Of a stretch of DNA of 64,000 bases, positions 1-64,000 are shown in pieces. Position numbers and translations under genes: made by a program. Source of the stretch: Thiothrix subterranea (GTDB lineage: Bacteria > Pseudomonadota > Gammaproteobacteria > Thiotrichales > Thiotrichaceae); the NCBI RefSeq assembly GCF_030930995.1, contig NZ_CP133217.1:1054001-1118000 (forward strand), in the 5' to 3' direction. A model generated the notes under the pieces. That model saw nothing but the letters and a program-made list of their open reading frames with translations. It searched no databases and was not told the origin of the DNA. Every line of letters begins with the position of its first letter. Positions within the stretch are counted from its first letter, which is position 1.

Positions 1-656
1 GGTCGGTGTTGAGGTTATGGCATACGTCGGGGTAAACACATGCGGGTTTGCGGCACGCGGCTTCGATCTTCGGGTCTTTGCAGGCGAGGCGATACATATT
101 CGCCGTAGGGCCGCCGAGGTCGGAAATGACTCCGGTAAATCCCGGCACTTTGTCGCGGATTTCCTCGACTTCGCGGATGATGGATTCCTTGGAACGGCTT
201 TGGATAATGCGCCCTTCGTGTTCGGTAATCGAACAGAAGGTACAGCCGCCAAAGCAGCCGCGCATGATATTCACCGAGAAACGGATCATGTCATAGGCGG
301 GGATTTTTACGCCGTTATAGGACGGGTGCGGCAAGCGAGCGTAGGGCAGTCCGAACACGAAATCCATTTCCGGCGTGGTCAGCGGAATCGGTGGCGGGTT
401 CAGCCACACATCAATGTTGCCGTGTTTTTGCACCAACGCGCGGGCGTTGCCGGGGTTGGTTTCCAAATGCAGCACGCGGTTGGCGTGGGCGTACAAGGCT
501 TTGTCTTTGCTGACTTTTTCGTAAGACGGCAGGCGGATCACGGTGGTGTCGCGGTCTAAACGGGCGCGGGGGTGGAAGATCAGCTTGTGTTCGTCGGGGC
601 GTTTGCTGCGCGGGTCTTCGTATTCAAACCATTGCACGTTGCGGCGTTCGACTTCG
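1..656 (-). pseudogene. Truncated second copy of ygiQ (internal fragment)
   Basis: This segment aligns without gaps to 6522-7177, the middle of the intact ygiQ gene. I count about 30 mismatches in 656 bases, mostly at third codon positions. On the minus strand it encodes a stretch equal to roughly residues 264-482 of the full protein, including the radical-SAM cysteine motif CxxxCxxC. Similarity stops at about 655. Reading upstream in the same frame, only about nine unrelated codons follow before an in-frame TAG, with no ATG, so the 5' third of the gene is missing. The 3' part lies beyond the window start, so I cannot tell whether that end is intact. It is probably a non-functional duplicate. 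The mostly silent divergence suggests recombination with a related strain rather than a very recent copy. Confidence 0.85.
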
Positions 657-746
657 ACAAGGAAGCAGAGTGAAATCAGCTTTCTCTACCATTTAATGCA
701 TTATATATATTACACTTCCATTGTAAAATAAGGCACAGTGTTCCAT

Positions 747-868
747 AAATTATTGAAATTATTGAAATTATTGAAATTATTGAAATTATTGAAATTATTG
801 AAATTATTGAAATTATTGAAATTATTGAAATTATTGAAATTATTGAAATTATTGAAATTATTGAAATT
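747..868. repeat. Tandem repeat: 13 copies of AAATTATTG
   Basis: Thirteen perfect, uninterrupted copies of the 9-bp unit AAATTATTG occupy 747-863, followed by a partial unit to 868. It is not a CRISPR array because there are no spacers. The tract lies between the truncated ygiQ copy and the promoter-like sequence of the secreted-protein cassette. Perfect tandem tracts of this kind can change copy number by slippage. A regulatory (phase-variation) role is inference. Confidence 0.97.
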
Positions 869-903
869 TACCTAGTTTTCACTAAAAAATAACAAAGTTT
901 TAC

Positions 904-1003
904 TTGAAAAATTGAAAAGTCAATTGTATGCTTAATGAGCATGTTAGTTGTTGTTCATTTAATTAATGATGCATTAAATAACGTATTTTTATAAGTTATT
1001 TAA
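904..1003 (+). promoter_or_regulatory. Candidate promoter and leader hairpin of the C39 cassette
   Basis: A sigma-70-like pair is visible: TTGAAA at 904-909, a 17-bp spacer, and TATGCT at 927-932. It would give a leader of about 115 nt ahead of the gene at 1056. Within the leader, TTAAATAAC (974-982) and GTTATTTAA (995-1003) form a perfect 9-bp stem with a 12-nt loop. A good Shine-Dalgarno, AAGGAG, lies about 10 nt before the ATG at 1056. The region is very AT-rich, so chance promoter matches are easy to find. Confidence 0.4.
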
Positions 1004-1055
1004 ATTTGTTGGACTCTAAGTTCGATGTATTCAATCAATAAAGGAGTTTTACCTT

Positions 1056-1364
1056 ATGAAGTTTGTTTCAAGTGTTGCCGTATTGCTGATTTTATCTTCT
1101 GCTGCCACTTATGCAGATAGCCCGGACATACTGAACTCAGTACCCCAAGATTCTGTTCAAGTGATGTCTAAAAACGATGCAGGGAAACTACGAGGTGGTT
1201 ACAAATTGTGTGTTATTAACCCCAGAAGCATTGGGTATGGACAGTGCACTACTAATCGATACACAACTTATCAGGGCGGTAGCTCTAGTAATGGAGTTGT
1301 AAGTAAGACCTATCAGGGAATTGAAATAGGTTGGTTTGGATCAAAGTATTATGTAGCTCGATAA
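1056..1364 (+). CDS. Small secreted protein with Sec signal and internal double-glycine leader
   Basis: This 102-residue protein has no family I recognise. Residues 1-20 form a clear Sec signal peptide (basic start, hydrophobic core, cleavage after TYA). Residues 37-48 read MSKNDAGKLRGG, which fits the double-glycine leader consensus of C39-processed bacteriocins: hydrophobic at -12, acidic at -8, small/hydrophobic at -7, Leu at -4, Gly-Gly at -2/-1. The part after GG (54 residues) contains two cysteines (C52, C64) that could pair, and is rich in Gly, Ser, Thr and Tyr. AAGGAG precedes the ATG by about 10 nt. A C39 peptidase lipoprotein is encoded downstream on the same strand, so I infer that this protein is its substrate. 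It could instead be a secreted peptide toxin, a surface fibre subunit or a signalling peptide. Confidence 0.75.
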   Translation: MKFVSSVAVLLILSSAATYADSPDILNSVPQDSVQVMSKNDAGKLRGGYKLCVINPRSIGYGQCTTNRYTTYQGGSSSNGVVSKTYQGIEIGWFGSKYYVAR

Positions 1365-1379
1365 AAAATACTTTTGAGA

Positions 1380-1416
1380 TGGTGTGTTCCTTGTTTTCTG
1401 GAACACGCCATTATTT
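1380..1416 (+). terminator. Hairpin after the small secreted protein gene
   Basis: TGGTGTGTTCC (1380-1390) pairs with GGAACACGCCA (1400-1410) through 11 pairs, one of them G-T, with a 9-nt loop, followed by TTATTT. The run of T is weak, so it may be a partial terminator that keeps the substrate gene more abundantly transcribed than the genes behind it. Confidence 0.6.
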
Positions 1417-1444
1417 CGCATAAATTTATTTTTACGGTTATATT

Positions 1445-1987
1445 ATGAGTAATAAAAATCTACTGATATTTGTATATATGTTAGCATTGGTTTTTTCTAT
1501 TGGCGCTTGTTCAAATAATGATTCCTCACCAAATAGGCTTAACACTAATTTGAATGATCCACAAATAAAAACTGTAGAGAAATATGAAAATAACATCGAT
1601 TTAATGAAAAATGCTGCTCAACAAGGTGATGTTGTGGCTATGTCTCTTTTAGGGGATAAATATCTTAAAGGAGATGGAGTAGAAAAAGATATTAAGAAAG
1701 GAATAGCATGGCTTACAAATGCTGCTGACAAAGGTAATTCTTTAGCTCAGCAAAGTTTGGGGTATACTTATTTGTTTGAAAGCACTATTCAAAATGATAG
1801 CAAAGCTTTTTTTTGGTTTAAAAAATCGGCTGAACAAGGTGATGGTATATCCCAATTGGAGTTGGCTAATATGTATGCAAATGGTTCGGGAGTAGTTAAA
1901 GATTTAAAGCTTGCATCTCAATGGTTGAAGAAAGCTAATGATAATGGTCTTGACACACCATCAGCCTTAAAGTACTTGCAAAAATAA
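1445..1987 (+). CDS. Sel1-repeat lipoprotein
   Basis: This 180-residue protein starts with a hydrophobic segment ending in a lipobox (SIGAC, Cys about residue 22), so it is probably lipid-anchored. Residues 55-180 hold three to four Sel1-like (TPR-type) repeats, recognisable by recurring units such as AAQQGD...A..LLGD.YLKGDGV and A..WL..AADKGN. Sel1 repeats form alpha-solenoids that bind other proteins, so a scaffold or adaptor role in the periplasm is likely. The gene is AT-rich and lies in the same cassette as the secreted peptide, the beta-barrel and the C39 peptidase. No strong Shine-Dalgarno is seen before the ATG. The precise partner is unknown. Confidence 0.8.
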   Translation: MSNKNLLIFVYMLALVFSIGACSNNDSSPNRLNTNLNDPQIKTVEKYENNIDLMKNAAQQGDVVAMSLLGDKYLKGDGVEKDIKKGIAWLTNAADKGNSLAQQSLGYTYLFESTIQNDSKAFFWFKKSAEQGDGISQLELANMYANGSGVVKDLKLASQWLKKANDNGLDTPSALKYLQK

Positions 1988-2013
1988 AATAGTTTATTTC
2001 ACTCAGAAACCAT

Positions 2014-2041
2014 CATGGGGTTTATTAAGTAATGCCCCATG
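2014..2041 (+). terminator. Short hairpin between Sel1 lipoprotein and beta-barrel genes
   Basis: CATGGGG (2014-2020) and CCCCATG (2035-2041) are perfect inverted arms around a 14-nt AT-rich loop. There is no T tract, so this is more likely an attenuator or mRNA-processing hairpin than a full terminator. It overlaps an in-frame upstream ATG at 2032, which argues for the start at 2062. Confidence 0.4.
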
Positions 2042-2061
2042 AGTTAAATAATGGTAGTGTC

Positions 2062-2982
2062 ATGTTTTCTTTAAAAGTTCTGTTACAGTGCTGTATCTTC
2101 TTGGCTGTTGTTTTTAGTAATGTACAAGTATTGGCTGATGAAGGTGATTCGGCACTAACTACTATAGGCAAGAAGGATGAAAACACCAAAAGCCACCTTT
2201 TATTCCTGCGGGAATCTGAAGTCCTTCTCAAACCAAAAGACATGTATTTTTCACTAGGTTTTAACTACAGCACTGATGAAAAGCAGATAAACCTCAGGAA
2301 AAGCAAAGACAGATCTTTTTCTATCCCATTGAGTATTGGTTACGGTGTTACCCAAGACACCGAAGTCAATGCCTCAATTGCGCTAATCCAGAATAAATCC
2401 GAAACGGCAACCATTAACAGCGTCGTCAGTAACAATGGTTCAGGTATTGGGAATGCCACTATCGGCGCAATGCGTAAGCTGAAAGCTGAATCAAACACGT
2501 CCCCTTCCATCACGGCTTCTGCCAACCTCAGCTTTCCGCTAGATAAAAAGTCAAATTCCAGTGATGCCAGCAAGTTAGCCGTAGGTTCAAACTTCAGGAC
2601 GGCTGCCGTAGGACTTGGCATATCCAAATCCATAGACCCTGCCGTGGTATTCTTAAATGTTGGTTATAACCATATCCTGGCGGATGATCAGGATGGTATC
2701 CGCACCCAACCGGGCAAAGCACTCACCTACAGCATAGGTTCAGGGCTTGCCGTCAACCGCTCTATTAGCATGTCGGGGCGGATTTCAGGGCAATATCAGA
2801 CAGAAACCCAATACAACGGAAAAGCCCTGAATGGCTCAAGTTCTGAGCCTATTTCACTGGGTGGGACGGTAGATTATCGATTAGATGATAAAACCCGCCT
2901 TGAAACCAGTTTTGATGTTGGGCTAACCAATGACGCAAGCGATGTTGGCATGGGGCTAACGCTTATCCGTAATGTCCAATGA
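2062..2982 (+). CDS. Outer-membrane beta-barrel protein of the C39 cassette
   Basis: I take the ATG at 2062 because it places a normal signal peptide at the N-terminus (hydrophobic core, cleavage near VLA-DEG). An in-frame ATG at 2032 would add ten polar residues. The mature part, about 280 residues, alternates polar and hydrophobic residues in many short strands with Gly/Asn/Ser turns, for example FSLGFNYS, IPLSIGYGV and TEVNASIALI. It ends in a strand-like segment (GMGLTLIRNVQ), as expected of a transporter-type barrel similar to the MetA/FapF-like families. A barrel next to a C39 peptidase lipoprotein recalls the Pseudomonas Fap amyloid secretion system (FapF with FapD). That parallel is inference. 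Its stop overlaps the next ATG by 4 bp (ATGA). Confidence 0.7.
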   Translation: MFSLKVLLQCCIFLAVVFSNVQVLADEGDSALTTIGKKDENTKSHLLFLRESEVLLKPKDMYFSLGFNYSTDEKQINLRKSKDRSFSIPLSIGYGVTQDTEVNASIALIQNKSETATINSVVSNNGSGIGNATIGAMRKLKAESNTSPSITASANLSFPLDKKSNSSDASKLAVGSNFRTAAVGLGISKSIDPAVVFLNVGYNHILADDQDGIRTQPGKALTYSIGSGLAVNRSISMSGRISGQYQTETQYNGKALNGSSSEPISLGGTVDYRLDDKTRLETSFDVGLTNDASDVGMGLTLIRNVQ

Positions 2983-3677
2983 TTTATAAAGTGCGGCACA
3001 ATCTCCCCATCCTATTGGCTATTTTCTTGAGTGCTTGTACGGTCGAACCCATCGTTAGCAATATGGGCTATGCCGTTAATGCCTCTGGCGACCATTTTAA
3101 AAGCTGGAAAGAGCTTAATGATCAAAGTGTGGTCATGCAGCAATACGACTACTCCTGTGGTGCGGCAGCGTTAGCCACTATCATGAAGTATTACTTTCAG
3201 GATGATGTTACTGAAAAGTCACTGCTGGACTATATCAAGGCAACACTAACGGCAGAAGAATACGCCGTTGTGGAAGAGCACGGCTTGTCCTTCCTTGAAC
3301 TGGAAAAGATAAGCCATTCATTGGGTTATCAATCAGCCAGTGTACGTTTGCAGTTATCCGCATTAAAAGAGTTGGCGGGGCCTGTTGTTGTCTATGTCAG
3401 CACCAAGGATTACCAACATTTCGCGGTGTTCCGTGGTGTCAGGGAAGACCGGATATTTCTGGCAGACCCAAGCCGTGGCAACATGATTTTAACGGTGGAT
3501 GAGTTTTTAGAAGAATGGAAAGGCGAAACATTTATCTTGGGTAAAAAAGGGTTTGGCACACCCGCACAACACCCTTTGGCAGTAATGTTATTGCCTAAAT
3601 TCAGAAACGAAATGGAATTGATCCGCGCCTCAGCATTAAAACCTGCCGCATCAGCAACAAAAATGGTTTTGGAATGA
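2979..3677 (+). CDS. C39-family cysteine peptidase lipoprotein
   Basis: This 232-residue protein begins with a signal peptide and lipobox (LSAC, lipid Cys 20). The C39 peptidase fold follows: QQYDYSCGAAALAT carries the catalytic Cys60, YVSTKDYQHFAVF the His147, and FLADPSRG the Asp163. Unlike bacteriocin exporters (PCAT proteins) there is no ABC transporter domain, so the protease works alone on the periplasmic face of a membrane. FapD of the Fap amyloid system is a comparable stand-alone C39 protein. The gene overlaps both neighbours by 4 bp (ATGA at 2979 and at 3674), which marks a tightly coupled operon with the beta-barrel and subtilase genes. The GG-leader protein at 1056 is the obvious candidate substrate. 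Confidence 0.85.
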   Translation: MIYKVRHNLPILLAIFLSACTVEPIVSNMGYAVNASGDHFKSWKELNDQSVVMQQYDYSCGAAALATIMKYYFQDDVTEKSLLDYIKATLTAEEYAVVEEHGLSFLELEKISHSLGYQSASVRLQLSALKELAGPVVVYVSTKDYQHFAVFRGVREDRIFLADPSRGNMILTVDEFLEEWKGETFILGKKGFGTPAQHPLAVMLLPKFRNEMELIRASALKPAASATKMVLE

Positions 3678-5653
3678 ACAATAAGTTAAATGCTTTTCTG
3701 GTGATAGCGATGGCTGCATTATGTGGTTGGGCGCTCTTTTCTGAAATCGTTGTGGCTGATGATGTTAATGCAGTAGCATTGATCAGACAAAAAACGCTTA
3801 CTGACAAGCAAAGCAAAATCAGGCATGAATTATTGTCATTAACAAATCATGCTGAACGGCAATCCTCATTATCAGAGGCAAACCATCTAGTGATTATTGA
3901 TGTCATCGCTAAAAGCGATCCCCAAGCATTGCTAACGCTACTCATCCAGCATGGGATGAAACCATTGGCAGTTAATGGCAGGATTATTTCAGGGCAAATA
4001 CCCGTTCAACGGTTAGATGAATTGGATGCCCTTGAGGGTTTGAATGAAGTCAAGTTAAGTAAAATAATAACCTCACAAGGCAGCGTGACAACCCAAGGTG
4101 ATATAGCCACAGAATCCAGTGTTGCCCGTCCAGCTTTTGGGGTTGACGGTAGTGGCATAACCGTAGGGGTGATTTCCGATAGTTATAATTGCCTTGGTGG
4201 GGCGGCACAAGACCAAAGTACCCAAGATTTACCCCCTCAAGTGACCATTATGGCAGATGCGCTTGATTGCAGCGGGAGAACAGACGAAGGCAGGGCATTG
4301 ATGCAAATTGTGCATGATATTGCGCCGGGTGCAAAACTGTTATTCCATAGTGGCGAGAATGGCACTGCCACCACTGCGAATGCTATTCTGAAAATGGTGT
4401 CCGATTATAAGGCCGATATTATTGTAGATGATTTCAAGGCAATCTCCGCCAACTTTTTCCAAGAGGATGCCGTAACCCAAGCCACCCAAAAAGCAGTGAA
4501 GGCAGGGGTTGTTTATGTGACCGCAGCAGGCAATGAAGGGCGCAATGCTTACCAAAGTACCTATCACGAATACACCGATAAGGTGTTAAAACTGAATGCC
4601 CATAATTTTGCTACAGATGGCAGCACCGACATTTATCAACGCATTATCGTTCCCGAAGGTGTCGGTTTTAACCTCATGCTACAATGGGATTCTCCCGCTT
4701 ATACCATTAGTGGTTCGCCCGGTTCACAGAGTGATCTGGATATTTTTATTTTCAATAAAAACCATACCCGAATCCTTGCCGCATCAACCTTTGATAATAT
4801 CGGCAAAGACCCTATTGAAGACTTGTACTTTTTTAATGATGTGGGGTCAGGTGAGACAGAATTTGATATTGTCATTACCAAAGCATCTGGGGCTTTACCT
4901 CAGTTAATGAAATACATCATATTAAACAGTATTGATGGCATCATTGGTGAATATGCCACTAATAGCAGCGGAATTTTTGGTCATGCTGATTCTGCTTCCA
5001 TTATCACGGTGGGAGCAAGCAATTATATGAATACACCTAAGTATGGTCAATTTCCCGCATTAGTTGAATATTATTCTTCGGCTGGTGGTAGCTCAATACT
5101 GTTTGATATTAACGGTAATCGGTTAAGCACTCCCATTACTAACCATAAGCCTGACATTACTGCACCCGATGATGTAGATACTACTTTCTTTGGAAATCAA
5201 GATACAGACAATAATGGTTTCCCTAATATTGCTGGCACATCCGCCGCAGCCCCTCATGTTGCAGGTATTGCTGCATTACTCTTGCAAGTTAAACCGACGT
5301 TGCAACCTGTCGATATAAAAAATATCCTTAATGAAACGGCGATTGATATAACCCAAATAAACAACAAAGCTAAAAACACCTTACCCACGGGTTTTGACTT
5401 TGATAGTGGGTATGGCTTAGTTAATGCGGAAGCTGCCATCAATTTGGCAAAGAACTATCAACCGTCCATTCCCCCCGATAATTCGGATGGGAATATGGGG
5501 GATATTACGGTTAATAACCCTAATCAGCTTGGCGGCGGCGGGGCATTTGATTTATTTTATATTGTTGCACTCTTTGTTTTGCTGGCTAATGGGTATTTCA
5601 GGGCTGGAAATAAACACATGGAATTATTTCCGAAAAATAAGCACAACCTGTGA
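3674..5653 (+). CDS. Subtilisin-like (S8) serine protease with GlyGly-CTERM-like tail
   Basis: This 659-residue protein has an N-terminal Sec signal (about residues 1-28), a pro-like region with a short repeat-binding domain (85-135), and an S8 catalytic domain. The triad is readable: Asp169 in GVISDSYNC, His214 in IVHDIAPGA and Ser523 in GTSAAAPHVAG, with Asn287 of AAGNEG as the oxyanion residue. The C-terminus has a Gly cluster (GGGG, 620-623), one hydrophobic helix (about 625-641) and a basic end. This is the layout of GlyGly-CTERM proteins that are processed by rhombosortase and exported by type II secretion. No rhombosortase is in the window. It has a paralogue at 35464-37596 with a different C-terminal module. 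It is last in the overlapping operon and likely activates or degrades exported substrates at the surface. Confidence 0.88.
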   Translation: MNNKLNAFLVIAMAALCGWALFSEIVVADDVNAVALIRQKTLTDKQSKIRHELLSLTNHAERQSSLSEANHLVIIDVIAKSDPQALLTLLIQHGMKPLAVNGRIISGQIPVQRLDELDALEGLNEVKLSKIITSQGSVTTQGDIATESSVARPAFGVDGSGITVGVISDSYNCLGGAAQDQSTQDLPPQVTIMADALDCSGRTDEGRALMQIVHDIAPGAKLLFHSGENGTATTANAILKMVSDYKADIIVDDFKAISANFFQEDAVTQATQKAVKAGVVYVTAAGNEGRNAYQSTYHEYTDKVLKLNAHNFATDGSTDIYQRIIVPEGVGFNLMLQWDSPAYTISGSPGSQSDLDIFIFNKNHTRILAASTFDNIGKDPIEDLYFFNDVGSGETEFDIVITKASGALPQLMKYIILNSIDGIIGEYATNSSGIFGHADSASIITVGASNYMNTPKYGQFPALVEYYSSAGGSSILFDINGNRLSTPITNHKPDITAPDDVDTTFFGNQDTDNNGFPNIAGTSAAAPHVAGIAALLLQVKPTLQPVDIKNILNETAIDITQINNKAKNTLPTGFDFDSGYGLVNAEAAINLAKNYQPSIPPDNSDGNMGDITVNNPNQLGGGGAFDLFYIVALFVLLANGYFRAGNKHMELFPKNKHNL

Positions 5654-5664
5654 TCAAGGTGATG

Positions 5665-7968
5665 TTACTTGTCGCGCCGTTTTGCCCCATTGGTAGTTGA
5701 TTTTCGTCCACTTAAATCAGCCTTGGGCTTCGGCGGCAACCCCGTATGCTGCGTCAACATCTTCCCACCCTGCGGCTTACCCGCATTCGGTTTGTTCGCT
5801 GCCACTTGCGCGGGCTTCCCCACCCGCTTCTGATGCTCCCCGCCCTTATTCTTGCGCCGATGCGCCTCATACACCAACTGTTCCTCGCCCGCTTTGTAAT
5901 GCGGGATCAACTGGTTTTCGCCATCGCCAATCAATTCCTGCCGCCCCATCTCTGCCATCGCCTTACGCAGCAGTGGCCAGTTCTTCGGGTCGTGCCAGCG
6001 CAAAAACGCTTTGTGCAGCTTGCGCTGTTCCGGTGATTTCGCGGTGGCGACCTTTTCGCTTTTGTAGGTGACTTTGTGCAGCGGGTTTTTGTCGGTGTGG
6101 TACATGGTGGTGGCGGAAGCCATCGGTGAGGGGTAAAAGGCTTGCACTTGGTCGGCGCGGAAGCCGTTTTTCTTCAGCCACAGCGCGAGGTTAAGCATGT
6201 CTTCGTCGGACGTGCCGGGGTGCGCGGCGATGAAATACGGGATCAAATATTGTTCTTTGCCCGCTTCCTTGGTGTATTTCTCGAACAGGCGTTTGAATTC
6301 GTCATACGCACCGATGCCCGGTTTCATCATTTTGGACAGGGGGCCGGACTCGGTGTGTTCCGGTGCAATTTTTAAATACCCGCCGACGTGGTGCGTCACC
6401 AATTCTTTGACGTATTCGGGGTCTTTGATGGCAAGGTCATAGCGCACCCCTGAACCGATCAGGATTTTCTTGATACCGGGCAAGGTACGTGCTTCGCGGT
6501 ACAATTCCTTCAAGGCGGCGTGGTCGGTATTGAGGTTATGGCACACGTCGGGGTAAACGCACGCAGGTTTGCGGCACGCGGCTTCGATCTTCGGGTCTTT
6601 GCAGGCGAGGCGGTACATATTCGCGGTGGGGCCGCCAAGGTCGGAAATCACCCCGGTAAACCCTGGCACTTTGTCGCGGATTTCCTCGACTTCGCGGATG
6701 ATGGATTCCTTGGAACGGCTTTGGATAATGCGCCCTTCGTGTTCGGTAATCGAACAGAAGGTGCAGCCGCCAAAGCAGCCGCGCATGATGTTCACCGAGA
6801 AACGGATCATGTCATAGGCGGGGATTTTTACGCCGTTATAGGACGGGTGCGGCAAGCGGGCGTAGGGCAGCCCGAACACGAAATCCATTTCCGGCGTGGT
6901 TAGCGGAATCGGTGGCGGGTTCAGCCATACGTCAATGTTGCCGTGTTTTTGCACCAAGGCGCGGGCGTTGCCGGGGTTGGTTTCCAAGTGCAGCACGCGA
7001 TTGGCATGGGCGTACAAGGCTTTGTCTTTGCTGACTTTTTCGTAAGACGGCAGGCGAATCACGGTGGTGTCGCGGTCTAAACGGGCGCGGGGGTGGAAGA
7101 TCAGTTTGTGTTCGTCGGGGCGTTTGCTGCGCGGGTCTTCGTATTCAAACCATTGTACATTGCGCTTTTCGACTTCGCATTCGCTCATCTCGGTGGTGTT
7201 GAGGTAGGGGTTGATAATGCGGTCGATTTTGCCCGGTTGGTCGATGCGGCTGGAGTCGATTTCCATCCAGCCTTGCGGGGTGTCGCGGCGGATGAAGGCG
7301 GTGCCGCGCACGTCGGTGATGCTGGAAACGGGTTCGCCGGAGGCGATGCGGTGCGCGACTTCGACCACGGCGCGTTCGGCGTTGCCGTACAGCAATAGGT
7401 CGGCGGCGGCATCCATCAGGATCGAGGTGCGGACTTTTTCCTGCCAATAATCGAAATGCGCAATGCGCCGCAACGAGGCTTCGATTCCGCCGATAATGAT
7501 GGGCACGTCGGGGTAGGCTTCGCGGCAGCGGTGCGTGTACACCAACGTGGCGCGGTCGGGGCGTTTGCCTGCCATGCCGCCGGGGGTGTAAACATCGTCG
7601 GAGCGCGTTTTGCGGTCAGCGGTGTAGCGGTTGATCATCGAGTCCATATTGCCCGCCGCCACGCCGAAGAACAGGTTGGGTGCGCCGAGTGCCATGAACG
7701 GTTCTTTGGAATGCCAATCCGGTTGCGCAATGATGCCGACGCGGAAACCTTGCGCTTCCAACATCCGCCCGATGACTGCCATGCCGAACGAGGGGTGGTC
7801 GACGTAAGCATCGCCCGTGACGATAATGATGTCGCAGGAATCCCAGCCCAGAGCGTCCATTTCCGCACGACTCATGGGGAGATACGGCGAAGTGTCATAG
7901 CATTCCGCCCAGTATTTAGGGTGGTCGAACAGGGCGACAGGTACGTGGGGATTGGCGTTGGGCAGCAT
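5665..7968 (-). CDS. ygiQ: YgiQ-family radical SAM protein
   Basis: The 767-residue product matches the YgiQ family (UPF0313). It has an N-terminal cobalamin-binding-like region ([20 protein letters not shown]), a radical SAM core with the cysteine motif [11 protein letters not shown] near residue 390, and a basic Lys/Arg/Gly-rich tail after residue 690. The biochemical role of the family is not established. The start at 7968 gives the usual N-terminus ([19 protein letters not shown]). The stop is only 11 bp from the convergent stop of the subtilase gene, with no terminator between them. A 95%-identical internal fragment of this gene lies at 1-656 in the same orientation, so the cassette between them is flanked by direct repeats. 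Confidence 0.93.
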
Positions 7969-8102
7969 GGGGTGGCTTCAATTACAGGGGAAAGCTGCTA
8001 TTCTACCGCAGTCTGTGCCAAGTGTGTGATTTGCATAACAACACTAGGGCATTCCTCTGATGAAATTATTCCAGCCATTGTTACCAAGAGTATGAACGTG
8101 AA

Positions 8103-9774
8103 ATGGAACAATCAGTACTGATGACTTTACTGGATGAATTGATCCAGTCATGGGAAAACGAAGTCATCGAATTCAAGCAAGCCGACAATGATTATAAAAC
8201 CGACCGCATCGGCGAATACTTTTCAGCATTGGCGAATGAGGCGAACCTGCGCGATGTCGGCAGCGCATGGCTGGTATTCGGGGTAAATAACAAAACCCGC
8301 GCCGTTGTCGGCACTCACTACCGCCCCAATCCAGAGCAATTGCAAAGCACCAAAATGCAGATTGCGCAAAATACCGAACCCAGCATTACGTTTCGCCACA
8401 TTCACGAATTACAGCATCCACAAGGGCGTTTGGTGTTATTTGAAGTTCCTGCCGCCCCGAAGGGTTTGCCTATCGCGTGGAAAGGGCATTACTACGCCCG
8501 TGCAGGGGAAAGCCTCACCCATCTGGGTTTGGATAAACTGGACGAGATTCGCCAGCAAACCATCAATACCGACTGGTCAGCGCAAGTCGTGCCACACGCG
8601 AAGCTGGAACATCTGGACGAAAAAGCGTTGCAGAAAGCCCGCGAATCGTTCGCCCGCAAATACGCCAACCGTTTTCCTGATAATGAGGTCATGAACTGGT
8701 CAGTCCCGACCTTTTTGGATCGTGCCAAAGTTACCCAAGACGGCAAAATCACCCGCACCACCTTGTTATTGCTCGGCAAACCGGAAGCCGCCTACCTATT
8801 ATCACCACACCCCGCGCAATTGACTTGGCGACTGGAAGGTCAAGAACGCGCCTATGAACACTTCGGTCTGCCGTTTTTGCTGAATACCACTGCCTTGTAC
8901 CAGAAAATACGCAATATCCAGCTACGCCTGTTGCCCAATGATGAATTGCTGGCGGTAGAAGTTGCCAAATACGATCAGAAAGTGGTGCTGGAAGCCCTAC
9001 ACAACTGCATCGTGCATCAGGATTACACCCGTCATGGACGTATCGTTGTCGTTGAACAACCCGACAAACTGATTTTTGAAAACGAGGGTACGTTTTTCGA
9101 GGGGACGCCAGACACTTACATCATCGGTGAAAAGACTCCGCGCCGTTACCGAAAATCCTTTCCTTGCCCAAGCCATGACCGAACTGAACATGATCGACAC
9201 GATGGGTTATGGTATCCACGAAATGTACCGCAGTCAGGCCAGACGCTACCTGCCCATGCCCGATTACCATTTGGAAGAGTCCAATCTGGTACGGCTGATC
9301 GTGTACGGCGGTGTGGTTGACCCTGCTTACAGCCGCTTGTTGATGCAGAAAACGGGCTTACCGTTCACGGATATTCTGGCACTGGATAGGGTACAGAAAA
9401 AACTGCCATTGCCGGACGAAATGAGCAAACATTTACGTTTGATGGGGCTAATCGAAGGCCGCAAGCCGAACCTGCATGTGTCGGCAAGTATCGCCGAGGC
9501 CACAGGTAAAAAGGCAGAATACATTCTCACCCGGAGTCTGGATGATAAACACTATGAGCAGTTACTGCTTGATTATCTGAATAAATTTGGCAGGGCATCA
9601 CGCCATGATGTTGATGTGTTTTTGATGGTTAAACTTGGCGATGCCTTGGATGAAGAACAGAAAAAAAACAGGATTGCCAACTTGCTAACCAAGCTGCGCC
9701 GTTCAGGAAAAATCCGCAATAGTGGTTCACGTAAAGTGCCTGAGTGGGTACTTGCAGAAAAGGATGCAGAATAA
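8103..9774 (+). pseudogene. Frameshifted AlbA_2/Schlafen-type ATP-binding protein (RecG-like)
   Basis: The first reading frame (8103 to about 9150) encodes an N-terminal AlbA_2 (divergent AAA_4/Schlafen-like) domain with VIEFKQA...GEYFSALANEANL and WLVFGVNNKTR, then a GHKL-like part with ALHNCIVHQDYTRHGRIVV. The family then expects a segment like NPFLAQAMTELNMIDTMGYGI, which is present but in the next frame, from 9150 onward. One extra A in the AAAA run at 9152-9155 explains the shift. The second frame continues normally to 9774 with a winged-helix C-terminus. An intact relative is encoded at 29803-31041. It is either a pseudogene or a sequencing error in the homopolymer. Such proteins are common in defence and accessory regions and may act as regulators. 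Confidence 0.8.
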
Positions 9775-9815
9775 ATGCAGAATAAAAGTCGAAAAATAAC
9801 CAGAGAAGTCATCCA

Positions 9816-10724
9816 ATGAGCAGCCACATCCAATCACTCCAGCAAAAAAAGCTCCTGCCCAGCCCGCCGGATTTTCTCAGCAGTGCCGTGCAGTACGAAG
9901 TCATCATGGGTTCGGTGGCGTATGGCGTCAGTAACGACAGTTCGGACATGGACATCTACGCCTTTGCGATTCCGCCCAAAACGATGATGTTTCCGCATTT
10001 GCGCGGTGAAATTCTGGGTTTTGACAGCTATTCGGTGCAATTCGAGCAGTACCAGCAGCACCATATCCGCGATACGGCGGCGTTGGGTGGCAAGGGGCGG
10101 GTGTATGACGTGACGGTGTTTGCGATTGCCAAGTATTTCCGCCTGCTGGCTGACAATAACCCCAACATTATCGATAGCCTGTATGTGCCGGAGAATTGCG
10201 TGCTGTATGCCTCGCCCATTGGCAAGCTGGTGCGCGAGCGGCGGCAATTGTTTCTGCACAAGGGCTGCTGGGCGAAGTTCAAGGGCTATGCCTACGGGCA
10301 GATGCACAAAATCCGTACCAAACAGCCGGAGGGCAAGCGCAAGGAATTAACGGAGCAATTCGGTTATGACGTGAAATTTGCCTACCACGTGGTGCGGCTG
10401 CTGGGTGAGGTTGAGCAATTGCTGATGCATCAGGATATGGATTTGCAGCGCGATGCCGAGCAGATGAAAGCGATCCGCCGGGGTGAATGGACGCTGCTGC
10501 AACTGGAAGATTACTTTGCACGCAAGGAAGCCGATCTGGAACGGGTGTACCTCGCCAGCGGCTTGCCGGATGCGCCGGATACGAATGCCATCCGCCAGTT
10601 GTTGACGGATTGTCTGGAACAGCATTTCGGCTCGATCAGCGAGGCGGTGAGCCGTCCGCACGCTGCGGAGCGGGCGTTGGAGGAGATTGGGCAGGTGTTG
10701 CAACGTTATCAGGGGAAGGTGTAA
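9816..10724 (+). CDS. Predicted nucleotidyltransferase, PF10127-like (first of tandem pair)
   Basis: This 302-residue protein has the DNA polymerase beta-type nucleotidyltransferase signature: GSVAYGVSNDSSDMDIYAF (residues about 32-50) gives the GS...DxD pattern that binds metal and NTP. The remainder is helical. The family (PF10127, called RlaP when linked with RNA ligase operons) is thought to transfer nucleotides to RNA or small substrates; the target is not known. The next gene is of the same family and its ATG begins directly after this stop codon, so the two are co-translated. A Shine-Dalgarno-like AGAGAAG is seen upstream of the ATG. GC content is like the host's. Confidence 0.8.
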   Translation: MSSHIQSLQQKKLLPSPPDFLSSAVQYEVIMGSVAYGVSNDSSDMDIYAFAIPPKTMMFPHLRGEILGFDSYSVQFEQYQQHHIRDTAALGGKGRVYDVTVFAIAKYFRLLADNNPNIIDSLYVPENCVLYASPIGKLVRERRQLFLHKGCWAKFKGYAYGQMHKIRTKQPEGKRKELTEQFGYDVKFAYHVVRLLGEVEQLLMHQDMDLQRDAEQMKAIRRGEWTLLQLEDYFARKEADLERVYLASGLPDAPDTNAIRQLLTDCLEQHFGSISEAVSRPHAAERALEEIGQVLQRYQGKV

Positions 10725-11510
10725 ATGCAGGAACTGATAAATACGAGCATCCGCTCGGAAGTGTTGGGCAAGCTGGAGGAACTGGCTCGCCAGCATCAGG
10801 TGACGATTATTAGCGCGATTGAAAGCGGCAGCCGTTCGTGGGGCTTTCCTTCGCCGGATAGTGATTACGACGTGCGCTTTGTGTATGCCCATGCGCCGGA
10901 GTGGTACATCCAGCTTGACCCGGAACGCGATGTGATCGAACTGCCGGTCAACGCGGTGCTGGATATTGGCGGCTGGGATGTGCGCAAGGCGATGACACTC
11001 GCTAACAGCGGTAACAGCGTGATTCAGGAATGGCTGATTTCACCGCTGGTTTACCGCGAAGACCCGCAACGGGCTGCGCTGCTGCGCGAGATGGTGGCGC
11101 GTACCTTCAACGCCAAGGCGACTTTCCACCATTACAGCGCGATGGCGCACAATATGATTGCCGCGCTGGATGCGCCGGACATCAAGCTGAAGCGGTTTTT
11201 TTACATCAGCCGCGCCACCCTGAGTGCGTTGTGGGTAATGCGCGAACACACGATGCCTACCGTCGTGTTCCCGGATTTGTTGCAGGCATTGACGGATGAT
11301 GTGGCGGTGCTGGAGGCGTTTCAGCGGCAGATTCGGGATAAAGCGACGAAAACCGAAGTGGAAACGGGGGCGGTTGATCCGCTGTGTTTGGCGTTTGTGC
11401 GGGCGGCGTATCGGGAGGTGATGGCGGCGGATGTGGAGAAGTTGCCGCCGCGTCTGGGGGCGTTGGGGAATGGGGATTTGCGGGAGTTTTTGGGACTCAA
11501 CGCTCAGTAA
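10725..11510 (+). CDS. Predicted nucleotidyltransferase, PF10127-like (second of tandem pair)
   Basis: The 261-residue product carries GSRSWGFPSPDSDYDVRFVY (about residues 35-54), the GS...DxD motif of the polymerase-beta nucleotidyltransferases. It is then helical, with a Phe/Tyr-rich segment (FYISRATLSALWVM). It belongs to the same family as the gene immediately upstream but is clearly diverged, so the pair may form a heterodimer or act in sequence. Its last 14 bases overlap the end of the convergent RhuM remnant. No RNA ligase (RtcB or Rnl) is next to it, so the RNA-repair role proposed for some relatives cannot be inferred here. Confidence 0.8.
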   Translation: MQELINTSIRSEVLGKLEELARQHQVTIISAIESGSRSWGFPSPDSDYDVRFVYAHAPEWYIQLDPERDVIELPVNAVLDIGGWDVRKAMTLANSGNSVIQEWLISPLVYREDPQRAALLREMVARTFNAKATFHHYSAMAHNMIAALDAPDIKLKRFFYISRATLSALWVMREHTMPTVVFPDLLQALTDDVAVLEAFQRQIRDKATKTEVETGAVDPLCLAFVRAAYREVMAADVEKLPPRLGALGNGDLREFLGLNAQ

Positions 11511-11721
11511 GTTCGGCAAACATCACTCTAATATTGCGGGAAATCACCAACAGGTCGCGATGGAACAGGTTGCTCATATCGGTGAGGGAAAGCCACACAG
11601 TTTCGTCTTGCAGGCGGACTTCGAGGCGGGTTTGTCCGTCGGGGGTTTGGTAGAGGAGGAAGTTGTCATGAGGCATTGCCAATTCACCTTCTGCAAAGAT
11701 TGATTTTTTAGTTGCTCTCAT
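11497..11721 (-). pseudogene. RhuM-family protein remnant (N-terminal 74 residues)
   Basis: The 74 residues match the start of RhuM-type proteins: FLLYQTPDGQTRLEVRLQDETVWLS, then DMSNLFHRDLLVISRNIRVMF, which is the N-terminal DNA-binding-like region. Family members continue for about 250 more residues. Here a stop follows at the point where sequence of the neighbouring nucleotidyltransferase gene begins. The ATG overlaps the last codons of jetB by 14 bp, so it is still translationally coupled to the SMC operon. I read it as a gene cut by recombination at the island edge. A short functional DNA-binding protein is possible but less likely. Confidence 0.7.
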
Positions 11722-12289
11722 ACATTTCGATTAACTGCTCCAAGAATGCTTTTCCTGCATCGCTAATAAAATATGATGTAAGGCTGGTTCGGAATGCAAA
11801 ATTTCTTTTTGTCAGGAATTCTAATGCTTCATCCCAACCTTTATTGAATCTAGCAGTTTTTAGAATTTCAGAATATTCACTGTCATTTTTTAGTTCTTCA
11901 ATGTCTTTCTCGTCAAATCCGGCATTCGGAATAAATAATAAATCAAGGTTGCGTCCAGTACGTGAGAAATATCTTCCAATTAAAAGAAGTGTGACTTGAA
12001 TTTTAAATGCATTGCTATCTGTCTCATCAACACCGACGTCACTTACTTCGCGAAGATAATAAAAGCTTCCCACATCATGGAATTCCAGCTTATAACCTAT
12101 ATGTTGATACAGGAAGGAAAAGTGCCTCCAGTGTTTAAATAAAATCGTGTAAAGGGGGTTTTCTTCAAGTTCATTTCTTAATTCGTTATAATTTTGCTTT
12201 AGTATGACTTTACCTTGAGTTAATTGGCGGTAGATTTCCGCACTTTGACTCGCATCAATATAATTAAAAGAATTTTCTTTACTGTTCAT
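11708..12289 (-). CDS. jetB: JetB-like (MukE/DUF4194-type) subunit of SMC defence system
   Basis: This 193-residue protein is the smallest member of a four-gene operon with an SMC ATPase, a kleisin-like protein and a TOPRIM protein. Its size and predicted winged-helix content (YNELRNELEENPLYTILFKHWRHF, FYYLREVSD) fit the MukE/JetB class, which dimerises and binds the kleisin. I recognise it mainly by context. Its ATG overlaps the jetA stop by 11 bp, so it is translated after jetA. Base composition is distinctly AT-rich compared with flanking genes, as in the rest of the operon. Symbol assigned by analogy. Confidence 0.65.
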   Translation of the reverse strand: MNSKENSFNYIDASQSAEIYRQLTQGKVILKQNYNELRNELEENPLYTILFKHWRHFSFLYQHIGYKLEFHDVGSFYYLREVSDVGVDETDSNAFKIQVTLLLIGRYFSRTGRNLDLLFIPNAGFDEKDIEELKNDSEYSEILKTARFNKGWDEALEFLTKRNFAFRTSLTSYFISDAGKAFLEQLIEMYESN

Positions 12290-13691
12290 TTCTTTTCTCC
12301 ATCTTTATTAGCCGTCTCCTACGATAAACAAATGCGTTATCATCAATAACGATATACGAAAAGCGATTGGTTGTTGCTAGTTGATAATCCCAGTCTGTTT
12401 TGTGATTCAAACGAACCACTGTAGTTAGAAGGTCAGTAAAGCAATATCCATCCAACCAATCATATAAACGATAATGTAGAGTTGCAATAAGATCATTAGT
12501 AGTTCTAAAAGGCTGCACCTCTAGCCATTTATATAAGAATTCTGATCGCTCAAGTCGTTTACCTGCCAAGTCATCTTTATGGCTATTACCTTGAACGGTC
12601 GTTGGTTGAGCAACTTCTAATTGGCTTAAACGCAGTTGAATTTCTGAGAAAATATTCTCATAATAAGAAATAGAGTCGCCAAAATCAAATTGATAAACCT
12701 GTGGTCGTGTATGTTGTTTAAGCCCAGGGACAAAACTTGAGTATTGGCTGAAATTCCGACTATCCATGAAAAGATGTTTTAGGCTACTGGTTTGTGTATC
12801 TTTATGAAGCTTTTTTAATTTCTGAAAACTAAACTCCATTGCATTAGATTGTAACATTCCAACACGGGTTTTCCGTAAAAAATGATCGACCTGCCTTTCT
12901 ACTTTTTGTATTGGCTGGAAAATGTTAGCAAAACTCATCGAGTAGCGAAGAATGTGATCAGCAATAATATGCTTATAATTTGTAGTGTACTCATCTCTTA
13001 TTTGATTGATCGTGTCAAATAGATTTGATCCTCCATCCGTAAACCGAATTGATGGATCTAGAAATGTTAAAGTTGGTTTAATGTGGCGATCAAATAAATG
13101 GATAGTTTTCTCAAACATGGCTTGACGATATTGTGGAAAATCTTCTGGCGATTTACTTGCATCCGCTGTCAGATTTTCTAATTTCTCTCCAATTCGCTGC
13201 ATAGCAAGGATATTATTACGTAACATCGCGAGCAAACTGCCTAGCTGCTCCATAATTTCTTCTGTAAGTTCTATATAATCAGGGTCATTCTCCACGAAAG
13301 AAGTCCCCATCAATCTATCGCGTGCATCCCATAAACTAACTATTCGGCTGCGTAGCTTTGCATCCGTTACTTCTCGATACAATGATGCTTCGCAAAGTCT
13401 GAATAGTGTAAGTATTGCATCCTGAAATAATAAATAGCGTCCATTTTCACGTTTATCTATATCACTGACAATATTCGCGTTAAACAAATTTTCCGTATCG
13501 AATGCTCTAAACAAACGTTGTTGTTCAGTGGAGTCTAAATGAGCGGCATGTTGCCGGACAGTACTGGCTAGAACAGATTCATCGATCAGTTTGTCACTGA
13601 CTCGATCCATTCTCTCTATGCATTGGTACATAATGTCTGGATAAGAAAGAATAATTCTTAGTGTATCCAGTGTACTAAAATGTTTTTTCAT
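12279..13691 (-). CDS. jetA: JetA-like kleisin subunit of SMC defence system
   Basis: This 470-residue, mostly helical protein fits the MukF/JetA kleisin class in size, context and pattern. It has an N-terminal winged-helix-like part (STLDTLRIILSYPDIMYQCI), a long helical middle (residues 150-330) and a C-terminal part with LYDWLDGYCFTDLLTTVVRL. Kleisins bridge the two SMC heads and bind the MukE-like subunit. It starts 8 bp after the stop of the SMC gene, and its stop overlaps the jetB start. In canonical Wadjet operons the kleisin gene comes first; here it is third. Composition is AT-rich. Assignment rests on operon context plus fold-level pattern, not on a clear motif. Confidence 0.65.
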   Translation of the reverse strand: MKKHFSTLDTLRIILSYPDIMYQCIERMDRVSDKLIDESVLASTVRQHAAHLDSTEQQRLFRAFDTENLFNANIVSDIDKRENGRYLLFQDAILTLFRLCEASLYREVTDAKLRSRIVSLWDARDRLMGTSFVENDPDYIELTEEIMEQLGSLLAMLRNNILAMQRIGEKLENLTADASKSPEDFPQYRQAMFEKTIHLFDRHIKPTLTFLDPSIRFTDGGSNLFDTINQIRDEYTTNYKHIIADHILRYSMSFANIFQPIQKVERQVDHFLRKTRVGMLQSNAMEFSFQKLKKLHKDTQTSSLKHLFMDSRNFSQYSSFVPGLKQHTRPQVYQFDFGDSISYYENIFSEIQLRLSQLEVAQPTTVQGNSHKDDLAGKRLERSEFLYKWLEVQPFRTTNDLIATLHYRLYDWLDGYCFTDLLTTVVRLNHKTDWDYQLATTNRFSYIVIDDNAFVYRRRRLIKMEKRNEQ

Positions 13692-13699
13692 GATGAATG

Positions 13700-16624
13700 C
13701 TAATTGTTTGGAAATATAATTTCAGGGTGTTCCGCAAAGATTATATTCATTTTCCTTGCCTCTTCCGTTGTAAGAAATTTTTCTGCGCCTCCTAAATAAA
13801 CGATAGTTCGATCAGCACTATAAGAACGTGCTGTTTTCATGCTTCCTATTTCATGATAATTACCTATTTTATGGATTAGTTCAGAACTGGCACTGTAAGT
13901 TGCTGCTGAAAATAGCCTGAAACCTTGTTTATTTAGATGGGGTAATAACCAATCAAACTGATCAATATTAATGTCTGCAAGTTCATCATGAATTAGTGGA
14001 AAGGTCACGGTGCAACCGGATTTCTTAATGCGGCGAAGTAGAAGCTGAGCTAATTCAAGATTAATTAATGCAGTGGTTGAATTGGACTGTTTCTTTGTTT
14101 GCCATGCATCACTGCCTTTTTTCTTTATACGGTAATTTAAACCAGTAACAATTTTATCCATCGTCAGTCGACTGCTATTTTTTTCATTAAAGAAACTATT
14201 TACAAATACTTTTAAACGCTCATAAAATCTGCTTGAGAGAGATTCGTCAGAGTGAAAATCAGCTTTGTTAATTTCAGCAACAAGGTTTCTGAATCGTCTA
14301 TCTACTTCAATATTTACCTCTATTTTATCTAAGTCATTGATGGCAATGTTCTGGAAGTCCCTGTTTAACTGATTTTTAAATGCTTCTATATATTTTTCAT
14401 GACTTGTTAATACATTCGTATATTGAGCCACAGATTGATTATGAGTTAAAATTTGTTCATCTAATATAGTACGTTTCTGTGGTAGCTCATTAAATATTTC
14501 TTGCAGCCTTTTGAATGTATTTTTTATACTTTTTGCGGCTGGTGCATCAACTCGAATATTATCTTCGTCATCGATTATATGTTCTGAAATAAATTTGTGT
14601 AGTCCCAGAATAATCTGATTTCTTAGTTCATCAAAGCGACTCAATTCATCCTCTATTTCATTTAGAGAATTTATTGAAATGTTCGTTTTTTGATAAAAAT
14701 GGGTGGTATTGCTTTCAATATCCTTCAGTCTCTTATAGCGTCCCTTTAGTATTTTACTGCGCTCTTCAAGCCCAATCAGTGTTACTAATTTCTCCTCTAA
14801 CACTTCTTGTTTAGGTCTTAAGGCACTGTGTTTTTTGTTTTTATTGAATAATGAATTTTCAATAAGTGTTCTTTTAGCCTCTAAATTTCTCTTATCAATC
14901 CCCATATCATTTAGTTGATTTCTAAAGGTTTCTATATTGGCTTCTGCTATTGGATATTTTCTAAGAGTTTCCATCTTAAGTTTCAAGTCTTCAAGAGTCT
15001 TTTCAAGTTCTTGAATGTCCTTTTGTCTGTGTAATGAATTGTTGGATTGTTGAAGCCGACTTAATGTATTTTTGTCTTTTCTAAGCTTTTCTTTTATATC
15101 AATAATTTGCTGCTCTAGGTCATCAAAAATATCTACTGATCTTTTTTCAAAAGACATATCATAAAAATCAAAACTTACTCCTGAATTGCGAAAAAGTGAA
15201 GAAAATCGATTAATGGCTTCAATGTCATCTATTTCTAGTTGTTTATTTGGATTGGCTTGTATTAATCTTTTGTTGATGGATGCCAGTATACTGGCAACAG
15301 GTTTTTCTAACTGCTCTGCTAATATGAACTGTTTGTTTTTAGATGATTCCTCAAATCGAGCTATGCTATTTTGATATATTGTTATATTATTTTTAAGCTT
15401 GTTTCTTTGGTCTTGTGCTTCAATTTCACTATTTAATGCACTCAACTGACTTGTTTTTTCTAAATGTTCCTGTTGCGCTGACTCTATAGCATTATTGATT
15501 GTTAGAGATATGTAAAATTGCTGCCAAATCTGGTGGCCTTTATCAAAATCACTTTGCGCTTGTTTAAGATCTGTAGTTTTTGTATCTATTTTAGCCTTGA
15601 CTTCTATTAGCTTATGATTAGTGGTTTTAAATTCATCATCAAGTTCTTTAATTTCTTTCAATATAGGCTTTATTTGGTCATCAATAATTTTCTTGTCTTT
15701 CTTGGTCTGTTCTCTTTCCTTGAATAAACTATCCATGAAATTGGCATATTTCTTATCAGATTCAGAGAGTTGGATATATTCATAGAACTTGGTCTTCAGA
15801 TGAGAAAATTCTATTTCTTGATTCTTTATAATTGTTAGTTGTTTACTCTCCTGTTCTAGCTGTTCATGTTTTTTTAGAAAGTCATCAATATTAAAGTTCA
15901 ATATATCATTAGATGATTTTTTGTCGGCTTCAATAATATCTGCAATAGCTTTGGTCATGGCACTGCTGTTTGAGTTCATGTCAAATAATAACAAAAACAA
16001 TGCACGCAAAGAATTTACTTTAGAATTATCTTGTTCCACGAGAGGAAACAGAGAATAACGTGTTTCAGAGTCATTTAACAGATCATTGGCATAAAGCATC
16101 TTTTGTAATTTGTCAGTATCGTTTACGACAAGAGTGTCAGGCGCTCTTTTCTTAATTTTTTCTCTGACAGAGGGGAATGTTAAACCCTCTACTGCTTGTC
16201 CAATACCATCTTCGTCTTCGCAGCAAGACCAAAACAAATCACGAATTTGATTGTAAGGCAATGGCACGAATAAACGCTTATATTCATATCCTGTTCCCCT
16301 GCACAGTATTTGGCAGTGACTTCCAGTAAAGTTTTCAACTTCTAAAATTAAAAAACTGCTTGCCGATGGGAAGTAGTGTTGGAAACTTTGATCTTTTGAA
16401 TAAAAACTATTTTTGTCTGATGTTCGAAATGCAAATTTGCTCTCGCATTTTGAGAAATTAACTTCAGGCAATAAAAATAGGCGCAAAGAATTTAGAATGC
16501 TTGACTTTCCAACATTTCCTTTTCCTAATAAAATTGCATGTTCATCAAGCGGTATTTCGGCATAACACAAATCAGCCGAATCAACCAAAATCACACGTTT
16601 GTAGCTAAAATAAAAACTAGACAC
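13700..16624 (-). CDS. jetC: JetC-like SMC ATPase of plasmid/phage defence system
   Basis: I choose the GTG at 16624: it overlaps the jetD stop (16617-16619), and GGGGAG lies five bases upstream. Earlier in-frame TTG codons lack this. The resulting 974 residues have a Walker A near the N-terminus (GKGNVGKS, 34-41), long coiled coils (about 260-420 and 500-800, Lys/Glu/Gln/Leu-rich), and a C-terminal head with a signature-like region (STTALINLELAQ) and a Walker B (IHDELAD, Asp880, Glu881). Such rad50/MukB-like ATPases extrude DNA loops. In Wadjet they recognise small circular DNA for cleavage by JetD. The gene is AT-rich, unlike its flanks. An MksB-type condensin is the alternative, but the adjoining TOPRIM gene favours a nuclease-linked system. 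Confidence 0.85.
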   Translation of the reverse strand: MSSFYFSYKRVILVDSADLCYAEIPLDEHAILLGKGNVGKSSILNSLRLFLLPEVNFSKCESKFAFRTSDKNSFYSKDQSFQHYFPSASSFLILEVENFTGSHCQILCRGTGYEYKRLFVPLPYNQIRDLFWSCCEDEDGIGQAVEGLTFPSVREKIKKRAPDTLVVNDTDKLQKMLYANDLLNDSETRYSLFPLVEQDNSKVNSLRALFLLLFDMNSNSSAMTKAIADIIEADKKSSNDILNFNIDDFLKKHEQLEQESKQLTIIKNQEIEFSHLKTKFYEYIQLSESDKKYANFMDSLFKEREQTKKDKKIIDDQIKPILKEIKELDDEFKTTNHKLIEVKAKIDTKTTDLKQAQSDFDKGHQIWQQFYISLTINNAIESAQQEHLEKTSQLSALNSEIEAQDQRNKLKNNITIYQNSIARFEESSKNKQFILAEQLEKPVASILASINKRLIQANPNKQLEIDDIEAINRFSSLFRNSGVSFDFYDMSFEKRSVDIFDDLEQQIIDIKEKLRKDKNTLSRLQQSNNSLHRQKDIQELEKTLEDLKLKMETLRKYPIAEANIETFRNQLNDMGIDKRNLEAKRTLIENSLFNKNKKHSALRPKQEVLEEKLVTLIGLEERSKILKGRYKRLKDIESNTTHFYQKTNISINSLNEIEDELSRFDELRNQIILGLHKFISEHIIDDEDNIRVDAPAAKSIKNTFKRLQEIFNELPQKRTILDEQILTHNQSVAQYTNVLTSHEKYIEAFKNQLNRDFQNIAINDLDKIEVNIEVDRRFRNLVAEINKADFHSDESLSSRFYERLKVFVNSFFNEKNSSRLTMDKIVTGLNYRIKKKGSDAWQTKKQSNSTTALINLELAQLLLRRIKKSGCTVTFPLIHDELADINIDQFDWLLPHLNKQGFRLFSAATYSASSELIHKIGNYHEIGSMKTARSYSADRTIVYLGGAEKFLTTEEARKMNIIFAEHPEIIFPNN

Positions 16625-17420
16625 GATAACTCCCCAGTAGTGACTCTTGCTCCATAAAATGACGTGTTTCAACAAAAGCCTGACCTAGTTCTATGAAATT
16701 CAATCGTTCGGCTAAGCTTTTTGCCTTCATTATTTTGTCGCCGGATTCGGGTTTTTTATTAAAATATTTGATAATTGATTTGTATTCAGTCGGCTGAACG
16801 AAGGAGGTTTTTTCTCCCAGTCTTTTTCTTAAAGTTTCAAACATTTTCAATCCTCCTAGATCATAATCAAAAGCACAAAAAACTTCATCATATTGAGAAT
16901 ACCATTTTAAAAGAAAATCGGATGTGGCTCGATTTCCACTTCCTAATGCTATGTCGGTATTATCTATGCTAACGTATTTTTTGAGAAATTGAGAAACCAC
17001 TTCACTAAAATCCAGATGATGAATAAAATTTTCTTCATTTTCAATAAGAAGTAATTGTTTTTGACTTTGAAATGTCTGAATTTTATCGTGCTTTGATATG
17101 TATACGACACTTGGACAAAGACTGCCAGATAATGATTTATGGTAGACCATAATCAGGTTGGCACTCACTTGGTGCTTATGACTATTGCCTAGTTTTGCAG
17201 CATGAACTCTGTTTTTAGGTACTTCTGATAGTGCCCATAGTTCTTCAAATACTTGCGGCTCACACACGACAGACCAGCGCTTGGGATTTGCTGAGATCAA
17301 TTGTGTTTTAAAGGTGATATTTGCGGATAGCCGATAATGATCAGGCAAGCTTTTCAAAAACTCGTCATAATTAATGGATTTTCCTTCTTTTATTTTTTCC
17401 AGATATTGCCTAAGTGACAT
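16617..17420 (-). CDS. jetD: JetD-like TOPRIM nuclease subunit
   Basis: The 267-residue protein has a TOPRIM-type core in its second half: LLLIENEENF (Glu127) and CAFDYDLGGLKMFETL (Asp185, Asp187), the metal-binding E and DxD. The spacing between them, with a GSGN turn, is that of DUF2220/JetD proteins, which cut plasmid DNA in Wadjet. Known type I JetD proteins are about 400 residues with a larger N-terminal arm; this one is compact. It is first in the operon, 16 bp downstream of the WYL regulator, and its stop overlaps the jetC GTG. Its AT-rich composition matches jetC, jetA and jetB, not the regulator. Confidence 0.75.
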   Translation of the reverse strand: MSLRQYLEKIKEGKSINYDEFLKSLPDHYRLSANITFKTQLISANPKRWSVVCEPQVFEELWALSEVPKNRVHAAKLGNSHKHQVSANLIMVYHKSLSGSLCPSVVYISKHDKIQTFQSQKQLLLIENEENFIHHLDFSEVVSQFLKKYVSIDNTDIALGSGNRATSDFLLKWYSQYDEVFCAFDYDLGGLKMFETLRKRLGEKTSFVQPTEYKSIIKYFNKKPESGDKIMKAKSLAERLNFIELGQAFVETRHFMEQESLLGSYRV

Positions 17421-17436
17421 CTTTTATGTATACCTT

Positions 17437-18354
17437 TTATACTGTTTCTTTAGGTAGCTTATAACCGAGTCCAATCATCGCATTCTTCACCCCATACAAC
17501 GCCAACACATCCCGCAACCACAACCGACACCCTTGCTCTTTAACACTATGATCCGCCGAGCAATCCACCTGCCATTGCCGCAGCACATACCCCGCCATTG
17601 CCGCCCGCAGTTTCAAATGCAGCACGCCATCAACCATGCCGTAGTCGCGTTCCGTGATTTCGGGATGCGGACGGTCAGGGTGCGGCACGATGTCGAGTTC
17701 GACAATGCGATTCCACTGGATGTCCTGCGCGGGAAGTTCGTGTTTGGCGGGGTTGCCATCCAGCAGTTCGGTGGATTCCATGCGCGTAAACACAAAGTCG
17801 CGGAATTCGCCGGATTTGCGGTCAAAAGCGCGGACGTGCCAGCGCAGCCCGTCATTTGCCAGTGCGAACGGCACAATTTCCCGCTCCGACATACCGCTGG
17901 AATGCGAGAAATAACGCATCCGCACCGCTTTGCGCTGATAAATTGCCCGCGTCACTGGCGCAAGGATGTCAACCACAGGGCGGTTCAACATCGGCGGCAG
18001 TTCACACGCCAAAAACGCATCCTGCATCTGGCTGATGCCATCGCCAAACCCTTGCGACAACATCATCAACACCCGCTCGACATTGTGCGCAAACGCAGGT
18101 CGAAAGCCACCGCCCAGCACATACGCCTTGCTGCTGCCATCCAGACTGAGGTTATCGGGGCAAAGCTCGCGGTATTGCGCAAAATCGCGAGTCGCGGCGG
18201 CGGGGGCAATGCCAAAGCGATCCATCAAATCCTGACGGCGCACATCCCCCAGAAAGAACAGGCGGAATTCAATGTACGCCAGCCGTTCGCGCTGCGATAG
18301 GCTCAGGGAGGCGAGTGCATCGGAAGTGATTGTCATAGTATCGGATTGTTTCAT
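17437..18354 (-). CDS. WYL-domain transcriptional regulator (BrxR/CapW-like)
   Basis: The 305-residue product starts with a winged helix (residues about 15-75: LSQRERLAYIEFRLFFLGDVRRQDLM, then FGIAPAAATRDFAQYREL). A WYL domain follows (VRMRYFSHSSGMSEREIVPFALANDG) and a C-terminal WCX-like part. This is the BrxR/CapW architecture, repressors that control BREX, CBASS and other anti-phage systems and sense a signal through the WYL domain. I take the ATG at 18354; a second in-frame ATG lies at 18336, and further upstream only a TTG exists. It directly precedes the jetD-C-A-B genes on the same strand and is divergent from dinD, so it probably regulates both directions. Its base composition is host-like while the SMC genes are AT-rich. 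Confidence 0.85.
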   Translation of the reverse strand: MKQSDTMTITSDALASLSLSQRERLAYIEFRLFFLGDVRRQDLMDRFGIAPAAATRDFAQYRELCPDNLSLDGSSKAYVLGGGFRPAFAHNVERVLMMLSQGFGDGISQMQDAFLACELPPMLNRPVVDILAPVTRAIYQRKAVRMRYFSHSSGMSEREIVPFALANDGLRWHVRAFDRKSGEFRDFVFTRMESTELLDGNPAKHELPAQDIQWNRIVELDIVPHPDRPHPEITERDYGMVDGVLHLKLRAAMAGYVLRQWQVDCSADHSVKEQGCRLWLRDVLALYGVKNAMIGLGYKLPKETV

Positions 18355-18451
18355 AGCGCATATTATGATCGTTACTATTTTTGAATTCAACAAAATGAGC
18401 TACTATACATAACCAATATGATGATGATTTTGAGCGATACGGAGATAAGCC
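18355..18451. promoter_or_regulatory. Divergent control region between WYL regulator and dinD
   Basis: This 97-bp AT-rich gap separates the WYL regulator gene from dinD. A near-palindrome TTTTTGAATTCAACAA (18378-18393, one mismatched pair) sits in the middle, flanked by direct repeats ACTAT at 18374 and 18402. It is a plausible operator for the regulator. I find no LexA box (CTGT-N8-ACAG), which is unexpected for a dinD-type gene. GGAG lies seven bases before the dinD ATG. Confidence 0.35.
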
Positions 18452-19297
18452 ATGAAAAAGGAATTGGTTCACACCCTGACTTCCACCTTTGAAGCACACG
18501 CACAACATATGGATAGCGGCGTGGAGTTCTGGCTTGCCCGTGATTTGCAGCACCTGTTGGGCTATACCGAATGGCGTAATTTCATGCTCGCCATCAACAA
18601 AGCTAAGACCGCTTGTGAGATTTCCGACCACGCTATCGCGGATCATTTTGTTGACGTCAACAAAACGATAACCATGCCAAAAGGTGCGCAAAAAGAAGTA
18701 CCTGACATCATGTTGACCCGCTACGCCTGCTATTTGATTGCCCAAAATGGCGACCCACGCAAACAGCAAATCGCTTTCGCGCAAACCTACTTCGCCATGC
18801 AAACCCGCAAGGCAGAACTGATTGAGCAACGTTTACTGGCGGCAGAACGGGTTTTTGCCCGTCAAAAACTGGCGGAAACCGAGAAAGAGCTTTCCCAAGT
18901 CATCTACGAACAAACGGGTGAAAACAAGAATTTTGCCCTAATTCGTAGCAAAGGCGATACCGCACTGTTCGGCAAACCAACGCAATCCATGAAAGCCCAA
19001 TGGAACGTGCCAGATAGCCGCCCGCTGGCTGATTTCGCCCCAACCATCATCCTCAAAGCCAAAGACTTCGCCACGGAAATCACCATCTTCAACGCCCGCG
19101 AACACAAAATGAAAACGGAATCCGCCATTTCCAGCGAACACATCACCAACAATCAGGCGGTGCGCAAAACGCTATTGGAACGCGGCATTCGCCCAGAAAA
19201 CCTGCCACCTGCCGAAGATGTGAAAAAAGTGGAGCGGCGCTTGGCATCCGAAGAGAAAAAAGTGTTACGGAAACCAGACGTGCTCGATAAGGAGTAA
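18452..19297 (+). CDS. dinD: DNA-damage-inducible protein D (DinD), BRO-N domain
   Basis: The 281-residue protein matches DinD along its length (E. coli DinD is about 270). It has the N-terminal BRO-N-type region (GVEFWLARDLQHLLGYTEWRNFMLAINKAK), followed by LTRYACYLIAQNGDPRKQQIAFAQTYFAMQTRKAEL and the C-terminal AREHKMKTESAISSEHITNNQAVRKTLLERGI. E. coli DinD inhibits RecA strand exchange and is SOS-induced, but no LexA box is seen here. Relatives are frequent in mobile and defence regions. The gene is divergent from the WYL regulator and followed by a strong palindrome at 19336. Confidence 0.9.
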   Translation: MKKELVHTLTSTFEAHAQHMDSGVEFWLARDLQHLLGYTEWRNFMLAINKAKTACEISDHAIADHFVDVNKTITMPKGAQKEVPDIMLTRYACYLIAQNGDPRKQQIAFAQTYFAMQTRKAELIEQRLLAAERVFARQKLAETEKELSQVIYEQTGENKNFALIRSKGDTALFGKPTQSMKAQWNVPDSRPLADFAPTIILKAKDFATEITIFNAREHKMKTESAISSEHITNNQAVRKTLLERGIRPENLPPAEDVKKVERRLASEEKKVLRKPDVLDKE

Positions 19298-19335
19298 ATA
19301 GCGCAGTTTGCCCTGCCTTATTGGAGAAACCTACC

Positions 19336-19373
19336 CACTTTCTACAATAAGAAAATCCATATTGTAGAAAGTG
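19336..19373. repeat. Perfect 14-bp inverted repeat after dinD
   Basis: CACTTTCTACAATA (19336-19349) and TATTGTAGAAAGTG (19360-19373) are perfect inverted arms with a 10-nt loop. There is no T run, so it is not a standard Rho-independent terminator. It may act as a processing hairpin for the dinD mRNA, a protein-binding palindrome, or a remnant of a small mobile element. Confidence 0.7.
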
Positions 19374-19471
19374 CTACCTTTCCGAGAATAACACCAGTAT
19401 CCACCATACCTGACTTGGGAAGCAGCCTATTTCCTCTGTCACCCTACCCCTTTCTGCCAACCAGAGGCGCT

Positions 19472-20095
19472 ATGCTCGAAACCATCCTCAAAGGCGCGAT
19501 GATCGCCAGCGGTCTAATCGTCGCCATCGGCGCACAAAACGCTTTCGTCTTGAAACAAGGTTTAGCCCGTCACCACATTTTCTGGGTCGCGCTGATCTGC
19601 TTCCTCTGCGATGCCGTATTAATGTCGGCAGGCGTATTAGGTTTAGGCGCGTTAATCAAAGACAGCAGCATAGCAACGTGCAGCCTCGCGCTGTTGGGGG
19701 CAGCTTTCCTATTTTGGTACGGATTTAACGCCTTTCGCAGTGCGTATCAAGCCACCAGCCATCTTGAAGCCGCCGCCAGCCATGCCAACCCCGCCAGCCT
19801 CGCAGCAGTCATCGCCACCACGTTCGCGCTAACTTTGCTGAATCCGCATGTGTATCTCGATACCGTCGTCATCCTCGGCAGTGTTGCTGGCACATTGCCT
19901 TCACACGACAAGTATTGGTTTTTACTCGGCGCAGTCAGCGTATCGGGCATCTGGTTTTTCGGGTTAGGTTACGGCGCAAGACTGCTCTCACCGCTTTTCC
20001 AAAAGCCCAGAACATGGCAAATTCTCGACATCCTCATCGGCATCATTATGTGGACAATCGCGTGGGGATTGCTTCAAGCCGATCTGTGTTGGTAA
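19472..20095 (+). CDS. LysE/ArgO-family amino acid exporter
   Basis: This 207-residue integral membrane protein has about six hydrophobic segments and the LysE/ArgO N-terminal signature GLIVAIGAQNAFVLKQGL. The C-terminal half contains TLLNPHVYLDTVVILGSVA, also typical. It exports basic amino acids (arginine or lysine) and limits toxic accumulation. I chose the ATG at 19472, preceded by AGAGG; a longer in-frame extension would add a Pro-rich stretch that does not look like a family start. The 3' end overlaps that of the convergent permease gene by 22 bp. Facing an importer for the same class of substrates suggests balanced uptake and efflux. Confidence 0.9.
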   Translation: MLETILKGAMIASGLIVAIGAQNAFVLKQGLARHHIFWVALICFLCDAVLMSAGVLGLGALIKDSSIATCSLALLGAAFLFWYGFNAFRSAYQATSHLEAAASHANPASLAAVIATTFALTLLNPHVYLDTVVILGSVAGTLPSHDKYWFLLGAVSVSGIWFFGLGYGARLLSPLFQKPRTWQILDILIGIIMWTIAWGLLQADLCW

Positions 20096-20766
20096 GCATT
20101 CAAGCGCTTTTCCAGCAAACGAAACGCATACACCAGCACATACGTCATGATCAGGTACAACACCGCCGCCGTCAGATACATTTCATACACCGCAAACGTT
20201 TTCGAGCGGATCAAATCCGCCGCGCCCGTCAAATCAATCACGGTAATGGCACTCACCAATGAGGTGGCTTGCAACAAAAACACCACCTCATTGCCATACG
20301 CAGGCAAGGCAATGCGGAACGCTTTCGGCAAAGTCACGCGCCGAAACAATAACCAGCCGGACATGCCAAACGCCTTGCCCGCCTCGATTTCACCCCGTGG
20401 TACAGCTTGGATGGCGCCACGGAAAATTTCCGCCGTATACGCCGCCGTATTCAAGGTTAAGGTCAGCACCGCGCAAAACCACGCATTGCGAAAATACGTC
20501 CACAAACCCATATCACTCAGCACGTCACGGAATTGCCCGCTACCGTAATAAATCAGGAACAATTGCACCAGCAACGGCGTGCCCCGAAAATAAAACACAA
20601 ACCCCGCCGTCGGATACTTCAGCAAGGGATTGTGTGACAACCGCGCCAATGCCAGCGGCACTGCCAACAACAAACCAATCGCAAGGCTGAACAAAGTCAG
20701 TTGCACCGTAACCCCAGCACCCGCCAACAATTTCGGTAAACTCTCGCCGATCAATTCCCAGTTCAT
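20074..20766 (-). CDS. Basic amino acid ABC transporter permease (HisM/ArtM-like)
   Basis: This 230-residue inner-membrane permease of the polar amino acid family (His/Glu/Gln/Arg/opine) has five or so membrane helices and the EAA loop EIEAGKAFGMSGWLLFRRVTLPKAFRIALP, which contacts the ATPase. It is the last gene of a four-gene importer operon and overlaps the preceding permease by 4 bp (20763-20766). It forms a heterodimeric channel with that permease. The exact substrate cannot be fixed from the permease; the binding protein of the operon points to lysine, arginine, ornithine or histidine. Confidence 0.9.
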   Translation of the reverse strand: MNWELIGESLPKLLAGAGVTVQLTLFSLAIGLLLAVPLALARLSHNPLLKYPTAGFVFYFRGTPLLVQLFLIYYGSGQFRDVLSDMGLWTYFRNAWFCAVLTLTLNTAAYTAEIFRGAIQAVPRGEIEAGKAFGMSGWLLFRRVTLPKAFRIALPAYGNEVVFLLQATSLVSAITVIDLTGAADLIRSKTFAVYEMYLTAAVLYLIMTYVLVYAFRLLEKRLNAYQHRSA

Positions 20767-21449
20767 ACGCGCACCCCGCGTTTCGCCCAGGTTTCGGCAC
20801 GTTTCAACACCAACATCGACACCAAGGTAATCGCGAGGAACAGCAGGGAGGCAAGAAAATAAAAGGTAAACGGCTGATGCGTGGCGGTGGCGGCCAGTTT
20901 GGCGTTACGCATCAATTCATCCAACTGAATCAATGAAATCAGCGCGGTGGCTTTGATCAACACCATCCACACATTGCCCAATCCCGGCAACGCCATGCGC
21001 AGCGCCAGCGGCAATTGCACCCGCCGGAACGCCAGCGCTTTGCTCATGCCAATTGCCCGCGCTGCTTCCATTTGCCCACGCGGGACGGATAAAAACGCCC
21101 CGCGCAACACTTCGGTACAAAACGCGCCGTAAATAAAGCCAATGGTCATAAAGCCCGCCACAAACGGGTTGAGGTCGAGCCGCAACTCGTACCCCAACGC
21201 CGCCACGCCATCCTGAATTAGCTTCGGCACACCGTAATACACCAGCAACAGCAAGATCAGTTCCGGCACTCCGCGCACCACGGTGGTATACGTATCCGCC
21301 GCCCAATTCGCCAACCGTGAGTGCGAGAACTTGCCCCACGCGCCCAGCAACCCGAACAGGATTGCCATGAACATGGCACACAATCCTACCAGCACCGTCA
21401 TTTGCAGACCCTTGAGTAGCAACCAGCCGTAACCTTGTAAATCCAGCAA
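20763..21449 (-). CDS. Basic amino acid ABC transporter permease (HisQ/ArtQ-like)
   Basis: The 228-residue permease partner has the EAA loop QMEAARAIGMSKALAFRRVQLPLALRMALP and an N-terminal segment VVRGVPELILLLLVYYG typical of HisQ/ArtQ. It lies 3 bp downstream of the binding-protein gene and overlaps the second permease by 4 bp, so all are co-transcribed. Together with the HisM-like protein it forms the membrane channel of the importer. Confidence 0.9.
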   Translation of the reverse strand: MLDLQGYGWLLLKGLQMTVLVGLCAMFMAILFGLLGAWGKFSHSRLANWAADTYTTVVRGVPELILLLLVYYGVPKLIQDGVAALGYELRLDLNPFVAGFMTIGFIYGAFCTEVLRGAFLSVPRGQMEAARAIGMSKALAFRRVQLPLALRMALPGLGNVWMVLIKATALISLIQLDELMRNAKLAATATHQPFTFYFLASLLFLAITLVSMLVLKRAETWAKRGVRV

Positions 21450-21452
21450 GGC

Positions 21453-22232
21453 TTATTCCCCGTACAGGTCGAAGTCGAAGTATTTCTTGTTGATCTCCGC
21501 GTAAGTGCCGTCTGCACGAATTTGCTCAATCGCCTTGTTCAGCTTTTCTGCCAAGGCGGTATCGCCTTTGCGGATACCAATGCCCACTCCTTCCCCGACG
21601 AATTCCACATCATTGAAATCGCCGCCGACGAATTCGACTTTACCCGCGTTTTTTTCATCCTTGACCACCGGGGCAAGCACCACCGAATCTGCACACACCA
21701 AATCCACGCGCCCTGCCAGCAAATCCAGATTGGCTTCGTCCTGGGTTTTGTACGCGGTGACTTCTACGATGTCTTTGAATTTGCCGCGCACGAAATTGTC
21801 CGCTACCACACCGCTTTGCACGCCGACCATTTTGCCTTTGAGTTTGGCTTCATCGGTCGGGTCAACGTCCGTGCCGACAGCGCGGATGCATTTAATCGGG
21901 GTGGTGTAATATTTTTTGCTGAAGTCGATTTTTTCTTTGCGTTCGGCGGTGATCGACATCGAGGCAACGATGGCATCAAATTTTTTCGCATCCAGTGCCG
22001 GAATCAAACCGTCCCAATCCGATGTCACCCATTCGCACTCGGTTGCCATCGCTTTGCATAGCGCGTTGCCGATGTCGATGTCAAAACCTGCTAACTTGCC
22101 ATCTTTATCCACGGTGTTGAACGGGGCATACGCGCCTTCCGTACCGAGGCGCAGTTTGTCTTCGGCTTGGGCAGTCCCGGCAACAGCCAGTGCCAGCACG
22201 GCGCTCGACAGTAAGGTAGTGAGTAGTTTCAT
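21453..22232 (-). CDS. Periplasmic lysine/arginine/ornithine/histidine-binding protein
   Basis: This 259-residue protein has a Sec signal peptide (cleavage after TAQA) and a family 3 solute-binding fold. LRLGTEGAYAPFNTVDKDGKLAGFDIDIGNALC is the classical HisJ/ArgT start, and SDWDGLIPALDAKKFDAIVASMSIT follows. It delivers basic amino acids to the HisQM-like permease in the inner membrane. A Shine-Dalgarno AGGAGA precedes the ATG. The gene lies between the ATPase and permease genes. Whether it prefers arginine, lysine or histidine cannot be told. Confidence 0.92.
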   Translation of the reverse strand: MKLLTTLLSSAVLALAVAGTAQAEDKLRLGTEGAYAPFNTVDKDGKLAGFDIDIGNALCKAMATECEWVTSDWDGLIPALDAKKFDAIVASMSITAERKEKIDFSKKYYTTPIKCIRAVGTDVDPTDEAKLKGKMVGVQSGVVADNFVRGKFKDIVEVTAYKTQDEANLDLLAGRVDLVCADSVVLAPVVKDEKNAGKVEFVGGDFNDVEFVGEGVGIGIRKGDTALAEKLNKAIEQIRADGTYAEINKKYFDFDLYGE

Positions 22233-22249
22233 GGTTGTCTCCTGTTGGG

Positions 22250-23023
22250 TTATTTAAGCTGGGTGGCAAGAAATTGCTGGCAACGTTCCGAACGCGGGTT
22301 GTTGAAGACTTGTTCAGGGCTGCCTTGTTCTTCAATCTGCCCTTGATGCAAAAAGATCACTTGGGAAGAGACTTCCCGCGCAAAGCCCATTTCGTGGGTC
22401 ACGACCAGCATGGTCATGCCTTCGTCAGCCAGTTGGCGCATCACGCGCAGCACTTCGCCAACCAATTCGGGGTCGAGGGCGGAAGTCGGTTCATCGAACA
22501 GCATCACTGCCGGTTTCATCGCCAGTGCTCGCGCAATTGCCACGCGCTGTTGCTGCCCACCGGAAAGGTGATCGGGATAGCTGTCCGCTTTATTGGCAAT
22601 GCCGACTTTGTTGAGCAATTCCAACGCGTATTCTTTGGCTTCGGCTTTGGGAATGCCCAGCACATGCACGGGTGCTTCGATAATGTTTTCCAAAATGGTG
22701 CGGTGGCTCCACAGGTTGAAACCTTGGAATACCATGCCCAAACGGGTGCGGATGTGGTCGACTTGTTTTTGGCTTTTGGGAACGGTTTTGCCGTGCCGGT
22801 CGCGGGTCATGTCGATCAATTCGCCGGTGACATAGACCTCGCCTTCATCAGGTGTTTCGAGCAAATTGATGCAGCGTAGCAGGGTGCTTTTGCCTGAACC
22901 GCTTGATCCTAATAAAGAAATCACATCGCCTTTGTGGGCTGTGAGTGAAATGCCATTGAGGACGGCTAAATCACCGAAGCGTTTTTTGATATTACGGACG
23001 ACAAGGGCATGTTCCGGGGGCAT
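22250..23023 (-). CDS. Basic amino acid ABC transporter ATPase (HisP-like)
   Basis: The 257-residue ATPase has Walker [12 protein letters not shown], the Q-loop [10 protein letters not shown], signature [15 protein letters not shown] and Walker [13 protein letters not shown], with the H-loop [12 protein letters not shown]. The alpha-helical insert [24 protein letters not shown] resembles HisP/ArtP. It is the first gene of the importer operon, 17 bp upstream of the binding-protein gene, and powers uptake by the HisQM-like permease. Confidence 0.93.
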
Positions 23024-23159
23024 TTATCACGTTTCTCGCTGGGCTAATCACGAATGCACAAAGCAATAATCCAATCTGATCAATAAAGCAAGCGATTGAC
23101 TGCCATTCACCTAGAAATTGCTTGAATTGCAGTTGCTAGAACAGGCATAAAGACTACCT

Positions 23160-23245
23160 GCATCGAAATGGTGCGAGATGCGCTTGGTGTGCACATATCT
23201 GATGCTGAATATTCGCAGCGGCTAATGCTGGCATGGATATTGCTT
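23160..23245 (+). promoter_or_regulatory. NtrC-like site and sigma-54 promoter of the TorF porin gene
   Basis: CTGGCATGGATATTGCTT (23228-23245) fits the -24/-12 sigma-54 promoter: GG at 23230-23231 and GC at 23242-23243 are exactly 10 bp apart. The start site would be near 23255. Upstream, GCATC-GAAAT-GGTGC (23160-23174) resembles the NtrC consensus GCACY-N5-RGTGC. The same element, with three changed bases in the spacer, lies before urtA. The rest of the 300-bp gap (23024-23324) shows no gene. Confidence 0.65.
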
Positions 23246-23324
23246 TGGATTTGGCAGCCAATGCCCTGTTACTTTTCAAGGTGATGTGGTTGGTTCCTAT
23301 TTATAATTACGTTTGAGGTGTTGT

Positions 23325-23990
23325 ATGCATACTAAAAAAACGCTTGCTAGTAGTATTCTGGTGATGTTGTCTGCGGCTGTGTTGGCTGCACCCGCTGCAC
23401 ATGCGGGTTCTGGTGCAGAAGTCTCGGCTTCCGCTGGCGTTGCCAACATGTATTTGTGGCGCGGTTTTGATCTGGGTGATGGCGATGCAGCCGTTTATGG
23501 CGATCTGAAAGTAAAACACGGTTCTGGTGCGTATGCAGGCATCTGGGGTTCTTCCGGCGACGCTACCTTGGGTACAGAGTATGATTTGTACGCTGGTTGG
23601 GGCGGTAAAGTAGGCGCTTTGGATGTGGATGCAAGCCTCTGGACTTACGTTTACCCTGATGCTGGCAAAGGCAATATCGGCGCGGGTGATCTGGTGGATG
23701 CCGTGGTTTCCGTTGGCGCAGGCCCTGCAAACGTCACGTTGTATGAAGCACTGGAAGGTGACGATGCCAATGAATACCGTTATGTCACCGCGAAATACAC
23801 CAAAGACAAATACTCCGCCATGTACGGGCAGCACATGTATGACGAAGGTGCCAGCCCTGGTCATATTCAGCTCGGCTATCAGTACAATGACAACCTCGGC
23901 TTTGCGGTGAGCCAGTTTGTCGTCGACAATGACACAGTAGACGATAACCCACAGTTTTTGGTGAACTACACCTTGCCACTGACTAAATAA
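23325..23990 (+). CDS. TorF-family putative porin
   Basis: This 221-residue outer-membrane protein has a signal peptide (cleavage after AHA) and a short beta-barrel beginning AEVSASAGVANMYLWRGFDLGDGDAAVYGDLKV, the hallmark of the TIGR02001/TorF family. It ends in a strand FLVNYTLPLTK. The ATG at 23325 has GAGGTG upstream. Members often sit beside transporters for nitrogen compounds; the sigma-54 promoter and shared NtrC-like site with urtA suggest that this is the outer-membrane channel for urea or short amides, induced by nitrogen limitation. A strong terminator follows, so it is transcribed separately from urtABCDE. Confidence 0.87.
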   Translation: MHTKKTLASSILVMLSAAVLAAPAAHAGSGAEVSASAGVANMYLWRGFDLGDGDAAVYGDLKVKHGSGAYAGIWGSSGDATLGTEYDLYAGWGGKVGALDVDASLWTYVYPDAGKGNIGAGDLVDAVVSVGAGPANVTLYEALEGDDANEYRYVTAKYTKDKYSAMYGQHMYDEGASPGHIQLGYQYNDNLGFAVSQFVVDNDTVDDNPQFLVNYTLPLTK

Positions 23991-24013
23991 ACTCCATTTA
24001 ATGGTTTTGAAGA

Positions 24014-24037
24014 GGGATGCTAGGGCATCCCTTTTTT
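24014..24037 (+). terminator. Rho-independent terminator after the porin gene
   Basis: GGGATGC (24014-24020) pairs perfectly with GCATCCC (24025-24031) around TAGG, followed by TTTTTT. It ends the porin transcript 24 bp after the stop codon. Confidence 0.93.
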
Positions 24038-24057
24038 ATGCCCGTCGTTTTCGCAAA

Positions 24058-24142
24058 CGTCATTAATGGTGCAAATGTTGTTTTATTGCATCGGTTTGGT
24101 GCGTAATTACCACAACCAAATACTCTGGCACGCTTTGTGCTT
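24058..24142 (+). promoter_or_regulatory. NtrC-like sites and sigma-54 promoter of urtABCDE
   Basis: CTGGCACGCTTTGTGCTT (24125-24142) has GG (24127-24128) and GC (24139-24140) exactly 10 bp apart, the -24/-12 geometry of sigma-54 promoters. GCATC-GGTTT-GGTGC (24088-24102) is an NtrC-like site. A weaker one, with a good right half GGTGC at 24068-24072, lies 30 bp (three turns) upstream. Induction by NtrC under nitrogen limitation is inferred. The urtA ATG has AGGAGT seven bases upstream. Confidence 0.75.
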
Positions 24143-24189
24143 AGTCCTGAGCAGAGTAAATCTTTCATCCATCATTCAGGAGTGACCCA

Positions 24190-25500
24190 ATGTTTCTTAA
24201 AAACGTTTTCAAACAAACTTTGTTGGTTGTGAGTATGGCGGCGGCGCTGGGTACATCCAGCTTGGCAATGGCTGCCGATGACACCATCAAGGTCGGCGTA
24301 TTGCATTCCCTCTCCGGCACCATGGCGATCAGCGAAACCACGCTGAAAGATACCATGCTGATGTTGATTGATGAGCAAAACAAAAAAGGCGGCGTACTGG
24401 GCAAGCAACTCGAAGCAGTCGTGGTTGACCCTGCTTCCAACTGGCCGCTGTTTGCGGAAAAAGCCCGTGACCTGATCGAGAAAGACAAAGTTGCCGCGAC
24501 CTTCGGTTGCTGGACATCGGTTTCGCGCAAATCCGTGCTGCCAGTGTTTGAAGAGAAAAACAGCCTGCTGTTCTACCCGGTGCAATACGAAGGTGAAGAG
24601 TCTTCCAAAAACGTGTTCTACACTGGCGCTGCGCCGAACCAACAAGCCATCCCCGCTGTTGATTACCTGATGAAAGAAGGCGAAGTGAAACGCTGGGTCT
24701 TGGCAGGGACGGACTATGTTTACCCGCGCACCACCAACAAGATTCTGGAAGCGTATTTGAAATCCAAAGGTGTCGACGAAAAAGACATCATGATCAACTA
24801 CACCCCGTTCGGTCATTCTGACTGGCAGTCCATCGTGGCTGACATCAAGAAATTCGGCGGCGAAGGCAAGAAAACTGCCGTGGTTTCCACCATCAACGGC
24901 GATGCTAACGTACCGTTCTACAAAGAACTCGGCAACCAAGGCATTTCTGCGGAAGACATCCCTGTGGTCGCGTTCTCGGTGGGTGAAGAAGAACTCTCCG
25001 GTATCGACACCAAGCCACTGGTTGGGCATTTGGCGGCATGGAACTACTTCATGAGCGTGGATACTCCAGAAAACAAGGAATTCATCAAAAAGTGGAAGGA
25101 ATACACCAAGAACGACAAGCGCGTCACCAACGACCCGATGGAGGCGCACGTCATCGGCTTCAATATGTGGGTAAAAGCGGTTGAACAAGCCAAATCCACC
25201 GACACCGATAAAGTGGCAGAAGCCATGATCGGTCAGGAAGTGCCGAACCTCACTGGCGGCATCGCCAAAATGTTACCGAATCATCACCTGACCAAGCCGG
25301 TACTGATTGGTGAGATCCAAGAAAACGGTCAGTTTGAAGTCGTCTCCAAAACTCCTGAAGTAGCGGGTGACGCATGGTCTGACTTCCTGCCGGATTCCAA
25401 ACCTATCGTCGCTGACTGGACAGGTAAGGAAACCGACGGCAAACCGTGCGGCAACTTCAATACCGAAACCAAGAAGTGTTCTGGGCAGAAATACGAATAA
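24190..25500 (+). CDS. urtA: Urea ABC transporter substrate-binding protein
   Basis: This 436-residue periplasmic protein has a signal peptide (cleavage after AMA) and the UrtA-type sequence: IKVGVLHSLSGTMAISETTLKDT, AATFGCWTSVSRKSVLPVFE, LLFYPVQYEGEESSKNVFYTGA and NDPMEAHVIGFNMWVKAVEQA. UrtA binds urea, and possibly short amides, and hands it to UrtBC. It heads the urtABCDE operon and is preceded by a sigma-54/NtrC-type control region. A repeat with long inverted arms separates it from urtB and may stabilise the urtA part of the mRNA. Confidence 0.96.
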   Translation: MFLKNVFKQTLLVVSMAAALGTSSLAMAADDTIKVGVLHSLSGTMAISETTLKDTMLMLIDEQNKKGGVLGKQLEAVVVDPASNWPLFAEKARDLIEKDKVAATFGCWTSVSRKSVLPVFEEKNSLLFYPVQYEGEESSKNVFYTGAAPNQQAIPAVDYLMKEGEVKRWVLAGTDYVYPRTTNKILEAYLKSKGVDEKDIMINYTPFGHSDWQSIVADIKKFGGEGKKTAVVSTINGDANVPFYKELGNQGISAEDIPVVAFSVGEEELSGIDTKPLVGHLAAWNYFMSVDTPENKEFIKKWKEYTKNDKRVTNDPMEAHVIGFNMWVKAVEQAKSTDTDKVAEAMIGQEVPNLTGGIAKMLPNHHLTKPVLIGEIQENGQFEVVSKTPEVAGDAWSDFLPDSKPIVADWTGKETDGKPCGNFNTETKKCSGQKYE

Positions 25501-25509
25501 GTAGAGATG

Positions 25510-25613
25510 AAGAAACCCCTCCTAACCTCCCCTTGTCAGGGGAGGAACAAGAGGGATATGACTCCTTCTTTGCTCCCTTCCCTGATAAGGGGAGGGTTGG
25601 GGAGGGGTTTCTT
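25510..25613. repeat. Palindromic intergenic repeat between urtA and urtB
   Basis: Two outward arms, AAGAAACCCCTCC (25510-25522) and GGAGGGGTTTCTT (25601-25613), are exact inverse complements. Inside them are further complementary pieces (CCTCCCCTTGTCAGGGGAGG on the left, a related sequence on the right). The element resembles dispersed intergenic palindromes (REP/MITE-like) of bacterial genomes and could form a long hairpin in the urt mRNA. Confidence 0.8.
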
Positions 25614-25633
25614 AGCAGTATTCAGGTACATGT

Positions 25634-27196
25634 ATGCTGAAAACGTATGATTTCACCCGCCTTTTGCTATTGAGCGTGTTGTTGTGGGTTTGCCCACCGC
25701 TACAAGCTGAGCAGCAAAGTGCAACCCTCACCAAAGCCGCGCCCTTGTTTCAGGAGGCTTCTTTCGACAAAACCCGCGAAGCGGTGGATTTATTGGCTGC
25801 CAGCGGCGACCCGGAAGCCGTACCGTATTTGCAAGCATTGCTCGATGGGCAACTCTACCAACACAAGGAACAAGGAACGCTGGTCATCGCCAAGGATGCC
25901 AACATTAGCGATGAATTACGCAAAATTCCCACCAATAACAGTTTGCGCAAATACGTGCGCGGCGCAATCGGGCAACTCAGTTTAAGTCACCCCGATGCCG
26001 CCGTGCGCCTTACCTCCGCCAATGGATTGCTGGAAACGGTCACGCCGGAAATGGCAGCCCAATTACGCGGTTTGCTGGACAAAGAAACGGATTCTGCCGT
26101 CAAAGAAGCCTTGTCACTCGGCTTGGCAATGGCGGATTTGAATGCTGCCGATAAAGCGGTACGGCTAACTGCGATTGAATCACTCGCAGGCAACCTGCAC
26201 CCCGGTGTGCGCAACCGTTTGACCACGATGACCACCGATAGCGATGCCGAAGTTGCCAAGGCCGCGCAAGCGGCGTTGAAAACCATTGAAGATTCAGCCG
26301 CCCTGTACGGTCATGTCGAAACGCTGTTTTTCGGCTTGAGCCTCGGTTCGGTGCTGGTGCTGGCGGCGATTGGCTTGGCGATTACCTTTGGGGTGATGGG
26401 CGTGATCAATATGGCGCACGGCGAGCTGATCATGTTGGGTGCGTATACCACCTACATCGTGCAGCAGCTCATGCCCAACTTTATTGATTACTCGCTGTTT
26501 GTGGCAGTGCCTGTGGCGTTCATTGTCTCCGGTGCAATGGGGATTTTGATCGAACGCACCGTGATCCGCCATTTGTACGGGCGACCGCTGGAAACCTTGC
26601 TGGCAACATTTGGGATTAGCTTGATCCTGCAACAACTGGTGCGCACGGTGATTTCGCCGCAAAACGTGCCGGTTTCCAACCCGTCGTGGATGTCGGGTTC
26701 GCTGGAAATCAATAGCGTATTGTCGTTGACGTACAACCGCCTCTACATCGTGCTGTTTTGCCTGATGGTGTTTGCACTGCTGTATTTTGTGTTGCGTAAA
26801 ACCAATCTGGGGTTGCAGGTACGGGCAGTGTCGCAGAATCGGGCAATGGCGCGGGCAATGGGGGTGCGTTCGGCGCGGGTTGATGCGCTCACCTTCGGCT
26901 TGGGTTCGGGCATTGCGGGTGTTGCGGGTGTTGCGCTCAGTCAGTTGACCAACGTCGGGCCGAATCTGGGACAAGCTTACATCATTGATTCGTTTATGGT
27001 GGTGGTGTTTGGCGGGGTCGGCAATTTGTGGGGAACGCTGGTGGCAGGCTTGTCGCTGGGCGTGGTCAACAAGGTTCTCGAACCGTGGGCAGGGGCAGTG
27101 CTTGCCAAAATTCTGGTGCTGGTTTTCATTATTTTGTTCATCCAGAAACGACCGCGTGGGCTATTCCCACAAAAAGGTCGGGCAGCGGGGGATTAA
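25634..27196 (+). CDS. urtB: Urea ABC transporter permease UrtB
   Basis: This 520-residue protein has a signal peptide, a periplasmic N-terminal region (about residues 25-220) built of helical HEAT-like repeats (VRLTSANGLLETVTPEMAAQLRGL, VRLTAIESLAGNLHPGVRNRL), and a LivH-type permease domain with about eight helices (ITFGVMGVINMAHGELIMLGAYTTY). The long N-terminal extension is normal for proteobacterial UrtB and distinguishes it from the branched-chain amino acid permease LivH. It forms the channel with UrtC. Confidence 0.95.
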   Translation: MLKTYDFTRLLLLSVLLWVCPPLQAEQQSATLTKAAPLFQEASFDKTREAVDLLAASGDPEAVPYLQALLDGQLYQHKEQGTLVIAKDANISDELRKIPTNNSLRKYVRGAIGQLSLSHPDAAVRLTSANGLLETVTPEMAAQLRGLLDKETDSAVKEALSLGLAMADLNAADKAVRLTAIESLAGNLHPGVRNRLTTMTTDSDAEVAKAAQAALKTIEDSAALYGHVETLFFGLSLGSVLVLAAIGLAITFGVMGVINMAHGELIMLGAYTTYIVQQLMPNFIDYSLFVAVPVAFIVSGAMGILIERTVIRHLYGRPLETLLATFGISLILQQLVRTVISPQNVPVSNPSWMSGSLEINSVLSLTYNRLYIVLFCLMVFALLYFVLRKTNLGLQVRAVSQNRAMARAMGVRSARVDALTFGLGSGIAGVAGVALSQLTNVGPNLGQAYIIDSFMVVVFGGVGNLWGTLVAGLSLGVVNKVLEPWAGAVLAKILVLVFIILFIQKRPRGLFPQKGRAAGD

Positions 27197-27199
27197 GCC

Positions 27200-28312
27200 A
27201 TGTTCATCACACGTATTCTGCAAAACGATCGGGGTGGGCAAATCATGCTGGCGGTATTGGCGCTGGTGTTGGTGCTTGTCCCTGTACTGAATTTACTCGT
27301 GCCGGAAGGCAGTTTTCTGCACATGCCGACGTATTTGGTGACGTTACTCGGCAAGTATTTGACCTACGCACTGTTAGCCGTGGCGGTGGATTTGGTGTGG
27401 GGGTATTTGGGAATCCTCAGCCTCGGACACGGGGCATTCTTTGCGCTCGGCGGTTACGCAATGGGCATGTATTTGATGCGCCAGATCGGGGATCGCGGCG
27501 TGTATGGCAACCCGGAATTGCCAGATTTCATGGTGTTTTTGAGCTGGAAGGAACTGCCGTGGTTTTGGCAGGGCTTTGATATGTTTTGGTTTGCGATGCT
27601 GATGGCGTTGCTCGTGCCGGGGCTGTTGGCGTTTGTGTTTGGCTGGTTGGCGTTCCGCTCAAGGGTGACGGGGGTGTATTTGTCGATCATTACCCAAGCC
27701 CTGACTTACGCACTGTTGCTGGCGTTTTTCCGCAATGAAATGGGGTTTGGTGGCAATAACGGGCTGACGGATTTCAAGGATATTCTGGGTTTCAGCCTGC
27801 AATCGGACAATACGCGCATGACCTTGTTCGTGCTGTCGGGGTTGGCGTTGGCGGGCGGCTATTTGCTGTGCCGTTACATTATCAACTCCAAGCTGGGGCG
27901 GATTGTGGTGGCGATTCGGGATGCGGAAAGCCGCACGCGCTTTGTTGGCTACCGCGTCGAGCATTACAAGGTGTGGGTGTTTACGGTGTCGGCGATGCTG
28001 GCAGGGATTGCGGGGGCGTTGTACGTGCCGCAAGTCGGCATTATCAACCCCGGCGAATTTTCCCCGCTCAACTCGATTGAAATCGTGATTTGGGTGGCGA
28101 TTGGCGGGCGTGCCACGCTCTACGGCGCGGTGCTGGGCGCGATTCTGGTCAACTACGCCAAAACGGTGTTCACCGGACTCATGCCGGAATCGTGGATTTT
28201 CATGCTGGGTGCATTATTCGTGCTGGTCACGCTGTATTTGCCGCAAGGTTTGGCGGGGCTGGTGCAACAGTTTCAAGCGAAAGGCTGGTTACAACGGAGG
28301 GCTGCGGCATGA
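27200..28312 (+). CDS. urtC: Urea ABC transporter permease UrtC
   Basis: This 370-residue LivM-type permease has about ten hydrophobic segments and includes VDLVWGYLGILSLGHGAFFALGGYAMGMYLM and the characteristic NNGLTDFKDILGF. It starts 3 bp after the urtB stop and overlaps urtD by 4 bp (ATGA at 28309). It pairs with UrtB in the inner membrane. Confidence 0.95.
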   Translation: MFITRILQNDRGGQIMLAVLALVLVLVPVLNLLVPEGSFLHMPTYLVTLLGKYLTYALLAVAVDLVWGYLGILSLGHGAFFALGGYAMGMYLMRQIGDRGVYGNPELPDFMVFLSWKELPWFWQGFDMFWFAMLMALLVPGLLAFVFGWLAFRSRVTGVYLSIITQALTYALLLAFFRNEMGFGGNNGLTDFKDILGFSLQSDNTRMTLFVLSGLALAGGYLLCRYIINSKLGRIVVAIRDAESRTRFVGYRVEHYKVWVFTVSAMLAGIAGALYVPQVGIINPGEFSPLNSIEIVIWVAIGGRATLYGAVLGAILVNYAKTVFTGLMPESWIFMLGALFVLVTLYLPQGLAGLVQQFQAKGWLQRRAAA

Positions 28313-29100
28313 GCGAAGGCGCACATTTACGCCAAGCGGAAGCGGGGCAACCCGATGCCAGCCACAAGGCGATTCTGTATCTGGAGGGGCTGAACGTCAG
28401 CTTTGACGGTTTCAAAGCCATTAACGATCTGACGCTGTACATCGACTCCGGCGAATTGCGTTGCATCATTGGCCCCAACGGCGCGGGCAAAACCACCATG
28501 ATGGATATTATCACCGGCAAAACCCGCCCCAACAGCGGGCAGGCGTGGTTCGGGCAAACGGTGGATTTGCTGAAACTCTCCGAACCCGAAATCGCCAATG
28601 CCGGTATCGGGCGCAAATTCCAGAAACCCACCGTGTTCGAGTCGCACAGTGTCGCAGAAAATCTGGAGCTGGCGATGCACGGCAATAAAAGCGTGTGGTA
28701 CAGCCTCCGCGCCCGCTTGAGTGGCGAACAGCACGCCTTGATCGACGAAACCTTGCAGACCATTGGCTTGACCGAAAACTACCATCAGCAAGCGGGTGCG
28801 TTATCGCACGGGCAAAAGCAATGGCTGGAAATCGGCATGTTGCTGGTGCAAAAACCGTATTTGCTGCTGGTTGACGAGCCTGTGGCGGGGATGACGCATC
28901 AGGAAATGGAGCGTACTGCCGAGTTGCTCACCTCGTTGGCAGGCAAGCATTCGGTGGTCGTGGTGGAACACGACATGGATTTTGTGCGTTCCATCGCCAA
29001 CAAAGTCACGGTGCTACACCAAGGCAGCGTGTTAGCCGAAGGCACAATGGATGAAGTGCAAAACGATCAGCGCGTGATCGAAGTGTATCTGGGGGAATAA
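28309..29100 (+). CDS. urtD: Urea ABC transporter ATPase UrtD
   Basis: The start is the ATG at 28309, overlapping the urtC stop, with GGAGGG seven bases upstream. A longer in-frame extension upstream runs inside urtC and is not plausible. The 263-residue product is a LivG-type ATPase: Walker A GPNGAGKTT, GRKFQKPTVFESHSV, a signature LSHGQKQWLEIGML and Walker B LLLVDEPVAGM, with an H-loop VVEHDMDFV. UrtE is its partner in the ATPase dimer. Confidence 0.95.
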   Translation: MSEGAHLRQAEAGQPDASHKAILYLEGLNVSFDGFKAINDLTLYIDSGELRCIIGPNGAGKTTMMDIITGKTRPNSGQAWFGQTVDLLKLSEPEIANAGIGRKFQKPTVFESHSVAENLELAMHGNKSVWYSLRARLSGEQHALIDETLQTIGLTENYHQQAGALSHGQKQWLEIGMLLVQKPYLLLVDEPVAGMTHQEMERTAELLTSLAGKHSVVVVEHDMDFVRSIANKVTVLHQGSVLAEGTMDEVQNDQRVIEVYLGE

Positions 29101-29796
29101 ATGCTCAAAGTCGAACAACTCAACCAGTATTACGGCGAAAGCCACACGCTGTGGGATCTGGACATGCACGTCCCGGAAGGGCAATGCACCGTGCTGATGG
29201 GGCGCAATGGCGTGGGCAAAACCACCTTGCTCCAGTGCATCATGGGCTTGATCAAAGCGCGGGATGGCGTGATTCAGTATCAGGGGCAAAACCTGTTGGG
29301 GGTGGATGCGGAAAAGCGTGCCAATCTCGGCATTGGTTACGTGCCACAAGGGCGGCAGATTTTCCCGCTGCTAACGGTGGAAGAGAATTTGCTGATCGGC
29401 TTGCCTGCACGCCGCGATAAAGTGCGCAGCATTCCGCCGTTCATTTTCGAGCTGTTTCCGGTGTTGAGGGAAATGCTGGGGCGGCGTGGCGGTGATTTGT
29501 CCGGCGGGCAGCAACAGCAGTTGGCGATTGGACGGGCATTGGTGCTTGACCCGAAATTGTTGATTCTTGATGAACCGACCGAAGGGATTCAGCCGAATAT
29601 TGTCGCAGAAATCGGCGACATTATCCGCAAGCTCAACAAAGACATTGGCTTGACGGTCTTGCTGGTGGAACAGAAACTGCCGTTTGCGCGGAAGGTGGGG
29701 GATCGGTTTTGTATTCTGGATCGCGGGCGGCGTGTGGCGGAGGGGGAAATGCACACGCTGGATGACACGCTGATCCAGCGGTATTTGACGGTGTAA
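29101..29796 (+). CDS. urtE: Urea ABC transporter ATPase UrtE
   Basis: This 231-residue LivF-type ATPase has Walker A GRNGVGKTT, QGRQIFPLLTVEENLLIGL, signature LSGGQQQQLAIGRALV and Walker B LLILDEPTEGIQPNIV. Its ATG follows the urtD stop codon directly. It completes the transporter. No urease or urea amidolyase gene follows, since the next gene is on the opposite strand, so urea must be hydrolysed by enzymes encoded elsewhere. Confidence 0.95.
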   Translation: MLKVEQLNQYYGESHTLWDLDMHVPEGQCTVLMGRNGVGKTTLLQCIMGLIKARDGVIQYQGQNLLGVDAEKRANLGIGYVPQGRQIFPLLTVEENLLIGLPARRDKVRSIPPFIFELFPVLREMLGRRGGDLSGGQQQQLAIGRALVLDPKLLILDEPTEGIQPNIVAEIGDIIRKLNKDIGLTVLLVEQKLPFARKVGDRFCILDRGRRVAEGEMHTLDDTLIQRYLTV

Positions 29797-29802
29797 GAGT
29801 AT

Positions 29803-31041
29803 TTATGCGGGTGGCAAAGATTGCGCATAAAGGGTCAGCGATAGCTCTAGATCGCTGATCGACTCGTATTTCGGCAATTTACCAGACAATTTCTCGCTTT
29901 CCCGCAGCAGCATTTCCACGCCGAAACCGCGCCTATCCATCAGGTAGCTTTTACCCAATCCGACTTCATCCACGGGATAATAACGCGAAAACAGGCTGGC
30001 GAGGATTTCATTACGCGGCACAGACAAACGGCTCATCGACTCCAAAGACAAGGTGTTAGGCAATGCGCCCGGCGAATGAATTTCCAGTCGATCGGCGAAC
30101 ATGAACAAGCGAATACGTTGCGCGTGCAGGGAATAATCCCGGTGCGCCACCGCATTCACAATCGCTTCAAACACTGCGCCCAAATGGTATTGCGGATAAT
30201 CCACGCGCCCCAAGGGTTTACGGGCGGCGGTGGTCATGTTACGGCGCACAAAGTGGAAAGCATCCAAGATTTGCCGATCCAATGGCCCCCGGATTTCCTG
30301 TGCATCCAGTTGCTCATTCGGGTCATTCCGCAAGCCGCTATGCGCGACAGCAAGAATTTCAGCATTACGTAACCATTTGGTCGGGTCTAACGTGCAGAGC
30401 AATACCCCAGCAATAGTGGGCAGGGCTTCACCCTCACGATTGTCAATCAAATGCAGCCGTGCCAATTGGGTAATCACATCACCTTGGTCGGGCTTGAGAA
30501 AACGGCGTAATAACAATGCGTCAAGGTCATCGAAACTGGCTTTAGGGACGACTTGTTCCTCAAATCGCACAATCCGTGCCTGACTGCGTTGCTGAAATAA
30601 ACGCGCCAACATATCCGGTTGCATTTCACGTTTGGCGTGACCAATGCGTTTGAAATAGCCATTCGCGCTTTGGTGAACCCACAAACTGCGCGGCACTTCC
30701 GCCACAATCACGGCTTGTAGCTGCCCTTGTGTGTCAGGCAGTTCGATGTGATGGGTGACAACCTCCAGCGGTGGCTTAATACGATCCGTGCAAATGGCAG
30801 TTAGCCATGTTTCCACCCGATCCAGATGTTCGGCTGGAATCCCCGTTACGTCGCGGGTTTTGTCATCGACCCCAAACACCATCAAGCCGCCATTGGCATT
30901 CCCCATTGCCGCCAATTCATCCGATAAACCATCGGGATGTGGCTCAAGATTTTTGCCAGCGTCTTTGATATGAATCTGTTTGAGTTCCAGCGTGGAATCT
31001 TCGCCCAAACGAATGCGCTGCATGAGGTGGGTGAGGTTCAT
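29803..31041 (-). CDS. AlbA_2/Schlafen-type ATP-binding protein, possible regulator
   Basis: This 412-residue protein has an N-terminal AlbA_2 (divergent AAA_4) domain, recognisable by STLELKQIHIKDAG, LAAMGNANGGLMVFGVDDKTRDVTGI and YFKRIGHAKREM. A GHKL-type ATP-binding region follows (AVFEAIVNAVAHRDYSLHAQRIRLFMFADRLEIHSPG). Such RecG-like C-terminal proteins are usually annotated as putative transcriptional regulators or helicase-related; their function is mostly unknown. It is an intact relative of the frameshifted gene at 8103. It converges on urtE with 6 bp between stops. Confidence 0.82.
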   Translation of the reverse strand: MNLTHLMQRIRLGEDSTLELKQIHIKDAGKNLEPHPDGLSDELAAMGNANGGLMVFGVDDKTRDVTGIPAEHLDRVETWLTAICTDRIKPPLEVVTHHIELPDTQGQLQAVIVAEVPRSLWVHQSANGYFKRIGHAKREMQPDMLARLFQQRSQARIVRFEEQVVPKASFDDLDALLLRRFLKPDQGDVITQLARLHLIDNREGEALPTIAGVLLCTLDPTKWLRNAEILAVAHSGLRNDPNEQLDAQEIRGPLDRQILDAFHFVRRNMTTAARKPLGRVDYPQYHLGAVFEAIVNAVAHRDYSLHAQRIRLFMFADRLEIHSPGALPNTLSLESMSRLSVPRNEILASLFSRYYPVDEVGLGKSYLMDRRGFGVEMLLRESEKLSGKLPKYESISDLELSLTLYAQSLPPA

Positions 31042-31152
31042 CGGTTGTCTCCAAACAGGCTATTTCTTAAATGTTGGCAGTATAGCGTAATGTGAACGCT
31101 GTCACCGCTATGCTATAACACATGCCCCGCGACTGCTGAACAAGGTAAATCG

Positions 31153-31851
31153 ATGCAAAACACCACACTCCCCCCAAGCTGGCAAACCGCCATCGGTGCA
31201 GAATTCACCAAATCCTACATGCTCACTTTGAGCCACTTTCTGCAAGCCGAAACCGCTGCTGGCAAACACATCCTACCCCCGCCAGAACAGCGTTTCAACG
31301 CCCTGCAAAGCACGCCGCTGGATCAGGTCAACGTGGTGATTCTCGGCCAAGACCCATATCCGACCCTCGGTCATGCCCACGGACTGGCGTTTTCAGTGCA
31401 ACCCGATGTTACCCCGTTGCCGCGTTCGCTGCTCAATATCAACCGCGAATTGCAAGATGACATCGGCATCGACAACCGCCATACCGGTTGCTTGCAAGCG
31501 TGGGCAGCGCAGGGCGTGTTGCTGCTCAACACCGTGCTGACGGTAGAGGCAGGCAATGCAGGTAGCCATCAAAAGCGCGGCTGGGAAACCTTCACCGATA
31601 CCATTATCCAAGCCGTTAGCGCCCAAGCCCAACCCGTGGTGTTTATCCTGTGGGGCAATCACGCGCAGAAAAAAACCGCACTGATCGACACCACGCGCCA
31701 TTGCATCATTGCCAGTGTGCACCCATCGCCCTTGTCAGCACGGCGTGGTTTTTTCGGTAGCCAGCCGTTTTCCCGCGCCAATGCATTTTTGCTTGCCAAT
31801 GGTAGAATTCCTATCAATTGGTCACTGCCAGTGCTTTGCAAATCCCTTTAA
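31153..31851 (+). CDS. ung: Uracil-DNA glycosylase
   Basis: This 232-residue family 1 UDG has the water-activating motif GQDPYPT, the [10 protein letters not shown] segment and the DNA-intercalating [13 protein letters not shown] loop. It removes uracil from DNA as the first step of base-excision repair. Length is normal. An AT-rich gap of 111 bp separates it from the divergent gene at 31041. Confidence 0.96.
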
Positions 31852-31964
31852 TAAATAATTACTTGCTAATATTCACTCCATGCGGGGATATGGTATTTCT
31901 GCCCGCTTCTCGGTACTCTCTGCGCCATCACCCACCGTTAGCACACCAAAGAGAGCCGACCTAC

Positions 31965-34900
31965 ATGAATATGGAACAATCCTTGGGTTTGGGTAAGTTA
32001 CGCCCAGACACTGATGCCGAACGCCGCCGCTTACAGCTTTACATCAACCTCAAACTCTCCTCCACTGGGCAACCCGCCTCCCACGCCGGAGACAACGAAT
32101 TCCTCTCCATCGCCGACGACTTGCTCGCCAGTTACCGCGAAAAAAACCGTTTGTTGGCAGGCTATCTTTGCCCCGCCGACCAGCGTATCCAAGATTTCCT
32201 CGACAGCTATCTCGCGGATTGTGGCGCGGAAAAGATACGCCTGCCCGGTAACAGTATCGTCCTCGACCGCTACGGTGTGGCGCGGGAACTCTCCTTACCC
32301 TCTGATGGCGATGAATTCAAATCCGACATCGTATCGAGCTACCGCATCAAGCAAGGCATTTTGCACAACCCCGCCAATGACCGCCGCACTACCAAAGGTT
32401 CGTTCCACATTGCCGAAGGTGGCTTGCCAATTCCCGGCGACAAAAAAGCCGTGCCTAAAATAGCGTATGCGCGGATGTTGCAACACGCCCTTAATCCGCC
32501 GGACGACTTGCTGGCATTGCCTTTCACTGCTAATGAAGAACACAAAGCCCGCCTGTTCGTTTCCTTGCTGCTGCGCCCTGTAGTCTGCCCCGAAATCCCC
32601 GGTAGCGAAGCCGAAAAAAGCATGGAAATCCGCTTTTTTGCTCCCGGCAATCTGGTCAGCAATCTTGATTTTGTCGAAAGCATTTTCGGCAATGCAGGCA
32701 ACCCCTACCTGCCCAAACACGATGCCGCGCTCGACGTGGAGCATTGGACAGGACATACCGGCTGCGTGATTCTTGCCCCACATTTGACTCGCTTGACCAA
32801 GCAAGAACTCGGTTTGCCGCATTACGATCAAGCCAGCGCACGCCAGCGTAAAGACGGTATGTGCTGGCAAGAGGAAGGCGAACGTTACAACGACGGCAGT
32901 GCCTTCAAAATTGTGGCACGCGACAAACGCGGCGTGATTGTCACCATCCTTGCCGACAACTATTACGGCTACTGCAAGAAAGAAGTCAAAACCCAGATCA
33001 GTTATTCCGCCAACCTGTTCGGACTGGCTGAAGAAGAACATGCAGGCGGCGCACTCGCGTTCCAACGCCGCAACCACGGCGAAGAATACGGCACGGATAG
33101 CCGCACCCGCAAACGTCCTGACGTTTACAATTTCGACAGCATGGTGGCGCAGTTCGGCGCGGTAATGGACGTGCAACCCGAAGGCTACGCCATCGACAAA
33201 GCCCACCCCGACCTGATCTATTTACCGCTCGACATCCGCATGGATTTACGCACCCAAAGCATCCGTTGGAAAAATGAGAAGGGCGAACACAGCCTGAAAT
33301 TACGCCCCAATAAAGTCTACATGCAGCCCAACGGCTACAAGACCGAAATGCAGAAACACCCGTCTGCCCCATCATGGCGGATTATTGGTACGGATGCGGA
33401 AGGCACGTTCTGCCACAAGCCTTGCACCGTATCCGGCGGTGGCAAGTCGGAAATTTCCAAGTCGCTGAATGATGCGGTGATTTACGGCCCGGTATTCGTG
33501 CAAGATTTCGAGACGGATATGGATCAAGTCGCGGCGATTTTCGACTACGATTACAGCACCCGTTTCAAACCGGAATGTGCGGATGAAGACCGTGACCCTT
33601 CCCGCCAACCGCTCAGTGAAGAACGCAGCCTTGGCTCGGTGATTAAGCTGTTTACCCCATCACCCAGCCATACCGATGCCTACAATGCGTGGCTGTTGGC
33701 GATTCCGGCGCGGATTTTGTCGCAAGCCTTCATTATCAAACGCATGTATAAACCGGAATGGGGCAAGGATTGGCGCAAGCATTTCTCGGTGGATGTCATC
33801 AACGGAATGCCCGGTAACGCGCTTAAACACAACGGACGTGATTTGGTGGCTTCGTATTTGCGGGTAGGTTTGGGCAAGGGCGGCAACTGGCGCACCTACA
33901 AAGTCCGCCAAGATTTCATCGCCACTGAAAAAGTGCAGATGGAAGACGACATTAGCGCGTCGGTGGTGGTCAGTGCGGATAAGTTGCCCAACCGTTCGCC
34001 GAAATCCTCCAACCCCAGCGTGAAACTGGTGAAAAACTGCGAATATCGCCTGTTCCAACGCCCTGATGAAGCGATTCATCGCGGTTTCGACAAGCAAACT
34101 GAGTTCGACATGGCGCAACCGGGCAACTTCATTGCCAATTTCGAGCCGCTCAAGGGCGATAACCTCACCGAAATCGTTGAGGATGTGGTCGAGTTCCAGA
34201 AATACACTGCGCCGATGGCGAATTTGCTGCAAGCGGCGTGTGAGTCCGGCGAATACGTGGTGTCGTCCGCCAACCCGCGTTTGGTGAATGGCAAGCCCAG
34301 CGAGAACCCGCGTTACCTGCAAATCCGCCCCGACTTGCAGCAGCCGATGCGTAAATACATTGCGGAAATGGGGGCGCGTTTCCTGCGGCGTGTGCCATTG
34401 GATCAGCCGCTGATGACACCCGTGGATGCGGTGCTGACCGGGCGGCGTAATAATCCGCCGGGTAAGGGCATCCGTCCGCTGGCGGTGTTCAACCCGATCC
34501 ATTATCAGGAATTGCCGGAACTGTTCATGGATTTCATCTGTAGCGTGACGGGCAAATCGCCGTCTACCACGGGCGCGGGTAGTGAAGGCGCGTTGACCAA
34601 AGCACCGTTCAATGCGTTGCGCACCACGGCGGATCTGAACAATGCGCTGGTGTCGTTCATGATCAGCGGCTACGCGGGCTTTTCCAGCGCGGCGGGCTAT
34701 ATCGGCGCGAATTTGCGGGTTGACCACGACATCAGTTTGCTGATTCCCGAAATTTGGTCACGGCTGCGTGAAAATGAGCGCGATCCGGCGTATTTGATTG
34801 AACACGGCTATCTGGAAGCGTTGAGCGATTTCGAGCATCACGGGCAATGGGTGCAAGCCAGCCGCTTGGGGTATCGGATTACGGATCGCTTTGTTGCCAC

Positions 34901-35411
34901 TTTCATGGGCAAAATCTTCGACAATCCGGCGGTGGTGTTCGGCGAAGACATCCTCAAACCCGAAACGCAGGGTATGGATGTGTTTGTGGATGGCGTGAAC
35001 AATATCGTCGAAGCGCAGCAACAAGTGGCGCAGGCGTATCTGGATGATGGCAGTATTGAGGATGCTTGCCCGCCGCTGAAAGCCTTGCTGCATATCATGG
35101 CAACGGGGCAGTACGAGGGTAAGGATGCGCATCATCCTGAAATTCGCGCATTGTTTACCCGCGAGGCGTTGCTGGCATCCGACTGGTATCAGCAGCGGTT
35201 GGAAACCAAGCAGCAGCGTGATGCGGCGTTGTGGGAACGTCATTGCGCGTATCTGCAAGCGTTCCTCGCCAAAGAAACCCATCAGGATGTGGCGGAACGG
35301 CTGGATATTGCCGGAAGGTTGCAACAGGCGCAGGACAAGTTGGCGCGGATTCGCACGGCGGGGTATTTGGAGAGCTTGCAGGGGACGATAGGCGCGGATT
35401 TGTTGAGCTAG
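31965..35411 (+). CDS. Large conserved protein, possibly PPi-type PEP carboxykinase
   Basis: The start at 31965 (MNMEQSLGLGKLRP) gives 1148 residues; upstream in-frame codons overlap ung and look non-coding. The protein is soluble and has a P-loop-like GGGKSEISKSL near residue 490, followed by a segment rich in Asp (FVQDFETDMDQVAAIFDYDY). A C-terminal half includes KSPSTTGAGSEGALTKAPFNAL. Size, the odd glycine-rich loop and the absence of relatives among common enzymes fit the pyrophosphate-dependent PEP carboxykinases described in Propionibacterium and Entamoeba (about 1130-1150 residues), which interconvert PEP and oxaloacetate with PPi. I recall the family only in outline, so treat it as a candidate. 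It is a stand-alone gene. Confidence 0.45.
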   Translation: MNMEQSLGLGKLRPDTDAERRRLQLYINLKLSSTGQPASHAGDNEFLSIADDLLASYREKNRLLAGYLCPADQRIQDFLDSYLADCGAEKIRLPGNSIVLDRYGVARELSLPSDGDEFKSDIVSSYRIKQGILHNPANDRRTTKGSFHIAEGGLPIPGDKKAVPKIAYARMLQHALNPPDDLLALPFTANEEHKARLFVSLLLRPVVCPEIPGSEAEKSMEIRFFAPGNLVSNLDFVESIFGNAGNPYLPKHDAALDVEHWTGHTGCVILAPHLTRLTKQELGLPHYDQASARQRKDGMCWQEEGERYNDGSAFKIVARDKRGVIVTILADNYYGYCKKEVKTQISYSANLFGLAEEEHAGGALAFQRRNHGEEYGTDSRTRKRPDVYNFDSMVAQFGAVMDVQPEGYAIDKAHPDLIYLPLDIRMDLRTQSIRWKNEKGEHSLKLRPNKVYMQPNGYKTEMQKHPSAPSWRIIGTDAEGTFCHKPCTVSGGGKSEISKSLNDAVIYGPVFVQDFETDMDQVAAIFDYDYSTRFKPECADEDRDPSRQPLSEERSLGSVIKLFTPSPSHTDAYNAWLLAIPARILSQAFIIKRMYKPEWGKDWRKHFSVDVINGMPGNALKHNGRDLVASYLRVGLGKGGNWRTYKVRQDFIATEKVQMEDDISASVVVSADKLPNRSPKSSNPSVKLVKNCEYRLFQRPDEAIHRGFDKQTEFDMAQPGNFIANFEPLKGDNLTEIVEDVVEFQKYTAPMANLLQAACESGEYVVSSANPRLVNGKPSENPRYLQIRPDLQQPMRKYIAEMGARFLRRVPLDQPLMTPVDAVLTGRRNNPPGKGIRPLAVFNPIHYQELPELFMDFICSVTGKSPSTTGAGSEGALTKAPFNALRTTADLNNALVSFMISGYAGFSSAAGYIGANLRVDHDISLLIPEIWSRLRENERDPAYLIEHGYLEALSDFEHHGQWVQASRLGYRITDRFVATFMGKIFDNPAVVFGEDILKPETQGMDVFVDGVNNIVEAQQQVAQAYLDDGSIEDACPPLKALLHIMATGQYEGKDAHHPEIRALFTREALLASDWYQQRLETKQQRDAALWERHCAYLQAFLAKETHQDVAERLDIAGRLQQAQDKLARIRTAGYLESLQGTIGADLLS

Positions 35412-35420
35412 TGACATGAC

Positions 35421-35452
35421 GTTTGCTCCGTCCGATCATGGGCGGAGCAAAC
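35421..35452. terminator. Bidirectional hairpin between convergent genes
   Basis: GTTTGCTCCG (35421-35430) and CGGAGCAAAC (35443-35452) are perfect 10-bp arms around a 12-nt loop, centred between the stop codons of the large protein gene and the RTX subtilase gene. It probably ends both transcripts, although T tracts are short. Confidence 0.7.
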
Positions 35453-35463
35453 CGTTGAGTGAC

Positions 35464-37596
35464 TTACTGTTCGAGTTTGTCTTCTTTGGTGGCATCCGAC
35501 AAGGTGTCCTTACCTGGGCCACCCCGCAAAATGTCACGTCCAGGGCCACCGGACAATAGATCGTCTCCATCTCCACCGTAGAGAATGTCCTTGCCATCAC
35601 CACCTGAAAGCTTGTCATTCCCCGCGTCACCACAAATGAGGTCGTTACCTTCTTTGCCGTCGATAGAATCGTTGCCACCTAGTCCGACAATGACATCATC
35701 GCCTGCGGTACCAACAAGGTTATCCGCGCCTGTAGTGCCTAGAATAGTGGCAAGCTTGCCATCGCAGTACCAAGCTTGGGGCGGAGAAATTTTATCTACG
35801 GCACGTAGCGCATCCACGAATCCGTAACCCGTTCCATAATCGAAGCCCCGATCAAAATTTGCGGTATTGGGATCATTCATATCCCGTGCGGTGCTTTTTA
35901 GGGCGTTGTAAACATGATCCGGCGAGGCAAACGGATTCCTTTCCCGCATCAGGGCGGCGACACCCGCCAAGTGTGGGGCGGACGCCGACGTACCAAAGAA
36001 ATCAGGATACCCGGAATTATCCAAGTCAGGGCCACTGAAAAACGATGTGTCCACACCGTCAGGGCCAATGATCGCAGGTTGTTCGCGTTGTTCCGGTTTT
36101 GCTAAGCGATCGCCTTTGCTATCAAACAGAATGGGGGTTCCACCTGCGGATGAGTAACTTTCTACAAGGGCTGGACTCTGCCCAAATTTTGGGGTTTCAC
36201 GATAATAGGCCGCTCCCACTCCCATACCGCCACGGCTATTGGCGTGACTGGTTATTGTACTGCTGTTGGTGTCGTTTTGATCCGTGATGGTTGCGCCATA
36301 AACAATGGTTTTCAATTTGCCGGGTTTATTGCCTTCCAACCTAGCAATACGGACACTTACCGTGAATGGTCGGTCGGGGAATGGATTGGCTGTAGCAAAG
36401 CCATCCAGTGCATCCATGCCTATATTGGGTATATTGCTGTAGAACTGAAACGCCTCACAATTATTGCCCGCATAGAGCAGCAGACCAAGATCATTGGTAG
36501 CACCTGCGCCACCGGCTGAAGTAAACGGTTCATCCCATTGCAGTAACAATTGGAACGTAGCGCCGGGAGGAATTTCAATTTCAAAACAACTATCCACCGC
36601 CGCACTCGGATCGAAATCGACAAGAGGCAATCCCAATGAGGTATCTTCTGCATAGTCCGTGAATTCCGCTGAATCGCGCCCGCTGTTACCGGCAGAACTG
36701 AAATAGGTTACTCCCCGGCTTTTTACCTGATCAATGGCTTGGGAGATGATCCCATCTTGGAAGTAAGGTTCGGTCAGATAGAAGGCATCATCGACGATAA
36801 CTTTTGCCCCTGCATCTGCCAGATCAATAATGCCTTGTGCAAAGTTGGCCAGCCCACCATCAGCAGTGTGGAACAGCAAGGGAGCGCCGGGAGCTACATC
36901 GTGGACAACCTCCATGAGGGCGCGGCCTTCATCCACCACGACACTGTCGCAAAAACCTTCTTGCACAGTCTTAACATTGCTAGGTAATTCGCCGTTGGTT
37001 ACACCCAATGCAGCACCTCCCAGACAATTATAACTGTCAGATAGTACCCCCACGGGGACGGTTTTTCCGCTTACATCCAAGCTGCGTCGTGCTTTGTCAG
37101 CTTGAATGGCTTGATCGCCTTGGCTTTTTACTTTTCCGCTGGTTTCGTTCCAGTGGTTGGTGGAGAGGAGGGCGGAACGTGCAAAACGTAATTCTGTGAC
37201 ATTTTCCATTTCTGTCAATTTATTGACGGGGAAACGCCCTGAAACGACGCGCCCAAAGGTGGCGACATTGTTCATACCCAGCGATGTCAGCTTTTGTGCC
37301 AAAGCGGTGGTATTGCCATCGGTAGCAATCGCATCAATGACCACATAGCCGTTTACTGTGGGTGGTAAGAGGGGGCTAATCAAGGCGTTTGGCGCTGCAA
37401 GACTTCTGGTGGTACGGGCATTGCTAGAGGCTGCAAGCTGGTCTAACCCACCTTGGAGCTTGCTTGGGCTGCGCGGTGATTGCATAAGTTGTTGTAAGGC
37501 TGCTGGTGTTTGTGTTGTCGCTGTTTCCGCGCAAACTGTGCTCCCCACGTTGAAACCGGCTGCAATCATGCAACCTGTCAGGATGTTTTTTAACAT
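35464..37596 (-). CDS. Subtilisin-like (S8) serine protease with RTX calcium-binding repeats
   Basis: This 710-residue protein has an N-terminal signal-like segment ([24 protein letters not shown] is close to a Sec signal), a prodomain-like region, and an S8 catalytic domain closely matching that at 3674: [15 protein letters not shown] (Asp), [15 protein letters not shown] (His) and [17 protein letters not shown] (Ser). The last 90 residues hold about six RTX nonapeptide repeats (GGxGxDxL type), which bind calcium and usually mark type I secretion substrates. A Sec-like N-terminus combined with RTX repeats is uncommon, so the export route is unclear. It is a paralogue of the GlyGly-CTERM subtilase. 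No T1SS genes are nearby. Confidence 0.88.
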
Positions 37597-37804
37597 AAAT
37601 GAACTCTCTGTTACCCATTACAAGAGCTTTTGATATTAGTTTTTTATTTATTTGTTTATAGAATAAATGGATTGGCATGTATCAAACAGTAGACGAATGG
37701 AATGAGAGCAGACGCTAATGAAGGAATTAATTTGCGTGAAATGCCGTACAATCGGCCCTAACGTCGTCACGACCTCCTGTCATGGCATCAAGGAATTACG
37801 ATAC

Positions 37805-39076
37805 ATGGAACAAACACTTGCACCGGAACTGGTTTCCGCTACTTTCGCTGACTTCGCACTCGCCGCCCCGCTGTTGCAAGCAGCGCAAAAAATGGGCTTT
37901 GCACAGCCTCGCCCGGTACAATTAGCCGCGATTCCACGCGCCATGACGCGCCGCGATTTGCTGGTCAGTGCCGAAACCGGCAGTGGCAAAACCGCTGCGT
38001 TTTTATTACCGACCTTGCACCATTTGCTAACAAACCCATCCGAATATTTCGGCACGCGGGCGTTGGTACTCGTGCCGACGCGCGAATTGGCAAAGCAAAT
38101 TCACCAGCAATGCCTGCAACTGACCGAATTCACGTCGCTAAAAGTGGGGCTGATCACGGGCGGGGCCGATTTTCGTGTGCAGCAAAACATGCTGCTCAAC
38201 AATGCCGAAATCGTCATCGCCACACCGGGGCGCGTGCTGGAATTGATGGAAGCGAAAACCCCGGAGTTTTCGCGTCTGGAAGTGCTTATCCTCGACGAAG
38301 CCGACCGGATGCTGGAAATGGGCTTCAGCCAAGAGCTGGAAACGATTGCGGCGGTGTGCAATCCAGAGCGCCAAACGCTGCTATTTTCCGCCACGCTCCA
38401 GCAATACGGCATGATTAAAATCGCTGACAAACTGTTGCGTGACCCCGAAATGTTGCGCCTGAATACGCTGCAAGACGAGCACGCAAACCTTGATCAACAG
38501 GTGATTATTGCCGACGATATTGCGCACAAACAGCGTTTGCTGGCGTGGTTGCTGCTGAATGAAACGTTTGCGAAAGCGGTGGTATTCACCAATAGCCGAG
38601 CGCGGGTGAGTGAGTTGGTGGGTGGTTTGCAAGCCAAGGGCGTGCGTTGTGGCGTGTTGCATGGCGAGATGGATCAGAAAGAGCGCAACCGCATGATGGC
38701 GTTTTTCCGTGATGGCACAATCAAAGCGTTGATTGCGACCGACCTTGCGGCGCGAGGTTTGGATATTGCGGGTGTGGAATTGGTGATCAATGTGGACGTG
38801 CCGCGCACCGGCGTGCATTACATCCACCGCATTGGGCGCACCGGGCGCGGCGATGCGAAGGGTACAGCGATTACCCTCGTGCAAAGTTCCGAATGGAATT
38901 TAATGGTGAACATCGAGCGGTTTTTAAAACAGCGTTTTCAACGGCGCACCATCGAAGGCTTGGTCGGTACGTACAGCGGCCCTCAAAAACTCAAAGCCTC
39001 TGGTAAGGCGGCGGGTAGCAAAAAGAAAAAACTCGCGAAAAAAGCGGCGGCAGCTAAAAAAGGCAAAAAGCGCTAA
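37805..39076 (+). CDS. DEAD-box ATP-dependent RNA helicase
   Basis: The start at 37805 (MEQTLAPELVSATFADF) has AAGGAA about 10 nt upstream. The 423-residue product shows all core motifs: Q motif, SAETGSGKT (I), PTRELAKQ (Ia), LDEADRMLEMGF (II), SATL (III), ATDLAARGLDI (V) and HRIGRTGR (VI). The Lys/Ala-rich C-terminal tail (KAAGSKKKKLAKKAAAAKK) probably aids RNA binding. It resembles SrmB or RhlE-type helicases that act in ribosome assembly or mRNA decay. Its stop overlaps the convergent gene by 4 bp. Confidence 0.93.
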   Translation: MEQTLAPELVSATFADFALAAPLLQAAQKMGFAQPRPVQLAAIPRAMTRRDLLVSAETGSGKTAAFLLPTLHHLLTNPSEYFGTRALVLVPTRELAKQIHQQCLQLTEFTSLKVGLITGGADFRVQQNMLLNNAEIVIATPGRVLELMEAKTPEFSRLEVLILDEADRMLEMGFSQELETIAAVCNPERQTLLFSATLQQYGMIKIADKLLRDPEMLRLNTLQDEHANLDQQVIIADDIAHKQRLLAWLLLNETFAKAVVFTNSRARVSELVGGLQAKGVRCGVLHGEMDQKERNRMMAFFRDGTIKALIATDLAARGLDIAGVELVINVDVPRTGVHYIHRIGRTGRGDAKGTAITLVQSSEWNLMVNIERFLKQRFQRRTIEGLVGTYSGPQKLKASGKAAGSKKKKLAKKAAAAKKGKKR

Positions 39077-40206
39077 GGTTCGCGATAGGGCAAATGTTCA
39101 CTGGCGGAACGCATGTAGTCCGCCACACTGCCCTTTTCATACTCCGCATGACGCGCCACGGCTTGCCGAAAAGTCTCTTCCCGCAACCAATGCGCCGAAC
39201 GGGTCAGAGTCGGGATAAACCCACGCGGAATCTTGTGTTCCCCCTGCGCTCCCGGCTCAAATACCTGCAAACCCTGGCGGATACAATATTCAATGCCTTG
39301 GTAATAACACGCCTCAAAATGCAGGCTGTCGATGTCTTGGGTGCAGCCCCAATGCCGCCCGTACAAGCGCGTCGCACTGGCAAACATTAACGAACCGGCG
39401 ATGCATTCGCCCTCACGGTTATCCGCCAAAATCAGGAAAACTTGTTCGCCCAACGCCGTTGCCATTTCGCGGAAAAAACCGACGTTCATGGTCGGGATGC
39501 CCCACTTGCTTTCAAACGTGTGTTGGTAGAAAAACGCAAACCGCGCCCAATCCTCCGCCGTTGCGGTATTGCCATCGAGTAGGCGTAAATTAACCCCAGC
39601 GTCCGCCACTTTACGGCGTTCCTGCTTAATGTTTTTACGCTTTTTCGAGGTAAGGGCAGCGAGGAAATCATCAAAGCTGCGGTAGTCCGCATTTCGCCAA
39701 TGAAACTGGCAATCGTGCCGCACGGTTAAGCCTTGCTCTGCCAACCATTCCAGTTGCTCGGCGGGGGAAAACAAGCAATGGAAACTGCTGCATTGCAAGG
39801 CTTCCGCCACCTGCGCCACTGCCGAGAGTAAATAGGGAAACAATTCCGCCTCGCGCCCAGCTTGCGCCAATAAGCGTTGCCCGCTGGCAGGCGTGTAGGG
39901 AATCGCGGAAACCAATTTGGGGAAATACTTCATGCCCTCACGCTCATACGCTTGCGCCCAGGCATGATCAAACACAAATTCGCCATACGTATTGTATTTT
40001 TCGTACAGGGGCATGGCGGCAACCAACACACCGTCCTCGTAAATCACAATATGGCGTGGCAACCAGCCAAATTCCTCGCCAACACAGCCGTGGTGTTCCA
40101 GTGCTGCCAAAAATTCGTGGCGTAAAAACGGGTTATTGTCCTGCACCAGCGCATTCCACTGCTCTGCCGCTACCGCATCAAGGTTAGGGAGAATTTCAAT
40201 TTGCAT
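39073..40206 (-). CDS. GNAT/FemAB-like acyltransferase (PF04339 family)
   Basis: With the ATG at 40206 the protein has 377 residues (MQIEILPNLDAVAAEQWNAL). It matches the PF04339 'peptidoglycan biosynthesis/FemAB-like' group: FLRHEFLAALEHHGCVGEEFGW, AMPLYEKYNTYGEFVFDHAWAQAYER, YYPKLVSAIPYTP-like residues and GRHWGC...DSLHFEACYYQGIEYCIRQG. It is often annotated as GNAT family N-acetyltransferase. The acyl donor and acceptor are not known. No good Shine-Dalgarno is seen before the chosen ATG; a TTG further upstream is an alternative. Confidence 0.85.
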   Translation of the reverse strand: MQIEILPNLDAVAAEQWNALVQDNNPFLRHEFLAALEHHGCVGEEFGWLPRHIVIYEDGVLVAAMPLYEKYNTYGEFVFDHAWAQAYEREGMKYFPKLVSAIPYTPASGQRLLAQAGREAELFPYLLSAVAQVAEALQCSSFHCLFSPAEQLEWLAEQGLTVRHDCQFHWRNADYRSFDDFLAALTSKKRKNIKQERRKVADAGVNLRLLDGNTATAEDWARFAFFYQHTFESKWGIPTMNVGFFREMATALGEQVFLILADNREGECIAGSLMFASATRLYGRHWGCTQDIDSLHFEACYYQGIEYCIRQGLQVFEPGAQGEHKIPRGFIPTLTRSAHWLREETFRQAVARHAEYEKGSVADYMRSASEHLPYREP

Positions 40207-40271
40207 GTTTGAACGGTGATTCACTGGATGACAAGAAGGCAAATCCTAACGGTTTCACGCGGGGCAAACAA

Positions 40272-40306
40272 TTTCCCCAGTAACCGTTTGGCGATTACTG
40301 GAGAAA
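40272..40306 (-). terminator. Hairpin downstream of topA
   Basis: TTTCCCCAGTAA (40272-40283) pairs with TTACTGGAGAAA (40295-40306), one mismatch, loop of 11 nt. On the minus strand it follows the topA stop by a few bases and is followed by AAATTGTTT, so it could terminate topA. Confidence 0.6.
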
Positions 40307-40312
40307 TGCAAA

Positions 40313-42796
40313 TCAACTGGCTGATTTCTTCGGGCTAGGCGCTTTTTTGCTTGCCGCTGGTTTCTTGGCTGCGGGTTTTTTGGCAGCCGTCGCTTTTTTC
40401 GGGGCTGCTTTGGCTTTCGCGGGTTTTTCCGACTTAGCGGCGGGCTGCTCTGTCACTTCTGCGGTTGATTTTGCCGCCACTGCCTTCTTCGCGCCTTTCT
40501 TGGCTGTTTTGGCTTCGGCAACGACCGCAATTAAGGCTTCGCATTCTTCCAATGTCATGCTGTCCGGTTCGCGGTCTTTGGGCAGACGAGCTTGCACTTT
40601 GACGCGCTTAATGACTTTATTGATGTACGGTCCCCAACGCCCTTTGAGGATTTGCACCCCATTGCCGAAATCCACCAGAATCTTTTCGGCATCCTTGATT
40701 TTTTTCTCGGCAATCAGTTCCAGCGCCCGCTCCAAGGTAATGGTGTGCGGATCGTCTTCCTTTTTCAGCGATGCAAATTGGTCGCCGTATTTGACGTAAG
40801 CCCCAAAGCGCCCGACATTGGTGCTGATGGCTTTGCCGTCTTCGGTGTCGCCTAATTGACGTGGCAGTTTGAAGAGTTCCAAGGCTTCTTCGAGGGTCAC
40901 AGTATCCAACTTCATGCCGGGGCGTAACCCCGCGAAGACCGGCTTTTCCTCATCGTCTTTGGTGCCGATTTGCACCATCGGGCCAAAGCGCCCTAAACGC
41001 ACCGACACAGGTCTGCCACTGGTCGGGTCAATGCCGATTTCGCGAGATTGCAGCACGTCGCTGCGGTTGACGCTTTCCATTTTTTCGTCAACCAGCGTGT
41101 GGAACGGTTGCCAGAACGCATCCATCACCGGAACCCACGCTTTTTCACCCCGCGAAATTTCATCCAGCTCATTTTCCAGATTCGCGGTGAAATCGTAATC
41201 GACGTATTGGGTGAAATGCTCGGTCAAAAATCGAATCACAATGCGCCCAATATCGGTGGGGGTGAAGCGGCGGCTTTCCAGCTCGACGTATTCACGCGCC
41301 AACAGGGTCGAAATAATGCTGGCGTAGGTCGAGGGTCGCCCAATGCCGTATTCCTCCAGTGCTTTTACCAAGGAGGCTTCCGAGTAGCGCGGTGGTGGCT
41401 CGGTGAAATGTTGTTCGGCGGCAATGTCATTGAGGGTGACGCTTTCGCCTTCTTCCAACGGTGGCAGCGGGTTTTCCTTCTCGCTGGCACGGTCATCCAA
41501 GCCTTCCTCGTACACCAGCAAGAAACCGGCATCGCGGATGGTAGAGCCGGAAGCGCGGAAAAAACTGCCTGCGGCTGCGGTTAAATCCGCTGATACCGTA
41601 TCCAGCGTGGCGAAGATCATTTGACAGGCAACCGTGCGTTTCCAGATCAACTCGTACAGCTTGAACTGTTCTTCGTTGAGGTGGCTTTTGACCTGTTCCG
41701 GGGTGCGGTATGCCGAAGTGGGGCGTACCGCTTCGTGGGCTTCTTGCGCGTTTTTGGATTTGGTTTTGTAGAAGTTGGGCGTTTCCGGCAATTTATCTTG
41801 CCCGTAGCGCTGTTCGATCAAGCCGCGCAATTCGCCGATGGCTTCGTTTGCCAACGTTACCGAGTCGGTACGCATGTAGGTAATTAAACCCACCGGCCCG
41901 CTGCCCAAATCAATGCCTTCGTACAATTGCTGGGCAACCCGCATGGCGCGTTGGGTGGAAAACTTGAGTTTGCGTACCGCTTCTTGCTGCAAAGTGGAGG
42001 TGGTGAATGGCGGCGCGGGGTGACGTTTACGCTGTTTTTTGTCGACTTTGCTGACTAACAGTTTGCCATTAGCCACTTGCAACAAACGCTCACGGACTTC
42101 GGTTGCCCGTGCTTCATTATTAATGTCGAATTGGTCGAGTTTGTGATTATCCAGCGTGTGCAAGCGGGCGTTGAAGGCTTGCCCGTTTTTGGCATTTTGC
42201 GCGGTCATCGTCCAGTATTCTTGGCGGATGAAGCGTTCGATTTCGTCTTCACGTTCCACAATCAGGCGCAAGGCGGGGCTTTGCACCCGCCCGGCGGACA
42301 AGCTGGGTTTGATTTTGCGCCACAGCAACGGGGAAAGGTTGAAACCGACCAGATAATCCAAGGCGCGGCGGGCTTGCTGCGCATCCACCAGATCGTAGGC
42401 AAGGTCACGCGGATTGGCAATGGCTTCTTGCACGGCGCGTTTGGTGATTTCGTGGAAGACCACGCGCTGCACGTTTTTGCCCTTGAGTGCGCCGCGTTCA
42501 TTCAATAATTCGTATAAATGCCAAGAGATGGCTTCGCCTTCGCGATCCGGGTCAGTCGCGAGGTAAAGGTTGTCGGCTTTTTTGAGCGCTCGCGCAATCG
42601 CATCGACGTGCTTTTGGTTGCGGTCGATGATTTCATAACGCATCGCGTAGCCGTTGTCGGGGTCGACAGCGCCTTCCTTGGGGATTAAATCGCGCACATG
42701 CCCGTAAGAGGCGAGCACTTCAAACCCGTTACCCAAGTACTTTTGGATGGTTTTCCCCTTCGCAGGAGATTCGACAATTACTAGATTTTCGCTCAT
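40313..42796 (-). CDS. topA: DNA topoisomerase I
   Basis: The 827-residue enzyme relaxes negative supercoils. It has the TOPRIM domain (SENLVIVESPAKGKTI ... LATDPDREGEAISWHL), the catalytic Tyr near residue 306 in GLITYMRTDS, and C-terminal topoisomerase repeats (VGRFGAYVKYGDQF, GRWGPYINKVIKRVK) without the four-Cys zinc ribbons of the E. coli enzyme. It ends in a Lys/Ala/Pro-rich tail of about 60 residues (KKPAAKKPAASKKAP) that probably binds DNA. The ATG at 42796 gives the usual N-terminus. Confidence 0.96.
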   Translation of the reverse strand: MSENLVIVESPAKGKTIQKYLGNGFEVLASYGHVRDLIPKEGAVDPDNGYAMRYEIIDRNQKHVDAIARALKKADNLYLATDPDREGEAISWHLYELLNERGALKGKNVQRVVFHEITKRAVQEAIANPRDLAYDLVDAQQARRALDYLVGFNLSPLLWRKIKPSLSAGRVQSPALRLIVEREDEIERFIRQEYWTMTAQNAKNGQAFNARLHTLDNHKLDQFDINNEARATEVRERLLQVANGKLLVSKVDKKQRKRHPAPPFTTSTLQQEAVRKLKFSTQRAMRVAQQLYEGIDLGSGPVGLITYMRTDSVTLANEAIGELRGLIEQRYGQDKLPETPNFYKTKSKNAQEAHEAVRPTSAYRTPEQVKSHLNEEQFKLYELIWKRTVACQMIFATLDTVSADLTAAAGSFFRASGSTIRDAGFLLVYEEGLDDRASEKENPLPPLEEGESVTLNDIAAEQHFTEPPPRYSEASLVKALEEYGIGRPSTYASIISTLLAREYVELESRRFTPTDIGRIVIRFLTEHFTQYVDYDFTANLENELDEISRGEKAWVPVMDAFWQPFHTLVDEKMESVNRSDVLQSREIGIDPTSGRPVSVRLGRFGPMVQIGTKDDEEKPVFAGLRPGMKLDTVTLEEALELFKLPRQLGDTEDGKAISTNVGRFGAYVKYGDQFASLKKEDDPHTITLERALELIAEKKIKDAEKILVDFGNGVQILKGRWGPYINKVIKRVKVQARLPKDREPDSMTLEECEALIAVVAEAKTAKKGAKKAVAAKSTAEVTEQPAAKSEKPAKAKAAPKKATAAKKPAAKKPAASKKAPSPKKSAS

Positions 42797-42922
42797 TTCT
42801 TATGCTTCCAAGCAACGCTGCCCGTGTTTCGATTAGTCACAAGGCGGCATTTTATGCTTGTAAGCGGGGTGAAAGTAAAGTTTTGCGGCCGTAAAAGGTG
42901 AAATTAGCCAAGACAGCCAGCC

Positions 42923-44134
42923 CTATTGTGCGGTAATCGCGTCCAGTAAGCGCTGTATGCTGGCTTCAAATTGATCATCGTAAATGCGGATGCCATTTTT
43001 GCGTGACAGCGTTTGCAGGGTTTCCGGCAAGGCGTCGGCACTGGGCATTTGTGCATTTTTTAATAAGACGGGAATCACGCGAATGTTGCGCTGCAAGGCT
43101 TTGGCGATTTCCATGCGCACAAAATCGTTGGGGTCATCCAAGCGTCGCCCATTGGCATTGGCGGCGTTTAGCCATTGCTCCCCAATCATGACTAACACGG
43201 TATTGGCTTTGGTTAGCACTTTGTCGAGGTGTACCACGAAATCTTCGCCGTGCGGAATGTCATCCACATCCATAAACACCGCGTTATCGCCCAACGCCCG
43301 CTTGAGTTGCTCGTAAATCGCCAAGGTATAACCGCTGCTATCGTCACGCCGATAACTGATGAAAACGGCTTCATCCCCTGAACGCTTGTATGACTTTTTA
43401 CCACCCCGTAACGCCCTTACCACAAAAAACGCTACGATTGCCGCAAACAGCAGTAGCATCAGCAATTGCCAATTTTCCGTTAACCATTTGAGTACGGCAC
43501 TTTTGCCATCCACATCAATGGTGATCGGTTGTGAATACACCAGTTTGTTTTTCAGGCCAGAGTCAAAGTGAATGCTGACTTTTAGGGTTAAACGCTGATC
43601 TTTAGCGGCTTGCAAAGGGGTCACGTCAAATGACCATTCGGTGTAGCCGCTGGCTTCCAGCAATTGCTGTTCATCCGTAATCGGTATGACGTTAAATTTG
43701 TCGCCGTATAGCGCCACTGACATACGGTCGCTGACCCGCACGGTGTCTTTGATGACGTCGCCTGTGCCGATCAAGCCGCTGGCATCCATCGCATCGCGGC
43801 TGATGCGCACCTCGATACGCTCGGTTTTGTCCCGAATCATGTGCGTGGGCGGGTTGAATAAAATGTTGCCGAATTCTGGTTCTGGAGAGCTATCCATCGG
43901 GGTAGCAGATGCCATTGCCGCCGCATCATCTGGCGCAGCCTCACCAACGATGATCGAAGCTGGATCTTCTTGCATCGAATAGGCAATAGGCTCTTCACTC
44001 GCCATGGTTTGTGTTTGTTCTGTAGCGGGATCGGGGGCTTGCTCTGACAGTTTCCCGCACGACATCAGCCAGTAACCGATGATGAGTAATAAGCCAATAC
44101 GACTTAAAAACTTAAGTGATTTTGTGGTTAACAC
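42923..44134 (-). CDS. Membrane-anchored TIR-domain protein with lipobox-like N-terminus
   Basis: A GTG at 44134 with GGGGAA upstream starts a 403-residue protein. Residues 1-27 form a hydrophobic segment ending LMSCGK, which looks like a lipobox. A Ser/Asp/Glu-rich region and a beta-rich extracytoplasmic domain (80-210, HMIRDKTERIEVRISRDAM) follow, then one membrane helix (LLMLLLFAAIVAFFVVRAL, about 222-240). The C-terminal TIR domain (VFISYRRDDSSGYTLAIYEQL, then FMDVDDIPHGEDF) would lie in the cytoplasm. Bacterial TIR domains often cleave NAD in defence systems, but this layout suggests a sensor of envelope events. It has no defence genes beside it. Confidence 0.8.
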   Translation of the reverse strand: MLTTKSLKFLSRIGLLLIIGYWLMSCGKLSEQAPDPATEQTQTMASEEPIAYSMQEDPASIIVGEAAPDDAAAMASATPMDSSPEPEFGNILFNPPTHMIRDKTERIEVRISRDAMDASGLIGTGDVIKDTVRVSDRMSVALYGDKFNVIPITDEQQLLEASGYTEWSFDVTPLQAAKDQRLTLKVSIHFDSGLKNKLVYSQPITIDVDGKSAVLKWLTENWQLLMLLLFAAIVAFFVVRALRGGKKSYKRSGDEAVFISYRRDDSSGYTLAIYEQLKRALGDNAVFMDVDDIPHGEDFVVHLDKVLTKANTVLVMIGEQWLNAANANGRRLDDPNDFVRMEIAKALQRNIRVIPVLLKNAQMPSADALPETLQTLSRKNGIRIYDDQFEASIQRLLDAITAQ

Positions 44135-44276
44135 TATTTATTCCCCGCAAGCCCGCTAACGTTATTGCAATTATAGTCGTTACTGCGCCGTCTGCCGGTT
44201 ATTACATGACAATACCGTTACAGTTCAGGCGAATCCGCGTAAAATTGCCCTACGTATTTTGAAGGACTGTATTGCC

Positions 44277-45479
44277 ATGATTGAACTACTCCCCCCGCCC
44301 AGTATTGTGCCACTGGAACACATTCTGCCTGATGAGCCATTATTAATGATGGGCGCGGGGCCTGTGCCGATCCCGCAAAAAGTCGCGGCGGCAAATTCCA
44401 TTGTCATCAATCACTTGGGCGAAACCATGAACCGCGTGATTGAACAAGTCAAAGACATGGGGCGCTATGTGTTCCAAACCGAATCCAGCCACGTCATGGG
44501 CGTGAGCGGCCCCGGTTCGGCAGCAATGGAAATGGCGGTTGCCAATTTGGTCACACCCGGTTCACGGGTGCTGTGCATTACCAATGGTTATTTCAGCCAA
44601 CGCATGGCAGAAATGGTGCGGCGGGTACGGGGAGAGCCGACCATTTTGGAAGCTGTCCACAACGAAGGTGCGGATGTGGCCTTGGTCGAGCGTGCGTTGC
44701 AGCAAGGGCAATTTGATGTTGTTACCCTAGTGCAAGGCGAAACATCTAACACCGTGTGCAATAAAAACCTTAACCAAATCGCCAAGCTTGCCAAACGCTA
44801 CGGCTGTTTGGTGATTGTCGATGCGGTGTGCACCCTCAGTACCATGCCGTTGGCAATGGATAGCTGGCAGGTGGATGCGATTATTACCGGCGGGCAAAAA
44901 GGCTTGTCATCCATTCCGGGCGTGTCCTTGCTGGCCTTTTCCGAATCCGCTTGGGCGAAAAAGATTGCGCCGCGCAAAGAATTACCATTCCACTGGTGTT
45001 TGGATGCGCAATTGGCGGATAAATTCTGGAATCAAAAATCCTACCATTACACCGCGCCGGTTTCCGGCATCCTCGCCTTGCACGAAGCGTTGCGCTTGGT
45101 ATGTGAGGAAACCTTGCCGCAACGCTTTGAGCGCCATTTACGCTGTTCCGAAGCGCTGCAAGCGGGGATTGAGACGATGGGTTTGCAGCTTTTGATCGAA
45201 AAGCAGCACCGCTTGAATTCGGTCGTGGGGATTGTGGTGCCCGATCATGTGTCTGCCGATGTCGTCCGTGCACACATGTCGAAAGTGCATAAAGTGGAAA
45301 TTTCCGGTGCGTTTGGGCTGAATATCCTGCGCATCGGGCAAATGGGCGAACAAAGCCGCGCTTACAACCTGTTCCGCACCTTGCACGCGCTCGGTTCGAG
45401 TATGCGGGCAGCGGGAGCGGAACTGGATTTGCCAGCGGGGATGGCAGAAATGGAACGGGTATTGTCGGGCGAAGGTTAG
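44277..45479 (+). CDS. Class V aminotransferase (alanine/serine-glyoxylate type)
   Basis: The start at 44277 (MIELLPPPSIVP) has GAAGGA upstream. The 400-residue fold type I PLP enzyme has the pyridoxal lysine in ITGGQKGLSSIPG and an N-terminal MMGAGPVPIPQKV typical of the alanine-glyoxylate/serine-glyoxylate aminotransferase group. GVSGPGSAAMEMAVANLV holds the phosphate-binding loop. It probably transaminates glyoxylate, which fits a Calvin-cycle organism that must salvage photorespiratory-type glycolate, but substrate preference is inferred only from family. Its stop overlaps that of the convergent nfeD gene by 4 bp. Confidence 0.87.
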   Translation: MIELLPPPSIVPLEHILPDEPLLMMGAGPVPIPQKVAAANSIVINHLGETMNRVIEQVKDMGRYVFQTESSHVMGVSGPGSAAMEMAVANLVTPGSRVLCITNGYFSQRMAEMVRRVRGEPTILEAVHNEGADVALVERALQQGQFDVVTLVQGETSNTVCNKNLNQIAKLAKRYGCLVIVDAVCTLSTMPLAMDSWQVDAIITGGQKGLSSIPGVSLLAFSESAWAKKIAPRKELPFHWCLDAQLADKFWNQKSYHYTAPVSGILALHEALRLVCEETLPQRFERHLRCSEALQAGIETMGLQLLIEKQHRLNSVVGIVVPDHVSADVVRAHMSKVHKVEISGAFGLNILRIGQMGEQSRAYNLFRTLHALGSSMRAAGAELDLPAGMAEMERVLSGEG

Positions 45480-45919
45480 GCTTTTTCCACGATAAATATC
45501 ACCCCGTCTACGCCGGTAACACGTACCCGTGTGCCGGAAGGTAGATCGTCACCGTGCACTCGCCAGGCGGTGTCGCCCACGCGCATCGTGCCGCGCCCGT
45601 TGATAATCGCCTCGGTTAGGGTGTATTCCTTGCCGAAGTGACTGTGCAAACGGTTATTGAGATCGGGCGTGTCGGAATGAATATTCGCCTCACTGAAGCG
45701 CGATTTACGCCAGCCAAATACGCTCACCAGCGATACCAGCGCGAAAATCAGGATTTGCCCACTCAGCGGCAACGACGGAATTAGCCACAGGGCGACACCA
45801 GCGACGATCGCGCCAAACCCGAACCACATCACCAGCATCGCGGGAATGAAAATTTCCAGCGCCATGAGCAACACGCCGAAAATCAGCCAATGCCAGAATT
45901 CAAGCTGTTGCACTTCCAT
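45476..45919 (-). CDS. NfeD-family membrane protein
   Basis: This 147-residue protein has an N-terminal membrane pair (LEFWHWLIFGVLLMALEIFIPAMLVMWFGFGAIV, then LPLSGQILIFALVSLVSVF) and a C-terminal OB-fold-like NfeD domain (AIINGRGTMRVGDTAWRVHGDDLPSGTRVRVTGVDGV). NfeD proteins work with SPFH/stomatin proteins in membrane microdomains. The gene overlaps the stop/start of the SPFH gene by one base, the usual nfeD-slipin/QmcA pair. Confidence 0.92.
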   Translation of the reverse strand: MEVQQLEFWHWLIFGVLLMALEIFIPAMLVMWFGFGAIVAGVALWLIPSLPLSGQILIFALVSLVSVFGWRKSRFSEANIHSDTPDLNNRLHSHFGKEYTLTEAIINGRGTMRVGDTAWRVHGDDLPSGTRVRVTGVDGVIFIVEKA

Positions 45920-46794
45920 TAGGTTTTATCCTTCATCGCTTTCCACAACTCGTTAATGCTGCCGATGGAACCCATCAAACCACTGGTATCGAGCGGCATG
46001 AAAATGGTTTTTTGCTGGTTGGAATCGGCAAATTTGCCCAGCGCTTCGACGTATTTTTGCGCCACGAAGTAGTTGAGGGCTTGCACATCACCCTCTGCCA
46101 CGGCTTTGGAAACCATTTGAGTGGCTTTTGCTTCGGCAAGCGCTTCGCGTTCACGGGCTTCCGCACGCAGGAACGCGGCGGTTTTCATGCCTTCGGCTTC
46201 GAGGATTTGCGCTTGCTTTTTGCCTTCGGATTCGGTGATTTGGGCGCGTTTTTGGCGTTCGGCGGTCATTTGCAAGTTCATGGCGCGTACCAGTTCGGCG
46301 GGAGGCTCGATGTCTTTGATTTCGACGCGCAGCACTTTGACGCCCCAAGCGTTGGTGGCTTCGTCCACAATGGTGAGTACCCGTATGCCGATTTCATCAC
46401 GCTTACTCAACAGATGATCAAGCTCCAAACCGCCGCACACCGAACGCAAGTTGGTCATGATCAGGTTCAAAATCGCGTGTTGCAGGTTAGACACTTCATA
46501 CGACGCTTTCGCGGGGTCAAACACTTGGTAGAACACCACGCCGTCAATGTTGACGTTGGCATTGTCGGCGGTAATGACTTGTTGGGGGAGGATGTCGAGC
46601 ACCTGCTCCATCATGTTCACTTTGCGCCCGACGCGGTAGATCATCGGAATGAGTAAGCCCAGACCGGGTTGCATGGTGGTGACATAACGCCCAAAGCGCT
46701 CGACGGTGTAGTTGTAGCCTTGCGGTACCATTTTAACGCCCATGAAGATGAGCGCGGCGATGAAGACTAGGATAGCGATGGCAAATTCAGTCAT
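45919..46794 (-). CDS. SPFH/Band 7 stomatin-like protein
   Basis: This 291-residue membrane protein has one N-terminal helix (FAIAILVFIAALIFMGVKMVPQG) and a band 7 domain with RFGRYVTTMQPGLGLLIPMI...RVGRKVNMMEQVLDIL. A coiled-coil segment follows (AERQKRAQITESEGKKQAQILEAEGMK), and the C-terminus is GSIGSINELW. It resembles QmcA/HflK-type scaffolds that organise membrane domains. It is paired with NfeD, which overlaps its end, and is transcribed as a two-gene operon. Confidence 0.92.
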   Translation of the reverse strand: MTEFAIAILVFIAALIFMGVKMVPQGYNYTVERFGRYVTTMQPGLGLLIPMIYRVGRKVNMMEQVLDILPQQVITADNANVNIDGVVFYQVFDPAKASYEVSNLQHAILNLIMTNLRSVCGGLELDHLLSKRDEIGIRVLTIVDEATNAWGVKVLRVEIKDIEPPAELVRAMNLQMTAERQKRAQITESEGKKQAQILEAEGMKTAAFLRAEAREREALAEAKATQMVSKAVAEGDVQALNYFVAQKYVEALGKFADSNQQKTIFMPLDTSGLMGSIGSINELWKAMKDKT

Positions 46795-46893
46795 GAATAG
46801 CTCCTTGCAGATGCGGTGGATTTGTTGTTGGTATTACGTATTAGTGTAGTCCTGCGAATGGCAAAGGGCGACTATTTCCAGATGAAGATGGGG

Positions 46894-47229
46894 TTACTTT
46901 GGTGCTTGTTGTTTCAGCTCTTGCAGCATGGATTCACGCAAAATCGCATTCAAGCGCGTTTGGTAGCCGCTTCCTTTGGATTTGAGCCATGCCAAAATAT
47001 CGGCATCCAATCTGACGGTGGTGGTTTGTTTGTTGGGGCGGTATAACGGGTTTAAGGCTGCGCGATACCATTCTGCTCCGGGTGCTGCGGGTGGTGCATC
47101 GCTGTAATCAATCGCGGCATCGGGTTTGGCTGCCAAGGTTGCCAGCATTTGCTGTTGTTCGACAGACAATACTGGCAGATTAGCAGGGTCAACTGTTCGC
47201 TTGATGGTACGCTCGTGTTTCGCTTTCAT
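46894..47229 (-). CDS. brnA: BrnA-type antitoxin
   Basis: This 111-residue protein has an acidic-proline-rich N-terminus and a ribbon-helix-helix C-terminus (KQTTTVRLDADILAWLKSKGSGYQTRLNAILRESMLQEL), the BrnA/DUF4415 pattern. It neutralises BrnT and represses the operon. It overlaps the toxin gene by 41 bp, the usual toxin-first order of brnTA. Confidence 0.88.
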   Translation of the reverse strand: MKAKHERTIKRTVDPANLPVLSVEQQQMLATLAAKPDAAIDYSDAPPAAPGAEWYRAALNPLYRPNKQTTTVRLDADILAWLKSKGSGYQTRLNAILRESMLQELKQQAPK

Positions 47230-47473
47230 TGGCTTTTCTCGCTGAAATTAACCGGATGATTTCATCGTCCTGACCGCGCAGGGTGTAGACCACATATAGC
47301 AACGCAGGGTTGACTAGCCCAATGTTTATCCACCTATCCTCATTGTATTGTTCGCGCCCGTCGTAGCGTTCGATTCGCAGTGGGTCAAAAAATACCAAGC
47401 TGGCAAGGTCAAAATTGATGCCGTGTTTGCGTTGGTTGGTGGCATCCTTGGCATCGTCCCACTCAAACTGCAT
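47189..47473 (-). CDS. brnT: BrnT-type ribonuclease toxin
   Basis: I choose the ATG at 47473 (MQFEWDDAKDATNQRKHGINF), with AGGAA six bases upstream; longer reading frames begin with unrelated sequence. The 94-residue product has the BrnT core EWDDAKDATNQRKHGINFDLA and RLISARKANESETRAYH (His, Arg and Lys of the active site). BrnT is a RelE-like RNase that inhibits translation. It is co-transcribed with brnA downstream. Confidence 0.9.
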   Translation of the reverse strand: MQFEWDDAKDATNQRKHGINFDLASLVFFDPLRIERYDGREQYNEDRWINIGLVNPALLYVVYTLRGQDDEIIRLISARKANESETRAYHQANS

Positions 47474-47835
47474 CGTTGTTCCTATGTTACTACAAGTATG
47501 TAAATACTGACAAAGCCAAGTATAGAACGTTTTGTGTCGTAGTACCGCCGTATTGCTACAACTTACTTCAATCATAAAAATAAACATTAAAGAAAAATTT
47601 ATATTGATTGCCATGATTCGTTTGGTAAACTTTACGAGTATCTATGTCATTCGCTGCATGAGATTTGCTATGGAATTGGAAAATGTTACTTCTTGGATCG
47701 AACATCTCAATAAGCCACTTCTAGTTCTCCCGCTGATAAAGAGAAACGTAATGCCTAGTTGAAGCGGCTGGGTGGTTAGATGGTATTTTTCTGATGAAGT
47801 GGAAAACTGAATTTTCATTTCCCGTGGGTATAACT
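47474..47835. promoter_or_regulatory. Gap with candidate BrnA operator (47496-47507)
   Basis: This 362-bp AT-rich gap separates brnT from the glycosyltransferase gene. GTAT-GTAA-ATAC (47496-47507), a short palindrome 23 bp before the toxin start, is a candidate BrnA operator. A short open frame exists at 47532-47762, but its composition and lack of a Shine-Dalgarno argue against coding. Otherwise nothing is visible. Confidence 0.3.
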
Positions 47836-48915
47836 ATGAAACACCTCCTTGTCGACATCTCCGCCCACGGCTTCGGTCACGTGGCGCAAACCTCAGCGGT
47901 ATTAAACGCACTCGATTGCACTAACATCCGCCTCACCATCCGCTCCAGTGCCGCTGAAAAAATGCTGCGCGAACGCATCCGCCATCCCTTCACTTTGATT
48001 TCCTATCAACAGGATGCAGGCATGTTGATGCACGATGCGCTGCGGGTCGATATTGCCGCAAGTATGCGTTGGTATGCCGATTTCCACGCCAATTACGCCG
48101 CTCGCAAAGCGCAAGCCGCGTGTGAACTGGCACAATTGCAACCCGACTTGCTGTTCGCAAATGTGCCGTATCTGAGTCTGGATGCTGCCGGGGAAATCGG
48201 CATACCCGCCATTGCCTTGTGTTCGTTGAACTGGGCAGATGTGTTCCACACCTACTGTGGCGGATTGCCGGGCGCGGCTCAGATTCGTGAGGAAATCTTA
48301 CACGCTTACACGCAAGCCGAATGCTTTCTACAACCCACACCGTCAATGGATATGCACCCCGCCATTCGCACCCAGCCCATTGCTCCCATTGCAGCGCAGG
48401 GCAAACGCAATCCCGCTGGGTTACGGCAGCAATCAGGGTTGCCGGATCATACCCGTTTCGTGTTGGTAGCACTCGGTGGTTTGGGCATGGAATACCCGCT
48501 GGAAAATTGGCCGCGAATCCCCGGCGTTTGTTGGATTTTTCCCGATGTGGCGCTGACACAAGCGCGTGCTGACTTTTTGCCAGCTTCGCTATTCGCCTTG
48601 CCTTATGTGGATTTGCTGGCATCGTGTGATGCGGTGATTACCAAAACGGGCTATGGCACGCAGACCGAAGCGGTCGTCAATCAAGTACCGACTTTATGCA
48701 TTACTCGCCCCGGCTGGCCGGAAGAACCCAATTTACCCGATTGGCACGCGCAACACGGCGAGCTGACACTGATTGATTGGAAAACGCTGCAAACCGGGGG
48801 ATTTACCCATCAGATTCGGGCATTACTGGAAATGCCGTGGCGAAAACCGCTAGTATTCCCTACTGGAGCGCAGCAAGCAGCCGAGCGCCTGCTAAATCGA
48901 ATAACCTCACCCTAA
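47836..48915 (+). CDS. GT-B-fold glycosyltransferase-like protein
   Basis: The ATG at 47836 (MKHLLVDISAHGFGHVAQT) is chosen because GHVAQTSAVLNAL is the usual N-terminal nucleotide-sugar-transferase motif of this group; an ATG 42 bp upstream is possible. The 359 residues form two Rossmann-like halves; the second has VALGGLGMEYPLENWP and KTGYGTQTEAVVNQVPTLCITRPGWPEEPNL, a donor-binding motif similar to MurG-like and UDP-glycosyltransferase proteins. Sugar donor and acceptor are unknown. The downstream small gene starts 12 bp later. Confidence 0.78.
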   Translation: MKHLLVDISAHGFGHVAQTSAVLNALDCTNIRLTIRSSAAEKMLRERIRHPFTLISYQQDAGMLMHDALRVDIAASMRWYADFHANYAARKAQAACELAQLQPDLLFANVPYLSLDAAGEIGIPAIALCSLNWADVFHTYCGGLPGAAQIREEILHAYTQAECFLQPTPSMDMHPAIRTQPIAPIAAQGKRNPAGLRQQSGLPDHTRFVLVALGGLGMEYPLENWPRIPGVCWIFPDVALTQARADFLPASLFALPYVDLLASCDAVITKTGYGTQTEAVVNQVPTLCITRPGWPEEPNLPDWHAQHGELTLIDWKTLQTGGFTHQIRALLEMPWRKPLVFPTGAQQAAERLLNRITSP

Positions 48916-48927
48916 GGAGCAAACACC

Positions 48928-49161
48928 ATGCAAGACGGCATCATTCAAGATGGCATGAAAGGTATTTCCAATATTGTTGATAACCCTTACAAGCATTTGC
49001 AAAAAATCGCGGGTGAACTGGACAGTTACGATACCCGCGACAAAATTGATCGGGTATTGGACGAGTTGGATTTCATCCACGAGCTGATTGACCCCGAAGC
49101 GCAGTCCATGGTGTCACAAGTGACCAAGACGCTGATGGAACGTTACCGTGCACTGGCCTAA
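48928..49161 (+). CDS. Small conserved-looking protein of unknown function
   Basis: This 77-residue acidic, helical protein (MQDGIIQDGMKGISNIVDNPYKHLQKIAGELDSYDTR and more) has no signal peptide, no membrane helix and no motif I recognise. AAGGAG lies eight bases upstream, and it begins 12 bp after the glycosyltransferase gene, so it is probably co-transcribed. The charged pattern (DELDFIHELIDPE) suggests a soluble helical bundle or a protein-interaction partner. Confidence 0.6.
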   Translation: MQDGIIQDGMKGISNIVDNPYKHLQKIAGELDSYDTRDKIDRVLDELDFIHELIDPEAQSMVSQVTKTLMERYRALA

Positions 49162-49267
49162 TTATTGCCAATAAAAAATTTAATCTATTCATAAATAAAA
49201 ATATTTTCATTGACCCTCAGTGGCTTCTTGCTTAAAACGTTTACTTTGAGTAAAGAGTGTCCACCTC

Positions 49268-49996
49268 ATGAGAAAAATCATCCCCCGCGCCGTCAGCGTG
49301 TTGCTGGCGTGTGCTTCGCCTTTTGCCCATGCCGCAGGCTGCCAAACCCTCAGCAGCGACAACTTGCAAGCCAGAGCCAGTGCGTATAAACCCTTGATTC
49401 ACAATGCCGCGACGCAACACGGCGTAAGTTCCAGTCTGGTGAAAGCGGTGATTACGGTGGAAAGTTGTTTTCGTCCTAAAGCGCGTGGCTCGCTAGGGGA
49501 AAAAGGCTTGATGCAACTCATGCCCGCCACGGCACGCCGCTTCAATATTCGCAATGGGTATAACGCCCAGCAAAATATCCACGGTGGCACCCGTTATCTG
49601 GGTTATTTGCAGCAACGCTACAGCGGTGATTTACCGCGCATGGTTGCGGCTTATAACGCAGGCGAAGGCCGCATTAAACCGGGCGGGCGCATTCCGAATA
49701 AAGCGTATGTGAGTAAAGTGATGCAAGCTTACAGCAAATTTTCTGGCAAAAGCGCCAGTGCCGAAGTGAGTGTGAAACAAGCCACGTTCAAAACCCTTGA
49801 AAAATCAGCCGCTAAACGGGTTAGTCACGGCTTGCCTTGGGCGGATTTGCATACCGGCACGTATCAGGTGAAAGCGGGTGATACCGTGTACGAAGCGATG
49901 CGTCAAACCGGCGTGCCGGTCAAAAAATTGGTGCGTTTGAATAACCTGTCCGCGCCTTACACCATCAAGGCGGGACAGGTATTGCAGCTAAATTAA
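49268..49996 (+). CDS. Lytic transglycosylase with LysM domain
   Basis: This 242-residue secreted protein has a signal peptide (cleavage after AHA), an SLT domain with the catalytic Glu in ITVESCFRPKARGSLGEKGLMQLMPATA, the AYNAGEGRI motif, and a C-terminal LysM domain (TYQVKAGDTVYEAMRQTGVPVKKLVRLNNL). It cleaves peptidoglycan glycan strands, like MltC/MltE or SLT70-type enzymes. An AT-rich gap of 106 bp precedes it, with no clear promoter. Confidence 0.9.
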   Translation: MRKIIPRAVSVLLACASPFAHAAGCQTLSSDNLQARASAYKPLIHNAATQHGVSSSLVKAVITVESCFRPKARGSLGEKGLMQLMPATARRFNIRNGYNAQQNIHGGTRYLGYLQQRYSGDLPRMVAAYNAGEGRIKPGGRIPNKAYVSKVMQAYSKFSGKSASAEVSVKQATFKTLEKSAAKRVSHGLPWADLHTGTYQVKAGDTVYEAMRQTGVPVKKLVRLNNLSAPYTIKAGQVLQLN

Positions 49997-49999
49997 GCC

Positions 50000-51088
50000 T
50001 TAGCTATTGTTGCCGCCAAAGCTGGCACGCCCGACGATCAGCGGGTCAGCTTGGCTGATATTGCGAAGATCTTTGCCGGTGTAGTCCATCTTATTCAGCA
50101 CGTAACGCATGGCGTTGAGACGCGCCCGCTTTTTACAGTCTGATTTCACGATAATCCACGGGCATTCCGAGGTGTCGGTGTGGAAGAACATGGCTTCTTT
50201 TGCCTTGCCGTATTCATCCCATTTTTCGAGGGATGCTAAGTCAATCGGGCTAAGTTTCCACTGTTTGAGCGGGTGAATTTCACGCTCTTTAAAGCGACGG
50301 CGCTGCTCTTTGCGGCTGACGGAGAACCAGAATTTAATCAAGTGAATGCCACTGTTCACTAAATGGCGTTCCAATTCCGGGGCTTGGCGCATGAAAGACA
50401 GGTATTCCGCTTCGTTACAGAAGCCCATTACGCGCTCAACACCGGCACGGTTGTACCAAGAGCGATCCATCAGCACGATTTCACCGGCAGACGGTAAGTG
50501 TTGGATATAACGCTGGAAATACCATTGCCCCCGTTCCATTTCGGTGGGCTTTTCCAGTGCCACCACCCGCGCACCGCGTGGATTGAGGTGTTCCATGAAA
50601 CGTTTGATCGCGCCGCCTTTACCCGCTGCATCGCGGCCTTCAAACAGAATCACGACCCGTTGCCCGGTTTCGCGTACCCATGCTTGCAGCTTGAGTAATT
50701 CCACTTGCAGGTGGTATTTCTGTTTTTCGTAAGATTTGCGTGAGAGACGATTTTTGTAGGGGTAAACCGCTGAGCGCCAGTCATCGACCAATTCATCATC
50801 GGGGCTGACGGGCATTCTGGCTTCGTATTTTTGCCAGCGTAACAAGGCGGTCTTGAGGGCTGCGGCATCGTCGGGAGATGCACCTTCCAAAATCGACTCC
50901 AACGCTTTGAAAGCCGCAGCACTATCGGTTGGTCTAGGATCGGTATGCTCCAAAATGTCTTCAGCAGCACTGATTTGGGCATCAGACGCTTCCGCGCTGG
51001 CTTGCAGCACGGCAAACGTTTCGACCGCTTCGGCAGTAATCGGGTCAGTTTCCATCGGTTCGCTTGCGTTAATTTGCTCTTTATCCAT
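50000..51088 (-). CDS. ppk2: Polyphosphate kinase 2 (PPK2)
   Basis: I choose the ATG at 51088 because GGAG lies six bases upstream; an ATG at 51130 is an alternative. The 362-residue product has a PPK2 core: Walker A VILFEGRDAAGKGG near residue 150, GEIVLMDRSWYNRAGVERVMG (Walker B/lid), and FWFSVSRKEQRRRFKEREIHPLKQWKLSP. PPK2 transfers phosphate from polyphosphate to GDP or ADP (or the reverse). The acidic N-terminal part (SEPMETDPITAEAVETF) is longer than in short class I PPK2 proteins. It is last in a strand group with pspA and a yiaAB-like gene. Confidence 0.93.
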   Translation of the reverse strand: MDKEQINASEPMETDPITAEAVETFAVLQASAEASDAQISAAEDILEHTDPRPTDSAAAFKALESILEGASPDDAAALKTALLRWQKYEARMPVSPDDELVDDWRSAVYPYKNRLSRKSYEKQKYHLQVELLKLQAWVRETGQRVVILFEGRDAAGKGGAIKRFMEHLNPRGARVVALEKPTEMERGQWYFQRYIQHLPSAGEIVLMDRSWYNRAGVERVMGFCNEAEYLSFMRQAPELERHLVNSGIHLIKFWFSVSRKEQRRRFKEREIHPLKQWKLSPIDLASLEKWDEYGKAKEAMFFHTDTSECPWIIVKSDCKKRARLNAMRYVLNKMDYTGKDLRNISQADPLIVGRASFGGNNS

Positions 51089-51166
51089 TAGGCACTCCAC
51101 ATTTTTGTCATCAAATTTTAACGTTTCCATGTTAGCAAACCTGGGGCAAACAATTGCTGACAAATG

Positions 51167-51841
51167 TCAGGGCAGCGGGGTGTTGCGCAAGCGTGCCAAC
51201 ACGGCTGCGGCTTGTTCGCGGGCGTGCTGGGCAGGTGGCAAATCGCCGTTGAGGTAAGCATCAATGTCTTGCTGAGCCTGCATTTGGTCGTCAAAAGCAT
51301 CGTGGCGTTGGCGAATACGTTCTAACGAATCCTGCATTCGCGCAAATTTATCGCTGTGAACGTTGGCATGGCGGGAGAGTTTACCGACCGCTTGCTGGGC
51401 GTGTTGGGTCGCTTGCGCCATGCGCAATTCCGCGCGGTAATGTTCCAGCTTATTGGCAGTGCTTTTTAGGGTTTGTAATAGGCGTTGTTCGTAAGTGTGT
51501 AATTGCGCGTGTTGGCGCTGTTGCTGTTCCAGCCGGATTTCGTGTTGGCTGAAATCTTCTGCCAGTGACAGCGCGGCGGCTTCATCGCCTTGTTCGAGGT
51601 GGCGGCGAATCAGTGCCTCTTTCGTTGCCAATTGGATTTTTTGCGCCTCAAGTTGGCGTTGCAGGCGTAATTTGTCAGCCATCACTTGTGCAAGGTGTTG
51701 CTTGGCTTCGCGTAAATGGCTTTCGGATTCGTAAATCTCCTGCCCCAAAATGCGGGTGGCGTTGGCATCGACGGCGGTTTCCAGTACTTCACGAGTGCCA
51801 CCCCGTACCGCAGTGGCGAGTTTTTCGATTAAGTAAAACAT
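51167..51841 (-). CDS. pspA: PspA/IM30-family phage-shock protein
   Basis: This 224-residue, almost entirely helical coiled-coil protein shows the PspA/IM30 pattern (REAKQHLAQVMADKLRLQRQLEAQKIQLATKEALIRRHLEQ, EHYRAELRMAQATQHAQQAVGKL). PspA assembles into oligomers on damaged inner membranes. Neither pspBC nor pspF is adjacent; here it lies downstream of a YiaAB-like membrane protein (14 bp away) and upstream of ppk2. Regulation is therefore probably different from E. coli. Confidence 0.9.
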   Translation of the reverse strand: MFYLIEKLATAVRGGTREVLETAVDANATRILGQEIYESESHLREAKQHLAQVMADKLRLQRQLEAQKIQLATKEALIRRHLEQGDEAAALSLAEDFSQHEIRLEQQQRQHAQLHTYEQRLLQTLKSTANKLEHYRAELRMAQATQHAQQAVGKLSRHANVHSDKFARMQDSLERIRQRHDAFDDQMQAQQDIDAYLNGDLPPAQHAREQAAAVLARLRNTPLP

Positions 51842-51855
51842 GCAGATTGCCTCCC

Positions 51856-52128
51856 TTACTCGGCGTATTCTTTGAGGATTTTGTTGGTTTTGGCTTCGCT
51901 AATGCGATTCAACAAACGTTGTGCTTCGTGCTCATCCCGCAAGGTTTTCGACAGCATAATAGTGGAACTAACAAGAAACAGAGAGTTTAGGGCGAGATAG
52001 CCTTTGGTGAGCAAATTGCCTTCGAGGAAGAAGATAAAAGCTGCCATCCCCACCAGCGCAATGCCGAAAGTGAGTTTGACGAAGAATAACCAGCTACTGG
52101 AGTTGGGCAGGGTGATATTGTCGTTCAT
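51856..52128 (-). CDS. YiaA/YiaB-type two-helix membrane protein
   Basis: This 90-residue protein has two membrane helices (SSWLFFVKLTFGIALVGMAAFIFFL and GYLALNSLFLVSSTIMLSKTL) followed by a charged tail. The sequence WLFFVKLTFGIA...GYLALNSLFL fits the YiaAB family. It probably works with the downstream PspA-like protein at the inner membrane, since the genes are 14 bp apart. Function is unknown. Confidence 0.8.
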   Translation of the reverse strand: MNDNITLPNSSSWLFFVKLTFGIALVGMAAFIFFLEGNLLTKGYLALNSLFLVSSTIMLSKTLRDEHEAQRLLNRISEAKTNKILKEYAE

Positions 52129-52260
52129 GGGGTGTTCCTCTGGTTGCGATTAACGGTTGTTATGCTCTGAGAGGAAGATTAGGGGATGGTTGCGCTTGGC
52201 GCAACGTGAATGGGAGAAGTTGAATCGGGTACGGCTCAGGGTATTGTTAGGCAATACTCA

Positions 52261-53124
52261 TTAGGTGTATTGATGTTTAATTACCCGCAATACATTCCCA
52301 TAATACAAATCCTTACCCGTGCTGGTCTGCATCCACAACTCACGCACCTCGCACTGTTGCGGTTTGAAATACTGATGCGCCAAGCGGGTAATTTCCGCCA
52401 AGCCAATCGTGGGGGAATAGGTGTTGAGAATTAGAAATCCGCGTTGCGTTAACAAGCCTTGCACGCCTTCCAATAACGCTTCCAGCTTATTGTCGAGTTT
52501 CCATTTTTCGCCTTTTTTACCCAAGCCCCACGCGGGCGGATCCATAATAATGCCGTCGTAATGCCGCCCGCGTTTGAGTTCGCGCTCCACGAATTTGAGT
52601 GCATCTTCACGCACCCATTTAATATCCGTCAGTTTGCTGCGCTCCATATTGGAATGCGCCCAGGTCAGCAATGGCTTAACGGAATCGACGTGCAGGGTTT
52701 CCGCGCCGGTTTGTCGAGCGATGCACGATGCTGCGCCGGTATACGCAAACAGGTTGAGAAAGCGGCTTTCAGCGGGCAAGTGTTCCGCAATAAAATCCCA
52801 ATTGCAGCGCTGTTCGGGGAACAGACCAAGGTGTTTGAAACGGGTTAATTCGAGTTGGAAACGCAGCCGCTGGTAGCCGATTTCCCAGCTTGTCGGGGCA
52901 GCGTCGCGTAAGGGATGCCACACGCCGCTGTGCTTATCGGCTTCGATAAATTCCCAATGCGCCAGCGTGTGCCATTCGCTGTGGGGCTTGCCGGGCTTGA
53001 AATAGGCTTGTACTTCGGGGCGAATGGTGAGGATTTTGCCCCAGCGTTCCAGCTTTTTGCCATCGCCTGCGTCGAGCAGTTCGTAGTCATCCCAGCCGTG
53101 GGTGTAGAGGCGTTGTTGCGTCAT
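52261..53124 (-). CDS. SAM-dependent methyltransferase, RlmI-like
   Basis: This 287-residue class I SAM methyltransferase has SRFLNLFAYTGAASCIARQTGAETLHVDS (motif I and following) and DGIIMDPPAWG (motif IV, DPPA), then LLTQRGFLILNTYSP. The DPPA motif indicates an amino-group or base methyltransferase. The closest pattern is the RlmI/RlmKL group of 23S rRNA cytosine or guanine methyltransferases, but the N-terminal PUA domain of RlmI is missing. The start overlaps the stop of the upstream gene by 4 bp. Confidence 0.82.
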   Translation of the reverse strand: MTQQRLYTHGWDDYELLDAGDGKKLERWGKILTIRPEVQAYFKPGKPHSEWHTLAHWEFIEADKHSGVWHPLRDAAPTSWEIGYQRLRFQLELTRFKHLGLFPEQRCNWDFIAEHLPAESRFLNLFAYTGAASCIARQTGAETLHVDSVKPLLTWAHSNMERSKLTDIKWVREDALKFVERELKRGRHYDGIIMDPPAWGLGKKGEKWKLDNKLEALLEGVQGLLTQRGFLILNTYSPTIGLAEITRLAHQYFKPQQCEVRELWMQTSTGKDLYYGNVLRVIKHQYT

Positions 53125-54098
53125 TTAGCGGAAGTCTTGTTGGAAAAAGAGGAACGGTAGGTGGCTAGTTTGTGCAATTGTGCCTCAATCACCCGCTTAC
53201 TGTCATGCACCGGCATCAACGCCAAGGTCGGCAAGCTGTAACGGCTAAGCGTTGTTGATGTCGACGGATTCGCTTTATCGGCGCTTAGCTCGTTCGTAAC
53301 GGGCGGCGCTGTTGGTGGTTGTTCCGCTTGCCGAGGGTTCAGGACAATCGTGGTATCAACGGGCGGTACCGCGGTAGCACTGACAATTTTGCCAATAATT
53401 TCCACCCGTTCTTCTGAGGAAAACTGGGTGATGACATCCAGCACCTTCATGCGTACTTCATGCGTCAGGTGGCGCTCTTCCAGATTGTATTGATGGCATT
53501 GTTTGAGGTGCATAATTTCCACCCTAGAACGCCGCCAGATAAGAAATAAGACGGCTCCCGACCCTGATAACACTAAAATTATCGCGACACCTGCGCCGGA
53601 TACGAGATAAATACGGCTTTCGATGCTTTCTGCTTTTTGTTTTTGCATGGTGGCATCGTGCGTCAATTTCATGCCCAATTGCGCATTATCGGCGGTCAGT
53701 TTTTGCTGGTTAAGGGTGTATTTCGTGGTGGATTCAAGCTGTTTGATGGCAATATCGGCTTGCTGCTTCTGTTGCTCGGCTTGGGTTTTTTGGTTTAATT
53801 CCCATTGTTCGGTGGCAAGTTGCCTCTGAATGCGCAACTGTTCCAATTGTACGTCATGGTTTAAGGTTTGCTGTTGGAGGTAAGTTTGGTAATTGAGTTG
53901 TTGCTGATTCAAGGCCAAATCACGGTCTAAATCGAGTTCTTTTATCTGCACCTCATGCTGTTGCTTATCGTCATCCAATTGCAACTGCATTCTTACTTCA
54001 TCAGCAGTACGTGGCTTATTGTCTTTAATCAAAGCGTAGCCAAGGAAGACGCTAAACAAGCCAATTATAAATATTATAAGCACAGCAATGGGTTTCAT
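53121..54098 (-). CDS. Membrane protein with Gln-rich coiled coil, unknown function
   Basis: The 325-residue protein has an N-terminal membrane helix (residues 3-23: PIAVLIIFIIGLFSVFLGYAL), a long Gln/Leu-rich coiled coil (about 35-160), and a second membrane helix (about 168-190: LVSGAGVAIILVLSGSGAVLF). The C-terminal cytoplasmic-type region of about 130 residues has charged and Pro/Thr-rich parts. I recognise no domain. The coiled coil between two membrane helices would lie in the periplasm. It overlaps the methyltransferase gene by 4 bp (ATGA), so the two are coupled. Confidence 0.6.
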   Translation of the reverse strand: MKPIAVLIIFIIGLFSVFLGYALIKDNKPRTADEVRMQLQLDDDKQQHEVQIKELDLDRDLALNQQQLNYQTYLQQQTLNHDVQLEQLRIQRQLATEQWELNQKTQAEQQKQQADIAIKQLESTTKYTLNQQKLTADNAQLGMKLTHDATMQKQKAESIESRIYLVSGAGVAIILVLSGSGAVLFLIWRRSRVEIMHLKQCHQYNLEERHLTHEVRMKVLDVITQFSSEERVEIIGKIVSATAVPPVDTTIVLNPRQAEQPPTAPPVTNELSADKANPSTSTTLSRYSLPTLALMPVHDSKRVIEAQLHKLATYRSSFSNKTSAK

Positions 54099-54222
54099 AA
54101 ATAGTCTGCGCCAAGGACACTCAAAGTAAAATGAACAAGATGTTTTGGTTTAAAAATACAGAGTATCTCAGTCAATTTCAAGGAAAAATGACTGGTGGAT
54201 ACCACACATTGATCAATGGGCG

Positions 54223-54975
54223 CTACATCCGGGGCAGTAGCTTGCGCTGATCACCGAATAGGCGTTCGTAATCCCAGTCGCGTATCGCCAGCAGTACAGT
54301 CGACCCTTTGCGTTCGCCAATCGGCAGGCTGGCATCATCCTTGCTTAGGGTATCGAAATCTTTGGCTAATTGTGTCATTTTGCGTTGGAACAGGGCGTTA
54401 CTGGCATCGCTTAACATGCCGTTGAGTACCACCAGTTTTTCGTTGTCTTTGATGAAACGGGCGCGGAAAAATTCGGTTTCGATTTTGGCGAGAAACAACT
54501 TCATGATCGGGCCATCATCGCGCCATTTGAAATTGGGGGCAACCAATAGCTTAATCCGATTGCCCGGTTGCAATTCAATAATGTGCAAACGGTCGAGGTG
54601 CGCAAGGTAGCGGATCACTTGCGCTTCGCTAAAGTTGTAACGGTTGGTAATATCTTGCCATGACCAGCGATTCAGCACCAGCACGGTGACGAGCAACAGG
54701 TGCAAATCGTCGGCAATTTCTTTTTCCTGTGAATGGCTTAGCTCGCTGATGGGCTTGGCGTGTTCGGAGCGCATTTCATGAACAAGATCGGAGATTTCCA
54801 TGCCCATTAAGGTACAGATTTTATCCAGACGTTGCAGCGATAAATCTTGTTCGGAAAACAGGCGTTTGACGCTGGCTTCGGAGAGTTGCAGGCAAGCGGC
54901 GACATCAATATAGGTTTTATTGTGGCGCTTGAGTAGCTTTTTCAGGGTGGTGATGAGTTCAGTGGTTTGCGGCAT
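54223..54975 (-). CDS. XRE-type helix-turn-helix regulator with unknown effector domain
   Basis: This 250-residue protein begins with a lambda-repressor-like HTH (residues 8-65: LITTLKKLLKRHNKTYIDVAACLQLSEASVKRLFSEQDLSLQRLDKICTLMGM). A second winged-helix-like segment follows (NRWSWQDITNRYNFSEAQVIRYLAHLDRLHII), then an alpha/beta C-terminus. It is probably a transcriptional regulator; its targets are unknown. The neighbouring DUF6174 lipoprotein gene and this gene are separated by a strong palindrome. Confidence 0.75.
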   Translation of the reverse strand: MPQTTELITTLKKLLKRHNKTYIDVAACLQLSEASVKRLFSEQDLSLQRLDKICTLMGMEISDLVHEMRSEHAKPISELSHSQEKEIADDLHLLLVTVLVLNRWSWQDITNRYNFSEAQVIRYLAHLDRLHIIELQPGNRIKLLVAPNFKWRDDGPIMKLFLAKIETEFFRARFIKDNEKLVVLNGMLSDASNALFQRKMTQLAKDFDTLSKDDASLPIGERKGSTVLLAIRDWDYERLFGDQRKLLPRM

Positions 54976-55011
54976 GTGGATAAATTACCGCATTGTCAGC
55001 CGTTTGGGTAG

Positions 55012-55039
55012 GTAGAGACGCAAAATCTTGCGTCTCTAC
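55012..55039. repeat. Perfect 12-bp palindromic hairpin (GTAGAGACGCAA...)
   Basis: GTAGAGACGCAA (55012-55023) and TTGCGTCTCTAC (55028-55039) are perfect inverse complements around a 4-nt loop. The GTAGAGACGC core recalls a highly dispersed intergenic repeat of cyanobacterial genomes. It lies between the ends of the DUF6174 lipoprotein and the upstream regulator start. Confidence 0.75.
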
Positions 55040-55057
55040 GGGGAAGCGTGCCGAGGG

Positions 55058-55618
55058 TTATTTTTTGGTGGATTTTTTGACGGTTTTTTTGGCTTTCTTT
55101 TTTGCCTTGGCTTTGGTGACGGCTTTGAAGTCGGAGGCGGTGTAATGCATTTCCTCGTCAGCTATCTGTAAGTTTTGGTCGACGCTGATCGAGAGCGGGC
55201 GACCATTTTCCAAATCGTATTGCACGCTGATACGGGCAGCTTTGCTGTCAACAGCTTTGCGGATAATGTCGAACAAATCTTCCACGGTTAAGGCATCAGC
55301 GCGGCGTTCCAGTGCGAGGGCTACGCCGTCTACGGTTGATTGGGTGACAGTGTTGCCCGACACTTCAATGGCAATCGGTTTGCGGAATTCAGCGGTGCAG
55401 AAACACGAGCGTTGCAAGGTGTAGCGGTAATGCGCGGGTTTGTGTAGCCGCCATTTGGTTTCAGCCGCCAGCAGGTCGCGGTTGGCAAGAAAATAGCTGT
55501 CGGTAGACGGCGCAGGGTGTTGCACCACCGCGCTGGTATTATCGGTTAAGGCTGGATTGGTTGCGACACAACCACTCAGCAAGCCCGCGCAGAGTGTGGT
55601 CAGCAATGTGTATTTCAT
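55058..55618 (-). CDS. DUF6174-like lipoprotein
   Basis: This 186-residue protein has a lipobox (LSGC, Cys about 17) and a central domain with KPAHYRYTLQRSCFCTAEFRKPIAIEVSGN and DLFDIIRKAVDSKAARISVQYDLENGRPLSI, typical of DUF6174 (the conserved CFC motif is present). The last 20 residues are nearly all Lys/Ala (KAKAKKKAKKTVKKSTKK), an unusual basic tail for an envelope lipoprotein. The function is unknown. Confidence 0.78.
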   Translation of the reverse strand: MKYTLLTTLCAGLLSGCVATNPALTDNTSAVVQHPAPSTDSYFLANRDLLAAETKWRLHKPAHYRYTLQRSCFCTAEFRKPIAIEVSGNTVTQSTVDGVALALERRADALTVEDLFDIIRKAVDSKAARISVQYDLENGRPLSISVDQNLQIADEEMHYTASDFKAVTKAKAKKKAKKTVKKSTKK

Positions 55619-55747
55619 GGTAATAATCCCCTTGTGGTTGCCGGTGTTGATACAAGCAAATGACCGCTGGAATAGGGGAAAGTTCAGCTAGTCTATGCCA
55701 GAATCAAGCCGCCAGCAGACGCTGGTTATTTGCATGAGAATAAAAAT

Positions 55748-56479
55748 ATGACACACCGCACATGGTTTCTCTCGCTGCTCGGATTATTTCTGCTACTCGC
55801 TATTGCGCTCGGCATTGCCCCACTGTATCGCCATGATTGGATGTTGGAAAATGTCCTCACCCTGGTCGCCGTGCTGCTGTTGTGGAGCACGAGTCAAGCG
55901 TTTCCGCTGTCACGCCTTTCCTATACCTTAATCTTTTTGTTTCTGGCTTTGCACGAAGTCGGTTCGCATTACACCTATGCCGAAGTGCCGTATGATCAAT
56001 GGTGGCAAGCGGCGTTTGGCTATTCACTCAATGAAGCGCTGGGGTTTGAACGCAACCATTTTGACCGACTGGTGCATTTTCTGTATGGCTTGTTGTTGGC
56101 TTATCCTGTGCGTGAGATGTTTATTCGGGTGGCGGATTTGAAAGGCTTTTGGAGTTATTTTCTGCCGCTGGATTTAACCATGTCCACGTCAATGTTGTAC
56201 GAATTGGTGGAATGGGTCGTTGCCGTAGGCTTCGGTGGTGAGCTGGGGATGGCGTATCTGGGTACGCAAGGCGACGTGTGGGATGCGCACAAAGACATGG
56301 CGCTTGCCAGTGGTGGTGCATTGCTGGCAATGGGGCTGACGGTGGGAATCAATCTATGGTTGCAACGCGATTTTGCCCGCGAATGGAATGCCAGTTTGCG
56401 GGTCAAACATAAGCAGCCGTTGGGCGAAGATGAGATTCGGCGGATGCTGGCGGAAATGTCCATTGACGATAGAGGGTAA
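55748..56479 (+). CDS. DUF2238 (YjdF-like) membrane protein
   Basis: The ATG at 55748 (MTHRTWFLSLLGLFLLL) is preferred over a TTG 18 bp upstream. The 243-residue integral membrane protein has about six helices with the DUF2238 pattern: LFLALHEVGSHYTYAEVPYD, NHFDRLVHFLYGLLLAYPVREMF and YELVEWVVAVGFGGELGMAYLGTQGDVWDAHKDMALASGGA. The conserved His, Asp and Glu suggest a metal-dependent or channel function, but none is established. It is 2 bp from the HIT gene and likely co-transcribed. Confidence 0.85.
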   Translation: MTHRTWFLSLLGLFLLLAIALGIAPLYRHDWMLENVLTLVAVLLLWSTSQAFPLSRLSYTLIFLFLALHEVGSHYTYAEVPYDQWWQAAFGYSLNEALGFERNHFDRLVHFLYGLLLAYPVREMFIRVADLKGFWSYFLPLDLTMSTSMLYELVEWVVAVGFGGELGMAYLGTQGDVWDAHKDMALASGGALLAMGLTVGINLWLQRDFAREWNASLRVKHKQPLGEDEIRRMLAEMSIDDRG

Positions 56480-56481
56480 CG

Positions 56482-56898
56482 ATGAAAGATCAAGATTTTG
56501 CTTTGCACCCGCAATTGGCACAAGACACGTATGCGGTCACTGATTTGGGGTTATGCCGCGTATTGCTGATGAATGAAGCGCGTTACCCTTGGCTGATTCT
56601 GGTGCCACGTCGTGCCGGAATCCGCGAAATTCACGCGCTCACCCACGCCGAACGCCAACAGTTATGGGCGGAATCGGATCAGGTTAATCAGGCGTTAATG
56701 ACGCTGTTCCAGCCGGATAAGCTCAATATTGCGGCATTGGGGAATATGGTGGCGCAATTGCATGTGCATCATATTGCACGGTTTCAAAACGATGCGGCTT
56801 GGCCTGCGCCAGTGTGGGGAAAGTTTCCCCCAGAGCCTTATGCGCCGGAGGTCGCCACGACTCATTGCGAATCGTTACGCATGTATTTGCAACGCTAA
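56482..56898 (+). CDS. HIT-domain nucleotide hydrolase/transferase
   Basis: The 138-residue protein matches the HIT superfamily, with the histidine triad-like segment QLHVHHIARF near residue 92 (H-x-H-H rather than the classical HxHxH). Branches of this family act on dinucleoside polyphosphates or nucleotide adducts. The active-site variant resembles the HIT proteins found alone in proteobacteria. It is 2 bp downstream of the DUF2238 gene. Confidence 0.85.
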   Translation: MKDQDFALHPQLAQDTYAVTDLGLCRVLLMNEARYPWLILVPRRAGIREIHALTHAERQQLWAESDQVNQALMTLFQPDKLNIAALGNMVAQLHVHHIARFQNDAAWPAPVWGKFPPEPYAPEVATTHCESLRMYLQR

Positions 56899-56904
56899 CC
56901 TAGG

Positions 56905-56929
56905 CCCCTCTCGCCGTGAGGAAGAGGGG
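56905..56929. terminator. Hairpin between HIT and phosphoribulokinase genes
   Basis: CCCCTCT (56905-56911) and AGAGGGG (56923-56929) form a perfect 7-bp stem with an 11-nt loop, placed between convergent stop codons. It could terminate both genes. Core sequences resemble the intergenic palindromes seen between urtA and urtB. Confidence 0.5.
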
Positions 56930-56940
56930 TTGAAGTGGAT

Positions 56941-57858
56941 TTAAACCTTCTTCTTGGTCTCAATCATGTCGTGAATGATAGGGTTCAGGATCAGCTCCAT
57001 TGCCAATACCATTTTGCCACCCGGCACCACAATGCTGTTGCGGCGTGACATAAAGGAATCGTGGATCATGGAAAGCAAGAACGGGAAATCCACATTAAAC
57101 GCTTTGGGATCAGCAAAACGGATAATCACGAAACTTTCATCGGCGGTTGGAATATCCCGCGCAATAAACGGGTTGGACGTATCCACCGTTGGCACGCGCT
57201 GGAAGTTGATGTGGGTGCGCGAAAATTGCGGGGTGATGTGGTTAATGTAATCCGGCATCCGGCGCATAATGGTGTCGACGGTGGCTTCGGGTGAATAGCC
57301 GCGTTCGGCGTGGTCACGCGAAATTTTCTGAATCCATTCCAAGTTGACGCTAGGCACGACACCAATGCCGAGATCCACGTATTTGGCAACGTCATAACCG
57401 CCGTATTTTTTATCGGCGCTCGTGTCTTTCACCAAGCCATGCAAGCCTTCGTAGAACAGAATGTCGGTATTGGCTTCGGTATCTTCCCAAGGGGTGAATT
57501 CGCCGGAACCCGCGCTGCAAGTGACACCCATATCCGCCAAACGCTTATTGTGGTGCGTGGCTTCGGCATCGTTGTGCAGGTAGTAACGCTTTTTGCCGCT
57601 GCCGGTTTCGCCGTAGCTTTTGAACAAAGCTTCCAGCGCGTGGAAATCGTTGGCTGTTGGCCCAAAATGGCTGAAATTGGTTTCTACCGCAGAGCGTTGC
57701 TTGAATTCAGTGCGGGTAACGCTGTGAAAGCTGTCACCTTCGACCACGGCTGCCGTGATTTTTTCACGGAAGAAAATGTGCTCAAACGCACGTTTGACGA
57801 AGGTGGTGCCTGCACCAGAGGAACCTGTTACAGCGATAACTGGGTGTTTTTTGGACAT
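56941..57858 (-). CDS. prkB: Phosphoribulokinase
   Basis: The ATG at 57858 (MSKKHPVIAVTGSSGAGTTF) has GGAGAAG five bases upstream. The 305-residue enzyme phosphorylates ribulose 5-phosphate to ribulose 1,5-bisphosphate, the Calvin-cycle step before RuBisCO. Walker A GSSGAGTT, VVEGDSFHSVTRTEFK, and ILFYEGLHGLV (Walker B/catalytic region) are typical of bacterial class I PRK. No RuBisCO gene is in the window. This gene is the main sign of autotrophy. Confidence 0.95.
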   Translation of the reverse strand: MSKKHPVIAVTGSSGAGTTFVKRAFEHIFFREKITAAVVEGDSFHSVTRTEFKQRSAVETNFSHFGPTANDFHALEALFKSYGETGSGKKRYYLHNDAEATHHNKRLADMGVTCSAGSGEFTPWEDTEANTDILFYEGLHGLVKDTSADKKYGGYDVAKYVDLGIGVVPSVNLEWIQKISRDHAERGYSPEATVDTIMRRMPDYINHITPQFSRTHINFQRVPTVDTSNPFIARDIPTADESFVIIRFADPKAFNVDFPFLLSMIHDSFMSRRNSIVVPGGKMVLAMELILNPIIHDMIETKKKV

Positions 57859-58347
57859 CGGATCTTCTCCTCTCAGAATATGAATGCGCAATCGACCAAC
57901 ATTCTAACCAAACGGACAGGTTGCCTGTATATGCCTTTCGATAGGGATACGCTAAATAGGGTTTTCACAAAAGCTTAATATTAACTTAATCAGGCGGTTA
58001 GGTGAGTTATCCCCACATCCTGTGGATAAGTCTGTGGAGAGTTGGCAAAAACAGGTGCAAGAGCGCTTGTTGTATAAGGATTTTTCCCAGATTGCTTAAA
58101 AATAAATCAAGTAAATTGCCTTTTAAAATCAATTAGTTGAAAATTTCGCAGGGTTGTGCTGGGGCATTTCAATGGGATGTTGAAGGGCTTTCACCATATC
58201 TTGTGCCATGTGCATAACTCTGTAGCCACTGCGAAAAGTGCTTGACACAAGATGTAGTGTTGCAGCCAATTTGCGCGGATACCAGCGCATAATGTGTCGG
58301 AATCCGCTATCATTACCGGCTTTCCAATCACTTACCCATTATTTGTT
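57859..58347. other. Long intergenic gap with three DnaA-box-like sequences
   Basis: In this 489-bp gap, TTATCCCCA (58007-58015), TGTGGATAA (58021-58029, a perfect DnaA box on the reverse strand) and TGTGGAGAG (58033-58041) lie within 35 bp, beside AT-rich sequence (57970-57995). No dnaA, dnaN or gidA is near, so it is unlikely to be oriC; a DnaA-responsive promoter or a titration site is possible. No gene is seen in the gap. Confidence 0.4.
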
Positions 58348-59658
58348 ATGAAACAAGCTCAGCCCCGTGTCGGTTTTGTCAGTCTCGGTTGCCCCAAGGC
58401 GTTGGTGGATTCCGAACGCATCCTTACCCAATTGCGTGCCGAAGGTTATGAAATCAGCGGCAGTTATGACGCTGCCGATTTGGTGGTGGTGAATACCTGC
58501 GGTTTTATTGATTCTGCGGTAGAAGAGTCGCTGGAAGCCATCGGCGAAGCACTCGATGAAAACGGCAAAGTGATTGTGACCGGCTGCTTGGGGGCAAATG
58601 CAAGCACGGTGCTGGACGCTTACCCCAATGTGCTTGCCGTGACCGGCCCACATGCGTATGAAGCGGTGATGCAATCGGTGCATCAGCATTTACCGCCCTT
58701 GCACGACCCGTACACGCACCTGATTCCACCGCAAGGGGTGCGCCTGACGCCGCGCCATTATGCTTATCTGAAAATTTCGGAAGGCTGTAACCACCGTTGT
58801 TCGTTTTGCATTATTCCCTCATTGCGTGGCGATTTGGTGTCGCGCCCGATTGGGGATGTATTGCAGGAAGCCGAAAATCTGGTGAATGCCGGGGTGAAAG
58901 AGTTATTGGTGATTTCGCAAGACACCAGTGCGTATGGGATTGATGTGAAATACCGCACGGGTTTTTGGCAAGGTCGCCCAATCAAAACGCATTCGCAGCA
59001 ATTAGCCGAAGCCTTGGGTGAGATGGGCGTGTGGGTGCGCTTGCATTACGTCTACCCGTATCCGCATGTCGATAACCTGCTGCCGTTGATGGCGGAAGGC
59101 AAAATTTTGCCGTATCTGGATATTCCCTTCCAGCACGCCAGCCCCACCGTGTTGAAAAACATGCGCCGCCCGGCTCATGCGGAAAAAGTGCTGGAACGTT
59201 TGGGCAAATGGCGGGTAACCTGCCCAGAGATTGCGGTGCGCAGTACTTTCATTGTGGGTTTCCCCGGTGAAACGGAAGATGACTTTGAAACCTTGCTGGA
59301 TTTCCTAGAGGAAGCGCAACTCGACCGCGTAGGTGCGTTCACCTATTCGCCAGTTAAGGGCGCAGACGCTAACGCTATCGACGGCGCAGTGCCGGAAGAA
59401 GTCAAAGAGGAGCGTCTGGAACGTTTCATGGAATTACAAGCCGAAATCAGCGCTGCCAAGCTCAGCCGTTTGATTGGCAAGACCATGACGGTGCTGGTGG
59501 ATGAAGCGGGTGACGGGCAAAGCATTGCACGTACTCACCGTGACGCGCCTGAAATTGACGGGCAGGTCATCATCGAAGGCGTCGAATTACCGGTCGGTGA
59601 ATTTGTGCAAGTGCACATTACTCATGCTGATGAACATGACTTGTGGGCAAAAATTTAA
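58348..59658 (+). CDS. rimO: Ribosomal protein S12 methylthiotransferase
   Basis: The ATG at 58348 ([23 protein letters not shown]) gives the 436-residue length expected of RimO. It has the N-terminal UPF0004 cysteines ([29 protein letters not shown]), a radical SAM motif ([24 protein letters not shown]), and a C-terminal TRAM domain ([30 protein letters not shown]). RimO methylthiolates Asp88 of ribosomal protein S12. An earlier in-frame start would add 18 residues unlike the family. Confidence 0.96.
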
Positions 59659-59810
59659 TCATTATCAATAAGATAATTTAGTTTGCCCAACATGCTTTAT
59701 TTATTTACCCTGAGAATTGAACTCTCGGCAAGAAAAGTTGCCTAAAAATAGAACGATTCAATGACGGCGCTATGCGATTAGTTTTTGTGTATAAAGTGAT
59801 CATTATCACT
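59656..59810. promoter_or_regulatory. Fur-box-like sequences upstream of a small membrane protein
   Basis: TAATCATTATC (59656-59666) matches one half of the classical Fur box, and AGTGATCATTATCACT (59795-59810) is a palindrome with 6-bp arms of the same type. They lie after rimO and before the small membrane protein at 59883. Iron or other metal control is inference from similarity to the consensus GATAATGATAATCATTATC. Confidence 0.35.
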
Positions 59811-59882
59811 GTATTATACCTAGACTATCCATTAAAATAGCTAATGACTATTTAATGATGCGCCTGCACAAGGGCTAAACAG

Positions 59883-60062
59883 ATGATTAAGGCATTCAAC
59901 CAATTATGCAGTGCTATCCTCGCAAATTTGCACGATGCACTGCCAGTACTTGTTATTATTATTTTTTATCAAATGACGATTCTTGAAATTCCACTCGCCG
60001 AGATTGTGGGCATGTTGGGTTGGGTGGTATTCGTGTCATTTGGGATGGTAATGATTTTATAA
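59883..60062 (+). CDS. Small membrane protein resembling the start of DUF1538 proteins
   Basis: This 59-residue frame (MIKAFNQLCSAILANLHDALP, then VLVIIIFYQM...) encodes one amphipathic segment and two hydrophobic segments. The N-terminal part (ILANLHDALPVLVIIIFYQ) resembles the beginning of DUF1538 membrane proteins, which continue for over 200 residues. A terminator follows directly after its stop. It is either a truncated DUF1538 gene or a genuine small membrane protein. Two Fur-like sequences lie upstream. No strong Shine-Dalgarno is seen. Confidence 0.5.
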   Translation: MIKAFNQLCSAILANLHDALPVLVIIIFYQMTILEIPLAEIVGMLGWVVFVSFGMVMIL

Positions 60063-60067
60063 ATAAA

Positions 60068-60091
60068 AAACCCCCGATCAGGCGGGGGTTT
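60068..60091. terminator. Strong bidirectional Rho-independent terminator
   Basis: AAACCCCCG (60068-60076) and CGGGGGTTT (60083-60091) are perfect arms around ATCAGG. A and T runs on either side allow termination from both the small membrane protein gene and the convergent dacB gene. Confidence 0.93.
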
Positions 60092-60111
60092 AGTCTGGCT
60101 AATAATACAAA

Positions 60112-61620
60112 TTATTGCGCACTGGCTACGCTATTTTGCGCACCGTAATACACCCATTCCACCAGATCATCATGCGCTTCTTTGGCAGTAGCACGGATGC
60201 TGGCATCGTTGTGTAACAGCGCCACCACGTAAGTTTGCCCATTTGCCGCCGTCAAATACCCCGCCAGTGCGCGTACATCACGTAAGGTGCCGGTTTTGAA
60301 CTTACCGCGCCCCGCCAGATTTTTCAGGCGACTTTTCACCGTGCCATCCACGCCCAGTACCGCCATTGAGCGCATTAATTCATCGCGATACGGGCTGTTA
60401 TAAGCATCGACTAGCATTTCGCCCATTTCACGGGTGGAAATGCGTTCCACACGGCTAAGGCCAGAGCCATTTTCGATTTTCAAGTTGGAAAAGCGCAAGC
60501 CCCGGCTTTCCATGAATTGTCCCACTGCACCCGCGCCTTTTTGGGTCGTGCCGGGAGCGCCGAATTGCTTAGCACCCATTGAGAGCAATACTTGGCGGGC
60601 TTTGACGTTGTTGCTTTCTTTGTTGATTTCGACCAACACATTACTCAAGGGTTGGGAATGGTGCGTGCTGACCAGTTGCGCTCCGGCGGGTACGGCTTGC
60701 ACTTGCAGGCCACCGCTCAGATTCCCGCTCATTTCACCGACCCAGATTTTCCAGAAGTCCCCGAACAAGTTGGCATTTAAGTCACTGCCGTTGCGGGGCG
60801 CAATCGGGCAGATTTTTTGGATTTGCCCGGCTTTATTGCGCATTTCATAGCAACTGCCGCGTTCGTTATACAGCAAGGCTTCCGGCTGTGCGTTGTAGTC
60901 TGCCCCGGCGTTGCCATCAATTGCGGCTTGTGGCGGAACGTTAAAGTAGCTTTTGTCGACCACGAAATTCCCGGCGATCGTGCGGATACCCCGCGCCCGC
61001 AATGCTTGCAGTAATTGCCGGAAATCGGCTTCACGGAAGTCAGGGTTGCCGTAACCTTTAATAATGACATCGCCTTGCAAGGTGTCACCCACCACATTGC
61101 CAGCGGTGTAAATTTCGGTCGGCCAGCGGTAAGTCGGCCCTAATACGCCCAACGCGGCGTAGCTGGTCACCAGTTTCATGGTGGAAGCCGGGTTGCGCGG
61201 CGTATCAGCATACGCCACCAGCAACGGTTGACCGCCACTGACCGGGCGCACATAAGCCCCAAGGTTTTGTTCGGACAAGCCGCGTAGCCGTAAGCTGCTG
61301 GCAATATTGTCAGGCAAGCGGTTGAGTTTGCCTGCACCCCGGTAAGTTTTATCGCCACCCGCTGATTGGAGTTGCGTGGGGGAAATTTGTGCCGTCGGTG
61401 GGGTTTGCTGCTCAGGCGCGTTAAATGCAACAGCCTGTTGTGGGTTTTGGGTGCGGTTGGTAATCGCTGCCTGCTGGCGGGAAGGCGCTGGCGCGGTGTC
61501 TCCAAATAATTCGCTTTGTGAATGCGTGGCGACCGCTGTACCCGGCTGCACATTTTGTGAACTGCAAGCCGCCATCGAAACCGATAATGCTAGTAACGCG
61601 CTAATGTGCAAAATTCGCAT
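60112..61620 (-). CDS. dacB: D-alanyl-D-alanine carboxypeptidase/endopeptidase (PBP4 type)
   Basis: The ATG at 61620 (MRILHISALLALSVSMAACSS) gives a lipoprotein signal (lipobox MAAC); an ATG at 61638 would add six residues. The 502-residue PBP4-like enzyme has the Ser/Lys motif STMK, the SNN motif (ESNNVKAR) and KTGTLRD. It trims or cleaves peptidoglycan cross-links. A Pro/Gln/Ala-rich linker (about residues 20-95) follows the lipid anchor, so it is probably tethered to the outer or inner membrane, unlike soluble E. coli PBP4. Confidence 0.92.
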   Translation of the reverse strand: MRILHISALLALSVSMAACSSQNVQPGTAVATHSQSELFGDTAPAPSRQQAAITNRTQNPQQAVAFNAPEQQTPPTAQISPTQLQSAGGDKTYRGAGKLNRLPDNIASSLRLRGLSEQNLGAYVRPVSGGQPLLVAYADTPRNPASTMKLVTSYAALGVLGPTYRWPTEIYTAGNVVGDTLQGDVIIKGYGNPDFREADFRQLLQALRARGIRTIAGNFVVDKSYFNVPPQAAIDGNAGADYNAQPEALLYNERGSCYEMRNKAGQIQKICPIAPRNGSDLNANLFGDFWKIWVGEMSGNLSGGLQVQAVPAGAQLVSTHHSQPLSNVLVEINKESNNVKARQVLLSMGAKQFGAPGTTQKGAGAVGQFMESRGLRFSNLKIENGSGLSRVERISTREMGEMLVDAYNSPYRDELMRSMAVLGVDGTVKSRLKNLAGRGKFKTGTLRDVRALAGYLTAANGQTYVVALLHNDASIRATAKEAHDDLVEWVYYGAQNSVASAQ

Positions 61621-61886
61621 AGATTCCCCGTTCTTCATGATTCCTGTCCCTAATAATTCTAGCGCCCCGTTTAAAAACAGGTGAGATAATAAAGTAAATA
61701 TTGTAAGCCCTGTTGCCCGATAAGTCTGTCATAACCTGCATAAATAGAGACTTAATTTGCCCAAAAAGTTCAATCGTCAACTGAAATTGTCCGGGTACGT
61801 TGGTATGGGAATAGCTTTACAATTATAGACAGCGTGCTATGATTTTTAACGACTTATTCTTTTTAGTCGGAGGAATTGATATAACA

Positions 61887-62645
61887 ATGAAAATACAACA
61901 ACCCAAATGGTCAAGCGTGACACGCAGTGTCAGCATTGGCATGACAGCATTGGCTTTAGCCGTGACATTTAGTTTACCCAGCGCAGCGTTAGCCAAAGAG
62001 AAAGCGGCGACCGCTAAAGTCTCCAAACACAAGGCGGCGAAAACCGCCAGCCACCGTTCCGTTAAAACCAAGCTGAAGGTAAAAGCGAAAACCAAGGCCA
62101 GTAAGCCTGCCAAAAAGCGTTTAGTGAGTAAAAAACGCCAGACATCCAACCGCCGCAACGCCCGCGATTCCTCAGCCCCGCTGGTCTGGAATGCTGCCCA
62201 TGAACCAAAACAGGCGTATTACGTGATGCCTGATTCGCTAGGGGGCAAGGTCGCTACCCCGCAACCCCAGCCCGGTTATCTGCAAGTCAGCGCTCATCAA
62301 AACCCCGCCAAAACTTCCCCTCCCGTCCGCGATACCGCCGCTTCCGCTAAACCTCACCAAATCGGCACTGCTTCTTATTACAGTGATAAGTTTGACGGGG
62401 GCAGAACCGCCAGTGGCGAACGTTTCGATCAGGATGATTTGACGTGCGCCCACGGCAGTTTGCCGTTTGGTTGCCGCATTCGTGTCACGAATTTGCGCAA
62501 TAACAAAGCTGTTGAAGTCAAGGTGAATGACCGTGGTGGTTTCAGCAAGCATGGGCGTGTAGTCGATTTATCCAAAGCAGCGGCAAAAGAAATTGGCATG
62601 GTTAGCACCGGAACCGCCAAAGTCAAAGTCGAGGTATTGGAATAA
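61887..62645 (+). CDS. rlpA: RlpA-like septal ring lytic transglycosylase
   Basis: The ATG at 61887 (MKIQQPKWSSVTRSVSIGMTALALAVTF) gives a 252-residue protein with a long signal-like N-terminus, a Lys/Ala-rich low-complexity region (about 45-105), and a C-terminal double-psi beta-barrel (IGTASYYSDKFDGGRTASGERFDQDDLTCAHGSLPFGCRIRV, NDRGGF). The barrel is that of RlpA, which cleaves naked glycan strands at the septum. GGAGGA lies 12 nt upstream, a little far. It is directly followed by a sensor kinase. The C-terminal SPOR domain of some RlpA proteins is absent. Confidence 0.88.
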   Translation: MKIQQPKWSSVTRSVSIGMTALALAVTFSLPSAALAKEKAATAKVSKHKAAKTASHRSVKTKLKVKAKTKASKPAKKRLVSKKRQTSNRRNARDSSAPLVWNAAHEPKQAYYVMPDSLGGKVATPQPQPGYLQVSAHQNPAKTSPPVRDTAASAKPHQIGTASYYSDKFDGGRTASGERFDQDDLTCAHGSLPFGCRIRVTNLRNNKAVEVKVNDRGGFSKHGRVVDLSKAAAKEIGMVSTGTAKVKVEVLE

Positions 62646-64000
62646 ACCATTCTTGGCGTTCCCGCGTACACAGTCGCACGGTTGCGTTAGTGGCAATCGT
62701 GCTGTTGGCAACGCTCACTTTAGCCACGGTGTATTACGCGGTACACCAAAACGCCGCAGAACGTTTGCAGCAAAAAACCGAGGCGTTATCCCAACAATTG
62801 GTGGGGCAACTCATCGCCGAATTGGAAAAACACGGTTATCTGCCAGAATTATTGGGGCAAGCCCCCGCCGCCCGTGCGCTCTTAGCCAGCGCCACTCCCG
62901 ACCCTGAACGTTTAGCGGCTTTCAACCGTGCCCTTGAAACGGCGAACCGGATTGCTAGGACGGCGGATATTTACTTGATGCGAGCCGATGGCATGACCAT
63001 TGCCGCAAGTAATTGGAATACCCAAGCTTCCTTCATCGGTAAAAACTTTGCATTTCGGCAATATTTTCAGCAGGCGATGCAAGGGCAATTGGGGCGTTAT
63101 TATGCCTTGGGGACAACCTCGAAAAAACGCGGCTATTATTTCGCTCATGCCATCCCGGATGCACAGGGTAAGCCCTTGGGCGTGATGGTGGTTAAAGTGG
63201 ACATCAATACCCAAGAAGCGCAATGGCAGCAAGACAGTGCCGAATTCATGGTGACGGATCTAAACGGTGTGGTGTTTATGTCCAGCCAAGAAGCATGGCG
63301 CTTGCAAACCTTGCAGCCGTTGTCAGCGTTAACGCAAGCGGCCTTATTTCACAATCAGCGTTACGATCAGCAAGCCCTTAACCCTTTGCCTTGGCGCTCG
63401 CGGATTGACCCTGCGTTGGAATTGCAACGGGTGGATACCGGCACACACGATTATTTAGTGCACAAACGCGCCATGCCGTTTATTGATTGGAATGTCTACA
63501 TTCTCACCGATTGGCGCAGTGTTACCCGTCCGGTAGTGGTAACGGTGGCGATGACGGCTTTCATGCTGTTGCTGACTTTATTGCTGGTGTACGTGCTGTG
63601 GAAAAATCAGCGCCAACGCCGTGAATACGAGCAAAAAGCCCGCGAAGATTTGGAGGCAAAAGTCGCCGAACGCACCCGCGAGTTGCAGCATACCCAAGAA
63701 GAATTGGTGCAAGCCGCGAAAATGGCGGCCTTGGGGCAGCTTTCGGCTGGCATCAACCACGAACTCAATAACCCGCTGACCGCGATTCGGGCGTATGCCG
63801 ACAATGCCAGGCAATTTCTCGCCATTGGCAAGCCGGAAATGGCGCATCACAATTTGCTGGAAATTGTCAGTTTGACCGAACGCATGGCGACGATTACCCG
63901 TCAATTGAAAACCTTTTCGCGCAAAAGTGCCGGGCAAATTGAAACCTGTGATTTGCACTGGGCATTGGATTCGGCATTAAGCATTGTGCAACCCAAATTG
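62642..64000 (+). CDS. Membrane sensor histidine kinase (partial, runs off the window)
   Basis: The reading frame continues through the window end. Membrane helices are at about residues 16-36 (VALVAIVLLATLTLATVYYAV) and 295-318. Between them is a Cache-like periplasmic domain (IYLMRADGMTIAASNWNTQASFIGKNFAFRQYF), then a coiled coil and a HisKA H-box (GINHELNNPLTAIRAYADN, about 370-388). The layout fits DctB-type sensors of C4-dicarboxylates. No ATG, GTG or TTG gives a sensible start: the frame is open only back to about 62602, and the only candidate near a Shine-Dalgarno (GAGG, 62631-62634) is ATA at 62642, overlapping the rlpA stop. GTG at 62690 would remove the charged N-terminus. Confidence 0.85.
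   Translation, partial: MNHSWRSRVHSRTVALVAIVLLATLTLATVYYAVHQNAAERLQQKTEALSQQLVGQLIAELEKHGYLPELLGQAPAARALLASATPDPERLAAFNRALETANRIARTADIYLMRADGMTIAASNWNTQASFIGKNFAFRQYFQQAMQGQLGRYYALGTTSKKRGYYFAHAIPDAQGKPLGVMVVKVDINTQEAQWQQDSAEFMVTDLNGVVFMSSQEAWRLQTLQPLSALTQAALFHNQRYDQQALNPLPWRSRIDPALELQRVDTGTHDYLVHKRAMPFIDWNVYILTDWRSVTRPVVVTVAMTAFMLLLTLLLVYVLWKNQRQRREYEQKAREDLEAKVAERTRELQHTQEELVQAAKMAALGQLSAGINHELNNPLTAIRAYADNARQFLAIGKPEMAHHNLLEIVSLTERMATITRQLKTFSRKSAGQIETCDLHWALDSALSIVQPKL

Follow-up and report, generated by a model that had tools for sequence, protein, structure and literature searches.

Our analysis points, with moderate confidence, to a Fap/Nap-type system for peptide export and maturation in which the substrates can be exchanged; it is encoded by five genes in the 64,000-nucleotide stretch of the Thiothrix subterranea genome analyzed here (the window). 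All five open reading frames (ORFs) are carried on the + strand (1056-5653), and encode, in order, a small peptide precursor, a Sel1-repeat lipoprotein, an outer-membrane beta-barrel, a C39 peptidase, and an S8-family protease. The Fap and Nap systems already pair a free-standing C39 peptidase with a FapF-type channel, and the cassette is therefore a variant, with an S8 protease as the conserved extra component.

Layout and setting of the cassette

The initial annotation described five consecutive, AT-rich genes on one strand with 4-bp overlaps among the last three, and our results agree: the overlaps are present at the barrel/C39 and C39/S8 junctions, and the G+C content is 41.2% at 900-5653, compared to 50.0% for the whole window and 58% for the adjacent ygiQ gene. 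Pfam searches identified Sel1 (8.6e-25), Phenol_MetA_deg (4.4e-10, the barrel), Peptidase_C39 (1.4e-24), and Peptidase_S8 (1.2e-20), and the small protein matched no Pfam or NCBIfam family at an E value of 0.1.

The cassette sits between two ygiQ copies on the - strand, a flanking arrangement absent from the earlier description. Upstream is a 5'-truncated copy, part of which occupies positions 1 to approximately 656 and which extends beyond the window (L002, 9147 to about 10656). An intact ygiQ (5665-7968) lies directly beyond the cassette, and a third ygiQ fragment is found farther upstream. Over its last 78 nt, the intact gene agrees at 0.99 with the ygiQ gene that flanks the G001 cassette and at about 0.5 with the truncated copies. 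The cassette stands on a rearranged, AT-rich stretch.

Upstream of the first gene, an unstranded 9-bp tandem repeat (AAATTATTG) spans 747-868 and is overlapped by promoter-like hexamers; its three-unit 27-mer is unique to this site genome-wide, with up to 2 mismatches allowed. A 13-bp RNA hairpin (1378-1412, + strand) lies between the peptide and Sel1 genes, in a region (1362-1446) with a folding energy of -21.5 kcal/mol (z -3.95). The terminator scan gave no flag for this hairpin, which may possibly act as a partial terminator or mRNA stabilizer. Another hairpin is predicted upstream of the barrel gene (2013-2042, + strand; -15.0 kcal/mol and z -3.04 for 1985-2046). Because position 2032, the start of the barrel ORF as listed (2032-2982, + strand, 316 aa), falls inside this hairpin and the G001 homolog starts near 2062, the barrel probably begins at 2062 (2062-2982, 306 aa, MFSLKVLL...).

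The barrel-C39-S8 trio

The gene order barrel-C39-S8 is shared by 5 loci from three genera (the window, L021, L023 [identical to L036], L024, and L035). Within the taxonomic order, a close S8 homolog (over 1200 bits) is present in 4 of 63 genomes, including that of the window, and in all four the C39 and barrel genes are beside it. Outside the genome of the window, all five genes co-occur only in G001, and it is only there and in the window that the peptide and Sel1 genes adjoin the trio. Co-occurrence of all five genes, which the initial annotation had put forward as a check, thus does not extend beyond this pair; only the trio recurs. A fixed five-gene system is ruled out, as the peptide and its partner vary or are missing.

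The barrel is a FapF homolog by hmmsearch (E value, 5e-21), and its structure model (pLDDT 78.9) matches FapF in Foldseek (5.3e-21; TM 0.75), in line with its earlier description as an outer-membrane barrel. The score against NF058560 of NCBIfam is 32 of 700 bits, and the protein is therefore not a FapF equivalog. In the model, the N terminus forms one helix (residues 7-35 of the 306- to 316-aa protein) that is largely signal peptide, with low confidence at residues 28-57.

The C39 peptidase (2979-3677, + strand, 232 aa) retains Q54, C60, H147, and D163, corresponding to Cys/His/Asp and the oxyanion Gln, and these residues are invariant in all four aligned proteins. A lipobox with Cys20 was recognized by eye, in agreement with its annotation as a stand-alone lipoprotein. 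Among solved structures, the closest are double-glycine peptidases from peptide exporters, and the match to the FapD model NF058616 (92.5 of 330 bits) is not at equivalog level. Neither this protein nor the other four products of the cassette showed a match to an ABC domain.

The S8-family protease (3674-5653, + strand, 659 aa) exceeds the PF00082 cutoff (74.4 bits; cutoff, 21.8), as expected of the subtilisin-like protease first annotated, and has D169, N287, and S523 as candidate active-site residues. No recognizable HGTH motif was found in the protein. In TDEGRALMQIVHDIAPGA, an ungapped count back from APGA puts Glu205 on the subtilase His position, which this residue probably occupies; this placement is not reproduced by a weak HMMER alignment to 9ues (i-Evalue 0.021). 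His214 is likewise invariant. All 5 S8 proteins of the trio loci conserve the DEGR..HD motif, as do 6 readable relatives (L055-L059 and L061), a count that omits L060, read in the wrong frame, and L062, which was not aligned. The S8 structure model (pLDDT 38.8) was unusable.

The S8 C terminus runs from GGGG through a hydrophobic stretch to basic residues. The proposal of a GlyGly-CTERM subtilase holds as far as this tail layout and the presence of a rhombosortase in the genome (131 bits; cutoff, 84) are concerned, both of which resemble the GlyGly-CTERM/rhombosortase system in the parts of its descriptions used here (PMC3237569, PMC6219818). In contrast, TIGR03501 (GlyGly-CTERM) did not match the tail, and the model gives no support for true membership. 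A rhombosortase above the cutoff was found in 5 of 5 trio genomes and 0 of 14 controls; it was also found in both of the non-trio genomes tested and is therefore not specific to the trio.

One may ask whether the S8 gene is a hitchhiker with no part in peptide processing. At about 38-41% identity (best pieces), all eight S8 relatives (L055-L062), including a paralog within the window (35464-37596), have no C39 match in the 3.7 to 4.7 kb around them, as this explanation would predict. However, the close S8 gene adjoins C39 at 5 of 5 trio loci, and the Gly-rich tail is present in all 5 trio S8 proteins but absent from L055-L059, the 5 relatives whose C-terminal ends could be read. We therefore regard a hitchhiking S8 gene as unlikely.

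Variable peptides and partner genes

The precursor (1056-1364, + strand, 102 aa) bears the GG leader and double leader of the small secreted protein described earlier. A Sec-like signal at approximately aa 1-20 (1056-1115; signal and cleavage site read by eye) is followed by a GG leader at approximately aa 21-48 (1116-1199) and a 54-aa core (1200-1361) with a pI of 9.5, 2 Cys residues, and KYYVAR at its end. The junction reads ...VQVMSKNDAGKLRGG/YKLC..., the slash marking the putative cut. R-G-G precedes this cut, or R-G-E in several relatives, and the next residue is aromatic.

Leaders are conserved and cores are not: the mean pairwise identity among 8 peptides (28 pairs) is 0.43 for the leader versus 0.16 for the core, and the two peptides of L035 have 90% of the leader in common. 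The cores (43-62 aa) have no evident repeats and are hypervariable even between tandem genes of one locus. In 7 of the 8 peptides the core is cationic (pI 9.0-10.8), contains Cys, and carries [V/A][A/S]R at the C-terminal end; the exception is G004b, with no Cys, a pI of 6.8, and a different end. Identity between G000 and G001 is 97% for C39, 92% for S8, and 82% for the barrel, compared to 53% for the peptide and 41% for Sel1. Judged from these sequences, the substrate end of the system is modular.

The peptide family was detected in 2 of 369 genomes of the class (that of the window plus a marginal one with E 4.8e-5) and in 6 of 63 of the order (including that of the window; one is marginal, with E 0.0078). 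Two peptides of G004 lie about 1.9 Mb or more away from the trio. G005 and G061 have peptides and no C39 match at 1e-5, the former together with Sel1 genes (frames broken in the assembly); the peptide is therefore not strictly tied to a trio-type C39. A regular expression found double-leader ORFs on the C39 strand near free-standing C39 genes at 12 of 25 loci. On the opposite strand it did so at 4 of 25, and 1 of 14 control tiles gave a match. This is a weak test; several of the 12 matches look spurious by eye, and the trio loci L023 and L024 gave none. A C39 match was found in 180 plasmid records. Of the three examined, one from Campylobacter and one from Acinetobacter carry genes for a free-standing C39 and a barrel-like protein next to those for double-leader proteins, a hint that the export route is more widespread. 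The Campylobacter protein showed no match to Csep1 via solved structures.

The Sel1 gene (1445-1987, + strand, 180 aa) encodes, as annotated, a Sel1 lipoprotein, with three PF08238 stretches and a lipobox (...IGAC) read by eye. Sel1 proteins can serve as immunity proteins of type VI effectors. This one is a candidate cognate immunity (or chaperone) protein. Directly downstream of 6 of 10 peptide genes (the window, the first of L021, both of L035, L079, and the first of G005) is a Sel1 lipoprotein, a multi-TM protein, or a lipoprotein-like ORF, the type differing from locus to locus; no such partner directly follows the second of L021, L077, L078, or the second of G005. In L035 ("Candidatus Thiodiazotropha"), each of the two peptide genes is followed by a multi-TM gene; L021 has one after a leader-only remnant. 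Multi-TM partners occur in 2 of 63 genomes of the order, both of which had contributed to the query alignment, besides the two L035 copies, and the four scanned have no Pfam family above the cutoff. In G005, one core is 75% like that of the window over 36 aa (55% when restricted to the last 20) and precedes a Sel1 gene whose product is up to 56% identical to that of the window and 40% to that of G001; the second Sel1 shows 63-80% to that of G001 and 41-49% to that of the window. We read these pairs as peptide-plus-immunity-like cassettes, in which the peptide would be active and its partner protective. ORFs resembling LuxR-type regulators (by eye) adjoin the peptide in L021 (15710-16489) and L079 (2205-2940).

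Known systems and proposed mechanism

No description of this gene set was seen in the open-access papers searched, among which Fap and Nap are nearest. The initial statement that no described system has such a combination overlooks the Nap island of Neisseria (PMC11798529) and the FilB/FilC families of NCBIfam. A classical ABC bacteriocin system is ruled out by the lack of an ABC gene in the cassette, which shares with the C39 ABC exporters (PCAT) of class II bacteriocins the C39 fold and residues, the GG leader, and an immunity-like gene next to that of a small peptide with Cys, and differs from them in the Sec-like signal ahead of the leader and in a peptidase that is a free-standing lipoprotein.

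According to the sections of the Fap paper drawn on here (PMC5557850), the periplasmic C39 protein FapD of Pseudomonas is essential for secretion; its target is called unclear, FapE being suspected on account of GG/GA motifs and missing N-terminal peptides, and Fap proteins are said to be without canonical C39 sites. The cassette resembles Fap in its FapF-type barrel and periplasmic C39, but the Fap substrates are amyloid subunits whereas the cassette peptide has a plain GG site (PMC5557850). FapB, FapC, and FapE were not found among the five genes by Pfam or NCBIfam, and no FapF coiled coil was seen in the low-confidence N-terminal model of the barrel. Of the Fap-like route with an extra protease first envisaged, the barrel, free C39, double-leader substrate, and S8 protease all stand, but not as one fixed set.

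FilB and FilC, which we take to be Acinetobacter genes, belong to a "putative pilus system" in NCBIfam; the C39 protein (2.8e-25) and barrel (1.3e-6) match them far under the cutoffs (89.3 of 475 and 28 of 630 bits, respectively). These matches, those to FapF and FapD, and the FapF fold, together with longer secreted proteins beside C39 and barrel genes in the relatives L025, L026, and L029 (by eye), would fit peptides that are surface fiber or adhesin subunits as in Fap, with the Sel1 and multi-TM proteins as chaperones or assembly factors. However, the short, hypervariable cores and the changing partner type argue against structural subunits, which we find improbable. An amyloid subunit was rejected in view of the lack of evident repeats and of a family match.

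The Nap island of Neisseria gonorrhoeae, in the portions of the report considered (PMC11798529), encodes GG peptides, the C39 peptidase NapP, the FapF-like NapF, and the immunity-like NapI; it is of low GC content and held to be horizontally acquired. The comparison concerns kinds of genes as described, not sequences. All the Nap-type kinds are present in the cassette (free C39, FapF-like channel, small cationic GG peptide, and, if Sel1 has that role, an immunity-like gene), likewise in a low-GC setting (PMC11798529). In contrast, no S8 or Sel1 is among the listed Nap genes, mature Nap peptides have 16-36 aa compared to 43-62 aa for the cores here, and the main text never uses the term "signal peptide" (PMC11798529). 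Nap peptides, the nearest published analogs, inhibited none of the tested strains and act in autolysis, which counts against a toxin role of the cassette peptides (PMC11798529). Nap being the closest published gene set found, the cassette peptides may instead hit the producer population at a given stage, with the partner as modulator; against this stand the S8, absent from the listed Nap genes, and a likeness in gene kinds rather than sequences. We assign such self-lysis a low probability. Still less probable are pheromone-like signals matured by C39 and S8, with the partners acting as receptors or modulators. In favor of this idea, peptide pheromones typically have GG leaders and LuxR-type-like ORFs lie next to two of the peptides, but the window peptide has no directly adjacent LuxR-type regulator, the partners are not sensor kinases, and usual pheromones are smaller than these cores.

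In the export-and-maturation system that we favor, the 102-aa precursor would cross the inner membrane by Sec, and the periplasmic C39 lipoprotein would cut after R-G-G or R-G-E, before the aromatic residue. The core, usually cationic and Cys-containing, would then exit via the FapF-like channel. The S8 protease, which its Gly-rich tail would anchor in the envelope or at the cell surface, may make a second cut or clear the peptide outside. The producer would be protected from its own peptide by the Sel1 lipoprotein, whose place in relatives would be taken by a multi-TM protein or a different lipoprotein. A bolder version, which we offer tentatively and consider rather doubtful, is a modular Gram-negative peptide weapon in which Sec, a periplasmic C39, and the FapF-like channel replace the ABC exporter. 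Behind a leader that stays constant, peptide/immunity cassettes would be acquired, lost, and swapped, and the S8 protease, anchored at the surface and using a sedolisin-like Asp-Glu-Ser set, would carry out an obligatory second maturation, perhaps at the conserved C-terminal aromatic-V-A/S-R end.

The Fap paper, in the part cited, left the FapD target "unclear" (PMC5557850). The cassette substrates bear an obvious Sec-plus-GG double leader, and the cleavage site, peptidase, and channel can therefore be tested within one small operon. If the peptide-plus-partner reading is true, the cassette would represent an ABC-independent export of bacteriocin-like peptides with built-in specificity swapping.

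The barrel, C39, and S8 genes

The five consecutive same-strand genes of the cassette, encoding a peptide precursor, a Sel1 lipoprotein, a FapF-like barrel, a free-standing C39 peptidase, and an S8 protease, were confirmed as open reading frames at 1056 to 5653 on the forward strand, as were the two 4-bp overlaps within the last three. Sel1, Phenol_MetA_deg, C39, and S8 domains were found among them. The barrel gene start is better placed at 2062 than at the listed position. The G+C content is 41.2% in 900 to 5653 versus 50.0% over the whole window. Profile search and structure prediction support a Fap-like barrel: the profile search found FapF (E value, 5e-21), and FapF was the best structural match (TM score, 0.75; E value, 5.3e-21) of an AlphaFold model made with 8 sequences (pLDDT, 78.9; pTM, 0.70). 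The C39 protein matches the FapD and FilB models, but with scores well below the cut-offs of these equivalog models, and for this reason we do not assign the system to Fap or Fil. The solved structures related to it in sequence are peptide exporter peptidase domains. Q54, C60, H147, and D163, the presumed catalytic residues as in other C39 peptidases, are invariant in all four aligned sequences, as is the lipobox Cys at 20.

C39 matches occurred in 13 of the 57 genomes searched (the T. subterranea genome included), at 19 places. Longer stretches were taken for 16 of these, leaving out L014, L018, and L019, which are weak matches inside long ORFs; S8 adjoins C39 in four, namely, the window, G001, G033, and G004. 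Eleven C39 loci came from scanning genome contigs, one of them (L036) on the same contig as that of G033. The remaining 10 all have a barrel match at an E value threshold of 0.01, and one, from "Candidatus Thiodiazotropha" (L035), has the S8 gene, the absence of S8 at some of the others being weak evidence because the contigs end shortly after C39 (about 1 kb in L042). The L035 barrel lies in two pieces about 1.2 kb apart. A close S8 is present in 4 of 63 genomes of the order, and a class sample of 369 genomes gave no additional one (next best, 503 versus 1,264 bits). These counts and locus orders indicate that the trio is rare and patchy with a conserved order. The co-occurrence of five genes expected by the initial annotation stands for barrel, C39, and S8, kept together at five loci, but not for the peptide and partner genes, which differ among loci.

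The S8 protease

D169, S523, and N287 of the protease are placed as in subtilases, with GTSAAAPH and AAGN motifs, and no HGTH motif was found in the cassette S8. By an ungapped count back from APGA, Glu205 of DEGRALMQIVHDIAPGA may take the place of the first His in the subtilase motif HGTHVAGI; Ser-Glu-Asp is the catalytic set of sedolisins. A weak HMMER alignment to 9ues, which puts other residues at the His place, and His214, which is invariant too, count against Glu205 as the base. DEGR..HD is kept in the 6 S8 relatives readable there, so it is a trait of the subfamily rather than a sign of decay.

The protease had been described as a GlyGly-CTERM subtilase. A hydrophobic, Gly-rich C-terminal tail is found in 5/5 trio S8s versus 0/5 relatives readable to the end, and a rhombosortase scores over the cut-off in all five trio genomes (and in both non-trio genomes tested); the GlyGly-CTERM model itself, TIGR03501, gave no match to the tail. 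Elsewhere in the genome, an ORF in L048 (G000:C2:183406 region) ends in SGGGGSMPYAGLLLLGLYGLLRSRKGTR, which looks like a classical GlyGly-CTERM tail, with a rhombosortase in the same genome; it scores 12.4 bits with TIGR03501, under the 15.5 cut-off. A second S8 gene in the window (35464 to 37596, reverse strand) encodes a 17-residue motif and a glycine-rich C terminus that is RTX-like by eye, and no C39 match was found in the 4.7 kb around it (L056).

Peptides, partner genes, and regulation

Among eight peptides, mean pairwise identity is 0.43 in the leader versus 0.16 in the core. RG[GE] precedes Y, F, or W in all eight, a uniformity partly by construction because the same motif set the leader/core boundary. 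Seven cores are cationic; six have two Cys residues, one has four, and one has none.

The G001 locus (L021) reads peptide, Sel1, transposase-like gene (by eye), core-less leader, multi-TM gene, second peptide, barrel, C39, and S8. In L035, a multi-TM protein (hydrophobic stretches by eye) comes after each of two peptides, whose leaders are almost the same but whose cores differ. In G061, the peptide gene precedes an ORF of 212 aa whose start resembles a lipobox. In G005, a core like that of the window, two Sel1 genes, and a further peptide were seen in broken reading frames, and that genome gave no C39 match. Of ten peptide genes (window, L021 [two], L035 [two], L077, L078, L079, and G005 [two]), six have an envelope-type partner (Sel1, multi-TM, or lipobox-like ORF) immediately 3' and four do not. 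In bacteriocin-immunity cassettes, the leader is fixed, the core is variable, the partner changes with the core, and orphan partners occur; the peptide and partner genes look alike in this and may be such cassettes.

Upstream lies a 9-bp tandem repeat (747 to 868). A genome-wide search for three units in a row, allowing 2 mismatches at most, gave no other site, and the repeat was not found at the G001 locus (L021, 12000 to 16500). The region has 22 promoter-like hexamers versus 14.2 expected (standard deviation, 3.7), 10 of them overlapping within the repeat, whose copy number could tune expression. A 13-bp hairpin 3' of the peptide gene (z, -3.95), not flagged in a terminator scan, could raise peptide relative to machinery.

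Related systems and proposed entry at ygiQ

In both Fap (PMC5557850) and Nap (PMC11798529), the C39 peptidase is free-standing and is accompanied by a FapF-type channel. Compared with both, as described in these papers, the window system has an S8 protease, a Sel1 partner, and a visible Sec-plus-GG leader. The Nap study reported that tested strains were not inhibited (PMC11798529), which weighs against reading the window peptides as simple weapons. We file the window system as a variant apart from Fap, Nap, and Fil.

On Campylobacter concisus plasmid pCCON16 (L084), two proteins with a Sec-like signal and ...IKGG|Y or ...ILGG|Y leaders (2674 to 3309 and 7510 to 7947) are encoded together with a barrel-like protein and a C39 that stands alone, as read by eye. 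The first, at 211 aa, is close in size to the published secreted protein Csep1 (216 to 223 aa [PMC5893538]). On the small, mobilizable Acinetobacter plasmid pTR11_4 (6.3 kb), a double-leader protein, ...LSNQEMKDTQGA|VANF... (L082, 404 to 970), adjoins a free-standing C39 and an apparent barrel end.

An intact ygiQ (5665 to 7968) adjoins S8, as it directly follows S8 in G001. In the own-genome stretch reaching upstream of the window (L002), truncated 3' fragments lie at 5410 to 5946 and at 9147 to about 10656, the latter including window positions 1 to 656, and the three successive copies enclose two cargo segments. The final 78 nt of the intact copy score 0.99 to the ygiQ of G001 versus about 0.5 to the truncated copies; the remainder has no clear break. 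Another G001 stretch, L022 (G001:C1:298001-316000), has two tandem modules, each with a barrel, a double-leader peptide (...ATEGE|F and ...ATEGK|I), and C39. They lie, by eye, between repeated fragments of a recG-like gene, a layout of cargo between gene-end copies that we liken to the ygiQ arrangement. From the anatomy, the simplest reading is that the cassette and the ygiQ end came from a G001-like donor via ygiQ recombination, leaving the resident 3' part behind. With its three copies and the cargo between them, ygiQ looks like a site where foreign DNA has come in more than once through recombination.
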